Of a stretch of DNA of 22,606 nucleotides, positions 1-22,606 are shown piece after piece. Origin of the DNA: a virus; the IMG/VR virus record IMGVR_UViG_3300042894_008376, positions 1 to 22,606 of that record. One strand, written 5' to 3'. Every line of letters starts with the position of its first letter. Within the stretch, counting starts at the first letter, position 1. Made by a program: the position numbers and the translations under genes. The notes beneath the pieces are model-generated. The model worked only from the letters and a program-made list of their open reading frames with translations. It had not been told where the DNA came from and searched no databases.

Positions 1-48
1 TGTATTTGCCTTCTCGTTCTTGACGGGTTTTTTTCTTGGTTTTGCCAT
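1..48 (-). CDS. 5' end of an unknown gene, cut by the left edge
   Basis: Reading leftward from the ATG at 48, sixteen codons are open to the window edge. They give a basic N-terminus, MAKPRKKPVKNEKANT. No family can be named from so little. Upstream is CTAAATAACATC directly before the ATG, with only a weak AGGA about 15 bases away, so there is no clear SD. It is divergent from the repeat-protein gene starting at 138. The short length means it could be a chance open stretch. Confidence 0.5.
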   Translation of the reverse strand, partial: MAKPRKKPVKNEKANT

Positions 49-90
49 GATGTTATTTAGATGTCCTGTAATTTATTTTAATGCAAAACA

Positions 91-100
91 ATAAATATAA
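91..100 (+). promoter_or_regulatory. Candidate late-promoter-like element (ATAAATATAA)
   Basis: The sequence ATAAATATAA lies about 40 bases before the ATG at 138. It resembles the T4 late promoter core TATAAATA. Similar TAAATA cores precede other isolated transcription units in this window. No -35 element is evident. In AT-rich DNA this can occur by chance. Confidence 0.3.
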
Positions 101-137
101 AGGCAATGATTTTATTTTATTTTATTTAGGAGAAAAT

Positions 138-1091
138 ATGGGTGCACAAACAACTGAGGGCACAGGAAAGGGATCAGTAGCAAACATCATTCCGAAAATC
201 GTGAACGATGTTGTAAGACAAGAAAACTTTGTCAATGTCAGCCAAATTCTTGAAAATTTGAGTAGGGAAATAATCATTTCTACCGCAAACGGAACAGTAA
301 ATTCCGTTGATGCAGCAAACATTACAATCGAAACTGGAGCAGGATACCCAAGTGCTGATGATAATACTGATGCTGATGGTGGCAATGTAAATATTTATGC
401 TGGTGATGCAAATGGAGACGGAGATGGCGGAAACATCAACATCCAAGCTGGCAATACTGGCAATGGTCCAGATGCAAATGCTGGTGATGTAACTATTCGT
501 GGCGGCAATGCAGATGCTGCCGATAATTCCGATGCTGGCGATGTAAATATCTATGGCGGTAGTGCATCTACTGGCATTGGCGACAGCGATGGTGGTGATA
601 TTAATATTGAAGCTGGCCATGCTGGCGATGATGGTCAAGCTGGTGGTGTAACTATTCGTGCTGGTAATAGTGGTAATGGAGATGGCAGCAGCGGCGACGA
701 AGATGATCCAGAAGCAGGCGACATAGGCATATATGCTGGTAATTCAACCGCTACTATGGATGTGAATGGCGGAGACATCTTTATCGAAGCTGGCGATGGT
801 ACTGTTGATGGTCGTGGTGGTGATTTAACCTTGATTACTGGTAATAGCGTTGGCACAGATCGTGCTGGTGATATAAATATCACTTGCGGCACTAATTCTG
901 GTGCTGGCAGAAATGGTCATATTTATTTGAACTCTATGCCAAGAATTCCAGTCTATGCTAATGCTACCGCAAGAGATGCTGCTGCTGGCACTGCAACCAA
1001 CGGTATGATTTGCTACAACACAGCCACAAGCAACATAGAGGTCTATGTTGGCGGTGCATGGAAGAGTGTTGACACATCTGTAATAGCCTAA
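138..1091 (+). CDS. Gly/Asp-rich repeat virion protein, probable tail fibre or adhesin
   Basis: This 317-residue protein starts at the ATG at 138, because AGGAG lies six bases upstream; an earlier in-frame ATG at 81 has no SD. Residues of about 1-60 form a non-repetitive head. The middle holds about a dozen imperfect repeats of roughly 19-24 residues built on G-G/A-D-I-N-I-x-A-G-N, rich in Gly, Asp and Asn. Alternating I/V/N positions suggest a beta-solenoid, and the many Asp residues suggest calcium binding. The C-terminal 45 residues carry a pattern common at phage structural-protein ends: R-D-A-A-A-G, then GMICYNT, then VYVGGAWKSV. It converges on the gene at 1155-2717 with a shared terminator. 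The virion or adhesin role is inferred; no enzymatic motif is visible. Confidence 0.8.
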   Translation: MGAQTTEGTGKGSVANIIPKIVNDVVRQENFVNVSQILENLSREIIISTANGTVNSVDAANITIETGAGYPSADDNTDADGGNVNIYAGDANGDGDGGNINIQAGNTGNGPDANAGDVTIRGGNADAADNSDAGDVNIYGGSASTGIGDSDGGDINIEAGHAGDDGQAGGVTIRAGNSGNGDGSSGDEDDPEAGDIGIYAGNSTATMDVNGGDIFIEAGDGTVDGRGGDLTLITGNSVGTDRAGDINITCGTNSGAGRNGHIYLNSMPRIPVYANATARDAAAGTATNGMICYNTATSNIEVYVGGAWKSVDTSVIA

Positions 1092-1107
1092 AAATTTATT
1101 TTTACAG

Positions 1108-1145
1108 AAAAACCACTCAAATAAAAATATTTGAGTGGTTTTTTT
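1108..1145. terminator. Bidirectional rho-independent terminator
   Basis: AACCACTCAAATA (1111-1123) and TATTTGAGTGGTT (1128-1140) form a perfect 13-bp stem with an AAAA loop. T-tracts follow on both strands: TTTTT after 1140 on the plus strand, and the complement of GAAA before 1111 on the minus strand. It sits between two convergent genes and would end transcripts from both sides. Confidence 0.93.
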
Positions 1146-1154
1146 ACGAAATTA

Positions 1155-2717
1155 TCAAATAATTTCAAACCATGATAAATCAGCTAAAACTTTCGTGTTT
1201 GCTGATGTAGGAGCCATAGCAATTGTCAACACTTGACTTGTTCCATCTAGTAATCTTCCTATTTGAAAGTTAAATTGATTCAGGCTGGTAATATCAATAG
1301 ATCCTTGCTTGTTGATATATCCGCCAATGACATTTGTTCCACTTCCACTTGCCAATGATGTAGCTGAAGTATCATATTGAACATTGCCATTATAATGTGT
1401 AGTCCAAACTGCGCCACTAGTGGTGCCGTCCAAAATAATTCTATATTGAACATCTTGATTGCTTGTCACAATTGCATTCAAATTTGAAGGAACAATAATT
1501 GAATCTAATCTTCCTGAAGCGAGACGCAAAGAAATAATTGGATATAACTCATCATCATTTGTAAGATTTTTAGGGGTTGTTCCTAAATCTACATTATATC
1601 TTCTGCTAAATCCTTCGTAGCCACCTTCTGAAATAACACTATTGCAAATTTGTTTGAAATTACCAGAATTAGTAATTGGTCCTTTATTTGTAATTTCAGC
1701 CCTAAGAGGCAAACAAGCGGTTGTCATATATGTTCCGCTTATAGGGCTTCCTCCTGCTGGAGTGTGTTTGAAAACGTGACATGGAACATAAGCACCATTC
1801 AAAACAAATCCAACACGAACATCGCCTACTCCGAGCCATTCTATTTCAATATAGAAGATAAAAGAACTGCTGTAATTTGAAATATTATATCCACTAGGTC
1901 CATTGCCGTTAAGGTTGTCAACATTCCATCCTGATCCTCTAGTAGCTTTTGTTTCAACAACGCTACCACTAACATAACTTCTTTTCACAAAACTTACTGA
2001 TTCCCCATCAACCTCGAAATAAATTCCATTCTGTTCGCCGAAATAACCAATTCTTTGTCTCAAAGTTTCTTGTACAGATGACATTGTAAATGTATTGTAG
2101 ATAAGAAGTGATTTGCCGGGTTGATAAGGCATAACCCTTTTGGTTTCAGCAATTACTTGAGCACCAGATGCTAAACTTGTGTTCAAGTTCACTAGGCTAC
2201 CGTTTGTATCGTAAGAAGTTGAACCACCAGCAGTTGTTTGATAATTCCATTTGTCATTGACTTGATAACGATGTTGACTGTCAAAAATGGTAAAAGGATT
2301 GCTCACCCTAAGTCTTCCAAATGCATCACTTGTTCCAGCAGCAAAACTAACTGGAATAGTATTATTTGAAAATGCACCAGATGAAATTGATACAGGGAAA
2401 GGATTTGATTGGCTAACTGTTCCGCTTCCTGTGTAAATTGAAGTGTTACCAGATGAAACGCTTACCCTACCTGATAAAATCGCAAACAGACCTGATGTAA
2501 CAGAAACATTAAGATTTGTGCCTGAATTAACATTGATGTTAACTGTTCCGCCGCCAATATCAACAGGAAGAGGATTGCTGTTGCTTATTATTCCGCTTGA
2601 TGTGTAAAGAGAAATTGCTCCAGATGAAACAGAAATGTTTCCAGAAACAATTCCAACAGGAATTGGTTTGCCATTATTGATTCCATTCGGGAAATTGATA
2701 GTTGATTCCATAGTCAT
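1155..2717 (-). CDS. Fibre-like virion structural protein
   Basis: This 520-residue protein starts at the ATG at 2717, with AAGGAG seven bases upstream. Residues of about 1-130 are low-complexity beta-type repeats alternating S-S-G-x-I-S-L-Y-T with S-N-P-L/F-P-V-x-I, which suggests a fibre shaft. From about residue 135 a globular part begins (FGRLRVSNPFTIFDSQHRYQ), ending DLSWFEII. I remember similar FGRLRVSNP-type segments in uncharacterised phage structural proteins, but cannot name a family. A lectin-like or receptor-binding beta-sandwich is an inference from the many short beta-type segments. The upstream 131-base gap contains TTAAATAG 17 bases before the start. It converges on the repeat protein at 138-1091, so both may be fibre or appendage parts. 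Confidence 0.85.
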   Translation of the reverse strand: MTMESTINFPNGINNGKPIPVGIVSGNISVSSGAISLYTSSGIISNSNPLPVDIGGGTVNINVNSGTNLNVSVTSGLFAILSGRVSVSSGNTSIYTGSGTVSQSNPFPVSISSGAFSNNTIPVSFAAGTSDAFGRLRVSNPFTIFDSQHRYQVNDKWNYQTTAGGSTSYDTNGSLVNLNTSLASGAQVIAETKRVMPYQPGKSLLIYNTFTMSSVQETLRQRIGYFGEQNGIYFEVDGESVSFVKRSYVSGSVVETKATRGSGWNVDNLNGNGPSGYNISNYSSSFIFYIEIEWLGVGDVRVGFVLNGAYVPCHVFKHTPAGGSPISGTYMTTACLPLRAEITNKGPITNSGNFKQICNSVISEGGYEGFSRRYNVDLGTTPKNLTNDDELYPIISLRLASGRLDSIIVPSNLNAIVTSNQDVQYRIILDGTTSGAVWTTHYNGNVQYDTSATSLASGSGTNVIGGYINKQGSIDITSLNQFNFQIGRLLDGTSQVLTIAMAPTSANTKVLADLSWFEII

Positions 2718-2848
2718 AAATAGACTCCTTTACCTATTTAATCATTTGATTAAAAAATATTGTTTTATGTATTGGTAATTTGGAAACAATATAGTCGAAT
2801 TTATTGTTAAATAATATGGTTGAATCATTTATATGTTTGGAGAAAAAG

Positions 2849-3325
2849 ATGAAATTCAAAACTTTTCTTGAATCTGAAGAACAAAAAGATGTTGAGAAGT
2901 TAATTTCTTCTCTTCCTAAAGGACATCGTGATCTTCTGAATGGGTATAAATTCAAATATACGAGTGGCAACACTTTAGATGATGACAAGGATCACATTGG
3001 TTATATTTTCAAGGACAGGATAGTTGTTGCTGCTCCATGGAACTATAGCAGAGCATTCACAACATTGCATGAAATCGCCCACTTAGTTTGGGAACACCTA
3101 ATGACCAAAGAACTAAGAAATAAATGGTCTGAACTGGTCAAAAGCACTAAGCAAAAGCAAATAGATAAGTTTCCACATAAGGAACAAAAACATGCTTTGC
3201 GACAAAATGCAGAAGAAATTTTCTGCATGAGCTATGCAGCAACATACTGTAGTCATTCGCCCATTATATGGGTGAATGAGGAATGGATTAAATTTATCAA
3301 AAGCATAGAAAAATTAAAAAAATAA
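2849..3325 (+). CDS. HEXXH zinc metallopeptidase, ImmA/IrrE-like
   Basis: This 158-residue protein starts at the ATG at 2849, with TGGAGA six bases upstream; longer in-frame starts lack an SD. The segment TTLHEIAHLVWEH (71-83) gives the zinc motif H74-E75-x-x-H78. A later NAEEIFC (120-126) offers E122 or E123 as third ligand, the arrangement of ImmA/IrrE-type peptidases. No helix-turn-helix is visible, so this would be a stand-alone peptidase. The first residues, MKFKTFLES, resemble the short F-x-x-F-L/I-x-E leader of T4 proteins packaged in the prohead, so it could be a virion-internal protein. It is transcribed alone on the plus strand between minus-strand blocks. The target is unknown. Confidence 0.85.
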   Translation: MKFKTFLESEEQKDVEKLISSLPKGHRDLLNGYKFKYTSGNTLDDDKDHIGYIFKDRIVVAAPWNYSRAFTTLHEIAHLVWEHLMTKELRNKWSELVKSTKQKQIDKFPHKEQKHALRQNAEEIFCMSYAATYCSHSPIIWVNEEWIKFIKSIEKLKK

Positions 3326-3991
3326 TTAAGTACTTTTCTTTTTATGAAAAAAAGCAACGATTGAAAAGCGATTGTTGTCACCTGCTGATGGATCGACTCT
3401 ATTTATTGAGTGCCAAACACCAGTTTTAGTGAAAACCATACGATTTGGCAATGGTGTTATATATTGGCCAAATCCATATTGATCTAAAATTGGCTGCATA
3501 TAATCTCGTGAGAATAAATCATCAGTTGCATCTGTTAGTTTGGGAACTGCATTGTCTTTTGTAGTTGCTAACATTAATTCACCACCCCAAAAATGCTGCC
3601 ATTTTTTATGACAATAAAAAATACAAGCTGCTGAATAGCCGCAATCATTGTGCCAACTGATCTTGCTACCGGGTGGATAAATGTATGGTCGATAAGATAT
3701 TCCTTCCCAATCAACGCCTTCTTCTCCGACTAATTCTTTCATTTGATCTTTAGCTAGACCGTAAACATTCTTGTGAATCCAATCCATTGGATTGTTAAAG
3801 GGATAGCCTTTGTCTTTATAGGAAGTGCCACCAAAAATCTCGCCATCATTAATACGCCAAACCTTCAATAATTTATGACTACTTCTTTCAAAATCCAAAT
3901 CACAAAAAAATTTCACAAAAGCATTGAAGTTTTCCTGAGGTAATACTTGATCAAGAATTCCAAAATTTGCTGTTTTTAAAATTAATTTCAT
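3326..3991 (-). CDS. 2-oxoglutarate/Fe(II)-dependent oxygenase (prolyl-hydroxylase-like)
   Basis: This 221-residue protein has the facial triad of the 2OG-Fe(II) oxygenase superfamily: ISWHNDCG supplies H114 and D116, and GVWHSINRV supplies the distal H194. R208 in NNRFSIVAFF sits where the 2-oxoglutarate-binding Arg is expected. GGELML after the HxD is also typical of the double-stranded beta-helix fold. The family uses iron, oxygen and 2-oxoglutarate to hydroxylate protein, nucleic-acid or small-molecule substrates. The substrate here cannot be read from sequence. The start overlaps the end of the glycosyltransferase gene by ATGA, so the two are probably co-translated and may modify the same target. 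The gene converges with the metallopeptidase without a gap. Confidence 0.9.
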   Translation of the reverse strand: MKLILKTANFGILDQVLPQENFNAFVKFFCDLDFERSSHKLLKVWRINDGEIFGGTSYKDKGYPFNNPMDWIHKNVYGLAKDQMKELVGEEGVDWEGISYRPYIYPPGSKISWHNDCGYSAACIFYCHKKWQHFWGGELMLATTKDNAVPKLTDATDDLFSRDYMQPILDQYGFGQYITPLPNRMVFTKTGVWHSINRVDPSAGDNNRFSIVAFFHKKKST

Positions 3992-4716
3992 TTTACTGCC
4001 TTAGAATTTATTTCTGTCATGAGTTTAGGAAGAGTTGTCATTGCCTGTTCGGTCATTCTTTCATATTCTGAAATATCCATACTAAAAATTTTATAGTGAT
4101 GAATAATTGTATTCTTCATAATTTGAGGTCTTTGCCCCTTTTGTTGCGCCCTAAGTGTTAAAATAAAAGAAGGCCCAATTTGAGGAAGTTGTTCTGGCCA
4201 AGGGCCAATATCATTCCATGATTCTCTAGTAAATAGTAACAGATGATCTTGTAAGAAGTCAACCTTCTGATTGCCCATCATGTATGATTGTGTGTCAACG
4301 CCAACGAATCCAGATTTCTGTGCCTCAGAAACATTAATCATCAAATCAATCCAAGCTGGATTCAATATCACCACATCGCAATGCATGAAGATAAAATACT
4401 TACTATTTTTATCGGCTGCTTGCACGCCTTTGTTGCAAGCTGCCGACCAATACAAATTCTTTTGATTACGAACAACTTTAACTTCTTTTTCAATATCATT
4501 AAGAAAATCTTGAGTTTCTTTGCCACTGCCATTATCAACAACAATAATTTCGTAATTATTGTTAAAGCTAGTAACAGCAATGGATTGAAGGCATATATTC
4601 AAATATTCTGGCCTATCTTTATGAACGATAATAATCGAAATATGATCGTCTGAATTTTCATGAAGCTTCACCGTCATTTCTGGACGGTCGCCTTCGAGTG
4701 GATTGTGAACAGACAT
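3988..4716 (-). CDS. Family 2 (GT-A) glycosyltransferase
   Basis: This 242-residue protein starts at the ATG at 4716 with AAAGGAG upstream. The GT-A signature is clear: ISIIIVHKDRPEYL (26-39), EIIVVDNGSG (56-65) for nucleotide-sugar binding, NLYWSAACNKGV (87-98), and FIFMHCDVVI (108-117), where H112-C113-D114 takes the place of the DxD metal motif. The last third (residues of about 150-240) resembles the acceptor-facing part of family 2 enzymes such as rhamnosyltransferases. No membrane segment is visible, so it probably acts in the cytoplasm. It is coupled by a 4-base overlap to the downstream oxygenase. Donor and acceptor are unknown; virion glycosylation or altered host surface are possibilities. 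Confidence 0.9.
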   Translation of the reverse strand: MSVHNPLEGDRPEMTVKLHENSDDHISIIIVHKDRPEYLNICLQSIAVTSFNNNYEIIVVDNGSGKETQDFLNDIEKEVKVVRNQKNLYWSAACNKGVQAADKNSKYFIFMHCDVVILNPAWIDLMINVSEAQKSGFVGVDTQSYMMGNQKVDFLQDHLLLFTRESWNDIGPWPEQLPQIGPSFILTLRAQQKGQRPQIMKNTIIHHYKIFSMDISEYERMTEQAMTTLPKLMTEINSKAVK

Positions 4717-4727
4717 AATAGCTCCTT

Positions 4728-4937
4728 TTATTCTTCTAGATCAACTTCTTGAACGCCACGTTCACACACACATTGCAACGGTCCTGATGGTGTGTTTATT
4801 GTTTCAGCATAACGCTTCGCAAGACCATTTGCGAATTCTGATGCCTTTGTTGATTCTTTAAATGCCTTTTCGGCTTTTACTACGACATATTCGCCATCGA
4901 TTTGTCTAGCCACGCTCACAACTAAAAATATTTTCAT
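4728..4937 (-). CDS. Small conserved-looking protein of unknown function
   Basis: This 69-residue acidic protein starts MKIFLVVSVARQIDGEY and ends CVCERGVQEVDLEE. It begins at the ATG overlapping the dUTPase stop (ATGA), so it is probably translated by coupling to dUTPase. It looks like a small alpha/beta domain with one CxC pair and no signal peptide or membrane helix. The N-terminal strand and the AEKAFKE.. helix suggest a folded protein rather than a chance ORF. I cannot assign a function. Confidence 0.75.
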   Translation of the reverse strand: MKIFLVVSVARQIDGEYVVVKAEKAFKESTKASEFANGLAKRYAETINTPSGPLQCVCERGVQEVDLEE

Positions 4938-5440
4938 GATTTAATTCCTGTTGATCCAAATCCTTTATCGCCACGATCTGTTGGATCAAAAGCATCTGTT
5001 TCAATCCAATCAACTTGCCAAATTGGTTTAATTAGCATTTGAGCAAACCGATCACCGTGATTTATTCTGATAATATTTTTACTTGCACCATTAACAATTA
5101 CCTTGATTCTGCCTTGATAATCACTATCGATGGTGCCGGGACTGTTAGTCACTTGAAGACCTTGTATGGCAAAGCTGCTTCTAATGCGGATTTGAACTTC
5201 CCAACCAAATGGTATCGACATTCTAAAACCAACATCAATAACTTCAGTTTGATTAGGCATAACGCTGATAAAGGTATGACCAGCATCATTAGTGGGAATA
5301 TTTGCAACTAAATCACATGCTGCTGATCCAAATGTTTTATATTTTGGTAAAAACATAGGATCATCAGCAATGATTTTAACTGGTATTTTGTTCCCGTGCA
5401 TAAGCAAAGCGTCATTCAAATTCTTCATTTTGCGGGACAT
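4934..5440 (-). CDS. dut: dUTPase (trimeric dUTP diphosphatase)
   Basis: The protein hydrolyses dUTP to dUMP and pyrophosphate, keeping uracil out of DNA and feeding thymidylate synthesis. All five motifs of trimeric dUTPases are present: GSAACDL (38-44), RSSFAI (87-92), GTIDSDYQGRI (102-112, with D105 and D107 flanking the catalytic position), GDRFAQM (129-135) and the C-terminal RGDKGFGSTG arm (156-165). I chose the ATG at 5440 (168 residues), preceded by AAGGGAAG about nine bases upstream. An ATG at 5488 would overlap the upstream gene by 77 bases. ATGs at 5428 and 5403 are also possible. The length fits the family. Motif 2 has Ser-Phe in place of the usual Gly-Leu, a mild variation. It should be active. 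Confidence 0.93.
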   Translation of the reverse strand: MSRKMKNLNDALLMHGNKIPVKIIADDPMFLPKYKTFGSAACDLVANIPTNDAGHTFISVMPNQTEVIDVGFRMSIPFGWEVQIRIRSSFAIQGLQVTNSPGTIDSDYQGRIKVIVNGASKNIIRINHGDRFAQMLIKPIWQVDWIETDAFDPTDRGDKGFGSTGIKS

Positions 5441-5756
5441 GTTCAATTTCTTCCCTTGATGGTATTTTTGGTTCATCACCCAATTCAACTGGACTTATTT
5501 CTGGCTTACTTAATTTTACAAGACTTCTTGCTTTAAGCAAGTGTATATTGAAATTTTTCATCCAATTTTCCAATGCTTGTTGTGGATAAACAGCGGCCAT
5601 TTTTTTTAATTGAAAAGTTAATTTTGCATCAATATTTTTATTTTCAATAAACTTATAAACTCTCTCTAAAGTAATAGTTCTCAAATTGCACGGCTCTCTT
5701 TTTTCTTGTCCCATAGAAACTGAAAATCCCATTTTTTCTGTATTATTGGTTGGCAT
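5412..5756 (-). CDS. Protein of unknown function, 114 residues
   Basis: A small protein with no recognised family. Residues of about 27-75 (ITLERVYKFIENK... to NFNIHLLKARSL) look helical and amphipathic. The C-terminal 30 residues are acidic and Pro-rich (SKPEISPVELGDEPKIPSREEIE), probably disordered. The start at 5756 follows the upstream stop by two bases, with AAGGA as SD. The end overlaps the dUTPase start by about 29 bases, so the two are likely one transcript. No catalytic motif is visible. Confidence 0.75.
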   Translation of the reverse strand: MPTNNTEKMGFSVSMGQEKREPCNLRTITLERVYKFIENKNIDAKLTFQLKKMAAVYPQQALENWMKNFNIHLLKARSLVKLSKPEISPVELGDEPKIPSREEIEHVPQNEEFE

Positions 5757-5758
5757 TT

Positions 5759-6061
5759 TTATCCTTGAAAGTTCATAAATTCATTATTTTCAAATTTTCC
5801 TGTTTTAATTTCCATCGCACGCTGCCAAATTTCATTTGGAACGGATAGTTCATCAATGGATTCTGGTTCCACATACATTAGAATAGATTGTTCCAATTCA
5901 GATATATCAATATCTTTTGGAATATCGCCAACAAAATGTACTTTTCTTTGTAAATAATCCAAACCCACATGAATTGTTTTATTTTGACCCGATTGGTCTT
6001 TGAAGTCAACAATCATGGTGAGAATATTGGACACCGAGTTTATTTTATATTTTTCGCTCAT
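5759..6061 (-). CDS. Protein of unknown function, 100 residues
   Basis: The first gene of the leftward 6061-to-3326 block. The protein begins MSEKYKINSVSNILTMIVDF and looks like a small beta-rich domain followed by a helix (ELEQSILMYVEPES). No known motif is visible. The ATG at 6061 lacks a clear SD. The start lies 18 bases from the divergent start at 6080, so promoters for each must lie inside the other gene or be extremely compact. Confidence 0.75.
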   Translation of the reverse strand: MSEKYKINSVSNILTMIVDFKDQSGQNKTIHVGLDYLQRKVHFVGDIPKDIDISELEQSILMYVEPESIDELSVPNEIWQRAMEIKTGKFENNEFMNFQG

Positions 6062-6065
6062 TATT

Positions 6066-6073
6066 CTAAATAA
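6066..6073 (+). promoter_or_regulatory. Candidate late-promoter or SD-less start element (CTAAATAA)
   Basis: CTAAATAA lies in the 18-base gap between two divergent start codons and ends six bases before the ATG at 6080, which has no SD. The same core with 3-6 bases of spacing precedes the SD-less starts at 48, 11028 and 12736. It may be a promoter giving a nearly leaderless mRNA, or an initiation signal. Experimental support would be needed. Confidence 0.3.
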
Positions 6074-6079
6074 GTAACA

Positions 6080-6430
6080 ATGATCAACAATTTTTTAGAA
6101 TTTATCAATCTTCGTGATTGTGTTGAGAAATATGGAGCCGTTGCGGTTCAAGAAAATTTCTCATGGGCCAAATCATTCGTTTTGCCAAAAATAGATTTAG
6201 ATTTGCCAGTTATAAACAAAAAATCAAAAATTCATATGATTATTCGTAAGAAAAATCCCATTTACATACAACTAATCGATGGAACAAAACTTTTCTTTAC
6301 CCATGATGAGTTTAGAAGAATTCATGGAAATCCAGAAATTGGAAAAATTATGGCAGTTAAAATGCTGAGATTACCAACAGACAATAGTTTTGCGCCTTCG
6401 CAAATTAAAAGTTGTCACATTATTTCTTAA
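6080..6430 (+). CDS. Protein of unknown function, 116 residues
   Basis: A plus-strand gene inside a mostly minus-strand region. The protein begins MINNFLEFINLRDCVEKYG and has a basic middle (NKKSKIHMIIRKKNPIYIQL) followed by helix- and strand-like segments. No family is recognised. The ATG has no SD and is preceded by CTAAATAAGTAACA. The last 11 bases overlap the end of the convergent small membrane-protein gene, so transcripts from both sides would collide here. There is no terminator hairpin. Confidence 0.7.
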   Translation: MINNFLEFINLRDCVEKYGAVAVQENFSWAKSFVLPKIDLDLPVINKKSKIHMIIRKKNPIYIQLIDGTKLFFTHDEFRRIHGNPEIGKIMAVKMLRLPTDNSFAPSQIKSCHIIS

Positions 6431-6620
6431 ATTTATTGGCATCGATTTTATCAGGATCTATACCGGGACCATATGGTGATGGGCTATAATCCTTTTTAAG
6501 CTTATCAATTACAACGTCTGCGACTCTATCTACGAAAAACTTACCGCCAACACCTATCAAAAGCATAGCCCCTGTCAAGCCCACAACAATCCAAAAAAAC
6601 TTATTATTCATAGCTTTCAT
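6420..6620 (-). CDS. Small single-pass membrane protein
   Basis: A 66-residue protein with one hydrophobic segment at residues 8-31 (FFWIVVGLTGAMLLIGVGG), then a hydrophilic tail ending PDKIDANKFKK. The ATG at 6620 is preceded by GGAG with seven bases of spacing. No lipobox or cleavage site is evident, so it probably stays anchored in the inner membrane. Size and topology would suit a lysis accessory or superinfection factor, but nothing proves this. It follows the dnaJ gene on the opposite side of a short 24-base gap. Confidence 0.75.
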   Translation of the reverse strand: MKAMNNKFFWIVVGLTGAMLLIGVGGKFFVDRVADVVIDKLKKDYSPSPYGPGIDPDKIDANKFKK

Positions 6621-6644
6621 AGTGACTCCAATAATTGATTTAAT

Positions 6645-7712
6645 TTATTTACGTTTTTTATTGATAATTTTAATCCATTTTTCTCTACGCTCACCGATAG
6701 TTGTTTTTTCATATTCTTCGATTTTTTTTATTGATTGCATATATTCATTTGATATTTTCTTAGGTACTTCTAATTTTACGGAAACATACATGTCTCCCAA
6801 TATTCCATTGGGCAGTTGCAATCCTCTGCCTCGCAATTTGAATTTGGCGTGACTTTGAGTTCCTTCTGGTATTTTTACCGTAATCATTTCATCTGTAATG
6901 GTAGGAACCAAAAGATCACACCCTAAAACCAATTGGCTATAACTCACTGGAACATCAATCGACAAATCAATTCCATCACGATCAAAACATTCATGTTCAC
7001 GAACCAAAACATGAACAATTAAGTCACCAGACTTTCCACCACGAAGCGATTCTTCGCCTTGACCACTAATTTTCAAATTCATTCCACTTTCAATGCCACA
7101 TGGAATTTGAATTTTTATATTCTTTTCTTTGTAGCCAGAGAGCAATCCCGTACCATTGCAATCAACGCATAGTATTGGATTTATTTTTCCAAGACCATTG
7201 CACACAGAGCAATTTGTTCTAAATTCAAAAGGAGCGTTATTGACTTTGGTGAAACCTTCTCCATTACAATTTCCACAAGCTTCATTGCTCACCTGACCTT
7301 GACCTTTGCAAGTGGTACAAGTATTTTTCATTTTGACAATTAAATCTTTATCGCAACCTGTATAGACTTCTTGGAGATCAATTTCCAATCTGATTGTAAG
7401 ATTTCTTCCACGAAATGTACTGTGCTGAAAAAAATCATTCATTACGTCGCCAAAGGAACCATTAAACGAACCGCCTTCAAATCCTCTTCTGCGGAAATGC
7501 ATTGAGGGTCCAACGCTATCATATTCGGCACGTTTATTATCATTAATTAAAATATCATAAGATTCTTGAATTTCACGAAATCTAACATCGGCTTCAGAAT
7601 CGCCGGGATTTTTATCAGGATGATGCTTCAGGGCACCCTTACGGTATGCCCTGACTATATCATCTTTTGTTGCATTTTTAGGAACGCCTAGAACGGCATA
7701 AGGGTCTTTCAT
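6645..7712 (-). CDS. dnaJ: DnaJ (Hsp40), complete type I co-chaperone
   Basis: This 355-residue protein has the full type I layout. The J domain (1-65) carries the HPD tripeptide at 31-33, which stimulates DnaK ATPase. A short Gly/Phe-rich linker follows (about 67-100). The zinc domain has four CxxC motifs, at C132/C135, C146/C149, C168/C171 and C182/C185, each followed by the usual G-x-G pattern. Two C-terminal substrate-binding beta domains follow (about 195-330). The linker is shorter than in E. coli DnaJ, and the protein is about 20 residues shorter overall. It overlaps the GroES-like gene by ATGA and is thus probably co-translated with it. All key residues are present, so it should recruit host DnaK, perhaps for replication or virion assembly. 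Confidence 0.95.
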   Translation of the reverse strand: MKDPYAVLGVPKNATKDDIVRAYRKGALKHHPDKNPGDSEADVRFREIQESYDILINDNKRAEYDSVGPSMHFRRRGFEGGSFNGSFGDVMNDFFQHSTFRGRNLTIRLEIDLQEVYTGCDKDLIVKMKNTCTTCKGQGQVSNEACGNCNGEGFTKVNNAPFEFRTNCSVCNGLGKINPILCVDCNGTGLLSGYKEKNIKIQIPCGIESGMNLKISGQGEESLRGGKSGDLIVHVLVREHECFDRDGIDLSIDVPVSYSQLVLGCDLLVPTITDEMITVKIPEGTQSHAKFKLRGRGLQLPNGILGDMYVSVKLEVPKKISNEYMQSIKKIEEYEKTTIGERREKWIKIINKKRK

Positions 7713-8080
7713 TCTTCTATTATCACACCTTTGATTGAAGAAGGCTCCATCAAGAATCGATCACGATGAATGTTGTCCCAATTAGGGACATGAATGCCGG
7801 GACCTGAAACAGTGACTCTGTCGCCTATATTAAAGCCATAATCTGATGACTTGAAGTTAGGACCTACAGAACGAACATAACCTTGCAAAGGAACTTTCAA
7901 ATCTGTTTTTTCATTAACAGCCAGACTTGTCCCAAGCATTTCCTGAGATGTCAAAAATTCAATAAGAACCTGTGAGCCAGTTGGCTTAACAGATTTGATT
8001 TTAGGAACTTTTGCTCCACTGCCAATAATGGTGGAATCATAAATTGAACCCATAGGTGTAAGAATCTTACTCTTCGACAT
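7709..8080 (-). CDS. GroES-like co-chaperonin
   Basis: A 123-residue protein. After a 30-residue extension, residues 31-122 follow the GroES pattern: VKPTGSQVLIEF for the first strand, a disordered loop at about 46-62 (MLGTSLAVNEKTDLKV) in place of the mobile loop that contacts GroEL, then LQGYVRSVGPN and FNIGDRVTVSG, and a final GVIIEE strand. Such proteins cap GroEL; T4 gp31 does this to enlarge the folding chamber for the capsid protein. This may play the same role, since no GroEL is encoded here. SD is GGGGA before the ATG. The gene ends by overlapping dnaJ. The N-terminal extension and altered loop are unlike bacterial GroES. The assignment rests on pattern, not alignment. Confidence 0.82.
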   Translation of the reverse strand: MSKSKILTPMGSIYDSTIIGSGAKVPKIKSVKPTGSQVLIEFLTSQEMLGTSLAVNEKTDLKVPLQGYVRSVGPNFKSSDYGFNIGDRVTVSGPGIHVPNWDNIHRDRFLMEPSSIKGVIIEE

Positions 8081-8104
8081 AATTATCCCCGTAAATTTAC
8101 AAAC

Positions 8105-8356
8105 TCAATGAGTTTGATTGATGATAAAACTTTCCGTTACTGTGAAAACATCAGAGTTAAAAATCTGATTTGTGTCCACAAAATTGGTACTCATGTTTAC
8201 ATTAGTATCTGGGATAGAAGTTTTCTTGTTTGTTAGAAAATTTACCAACAACTTGTGACAAGTACCTTCTTTCAGATCTAGGTAGCCATTCACAGATTGC
8301 TCATAAATCATATGTGCAAATTCAAGAAGTTCTTCTTTTGTTAAATTATAAAGCAT
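8105..8356 (-). CDS. Protein of unknown function, 83 residues
   Basis: A small protein beginning MLYNLTKEELLEFAHMIYEQ. The N-terminal half looks helical (residues 6-42) and the C-terminal half is polar, Asn/Thr-rich and probably flexible. GAGG lies about eight bases before the ATG. It lies between the 405-residue unknown and the GroES-like gene, probably in one transcript with them. No family is recognised. Confidence 0.7.
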   Translation of the reverse strand: MLYNLTKEELLEFAHMIYEQSVNGYLDLKEGTCHKLLVNFLTNKKTSIPDTNVNMSTNFVDTNQIFNSDVFTVTESFIINQTH

Positions 8357-8365
8357 TGCAAAACC

Positions 8366-9583
8366 TCAAGTCCAATAGCAAATAAAGAAACACTTACCAT
8401 CTTTTTCACCAACAATGATTGGATAAAAAAACTTTTTCTTAATGAATATCTTATCCAAATCCCTAGTGGCATCTTCTAAATTTTCATAATCTTGCAAAAT
8501 ACCATTTTCATTATTGAACATTTTATTTTTATAAGCAATTGTTGGAACAATTACTCCAAAATGATCAAATATTGGCTTATCGTTTGCTTCTGGAAACTTC
8601 TCCAACATATTAATTGTATGCATAACTTCAGGAGAAGCTATTTCTTTCAATTCATGAAATGGATAAACCTTTGGATCATAATGATAATTTGCGTCAACAA
8701 CCAAAGATGAATCAAAATAATAATCAGTAAAGAAAGAACGATTTATAGTTACTTGTGCTTCCACACGCATTACATGACCGCCTACCGACAATTGGTAAGA
8801 AGGATTAAATGAATATCCTAATGATTTTGCCAAAATTACTGCGGCACTGGTCATTGTTATACGGTTAAAACCATAATAAGCTTGTTCCATGTTTTCACGA
8901 AACAAATCAATACTTTTACATATTTCTGAAGCAAGACTATGACAGCCCAACTCCTGATAACGCTTCATTTTTCTCTCTGCTTGCTTTAATTCACGCAAGT
9001 AAGCCGCATCATAACGAATGAATTGTTTGAAATTATCAGGCTGAGAATTCCATGCTTCTTCGCCTTTCTTGTAAAAAGCTTGCAAATCAATGGTTTGCAT
9101 TTTTTTAGAAAATCTAATAGCTTCACGTTCATCAGAATTCAATATCATTCTTGCATAAGATTTATTGCAACTGATAGAATCAATTTTACGAACAATATTT
9201 TTGTCTAAAGATTCTTTAATAAGAAGCGATCCAAGAAGTGGAAAAATATGATTTAAATCATTGTTTTTAGCATATTCTGCCATAGCAAGAAACTGAACAC
9301 ATTGTTTTGAAAACTCTTGATCATCGGAAAAACTACCATCAAAAATTGAAACTAAATCTGGATGTGTCATGTCAAGAATACTGGCAAGATAACCCAATTT
9401 TTTACCAAAATGCCCAAATGCAAATTCAAGCAACTCTTGACTTGCATCATGAATTATTCTGAGAATAAGGGGAGGATTTGATGGAATAATTTTTTGTTGG
9501 TTATAATACAAACGACGATTAAACTCATTCTGAACATCAAAGACTTTACAATTGAGAATTTCGTTTTTCATGAAATTATCCAT
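8366..9583 (-). CDS. Protein of unknown function coupled to IF-3, 405 residues
   Basis: I chose the ATG at 9583 (MDNFMKNEIL), which overlaps the IF-3 stop as TGATG with AAGG four bases upstream. A start at 9607 would lie inside the IF-3 gene without an SD. The protein appears mostly alpha-helical through residue 230, with a charged stretch around LRELKQAERKMKRYQEL, then a mixed alpha/beta C-terminal third ending VGEKDGKCFFICYWT. No signal peptide, membrane helix or clear catalytic motif was found. Its tight coupling to IF-3 suggests the two are made together, but not that they share a function. It is the largest unassigned gene in the window. Confidence 0.85.
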   Translation of the reverse strand: MDNFMKNEILNCKVFDVQNEFNRRLYYNQQKIIPSNPPLILRIIHDASQELLEFAFGHFGKKLGYLASILDMTHPDLVSIFDGSFSDDQEFSKQCVQFLAMAEYAKNNDLNHIFPLLGSLLIKESLDKNIVRKIDSISCNKSYARMILNSDEREAIRFSKKMQTIDLQAFYKKGEEAWNSQPDNFKQFIRYDAAYLRELKQAERKMKRYQELGCHSLASEICKSIDLFRENMEQAYYGFNRITMTSAAVILAKSLGYSFNPSYQLSVGGHVMRVEAQVTINRSFFTDYYFDSSLVVDANYHYDPKVYPFHELKEIASPEVMHTINMLEKFPEANDKPIFDHFGVIVPTIAYKNKMFNNENGILQDYENLEDATRDLDKIFIKKKFFYPIIVGEKDGKCFFICYWT

Positions 9584-10137
9584 CAGGCCTTGGGCGTAAA
9601 AAAGCATATAATTCTATTGCCTTCCATAGTTGGTTGCTTTTCAACAATACCAAACTGCTCTACGAGTTCAACGATCTTTTTCATCACGCTAAAACCTTGC
9701 TCTTTATGGCCTAATTCACGATAACCTTTAAATTGAAGATTAAATTGAACTTTACATCCTTCTTCTAAAAACTTTTTGGCTTGATTGACTTTTGTTTCTA
9801 CATCATGATTGGCAATTGCAGGACGCAATCTAATTTCTTTTATTTGAGCCTGTGATTCTCTTTGTTTTTTAGCAGTTTCTTTTTTCTTTAAGTTTTGTTC
9901 GTATTTATAACGACCGTAATCCATTATTCTACAAACTGGTGGCTTTGCAGTTGAAGCGATTTCAACAAGATCAAGACCTTGATCCATTGCAATTTTTCTT
10001 GCCTGTTCTGTTGACATTATGCCAAGCTGTTCATCGTCATGGACAACTCTGACTTGTGGTACTCTTATCTGCCAATTAATTCTGTTTTGATCATCACGAC
10101 TTTCCTTGTTGAACTTATTTCCATTATTCATATTCAT
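9583..10137 (-). CDS. infC: Translation initiation factor IF-3
   Basis: A full-length IF-3 of 184 residues from the ATG at 10137 (MNMNNGNKFN), chosen over an upstream in-frame codon because the family begins close to the RINWQIRVPQVR segment. The N-domain (18-84) carries EQLGIMSTEQA and GLDLVEIASTAKPPVCRIMDYGRYKYEQ in two blocks. A Lys-rich linker follows (83-98), then the C-domain (98-182) with IKEIRLRPAIANHD and CKVQFNLQFKGYRE, which binds the 30S platform. IF-3 proofreads start-codon choice and keeps subunits apart. The phage copy could shift initiation toward phage mRNAs or dissociate host ribosomes. A TTGACA/17/TATTTT promoter lies just upstream. The SD is weak (AGG, ten bases). Confidence 0.97.
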   Translation of the reverse strand: MNMNNGNKFNKESRDDQNRINWQIRVPQVRVVHDDEQLGIMSTEQARKIAMDQGLDLVEIASTAKPPVCRIMDYGRYKYEQNLKKKETAKKQRESQAQIKEIRLRPAIANHDVETKVNQAKKFLEEGCKVQFNLQFKGYRELGHKEQGFSVMKKIVELVEQFGIVEKQPTMEGNRIICFFTPKA

Positions 10138-10178
10138 CGTTTGAAACCTGTTAGCCCCCACAAAAATAAACCTATAGA

Positions 10179-10207
10179 AAAATACTACCAATAATAAGCC
10201 GTGTCAA
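10179..10207 (-). promoter_or_regulatory. Sigma70-like promoter for infC
   Basis: On the minus strand TTGACA (10207-10202) is followed after exactly 17 bases by TATTTT (10184-10179). The -35 is a full consensus match and the -10 matches four of six. Transcription would start near 10172, giving a leader of about 35 bases before the infC ATG. It overlaps the end of the upstream gene, so it would give infC and its followers a separate, host-polymerase-read promoter. Confidence 0.5.
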
Positions 10208-11028
10208 TCATCAATTGTAATTGAATCAACTATTTTAATATAAAAACCTTCTGAATCAACTGGGAACCTTCTAACCCATTCTATCGCCGCATCCATTCCA
10301 CAAGAGAAATTTGATGGTATTAAACTCGAATCAGTAAAACTTGGAACAATATCATCTGGCAATAAATTACTTGGAATTTGATTGCTTGGCACAGTTGACT
10401 GTATCGCTAACATTGGAGCAACAACCATTTTCAACAACTTAAATTCCAAATAATAACATCCGGGCAAACAAGTATCACCAGACGACCACTCATAAACAAA
10501 ATAACTGTTGACCAAAACATCTTTTGAAGTAGTGCCATCGATATTAATTATATCTTGATAAACCATTTCACTTGTTGCTACAGCATTAGAAAATTTTATG
10601 ATTCTTACAATTGTGCCACGTTTCCAAGTTTGAATAGGCGTTCCATGATAGCCTCGCTGCACATTAATCAATTTATTCACTTCATCAAAACCAAGAACCA
10701 ACATTTTTTCAGGCAATCTAGCCTGATTCATAATAATAACATCACCAACCATAATCTGACCAAATCCAATGTTATCAGCAAAGCCAATAACAGTGTCGTC
10801 CTGATCTAGGTTAACTTTGATCTTGCCCTTGGCCCACATAGTGGCTTCTAAGACAAGATCAGTTAAATCCAAAGGACCATCACAATCTTCTATTTTAACC
10901 TTAAATGCTGGCTTAGTATCGTGTCTACGAATAGTAAAATCTGGGCATAACCCACCAATACATCCATATTCGTCTGGACAGCCAGAAGGAGGAGAACTAC
11001 AACCGATTCCTGTAGATGAACATGCCAT
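10204..11028 (-). CDS. Possible baseplate or tail structural protein with Cys-rich N-terminus
   Basis: A 274-residue protein. Residues 1-30 hold seven of the cysteines (C3, C10, C17, C23, C28 and neighbours) in a Ser/Gly/Pro-rich stretch. FTIRRHDTKPAFKVKIEDC then PLDLTDLVLEATMW resembles the N-terminal pattern of phage baseplate upper-protein domains, in which a D-T-x-P and a D-L-T are conserved. The middle has a beta-rich region (GFDEVNKLINVQRGYHGTP) typical of phage neck or baseplate proteins. The ATG at 11028 has no SD; the upstream gene stops four bases before it inside CATAAATAA, so start may depend on coupling. The structural role is inferred. No enzymatic motif is visible. Confidence 0.75.
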   Translation of the reverse strand: MACSSTGIGCSSPPSGCPDEYGCIGGLCPDFTIRRHDTKPAFKVKIEDCDGPLDLTDLVLEATMWAKGKIKVNLDQDDTVIGFADNIGFGQIMVGDVIIMNQARLPEKMLVLGFDEVNKLINVQRGYHGTPIQTWKRGTIVRIIKFSNAVATSEMVYQDIINIDGTTSKDVLVNSYFVYEWSSGDTCLPGCYYLEFKLLKMVVAPMLAIQSTVPSNQIPSNLLPDDIVPSFTDSSLIPSNFSCGMDAAIEWVRRFPVDSEGFYIKIVDSITIDD

Positions 11029-11032
11029 AAAA

Positions 11033-11485
11033 TTATTTATGTTCTAAACACATAAAATAATCTCTAATCCAATTCAAATTACACTTATATTCTTCGATAT
11101 CAATAAAAACAGACTTTATTGCCTCTACTGAACGTGAATCTATATCGCATTTTGGATAATAATATATTTTTTTAAATCCAGAGTTTGCGATAATTGTCAA
11201 AACTGCCTCATATGTTGGCGGACTTGTCGAATATATGGTTCCATCAATTAATTCCGATTTATTATTCAAAACTGCATTGATTTCACTTGGAATTACAACA
11301 GAATTTTGCGAAGAAGAAATATAAGGAGGCGACTCTAAACCATAAGAAGTCATTTTACCAGATGCATCAATAATCAAACTAGCATTTCCTGTGCGTGATT
11401 TAATGGCATACATGAAAGCCATTCCCATCCAATAGTCATGACTTTCAATCTGTGACCAATATTTTTTCTTTTTAATTTGACTCAT
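11033..11485 (-). CDS. dCMP/cytidine-deaminase-fold protein without zinc ligands
   Basis: This 150-residue protein follows the dCMP deaminase pattern: a first helix (SHDYWMGMAFMYAIKS), then KSRTGNASLIIDASGKMTSYGLESPP in the place of S-x-x-x-x-x-V-G-A-V-I-V-x-x-x-x-I-I-S-x-G-Y-N-G-x-P, then EINAVL, then GTIYSTSPPTYEAV and IIANSGFKKIYYYP. In active enzymes the zinc is held by the His of HAE and the two Cys of PCxxC. Here HAE is P66-S67-E68 and the later segment has no Cys or His between residues 85 and 105. Only the catalytic-type Glu remains. It therefore seems unable to deaminate. It is coupled by TGATG to the upstream gene. A regulatory or structural role is inferred. Confidence 0.7.
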   Translation of the reverse strand: MSQIKKKKYWSQIESHDYWMGMAFMYAIKSRTGNASLIIDASGKMTSYGLESPPYISSSQNSVVIPSEINAVLNNKSELIDGTIYSTSPPTYEAVLTIIANSGFKKIYYYPKCDIDSRSVEAIKSVFIDIEEYKCNLNWIRDYFMCLEHK

Positions 11486-11931
11486 CAGTTGGGACTGACC
11501 ATTTGTACATAATTAATGATATAATCGTCAGATTTAAAATGATTCTTAAAGTTTCTCAAATCTTTTTTTTGCGAATCAGTAAGATTCTTTTTAATGACAG
11601 ATTCAGGAATCGGTATATTTGTCTTCCAATATTGACTACTTTTAGACTTAATGACAAAAGAAAATGGAATAACCCCTAAATGTAAAAAATCTGAACACTC
11701 AATAAAATAACAATCTGATTGTGCATCATAAACATATCCCTCAATGGGAATGCCTTTTTTACAGCTAATCCTATTAATGAAATTTTTATTTGAATCTTTA
11801 TTTGTAGCAACAACAATGATATATGTTTCTAGCAATTCTTTCAAAACATAAACACCATTATGTACTTCCTTCAAAATTTTAACTTGCTGCGCTTTAACCA
11901 AAGAATCATTTGTATCAATAAATTCGCTCAT
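11485..11931 (-). CDS. Protein of unknown function, 148 residues
   Basis: A protein beginning MSEFIDTNDSLVKAQQVKIL with a beta-rich middle (GVYVLKELLETYIIVVATN; GYVYDAQSDCYFIECSDF) and a basic helical end (KKNLTDSQKKDLRNFKNHF). No family is recognised. It is first after an extended -10 promoter (TGCTATAAT) about 22 bases upstream of its ATG, with GGGG as a poor SD, and it ends TGATG into the deaminase-fold gene. The two were probably made together. Confidence 0.72.
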   Translation of the reverse strand: MSEFIDTNDSLVKAQQVKILKEVHNGVYVLKELLETYIIVVATNKDSNKNFINRISCKKGIPIEGYVYDAQSDCYFIECSDFLHLGVIPFSFVIKSKSSQYWKTNIPIPESVIKKNLTDSQKKDLRNFKNHFKSDDYIINYVQMVSPN

Positions 11932-11952
11932 GACTACACCCCACTATAATTT

Positions 11953-11981
11953 ATTATAGCAAATTTACAGCCATCAATCTA
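11953..11981 (-). promoter_or_regulatory. Extended -10 sigma70-like promoter
   Basis: TGCTATAAT (11961-11953 on the minus strand) is a perfect extended -10 box. A poor -35 (TAGATT, three of six) lies 17 bases further upstream. Transcription would begin near 11946, leading into the gene starting at 11931. The -10 lies in a perfect 7-bp palindrome (11944-11959, CTATAAT-TT-ATTATAG), which might also be a protein-binding site. Confidence 0.5.
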
Positions 11982-12509
11982 TTTTTTATCTTTAGGAATC
12001 CTATCTTTGCGTCTTTGACTCTTAATTTGCTTGAGTGAATCATCTGATTCTTCAGGCTCATTTCGAGAGAGATCTTTACGTCTTTGACTCTTAATGTTCC
12101 TAAATTTTTCAGGAACATCTGATTCTTCAGGCTCATTTCGAGAGCCATCTTTGCGTCTTTGACTCTTAATGTTCCTAAATTTGTCAGAAGCATCTGACTT
12201 TTTCTTTGCTTCTTCTGATTCTTCTGATTCTTCATCATTCTTTAATTTTTTAATTATTTTTTCTTTTTTCTTTTTCTCTTCGTCTTCTTTTTTCTTTTTC
12301 TCTTCGTCTTCTTTTTTCTTTTTAGCCAATTTAGCAAACCGTTCAGCAGCCTGTTTTCTAGATTTTTTCAAATCCTCTAAATCCTTAGCCAGTAATTCAA
12401 CAGATTTCAGCCAACGCTCAATATCATGATGTGGAATGGGAGCATGACGAGGCTTACCCTTTTTACGGGCCTCGTTAAGTTCATCCATCCATTCCATAAA
12501 CAAAATCAT
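11979..12509 (-). CDS. Lys/Glu-rich repeat protein, probable coiled coil
   Basis: A 176-residue protein. Residues of about 1-60 are helical. Residues of about 60-95 are a highly charged Lys/Glu stretch with the unit KKEDEEKKKK present twice, likely coiled coil. The C-terminal third has three imperfect repeats of 23-25 residues sharing I-K-S-Q-R-R-K-D, separated by acidic S-R-N-E-P-E-E-S. Start is the ATG at 12509, overlapping the upstream stop (ATGA) with AAGG seven bases away. Composition suggests nucleic-acid binding or a virion scaffold. No family is recognised. A 94-residue ORF in another frame over the repeats is an artefact. Confidence 0.75.
   Translation of the reverse strand: MILFMEWMDELNEARKKGKPRHAPIPHHDIERWLKSVELLAKDLEDLKKSRKQAAERFAKLAKKKKEDEEKKKKEDEEKKKKEKIIKKLKNDEESEESEEAKKKSDASDKFRNIKSQRRKDGSRNEPEESDVPEKFRNIKSQRRKDLSRNEPEESDDSLKQIKSQRRKDRIPKDKK
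12011..12190 (-). repeat. Three imperfect direct repeats inside the Lys/Glu-rich gene
   Basis: GTCTTTGACTCTTAAT recurs at 12011, 12080 and 12155, giving periods of 69 and 75 bases. Both are multiples of three and encode the IKSQRRKD units. The copies at 12080 and 12155 share more flanking sequence than the first. Unequal copy drift is likely. Confidence 0.9.
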
Positions 12510-12736
12510 CTACTGCCTTTTTTCTTTTTACGCTTCTTCTTCTTTTTCTTTGGATGATCAGGCGTCCCAAATTCTTCAATCGCCTTTTTTACAAATTCAG
12601 GGTTAGGAGTAGACCGTGACATTGCTACGCCAGCAGACATGGGATAGTTACCCATCATTATCCCTGCCCTAAGACGAGTCGTGGGACTAGCCTCTGAGAT
12701 TTTTTTGCGCCAGTCTTTAAATGATAAAAGTGCCAT
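12506..12736 (-). CDS. Small Lys-tailed protein with prohead-leader-like N-terminus
   Basis: A 76-residue protein. The start MALLSFKDWRKKISEASPTTR has an F-x-x-W/F-x-x-x-I-x-E-A pattern. I-S-E then A matches the (L/I)-x-E cleavage site of T4-type prohead proteases, and F-K-D-W resembles the capsid-targeting leader. The last 20 residues are almost all Lys and Arg (KKKKKKRKKKKGSR), ideal for binding DNA. It could be an internal head or DNA-condensing protein; this is inference. The ATG follows the upstream stop by three bases, with no SD and CTAAATAG directly before it. Confidence 0.75.
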   Translation of the reverse strand: MALLSFKDWRKKISEASPTTRLRAGIMMGNYPMSAGVAMSRSTPNPEFVKKAIEEFGTPDHPKKKKKKRKKKKGSR

Positions 12737-12739
12737 GTA

Positions 12740-13054
12740 CTATTTAGAACTTTTTTTACTAAATTTTAATTTTCCTTTTTCAATATCAACTAAACCAGCC
12801 ATATCCATATTGGCACGAGCTTCTTTATGAGCTTTTTCAATTGTAATTAATTTTTCATGTAAAACCTTCAACCATCGCATTTGAACTACATTTCCCGTGT
12901 GATCAGTGAAGTTTTTATAGTCTCCAAAAACAAAAAAATATTTAAGAAAAGCCTCCTGAATTGGCGTGTCAAAATAATTCAGGAGGTACTTTTTTTCTTT
13001 AGGCAGTTCATAAAAATCAAACTGCCTTCCCAACAAAAATAAATCACGACTCAA
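12740..13054 (-). CDS. Protein of unknown function, 104 residues (TTG start)
   Basis: The frame opens at a TTG at 13054 that overlaps the upstream stop (TTGA), with AAGG about nine bases before it; the only later Met codons lie past residue 55. The protein begins MSRDLFLLGRQFDFYELP and looks helical, with an aromatic-rich stretch (FLKYFFVFGDYKNF) and a Lys-rich end. No family is recognised. A perfect 11-bp inverted repeat lies within the coding sequence (12952-12986). Confidence 0.7.
   Translation of the reverse strand: MSRDLFLLGRQFDFYELPKEKKYLLNYFDTPIQEAFLKYFFVFGDYKNFTDHTGNVVQMRWLKVLHEKLITIEKAHKEARANMDMAGLVDIEKGKLKFSKKSSK
12952..12986. repeat. Perfect 11-bp inverted repeat inside a coding region
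   Basis: CCTCCTGAATT (12952-12962) and AATTCAGGAGG (12976-12986) are perfect reverse complements around a 13-base loop. A T-tract (ACTTTTTTTC) follows on the plus strand, so it could end antisense transcription. On both strands an AGGAGG lies in the right-hand arm, but no start codon follows closely. Confidence 0.75.
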
Positions 13055-13482
13055 AAATCAACACCTTCAATAAGTTCTAAATAAACACATAAAATACCAC
13101 CAGCAAATTCTTTCGGAATTCTAGCATTACCAATATTAACTAGAACTTCTTTGATCAACTCACTATCACGACTAACCTTTTGATTTATATCATTTGCCAT
13201 TTCTGGATATGTCATTGCTAAAGCTTTTATAGAATGATCTATGCCATCACAAACAGTATAGTTCAAAATCATTGAAATTCTTTTTTCATTGTGCAAAAAC
13301 TTATTCGGTATTTTTCCACCAATATGTAAAGATTTATCCTTGAAAAATTGCTCGACATACTGCTTCGCTAATGACTTAGCATTGCACTTAAATTCACTAA
13401 CAATCTTATCGTTTTCATTTAACGAAAGATCGTCGTTCTCAAAATCATCGAAATCTAATGACCCAACATCCTTGTAATCCAT
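13051..13482 (-). CDS. Protein of unknown function, 143 residues
   Basis: The protein has an acidic N-terminus (MDYKDVGSLDFDDFENDDLSLNE in short form) followed by a helical domain (CNAKSLAKQYVEQFF... KALAMTYPEMANDINQK) and hydrophobic end (GGILCVYLELIEG). No motif was recognised. The ATG at 13482 has GGAGG ten bases upstream. It is the first gene of the leftward block toward 10204, divergent from the lipoprotein gene at 13569, so a promoter probably lies in the 86-base gap. Confidence 0.75.
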   Translation of the reverse strand: MDYKDVGSLDFDDFENDDLSLNENDKIVSEFKCNAKSLAKQYVEQFFKDKSLHIGGKIPNKFLHNEKRISMILNYTVCDGIDHSIKALAMTYPEMANDINQKVSRDSELIKEVLVNIGNARIPKEFAGGILCVYLELIEGVDF

Positions 13483-13568
13483 AACGCCAAATCCCTCCAG
13501 CGATTGAACAAGACCGTACTAGCATATGTGGAAAACAGTAAATTGTAAATAGATAGAAAGGAGGAATC

Positions 13569-14069
13569 ATGTCAAAATTTTTAATCATCATAATTACTTC
13601 AATCTCGATAAGCTTGGCAGGATGCGCTAACTTCAACCCAAGAAACAATCCAAAAATTGAAAATAAAAGTGGTAAAATAGAGGATATACGAACTAATCAA
13701 AATGGGCTAATGCTGGAACTTGCTAAAATTAGGCAAGATATAACTGCTCAAAACAGTAAACTGAAAGAGATACAAAGCGGCCTAGTCAACATAAATGCCG
13801 CAGTTTCACGCAATGAGAATACTGGCATTCAAATCATTCAAGGAGATGGGGCATTGATATTTGTTTTCGCCATCATCGTCATAGCTATGTTTTTGTTTTA
13901 CTACCGTGATCGAGCAATCAAAAGCGAAAAAACAACCGAAGTTATGGCAATAGAAATTGCTAGATTCAACAATGCCACACTTAATGAAAGTATATTTAAA
14001 AGTGCCATAAAAATCAATCAAGGGAAAAATGTTTACGATCTAATTAAAAAAAGAATTGAAGAAATTTAA
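13569..14069 (+). CDS. Lipoprotein with coiled coil and second membrane segment
   Basis: A 166-residue protein. The signal peptide (MSKFLIIIITSISISLAGC) ends in the lipobox L-A-G-C, so C19 should be lipidated after cleavage. Residues of about 35-85 are a likely coiled coil (SGKIEDIRTNQNGLMLELAK). A transmembrane helix follows at 95-112 (ALIFVFAIIVIAMFLFYY), then a basic cytoplasmic tail. Having both a lipid anchor and a membrane helix suggests it spans the envelope. The SD AAAGGAGG is the best in the window. Phage lipoproteins can act in lysis or superinfection exclusion; which applies is not known. Confidence 0.85.
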   Translation: MSKFLIIIITSISISLAGCANFNPRNNPKIENKSGKIEDIRTNQNGLMLELAKIRQDITAQNSKLKEIQSGLVNINAAVSRNENTGIQIIQGDGALIFVFAIIVIAMFLFYYRDRAIKSEKTTEVMAIEIARFNNATLNESIFKSAIKINQGKNVYDLIKKRIEEI

Positions 14070-14344
14070 TTCTTCTGATCATAACCCTGCTGCAAATATC
14101 GCAACATAGGATAACCAGAGCAATTGTCTCCTAAAGGCAAATTGTCTTGAATGATAGATTTCCCTTTGGCTTTTAAATTATCGACATATATGTCTATTTC
14201 TCTATCAATCTTTTGTCCCTTAACAGATAACTTTAAACAATAAAATTTTGACCTGTCGCTTTCATCTTGACACAAATAACGACATTTCCTATAAGTTAAA
14301 TCATTTGACAAGCAAACATCATTTATTTGTTTTAAACTCAACAT
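14066..14344 (-). CDS. Protein of unknown function, 92 residues
   Basis: A small protein with five cysteines (C11, C21, C25, C36 and C75 region) in YRKCRYLCQDE and FYCLKL, which may bind metal but show no CxxC pair. It ends QQGYDQKN. The ATG has GGAG nine bases upstream, overlapping the deformylase end. It overlaps the convergent lipoprotein gene by four bases. No family is recognised. Confidence 0.72.
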   Translation of the reverse strand: MLSLKQINDVCLSNDLTYRKCRYLCQDESDRSKFYCLKLSVKGQKIDREIDIYVDNLKAKGKSIIQDNLPLGDNCSGYPMLRYLQQGYDQKN

Positions 14345-14348
14345 TTTG

Positions 14349-14849
14349 TCACTCCATCAATTCAATTTCTTTGCCTATATCACTTATTAATATTTGTTTT
14401 CCATGATCAATCTCGTGCTGAAATACTATTGCCATTAAATTATTTTCTTCTCGATTAATATCATCAAGAACCAAAGATGGCGTCCCAGAAACTCGAAGCT
14501 GCTTGCCCTTTAACATAATTTTCTCAAATCTCTCAACTTCAAATCGCCTCATGCTCCCATCTTCATTCTTAATGGACAAGCAACCTTCGATTGACCTTCT
14601 TGTAGCACCCAATCCTGAGTATTCGCAATTAACGTAATATTCGTAGGATCTGCCCCTTTTTACAATGAACAGATTCCACGGAATGCCGATTTGTACAGCC
14701 GAAAGACCAATCCCAATATTTTCATCACAAATCTTTTCCATCTTATTGCAAAGACGAAAAATATTCATGAGATTATCAATAGGCATGTTTTCTGCCTTTG
14801 GAATCTGACTTTCAGCAACAATCTTCAGCGGTTCATTAATATTAATCAT
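14349..14849 (-). CDS. def: Peptide deformylase
   Basis: This 166-residue protein has all three deformylase motifs: GIGLSAVQIG (46-55, G-x-G-L-A-A-x-Q-I-G with Q53), EGCLSI (88-93, metal ligand C90) and QHEIDHG (144-150, ligands H145 and H149, catalytic E146). The enzyme removes the N-formyl group from new proteins at the ribosome exit. Length is typical, and the usual C-terminal helix is short, as in other phage deformylases. Phage copies are known in marine and other large phages. It is coupled by TAATG to the ribbon-helix-helix gene, itself coupled to bS21, which makes a translation-linked cluster. Confidence 0.95.
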   Translation of the reverse strand: MININEPLKIVAESQIPKAENMPIDNLMNIFRLCNKMEKICDENIGIGLSAVQIGIPWNLFIVKRGRSYEYYVNCEYSGLGATRRSIEGCLSIKNEDGSMRRFEVERFEKIMLKGKQLRVSGTPSLVLDDINREENNLMAIVFQHEIDHGKQILISDIGKEIELME

Positions 14850-15109
14850 TAGCTAGTCAATGCCTTTATAATAGCATCTATCCTCAAACCAAGCCACTGC
14901 TTCAGTGTATCAGGATTAGACCTGTAAGAAACGGGAATTTTCAATACAACAACATCGACATCTTCGTCAATTTCTGGTAAATTCTTTTCAACCAAATCCC
15001 TGATTAATTTAGAAACACTAATATTTCTTTTCTTTGCAACTAACTTCATTTTCTCCTGAATGTCTGGATCAACACTCAGGCTCATGATCGTACCCTTCTT
15101 AGCTGTCAT
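14849..15109 (-). CDS. Ribbon-helix-helix DNA-binding protein
   Basis: An 86-residue protein. Residues 7-45 follow the CopG/Arc pattern: a basic strand (TIMSLSVDP), helix one (DIQEKMKLVAKKR) and helix two after the N-I-S-V-S turn (KLIRDLVEKNL). Such proteins dimerise and insert the strand into the major groove to repress promoters. The C-terminal 40 residues are acidic then hydrophobic, possibly a second domain. It is linked by TAATG junctions to bS21 upstream and deformylase downstream, so it could regulate this operon. That is inference. No operator was identified. Confidence 0.85.
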   Translation of the reverse strand: MTAKKGTIMSLSVDPDIQEKMKLVAKKRNISVSKLIRDLVEKNLPEIDEDVDVVVLKIPVSYRSNPDTLKQWLGLRIDAIIKALTS

Positions 15110-15396
15110 TATTCACCTTTGGCTTTTGCCTTCTTGTTATCACTCTTTTTGGGCTTTCTTCGTTCAGGAAAATTTTCACGAAGTTTTTCCTTGAGACGAA
15201 CATTCTGAGCTTCACGATTTTTTCTTCGACGCAACTGACCGGGAGTTTCATAATACTCCCTTTCTTTATAATCATGTAAAATTCCAGCCTCTGCCACTTG
15301 CTTTTTAAAAGCTGTGAACATTTTCTTAAATGCTATTTCCCTCTCATACCAACTAGGATTTAAGGGCAAATCACGAAGTTCAACCTTACAAGCCAT
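15109..15396 (-). CDS. rpsU: Ribosomal protein bS21 homologue
   Basis: This 95-residue protein resembles bS21. EREIAFKKMFTAFKKQVAEAG (split at 18-38) matches the helix E-x-A-L-R-R-F-K-R-x-C-E-K-A-G of E. coli S21, and ILHDYKEREYYETPGQLRRRK matches V-L-x-E-x-R-R-R-E-F-Y-E-K-P-T-x-x-R-K-R. A Lys/Arg-rich tail of about 25 residues replaces the bacterial end. bS21 sits on the 30S platform near the anti-SD end of 16S rRNA and helps mRNA capture. Phage bS21 genes have been reported in large phages and proposed to redirect host ribosomes. SD is AAAGGA. It heads the TAATG-linked series bS21, ribbon-helix-helix, deformylase. Confidence 0.9.
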   Translation of the reverse strand: MACKVELRDLPLNPSWYEREIAFKKMFTAFKKQVAEAGILHDYKEREYYETPGQLRRRKNREAQNVRLKEKLRENFPERRKPKKSDNKKAKAKGE

Positions 15397-15407
15397 GCTA
15401 TTTTCCT

Positions 15408-16550
15408 TTAATCTTTAATTACCTTGATGAATCTTGTGCCTATCTTCTTTTTCTTCTGCGGCTGCACATATTCTTCATACGGTGTCATCTGGTACGATTC
15501 CGCCGTAGAAGGCCAATTGTCACGATTTAATTCTGGTAAAAATAAGTCCAACTTATTCATAATAGTTGAATATGTGTCCTTATTCCAAAAACCAGCATCG
15601 CCATTGTTTATGATAGTAGAAAATGAAAAAATATATTGCTTAGGCAATTGTGATCCGCCTAAATCATCAATTTCATGTTCTTTGGTCCCAGCATATCTCG
15701 ATCTTTCATCCAAAACCAAATAAGGACATCTGGCCAAAATAGCCAAACGAGAAATACTATTGAAAGTATCAAGAACACAACCCGTAGCACGCATGGCAGC
15801 AAGAGCCTTTATCACATCTGGCTCTCGCAAATAAATACACTTGTCTCCCAATTCCTCAGAAAGATCAAAAGACAAGAAATTCTGCCACAACACAGGCGTT
15901 ACTTTATTTTCAACCAAATAATCAACTAAACCAATGTAAAATTCACGCTTGGCTTTAATCTGATCACTAATCCCATTATGCCAAAATTTACCATAAATTG
16001 ATGGATGAATAAAAACCTTATAACCAGATTTTGTCATCAAAAGCTTATTGAAATCTCTGCCTATAATAGAAGCACTCGGCACAAATGGCAAAAATCTCTT
16101 TACATTGTTAAATTTTTCAAAAAAGAAATTGGTAAAACCATTCCTGTAATATTTTTGCATTTCAGAAACATCAATAACATCCCTGAAAAACTCATTGATG
16201 TTTCTAGTATAAGACAAACTTATATCAGACCTATTTTTCATTCCCTCGGAATTTTCATAAAACTTTTTCATAATCGAATCATCTGTCAAAGACCAATACT
16301 CATCAGCATATGGAAATAAACCTTGAAATCCGGGCCATGAAGCAACTATGAAGTATTTTGAGCCTCTATACTCTTCCCTGTATCGATGTAAAATATATGA
16401 TGAAAGAATAGTAAGGCTTCTTAAATCGCCAAAAAAAGGTAAAATACAAACATTCGTAAAGTCAGTTGGAATTCTCTTTTCTTCATAGCGATCTCTGTTA
16501 AAACCATTACGTTCTGCCGACCGTTTTAAAAAATCTGCAACAGAATTCAC
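15408..16550 (-). CDS. GT-B-like glycosyltransferase
   Basis: The GTG at 16550 is chosen: GGAGG lies five bases upstream and the codon overlaps the previous stop as GTGA. The ORF is open further up only to a TTG at 16562 inside the upstream gene. The 380-residue protein has an N-terminal Rossmann-like half (TNVCILPFFGDLRSL) and a C-terminal half with the GT-B pattern (KVFIHPSIYGKFW; TPVLWQNF; GCVLDTFNSISRLAILARCPYLVLDE), in which a conserved acidic position and a hydrophobic helix shape the nucleotide-sugar site. It is likely distantly related to ADP-heptose-type transferases. Donor and acceptor are unknown. It is adjacent to another GT-B-like gene, suggesting sequential sugars. Confidence 0.75.
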   Translation of the reverse strand: MNSVADFLKRSAERNGFNRDRYEEKRIPTDFTNVCILPFFGDLRSLTILSSYILHRYREEYRGSKYFIVASWPGFQGLFPYADEYWSLTDDSIMKKFYENSEGMKNRSDISLSYTRNINEFFRDVIDVSEMQKYYRNGFTNFFFEKFNNVKRFLPFVPSASIIGRDFNKLLMTKSGYKVFIHPSIYGKFWHNGISDQIKAKREFYIGLVDYLVENKVTPVLWQNFLSFDLSEELGDKCIYLREPDVIKALAAMRATGCVLDTFNSISRLAILARCPYLVLDERSRYAGTKEHEIDDLGGSQLPKQYIFSFSTIINNGDAGFWNKDTYSTIMNKLDLFLPELNRDNWPSTAESYQMTPYEEYVQPQKKKKIGTRFIKVIKD

Positions 16551-17719
16551 AATCGCCTCCAATTTTCTTGTTTTTTCAACATGTCGTTCACTATGCCTTC
16601 GTCTTCAATTAAACCCAAAACATCATCCCAATTATTTTGACACATTTCATCAATCGCTTCATCTAAAACTTTTAATGCTCTGTCCTGATTTTCCAACACA
16701 TTAAAATAATGAGCCAATATCAATTTTTTCTTATTACTATCAGTCGTCAACGCTATTCGCTTACCTTCCTGACCATTGCCAGCAATTTGATCAGGCGTCT
16801 CAAATAATATCCAAGGAATACCAATAATACTCGCCAATCTTGTCGAAGCAGTCCAAAACTGAACAGTAAATTTTAAATTAGAAATAATCGCAAGAGTTAA
16901 TTCTAAATCCCTTGATTCTGGCATCCTGCTAAAATCTACAATGTGATCCACAGGACAAGGCAATACACTTTGCTTTTCACCTAGCCAAATTGGATTATAT
17001 CCCTTTTTTTCCAAATTCTTGATAAGATTAATGTAAAACTCAGATGGTAAATTTCTTCCATAAGCTTTTCTTGATCTGGCGAAAATACCAACTGAATTTT
17101 CCTTAAGATACTTTCTCGCCCTCTCCTGCACTTTTTGACAAGGAAAAGGAATTTTTACAGCATTTTCCCTATGATTCGACACATCCGACAAAAAACCCTT
17201 TTTTACTTTCATTGAATGACAAATTGGACAACCTTTATCCACATCGGCAGAAGCCCACATTTTCTTGCACACTTCACATGTGTTGCCAACACAAAGATAA
17301 CCAAGACTGGCACCTTTGAAAAGCATACCATATTTATCTAAACTTTTTTCTATTCGACGAATATTAATCGAACTATTGATAAAGGCATTTGCATATTCTC
17401 GCAAACACATGGCACTCTCTTCTATCTCCCAAAATTCATCAACTAAGTGCCTGTACAAATACTCACGACCATACCAACCAACACAAATTACATATGCACT
17501 AGGATTGTTCGCAATCAACATTGGAATACAATACATCAAACCAATTGTTTCACAGCCAAATTCACTAAAACAAGTTATAATTAAAATACGATTAATGTTT
17601 TCTGGCTTTGGACGATTATTAAATTTATATTTACGAAAATTTATTTCATTATACAAAAATTCTCTTGGTAATAATTTACCATCGCCCTGATTACGACGAC
17701 ACGAAGTTAAAAGTCTCAT
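16547..17719 (-). CDS. GT-B-like glycosyltransferase with zinc-knuckle insertion
   Basis: This 390-residue protein has GT-B features: an N-domain (NINRILIITCFSEFGCET), a C-domain with VGIFARSRKAYGRNLP (about 210-225), YNPIWLGEKQ, and QFWTASTRLASIIGIPWILFE, which resemble GT9 transferases. Between the halves is an insertion with two CxxC pairs (C148/C151 and C164/C167), probably binding zinc, an unusual addition for this fold. The start overlaps the zinc-ribbon gene by ATGA and the end overlaps the next glycosyltransferase by GTGA. The three form one translation-coupled unit. The insertion may bind nucleic acid or a partner, so DNA-base glycosylation is worth considering. Confidence 0.75.
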   Translation of the reverse strand: MRLLTSCRRNQGDGKLLPREFLYNEINFRKYKFNNRPKPENINRILIITCFSEFGCETIGLMYCIPMLIANNPSAYVICVGWYGREYLYRHLVDEFWEIEESAMCLREYANAFINSSINIRRIEKSLDKYGMLFKGASLGYLCVGNTCEVCKKMWASADVDKGCPICHSMKVKKGFLSDVSNHRENAVKIPFPCQKVQERARKYLKENSVGIFARSRKAYGRNLPSEFYINLIKNLEKKGYNPIWLGEKQSVLPCPVDHIVDFSRMPESRDLELTLAIISNLKFTVQFWTASTRLASIIGIPWILFETPDQIAGNGQEGKRIALTTDSNKKKLILAHYFNVLENQDRALKVLDEAIDEMCQNNWDDVLGLIEDEGIVNDMLKKQENWRRL

Positions 17720-17913
17720 CCATCGGTTCTCTTTATTCTATCCATCTTTGCAGGTAGACCACATTTGGGGCATTTAAATTGTCTTTTAGACCCACATGTT
17801 GAACAATTGTTTTTTATTTCTGTTAAATCAGTTAAGTCAGATGTCAAACCCGTTGACAATCTGGCCCATCTACACTTGTGGCATCTAATCATAAAGTTTT
17901 TTGGTGTTTCCAT
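17716..17913 (-). CDS. Small zinc-ribbon protein
   Basis: A 65-residue basic protein with three CxxC pairs: C11/C14 (RCHKCRW), C37/C40 (NNCSTCGS) and C48/C51 (FKCPKCGL). Six cysteines could hold one zinc ribbon plus a partial one. The ATG at 17913 has no SD. It overlaps the start of the GT-B gene, suggesting the ribbon protein works with it. Nucleic-acid or protein binding is the likely role; an exact function cannot be given. Confidence 0.78.
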   Translation of the reverse strand: METPKNFMIRCHKCRWARLSTGLTSDLTDLTEIKNNCSTCGSKRQFKCPKCGLPAKMDRIKRTDG

Positions 17914-17925
17914 AAATTAAATTAG

Positions 17926-18357
17926 TCACTGATATACTAATTTATTTTCCTTCATCCATTCAACTACACAAATTTCTTTCCCATTAATAGTAATAAATGC
18001 ATCAATTATCCATTTTCCATCTTTCTTTTCTTTCAAAACAACTCTTGGTTTTGTGCCATCGTTAAACAATTCTATAAGTTTTTTCTTAGAATCAATCACA
18101 GCATTTATTGGAAATTCTGCCATAATACGCTGCGATGAACCATTATCAATCAGAGTTATATCATAACAGTTGGCATCGACAACTGTTATGGTTTTAACTG
18201 AATAAGATTTATCAATAGGCAAATTAATCTCTTTATCACCAGAAGGAATATATGTTGTTGGCGATTGAACCCTTAAAAAGAGAATTATTGCAATCATAAG
18301 CCAAAGACCCAAAACTATTAATTCAATTATCTTTGACTTGCCCACTTGTTCCCCCAT
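17926..18357 (-). CDS. Membrane-anchored SNase-like protein, probably degenerate
   Basis: After an N-terminal membrane segment (residues of about 10-29, IIELIVLGLWLMIAIILFL), the protein follows the order of a staphylococcal-nuclease-like domain: KTITVVDANCYDITLID in the place of V-x-D-G-D-T-x-x-V, SSQRIMAEFPIN in the place of the R-L-x-x-I-D-A-P-E segment, KKDGKWIIDAFI in the place of x-Y-G-R-W-x-A, and ICVVEWMKENKLVYQ at the end. The catalytic D-x-D-T and Arg/Glu residues are not visible, so nuclease activity is doubtful. Start is uncertain: ATG at 18357 (no SD) or GTG at 18345 with GGGGGA nearby. It overlaps the upstream gene by about 35 bases. SNase fold is a tentative call. Confidence 0.62.
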   Translation of the reverse strand: MGEQVGKSKIIELIVLGLWLMIAIILFLRVQSPTTYIPSGDKEINLPIDKSYSVKTITVVDANCYDITLIDNGSSQRIMAEFPINAVIDSKKKLIELFNDGTKPRVVLKEKKDGKWIIDAFITINGKEICVVEWMKENKLVYQ

Positions 18358-18877
18358 CAACGGCTAAGATCGCTTCTTTGAGAATCAACAAATCTTCTTG
18401 CCATAATCCATATTTACGAACATTCTTGGCAAAAACTTCAAGATTTAAAGGATCTATTTTCCATTTTACATTTCCTTCCTTGTCCTCTTTGGGAACCTTA
18501 CTGTACTGAATCCTGCCAAATTCATCCGTAAGCTTAATCTTTTTCCCATTCTCCTCGATAACTTCTGGTACATATTCCATGTCACAACGAGTCAACATAA
18601 GATCAATATACGCCTCCCTCTGATCAACCTTCAAAATAGTAGTCCACAATTCCATCGGAATAATTAAACAAAAATCGTATTTCTCCCTCTGCCATAACCT
18701 AGCAGTAGAACTAAATTTACTCAATTTTCCAAGATTAAGCTTATTCTTGACAAAAGGCTTGCTGTCATCAAAACAAACAGCAACACGACAATCATCAATC
18801 CTAGGAGAATGATGCTTTGACTTGACAAGATCTAGAATCTGAACGACCTCATCAGATGCTTTCCACGGATTAGACAT
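18323..18877 (-). CDS. Putative phage metallopeptidase relative lacking its zinc site
   Basis: This 184-residue protein follows the pattern of the phage putative metallopeptidase family, in which Y-D-F-V-I-E-I, then W and Q-R-E-A-L-x-D-H-E-L-C-H, then a final H-D-V-E-E-F-x-x-x-V-x-R-x-G-L-W are typical. Here YDFCLIIPMELW (67-78), QREAYIDLMLTRCD (86-99) and LNLEVFAKNVRKYGLW (near 148-163) fit, but the zinc ligands are replaced: the two His and the Glu of H-E-x-x-H become L93, M94 and R97, and the later His position is a Leu. Peptidase activity is therefore unlikely. AAGGGG, in the 3' arm of a perfect hairpin, serves as SD eight bases before the ATG. The family name is from memory of its pattern. 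Confidence 0.68.
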   Translation of the reverse strand: MSNPWKASDEVVQILDLVKSKHHSPRIDDCRVAVCFDDSKPFVKNKLNLGKLSKFSSTARLWQREKYDFCLIIPMELWTTILKVDQREAYIDLMLTRCDMEYVPEVIEENGKKIKLTDEFGRIQYSKVPKEDKEGNVKWKIDPLNLEVFAKNVRKYGLWQEDLLILKEAILAVDGGTSGQVKDN

Positions 18878-18884
18878 AAAAATA

Positions 18885-18913
18885 CCCCTTAGAACTTATA
18901 AAATTCTAAGGGG
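18885..18913 (-). terminator. Terminator-like hairpin that also holds an SD
   Basis: CCCCTTAGAA (minus strand, from 18913) and TTCTAAGGGG (ending at 18885) form a perfect 10-bp stem with a nine-base loop. On the minus strand it is followed by TATTTTT and then the ATG at 18877. It can end transcripts from the 19557-18934 gene; its 3' arm also contains AAGGGG, the only SD for the next gene. Either termination or SD masking, or both, may be its job. Confidence 0.8.
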
Positions 18914-18933
18914 CATATAACATTAAATCAAAA

Positions 18934-19557
18934 CTATTTTCTTCTACGACGAACACTTTCATCTGTGCGATTGCCATTCAACTTGTCGCTAAGATCATCA
19001 ATGTCCTTCTTCAAGTCGTCCATACTCTTGAGAATGGTGCTTTCTGAATCCTTCCTAGAACCTTTTTCCGCCTTAATAATACCAGCCTTGTTCAATTCTA
19101 CTTCTAGTTTATAAAGACGCTTCTTAAGGTCTTCTAGATCATTCAGATCCTTGCCACCAACACCCCAATTCTTGGTCACCTTGTCAGGAGTACCCAAGTC
19201 TTGATCCTTGCCAACAGTATTGTTGTAAACAGGATTAAAGGTGCTGCCAAGACGATTAGAAGCCTTCTTAATTGAAGCCTTATCTACTTCACGCTCTTCA
19301 TTAAGCGGCATGTGATAAGCAGAACGACCAGCGGCACTACGGGAAACATCTTTCCAATATTTAGCTTCACCTTCATTCAATGGACTGTCGATGTCGTACT
19401 CGCCAGTTTTCATCTGACCAAAAAAATCGGCACTTGCTTCTGGCTCAATTGGAGCAGGAGGCTTAGGAGCACCATCAAAAATACCCTTCGCTAAGGCTTT
19501 ATCCCAAATATCTGCATATTTGTTGATATCGTCCATCATGCTGCTCATACTGTTCAT
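18934..19557 (-). CDS. Hydrophilic protein, possible scaffold or virion protein
   Basis: A 207-residue protein starting MNSMSSMMDDINKYADIWDK with AAGGG seven bases upstream. It is highly polar, with an N-terminal helix, a Pro-rich linker (KPPAPIEPEASADFFG), a Gly/Asn-rich stretch, a predicted coiled coil at about 136-198 (DLNDLEDLKKRLYKLEVELN) and a basic end (ESVRRRRK). It has fewer A/T-ending codons than neighbouring genes by eye, consistent with strong expression. No family is recognised. Scaffold, head or portal-associated role is a guess from composition. It lies alone between a 135-base gap upstream and a terminator-like hairpin downstream, so it may have its own transcript. Confidence 0.72.
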   Translation of the reverse strand: MNSMSSMMDDINKYADIWDKALAKGIFDGAPKPPAPIEPEASADFFGQMKTGEYDIDSPLNEGEAKYWKDVSRSAAGRSAYHMPLNEEREVDKASIKKASNRLGSTFNPVYNNTVGKDQDLGTPDKVTKNWGVGGKDLNDLEDLKKRLYKLEVELNKAGIIKAEKGSRKDSESTILKSMDDLKKDIDDLSDKLNGNRTDESVRRRRK

Positions 19558-19674
19558 TTTTTTCCCTTTTTCAAAATTTCGTTGCTGTTAACTTAAAAAA
19601 AAGAGCTAAATTGAAAATCTCATATTTTAAAACAAGAAATTCACGAAAAATTTCCAAAAGACTCCTGATTTTAG

Positions 19675-19683
19675 TTATTTATG
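19675..19683 (-). promoter_or_regulatory. Candidate late-promoter-like element (CATAAATAA)
   Basis: CATAAATAA on the minus strand lies in the 135-base gap, about 118 bases before the ATG at 19557. No coding sequence was found in this gap, which is A/T-rich with a run of eight A. The core TAAATA matches other unit starts in the window. No -35 was found. Confidence 0.3.
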
Positions 19684-19692
19684 AATTACTTT

Positions 19693-20241
19693 TTAGTTTT
19701 TCTCAGAAATTTTAGGTTTTATCAATAGTTTATCAATTTCTTCACAGCTTTGAGCCATAATGCAAAATTGCTTGTGCCATCCTCTTTTACGTCCAGTGTA
19801 TTTAGTATGACCACTCATAAATCGACTAAATGCATAAGGAGTTTCCTTTAAATATTTATCTGAAGAAACAGCTTCTTCAAAATTATCCTTGCTTGGAACA
19901 TACTTGAGACTAGCACGCAACAAAATAGTAAACAAACTTCGATGCATACTAATTTTAGTCCACCATGGACTAGGCTTAATCCACATCATTTTTTTCATTT
20001 GAGTTGGACCAAATTCCGAACGAGGCTGCACATCAATCGCCTCTTCAATTTTACCAATAAATGCCGCCACAGCAGCACCTTTGCCCGTATTATGACAAAA
20101 AAAAATCAAACGCAAATTATAAAGAATATTGTGAAAAATTTCACGACAATAATACCAATGGTCTACCTTGTGCCTTTCACCAATTATTTTTTGAGTTCTA
20201 GCAAATCCACCAACCGTTGGCGCATATGGAGTGTCAAGCAA
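19693..20241 (-). CDS. Protein of unknown function, start uncertain
   Basis: The frame has no ATG near its natural start. The TTG at 20241 overlaps the upstream stop and gives about 182 residues beginning L-L-D-T-P-Y-A-P-T-V-G-G-F; a TTG at 20319 would intrude 86 bases into the upstream gene. The protein is basic, with aromatic-rich segments (HKVDHWYYCREIFHNILYN; MMWIKPSPWWTKI) and a KYTGRKRGWHKQFC end. Composition suggests nucleic-acid binding, but no domain was recognised. It may rely on coupling from the upstream gene since no SD is visible. The reading frame is conserved enough in length to be real. Confidence 0.6.
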   Translation of the reverse strand: MLDTPYAPTVGGFARTQKIIGERHKVDHWYYCREIFHNILYNLRLIFFCHNTGKGAAVAAFIGKIEEAIDVQPRSEFGPTQMKKMMWIKPSPWWTKISMHRSLFTILLRASLKYVPSKDNFEEAVSSDKYLKETPYAFSRFMSGHTKYTGRKRGWHKQFCIMAQSCEEIDKLLIKPKISEKN

Positions 20242-20743
20242 AATTAGCTGATTGAACTTCTGACTCTTGATTTTCACTGCCAATCTCCGATTCAACAATT
20301 TTAGACTTAATCGAAACAACCTGATTTGTTTTATCTAAAAAAGTGTCTAAATTTGCAATACTAATTATCGTCCAATGAACATCATTCTCAGGAACATATT
20401 TCTTTTCAGCATAATAAAAAATTTCCATTTTATATTTGTAAGTCTTAGCCTCAACTTCTTCTTTAGTCATACCATTAGACAAATCTTCAACAATTTCTTT
20501 GCAAATCCGAATGGCATCCGCCTCTGTTGCACAACCCAACTTCCTCATAACTTGAATCGCCGCCAAAACCTTATTGTCATATTGCGATAACAAATAAATA
20601 ATATCACGCTTCATCTGACCATCTATAAATTCTGCAATAGCACTATATCTCGCCATAATGTCGCCACGACTAGGACGACTGGTTCGACAATCTCTAAAAT
20701 ATTCAGAAAAATTATTTTCATCGATAATTAATTCATCAGTCAT
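20234..20743 (-). CDS. Protein of unknown function downstream of Pol III alpha
   Basis: A 169-residue protein from the ATG at 20743 (MTDELIIDENNFSEYF), which overlaps the Pol III alpha stop by eight bases and has GGA eight bases upstream; an earlier in-frame ATG at 20758 has no SD. It looks helical (KRDIIYLLSQYDNKVLAAI; ADAIRICKEIVEDLSNG), with an acidic disordered end (SEIGSENQESEVQ). No family is recognised. Coupling to polymerase suggests a replication or repair link, by position only. Confidence 0.75.
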   Translation of the reverse strand: MTDELIIDENNFSEYFRDCRTSRPSRGDIMARYSAIAEFIDGQMKRDIIYLLSQYDNKVLAAIQVMRKLGCATEADAIRICKEIVEDLSNGMTKEEVEAKTYKYKMEIFYYAEKKYVPENDVHWTIISIANLDTFLDKTNQVVSIKSKIVESEIGSENQESEVQSANFA

Positions 20744-22606
20744 TTTTATTTTCCACATTCAAATTATTAAATAAGCCTAAAACTTCCTCGTCTGTCATAA
20801 ACTTTTCTTCTTCGTTTTTCCCAAATCGCATGATAAAAACACGAGGATCATCGTCTTTGTCAATATATTTCTTATGTCCCCTAAATTTACCATTTTGATT
20901 GGACTCTAACAAAAAAGTATTAAATCCACCAGATGGAGGCTGTAACCTAACTCTAAGTAAGTTACCCTTCAAAAATTCTTTAGACCAACGACTCCAATCA
21001 TCTGGCCATATATTGATTTTATTCTCCTGACCCACAACATCTTCTACTATAACTTGCGTATAATTCGATCCCTTTTTACTAACTTTCTCATCAACTCTTT
21101 TTACAATAATCTCCACTGGAAAAGCATATCCGTCAAGATCATTCTTCAATACATCAAAAGTTAAATTTCCTCTGTAATCAGGACTTTTCTCCAACTCATG
21201 AATCCATGTAAAACCATAATACTCCTGCTCACAAGCAATCGGATTCTTAAACAATAAAGCCAAATCTTTAGGAACATCATATTTATCAGAATCAAAATCA
21301 ATCAATCGTGGCATCTGCTTAAACTCAGCCTCTGAAAATCTCGCTATCGTCCTCTGACGCTTAATCCATAACTTCTTCAATTCCTTCCAACGATTCCAAG
21401 GACGCTTGACAGCAATCTTTTTATAATAACGCATAACCTCCCGCTCAATAAACACATCCGTGCCTTCAACAAGAACAGAAGCTATTTCAATTCGACCAAA
21501 ACCCTCTCCCTCACTACATTCATATTCCTTCAAAACTTCAATTTCCTCTTCCTTATCATATTTTTCCTGATACTCAATACCATCAAAAGGAGCATCACCT
21601 ACTAAATCAGAAAGATTGAATTTTACATCAGGAATAAGCTCCCTTAACTCATCCTCATACCGAATAATACTCGCATTAAACCTTTTTCTTTTATCTTCAT
21701 TTTTTCTAACACATTCCTTGAAATACTCCGCAAACTTCCACAACGTAATCGGATCACGATCCCTAAAACACCTCAAACCTAATATCGGCTTCAATATAGA
21801 CGCATCTGTGCCACATCGATAAAGAAAATCCTCAAAACTACGATACGGCTGACCAGCCACTATCTTCTGAGCAGGACCCTCTCCTATCCCCTTCACATTG
21901 CTAAAACCAAAATAAATTAAATTATCCTTAAGCTCAAAATTAATCCCAGATTTGTTAATGTCAAGACGATGCATCTCAACATCATGTATCTTAGACTCCA
22001 TCTTGATGTCTTTTATCTTCTCCGCCAAAGTCTCACATGATAACATGCTAACATAAAATTCATGAGGGTAATGAACCTTCAAATACAAAAGATACATGCT
22101 GATGTAAGTATAAGCCACAGCATGACTTAGGTTGAATCCATACTCACTAAAAGTTTCAATTTGAGACCAAATTTGTATTAATTCTTCTTCTGTGGTTTGG
22201 AGATTTTTCTGACCATTTAATATAAATTGTTCTTTATATTTTATAAATGAATCCAATTTCTTCTTTGATATGGCTTTTCTTACAGCTTCACAATCCTTCA
22301 AGGGAATTTCACCAACAACATGCAGCATTCGCATAATTTGTTCTTGATAAACCATAACTCCATATGTCTTTTCAAGAATTGGATCAATTAAAGGATGAAG
22401 ACTATATTTTTCACGACCCTTCTTCCTTTCGACATATCGTTTAGTCATCCCTGACGCTAAACAACCGGGCCTGAAAAGCGCAGAATATGCCACTAAATCT
22501 TCAAATCGATCAACTCCTCCAGCCCTAACCAATGCCCTCATTCCCTCAGAATCAAATTGGAATATACACTTCAAATCACCACGATTAGCCATTGCAATTG
22601 AATCAG
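20736..22606 (-). CDS. dnaE: DNA polymerase III alpha subunit (DnaE-type), C-terminal part, open at the right edge
   Basis: The reading frame is open through the window edge, so the true start is outside; residues here are counted from the Met codon at 22592. Visible DnaE features are FQFDSEGM (11-18), FEDLVAYSALFRPG (30-43), TYGVMVYQEQIM (76-87), YGFNLSHAVAYTYIS (151-165) and FSNVKGIGEGPAQ (230-242), the finger and HhH regions. A later NPIACEQEYYGF segment, an OB-fold-like part (YAFPVEIIVKRVDEK then KINIWPDDW), and a C-terminal VLGLF (604-608) resembling a sliding-clamp motif follow. In E. coli DnaE the three catalytic Asp residues precede FQxESxGM, so they lie outside the window. Between the HhH and the C-terminal part is a long charged stretch unlike E. 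coli. It copies phage DNA, probably with a host clamp. Confidence 0.95.
   Translation of the reverse strand, partial: DSIAMANRGDLKCIFQFDSEGMRALVRAGGVDRFEDLVAYSALFRPGCLASGMTKRYVERKKGREKYSLHPLIDPILEKTYGVMVYQEQIMRMLHVVGEIPLKDCEAVRKAISKKKLDSFIKYKEQFILNGQKNLQTTEEELIQIWSQIETFSEYGFNLSHAVAYTYISMYLLYLKVHYPHEFYVSMLSCETLAEKIKDIKMESKIHDVEMHRLDINKSGINFELKDNLIYFGFSNVKGIGEGPAQKIVAGQPYRSFEDFLYRCGTDASILKPILGLRCFRDRDPITLWKFAEYFKECVRKNEDKRKRFNASIIRYEDELRELIPDVKFNLSDLVGDAPFDGIEYQEKYDKEEEIEVLKEYECSEGEGFGRIEIASVLVEGTDVFIEREVMRYYKKIAVKRPWNRWKELKKLWIKRQRTIARFSEAEFKQMPRLIDFDSDKYDVPKDLALLFKNPIACEQEYYGFTWIHELEKSPDYRGNLTFDVLKNDLDGYAFPVEIIVKRVDEKVSKKGSNYTQVIVEDVVGQENKINIWPDDWSRWSKEFLKGNLLRVRLQPPSGGFNTFLLESNQNGKFRGHKKYIDKDDDPRVFIMRFGKNEEEKFMTDEEVLGLFNNLNVENKND

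What the first reader, a model, noticed from the sequence alone, without database searches (positions are those of the whole stretch)
9583..15396. Three translation-takeover genes in one phage window: IF-3, bS21 and peptide deformylase
IF-3 (9583-10137), bS21 (15109-15396) and deformylase (14349-14849) are each complete and retain key residues. They act at 30S initiation, mRNA capture and nascent-chain processing. Phage bS21 and phage deformylase have been reported separately; phage IF-3 is less often discussed. All three within about 6 kb suggests a coordinated shift of the host ribosome toward phage messages. This is direct for the genes and inference for the coordination.
Basis: partly seen in the sequence, partly recalled or inferred. 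Interest (0 to 1): 0.8.

Follow-up and report, generated by a model that had tools for sequence, protein, structure and literature searches.

The report
Huge-phage block of translation genes
This piece of a huge bacteriophage carries its own copies of three bacterial protein-synthesis genes (IF-3, ribosomal protein S21 and peptide deformylase); the genes are real and kept by selection, but huge phages were already known to carry such genes, and their closeness mostly reflects a gene order that the whole phage lineage keeps.

Summary
The three genes are real: IF-3 (9583-10137), bS21 (15109-15396) and peptide deformylase (14349-14849) pass Pfam cut-offs. The deformylase keeps its active-site motifs and fold.

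The window belongs to a huge-phage lineage whose published member LR756511.1 (595 kb) has the same block in the same order. bS21, a ribbon-helix-helix (RHH) gene and deformylase (PDF) abut. The order g29-bS21-RHH-PDF holds in all 47 close deformylase loci among 80 examined; bS21 and RHH lie beside none of the other 33. IF-3 is in 28 of 29 records tested.

Neighbours without a known link to translation are kept about as well (g29 47, g30 46, g25 45, g23 44 of 47), and an opposite-strand gene splits bS21-RHH-PDF from IF-3. So closeness is mostly lineage synteny. Partly against that, bS21 and IF-3 also lie close in the separate Atu_ph07/Phosso lineage, but not in two other phages; PDF is far away or absent there.

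Huge-phage IF3, S21 and PDF and the takeover model are in print (Al-Shayeb 2020). New member of a known kind; I did not find the conserved trio in print.

The parts
9583..10137 (-). translation initiation factor IF-3, 184 aa
   Evidence: IF3_N and IF3_C over cut-off; TIGR00168; start supported by relatives
15109..15396 (-). ribosomal protein bS21, 95 aa, about 11 residues longer at the N-terminus than the 71-aa bS21 chain 10fz_U
   Evidence: PF01165 and TIGR00030 over cut-off; alignment ranges
14849..15109 (-). ribbon-helix-helix protein (DUF6364 / Arc-like), possible regulator of the run
   Evidence: DUF6364 29.7 bits over cut-off 27.3, RHH_1 below cut-off; phrog_3180 Arc-like repressor E 4.5e-6
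14349..14849 (-). peptide deformylase, 166 aa
   Evidence: PF01327 over cut-off; motifs; fold
14066..14344 (-). g25, small protein with four invariant cysteines, last gene of the bS21 run
   Evidence: no Pfam, PHROG or NCBIfam match; alignment of 16
15408..16562 (-). g29, gene directly upstream of bS21; no Pfam match
16547..17719 (-). g30, gene upstream of g29; no Pfam match
13569..14069 (+). g24, opposite-strand gene that separates the bS21 run from the IF-3 run
   Evidence: weak holin-like PHROG match (E 0.0093)
8366..9583 (-). g15, unknown protein directly after IF-3
   Evidence: no family; AF2 pLDDT 82.7, no PDB match

Best explanation
A conserved core block of a huge-phage lineage that supplies the phage's own copies of 30S-initiation and nascent-chain-processing proteins. 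Most likely mechanism (inferred): phage bS21 exchanges into host 30S subunits and phage IF-3 joins initiation complexes; together they keep initiation efficient on abundant phage mRNAs or favour it, while phage deformylase keeps N-terminal processing in step with the high rate of phage protein synthesis. Shown: the genes, family membership, PDF fold, low dN/dS, lineage-wide retention, the abutting bS21-RHH-PDF arrangement. Inferred: co-expression of bS21 and PDF from one transcript, RHH as its regulator, ribosome incorporation, preference for phage messages.
For: Family hits; active-site motifs and fold of PDF; low dN/dS; g29-bS21-RHH-PDF order in 47 of 47 close loci, 36 distinct at 95% PDF identity; bS21 in 18 of 18 records tested (17 over cut-off) and IF-3 in 28 of 29, spacing 3.0-14.2 kb in the 17 records; IF-3 of 16 window-family rows forms one group (87/67) apart from a group that holds all 80 sampled bacteria (97/88), which suggests an old, vertically kept gene; bS21 and IF-3 lie close again in Atu_ph07 and Phosso; a pelagiphage bS21 enters E. 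coli ribosomes (PMC6375957).
Against: No expression or ribosome data for this lineage. A viral bS21 left E. coli ribosomes at about 5% activity, so the effect could be inhibition. Linkage in the lineage is hardly stronger than that of neighbours. RHH and PDF are both missing in 3 of 29 bS21 contigs (L133, L135, L136). One of 29 records lacks IF-3 (G023) although its contig runs some 40 kb past bS21. bS21 and IF-3 are far apart in LR756501 and LR756504.
Confidence: 0.6

Rival explanations
1. Each gene on its own makes up for a host protein (IF-3, bS21, PDF) that becomes limiting after host gene shut-off. There is no redirection to phage messages and no coordination; closeness is lineage synteny.
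For: Neighbours are about equally conserved (g29 47, g30 46, g25 45, g23 44, g22 43 of 47); opposite-strand g24 splits the block; RHH and PDF can be absent while bS21 and IF-3 stay (L135/L136); in LR756501 and LR756504 bS21 and IF-3 are far apart.
Against: bS21 and RHH abut in 20 of 20 loci measured (gap -4 to +15 bases), so these at least are probably made together; bS21 and IF-3 are close again, in the reverse order, in Atu_ph07 and Phosso.
Confidence: 0.28
2. The set is a shut-off device: phage bS21 poisons host ribosomes, and phage IF-3 (altered at positions matching R112 and R168 of the chain 8jsg_A) biases or blocks initiation on host messages.
For: Published 5% activity of E. coli ribosomes carrying a pelagiphage bS21; residue changes in IF-3.
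Against: The published effect may be a mismatch between phage protein and foreign host (the paper's own caveat); low dN/dS fits normal function as well; window genes use ordinary Shine-Dalgarno-like sites (21 of 31 genes against 104 of 410 internal ATGs).
Confidence: 0.1

Closest known systems
Huge phages of Al-Shayeb et al. 2020 (PMC7162821), in particular the uncultured phage record LR756511.1, 595 kb (that this record comes from that paper is recalled)
   Same: The paper reports IF1, IF3, S21 and PDF in huge phages with the same takeover model. LR756511.1 holds the same order DnaE-g34-g31-g30-g29-bS21-RHH-PDF-g25-g23-g22-g19-g17-IF-3-g15, with bS21 42%, RHH 48%, PDF 47% and IF-3 47% identical.
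   Different: LR756511.1 also has strong L7/L12 and IF1 matches. Of the 10 other records searched none has IF1, and one has two short, weak L12-like matches; those records may be incomplete.
Sinorhizobium jumbo phage AP-J-162 and its kind (Atu_ph07, Phosso)
   Same: AP-J-162 is reported with S21 (gp532), IF-3 (gp547), L7/L12 (gp556) and a formylmethionyl-tRNA deformylase (gp154). In Phosso bS21 and IF-3 are about 7 kb apart, in Atu_ph07 about 1 kb across the record start.
   Different: The deformylase is far from the pair in Phosso and not found in Atu_ph07; by its gene number it is far in AP-J-162 too. IF-3 precedes bS21, lies beside a Clp gene and is a separate branch.
Pelagimyophages (PMC7029224)
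   Same: Peptide deformylase and S21 are both core genes.
   Different: There S21 is stated to belong to no specific gene cluster and PDF lies in a DNA-metabolism operon; here the two flank an RHH gene.
bS21 phages of freshwater Bacteroidetes (PMC9723584)
   Same: Phage bS21 with a proposed ribosome-hijack role, late expression.
   Different: Other neighbours (terminase, capsid, prohead protease); the words deformylase and initiation factor do not occur in the main text.
Asteriusvirus 121Q, Mimasvirus GAP32 and Xanthomonas phage XaC1 IF-3
   Same: Jumbo-phage IF-3 near proteostasis genes.
   Different: Very divergent IF-3 branch; no bS21 or PDF match in these three.

Membership tests
IF-3 (infC) | both IF3_N and IF3_C domains over cut-off | tested here: met
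   TIGR00168 181 bits, cut-off 60
IF-3 (infC) | basic 30S-contact residues of the C domain | tested here: inconclusive
   positions of R99, K110, R116 and R147 are R or K; those of R112 and R168 are N. Importance of these positions is recalled.
bS21 | Ribosomal_S21 profile over cut-off | tested here: met
   (match begins at profile position 11 of 55; the N-terminal part is unlike)
bS21 | incorporation into the 30S subunit | not testable with these tools
   needs pull-down or mass spectrometry
Peptide deformylase | motifs GxGLxAxQ, EGCLS, QHExDH | tested here: met
   15 of 15 aligned sequences, window included
Peptide deformylase | deformylase fold | tested here: met
   AF2 pLDDT 92.9; top PDB match 2ew7 E 2.1e-9
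Peptide deformylase (NCBIfam equivalog TIGR00079) | score over equivalog cut-off 103.95 | tested here: not met
   52.3 bits: a divergent member of the superfamily, catalytic motifs kept
Huge-phage lineage of LR756511.1 | shared syntenic block around bS21 and IF-3 | tested here: met
Coordinated translation-takeover operon of all three genes | one uninterrupted same-strand gene run holding bS21, PDF and IF-3 | tested here: not met
   g24 on the other strand lies between them and in 40 of 47 loci; transcripts were not measured

The most novel reading that the evidence does not exclude
A lineage-wide, matched 30S remodelling kit: in this huge-phage lineage bS21 and IF-3, both acting at 30S initiation, have co-evolved, with a bS21-RHH-PDF operon whose RHH protein times the switch from host to phage ribosomes. 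The phage IF-3 would be the partner that makes phage-bS21 ribosomes active, which would explain why a phage bS21 alone gave inactive E. coli ribosomes. That bS21 and IF-3 lie close again, in reverse order, in Atu_ph07 and Phosso fits this; I raised the odds from 0.15 to 0.2 for that result.
Probability: 0.2. Interest if true: 0.65.

Novelty: new member of a known kind. Interest (0 to 1): 0.32.

Why it matters
If the kit works as proposed, a phage would rebuild the host initiation complex with its own parts, a direct case of functionally specialised ribosomes. The conserved bS21-RHH-PDF order gives a marker to find such phages. As it stands, the window mostly confirms and extends a published pattern.

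Tried and rejected
Host phylum from IF-3: the window-family group is apart from the group that holds all 80 sampled bacteria, so no host call is made. In the same tree LR756500, LR756501 and LR756504 fall with Flavobacteriaceae; for the two over 634 kb (LR756501, LR756504) this agrees with the paper's statement on genomes of that size.

Control by anti-Shine-Dalgarno sequestration as in Bacteroidia was considered. Window genes carry ordinary Shine-Dalgarno-like sites, and I had no F. johnsoniae bS21 to align, so this was dropped.

Promoter scan: 35 promoter-like sites against 39.8 expected; 9 terminator-like sites against 4.9 (sd 2.0), none used as evidence. No tRNA and no Rfam match. g15 was folded in the hope of a translation factor: no PDB match (best E 0.71). 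GroEL as partner of the GroES-like gene: 0 of 11 records (records may be fragments).

Rows dropped or limited: one search confirmed 97 deformylase relatives and kept 80; the order was tallied for the 47 with E <= 1e-20 (L145-L191), and the other 33 gave no profile match except PDF within the DNA held (up to 3 kb each side). All 28 RHH loci lie on contigs of those 47. Of 29 bS21 contigs 24 have RHH and PDF, 2 are cut by the contig end (L024/L126, L134), 3 lack both. Near-identical contigs are counted apart in these tallies except where 'distinct' is said. The output was cut for L012-L014; one search covers their bS21, RHH, PDF, g25 and IF-3. In one search three pairs were run per gene; the two others gave infinite dS in some genes and were not used. 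The control is ATGs in any frame inside genes; the 31 genes were chosen by me from the ORF list. Start codons were chosen by script.

Not found in print: the bS21-RHH-PDF order, by searches of the CC-licensed PMC library only; supplementary files and most subscription journals were not seen.
Full report
What is there. The window (22,606 bases, a virus record) is coded mainly on the minus strand. IF-3 (9583-10137), peptide deformylase (14349-14849) and bS21 (15109-15396) are intact and pass Pfam cut-offs; IF-3 and bS21 also pass NCBIfam equivalog cut-offs, the deformylase does not. Neighbours include DnaJ, a GroES-like protein below the Pfam cut-off, dUTPase and a DnaE fragment, and a virion structural protein (phrog_1645). 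The record is phage.

Quality of the genes. The deformylase motifs are present in 15 of 15 aligned sequences, and its AlphaFold2 model (pLDDT 92.9, 14 rows) matches peptide deformylases in all 50 PDB rows shown. bS21 matches solved bacterial bS21 chains over residues 23-77 at most, with about 11 more N-terminal residues than the 71-aa chain 10fz_U; the 2020 paper mentions N-terminal extensions in phage S21. IF-3 aligns over residues 35-201 of the longer frame to solved IF-3 chains, with N at the positions of R112 and R168 of chain 8jsg_A. dN/dS for the pair L007-L018 is 0.033-0.104 in the four genes, with dS near saturation.

Arrangement. In the window bS21, a ribbon-helix-helix protein (14849-15109) and the deformylase overlap by one base each. 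Over 20 loci measured (window, near-copies and LR756511.1 included) the bS21-RHH gap is -4 to +15 bases and the RHH-PDF gap -64 to +59, with starts chosen by script. g31, g30, g29 and g25 belong to the same close run. g24 (13569-14069) is on the other strand and parts this run from the IF-3 run, where g15 follows IF-3 with a 1-base overlap if it starts at the ATG at 9583.

Relatives. 29 IMG/VR contigs encode this bS21: 24 have RHH and PDF after it, 2 are cut by the contig end, 3 lack both. Searching with the deformylase gave 97 relatives of which 80 were kept. In the 47 with E <= 1e-20 (36 distinct at 95% PDF identity) g29-bS21-RHH-PDF stand in order in all 47; in the other 33 none of bS21, RHH or g25 was found in the DNA held, up to 3 kb each side. 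IF-3 was found in 11 of 11 records and 17 of 18 others; bS21 in those 18 of 18, 17 over cut-off. The spacing bS21 to IF-3 is 3.0-14.2 kb, median 6.4 kb, in 17 records. The record LR756511.1, 595 kb, has the same block.

Does closeness mean coordination? The first control is the neighbours: g29 is in 47 of 47 loci, g30 46, g25 45, g23 44, g22 43 on the expected strand, g24 40, g31 34 (a few loci are cut short). Genes with no known link to translation are kept in place about as firmly as bS21, RHH and PDF, so closeness within the lineage is explained by synteny. What remains is the abutting of bS21, RHH and PDF, which makes their co-expression likely. In L135/L136 RHH and PDF are both gone while bS21, g25 and IF-3 stay; L133 lacks RHH, PDF and g25 in the DNA held.

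The second control is other phages with IF-3 (nine records, LR756511.1 among them). Five have bS21 over cut-off. In Phosso bS21 and IF-3 are about 7 kb apart on one strand, in Atu_ph07 about 1 kb apart across the start of the circular record, in both with IF-3 first, the reverse of the window. In LR756504 and LR756501 they are hundreds of kilobases apart in record coordinates (over 200 kb if circular). 121Q, GAP32, XaC1 and LR756500 have no bS21 match. PDF is found only in LR756511.1 and Phosso, in Phosso about 257 kb from IF-3. So closeness of bS21 and IF-3 recurs in one other lineage and fails in two phages; closeness of PDF does not recur.

Origin. In a tree of 104 IF-3 sequences (16 window-family, 8 other phage, 80 bacteria) the window family is one group (87/67), apart from a group of all 80 bacteria and five other phages (97/88). 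Other phage IF-3 sequences fall elsewhere: 121Q/GAP32/XaC1 on a long branch; Phosso/Atu_ph07; LR756500/LR756501/LR756504 beside Flavobacteriaceae. Phages appear to have taken IF-3 several times; this lineage has held its copy for long. Its host is not resolved.

What is known. Al-Shayeb et al. 2020 (PMC7162821, passages) report IF1, IF3, S4, S1, S21, L7/L12 and PDF in huge phages with the takeover model. AP-J-162 (PMC11242549, passages) has S21, L7/L12, IF-3 and a formylmethionyl-tRNA deformylase. Pelagimyophages have PDF and S21 as core genes (PMC7029224, passages). Lake Baikal viruses are reported with PDF in one and S21 in others (PMC7678222, passages). Mizuno et al. (PMC6375957, passages) showed a phage bS21 entering E. 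coli ribosomes, which were then about 5% active. Chen et al. (PMC9723584, passages and one section) describe bS21 phages of Bacteroidetes. McNutt et al. (PMC9976891, passages) describe ribosomes lacking bS21. A review mentions jumbo-phage IF3 (PMC7824862, one passage). A 2026 cyanophage paper reports six ribosomal proteins (PMC13157829, abstract and outline). Phage IF-3 is thus not rare: 71 of 50,697 phage records match this IF-3 at E <= 1e-5 (some are short, unannotated records that could be host DNA).

Verdict. Observation confirmed; interpretation partly supported; a further member of a published kind. The bS21-RHH-PDF order kept across 36 distinct phages is the one point I did not find in print, within the searches named in Tried and rejected.

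Noticed in passing
9583-10137 and other phage IF-3 loci (L137-L140, L144): IF-3 sits beside proteostasis genes in unrelated jumbo phages: ClpS and a DnaJ-like gene in 121Q, ClpS-domain genes in XaC1 and GAP32, a Clp ATPase subunit in Atu_ph07 and Phosso; here the third and fourth genes after IF-3 are GroES-like and DnaJ.
   Followed up: partly
8366-9583: Protein g15 directly follows IF-3 in the relatives compared, including LR756511.1 (28% identity); no family and no PDB fold match.
   Followed up: partly
7709-8080: GroES-like protein below the Pfam cut-off; no GroEL match in any of 11 records searched, so it may serve the host chaperonin.
   Followed up: partly
14066-14344: Small protein g25 with four invariant cysteines, found after the deformylase in 45 of 47 loci, and the next gene found after bS21 in L135 where RHH and PDF are missing.
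   Followed up: partly
L028:15708-17357: LR756511.1 has a 549-aa protein between g17 and IF-3 that looks like a thiamine-diphosphate enzyme (my reading, no family search done).
   Followed up: no
L028:14469-14924: LR756511.1 has a 151-aa protein in the block that looks like a deoxycytidylate deaminase (my reading, no family search done).
   Followed up: no
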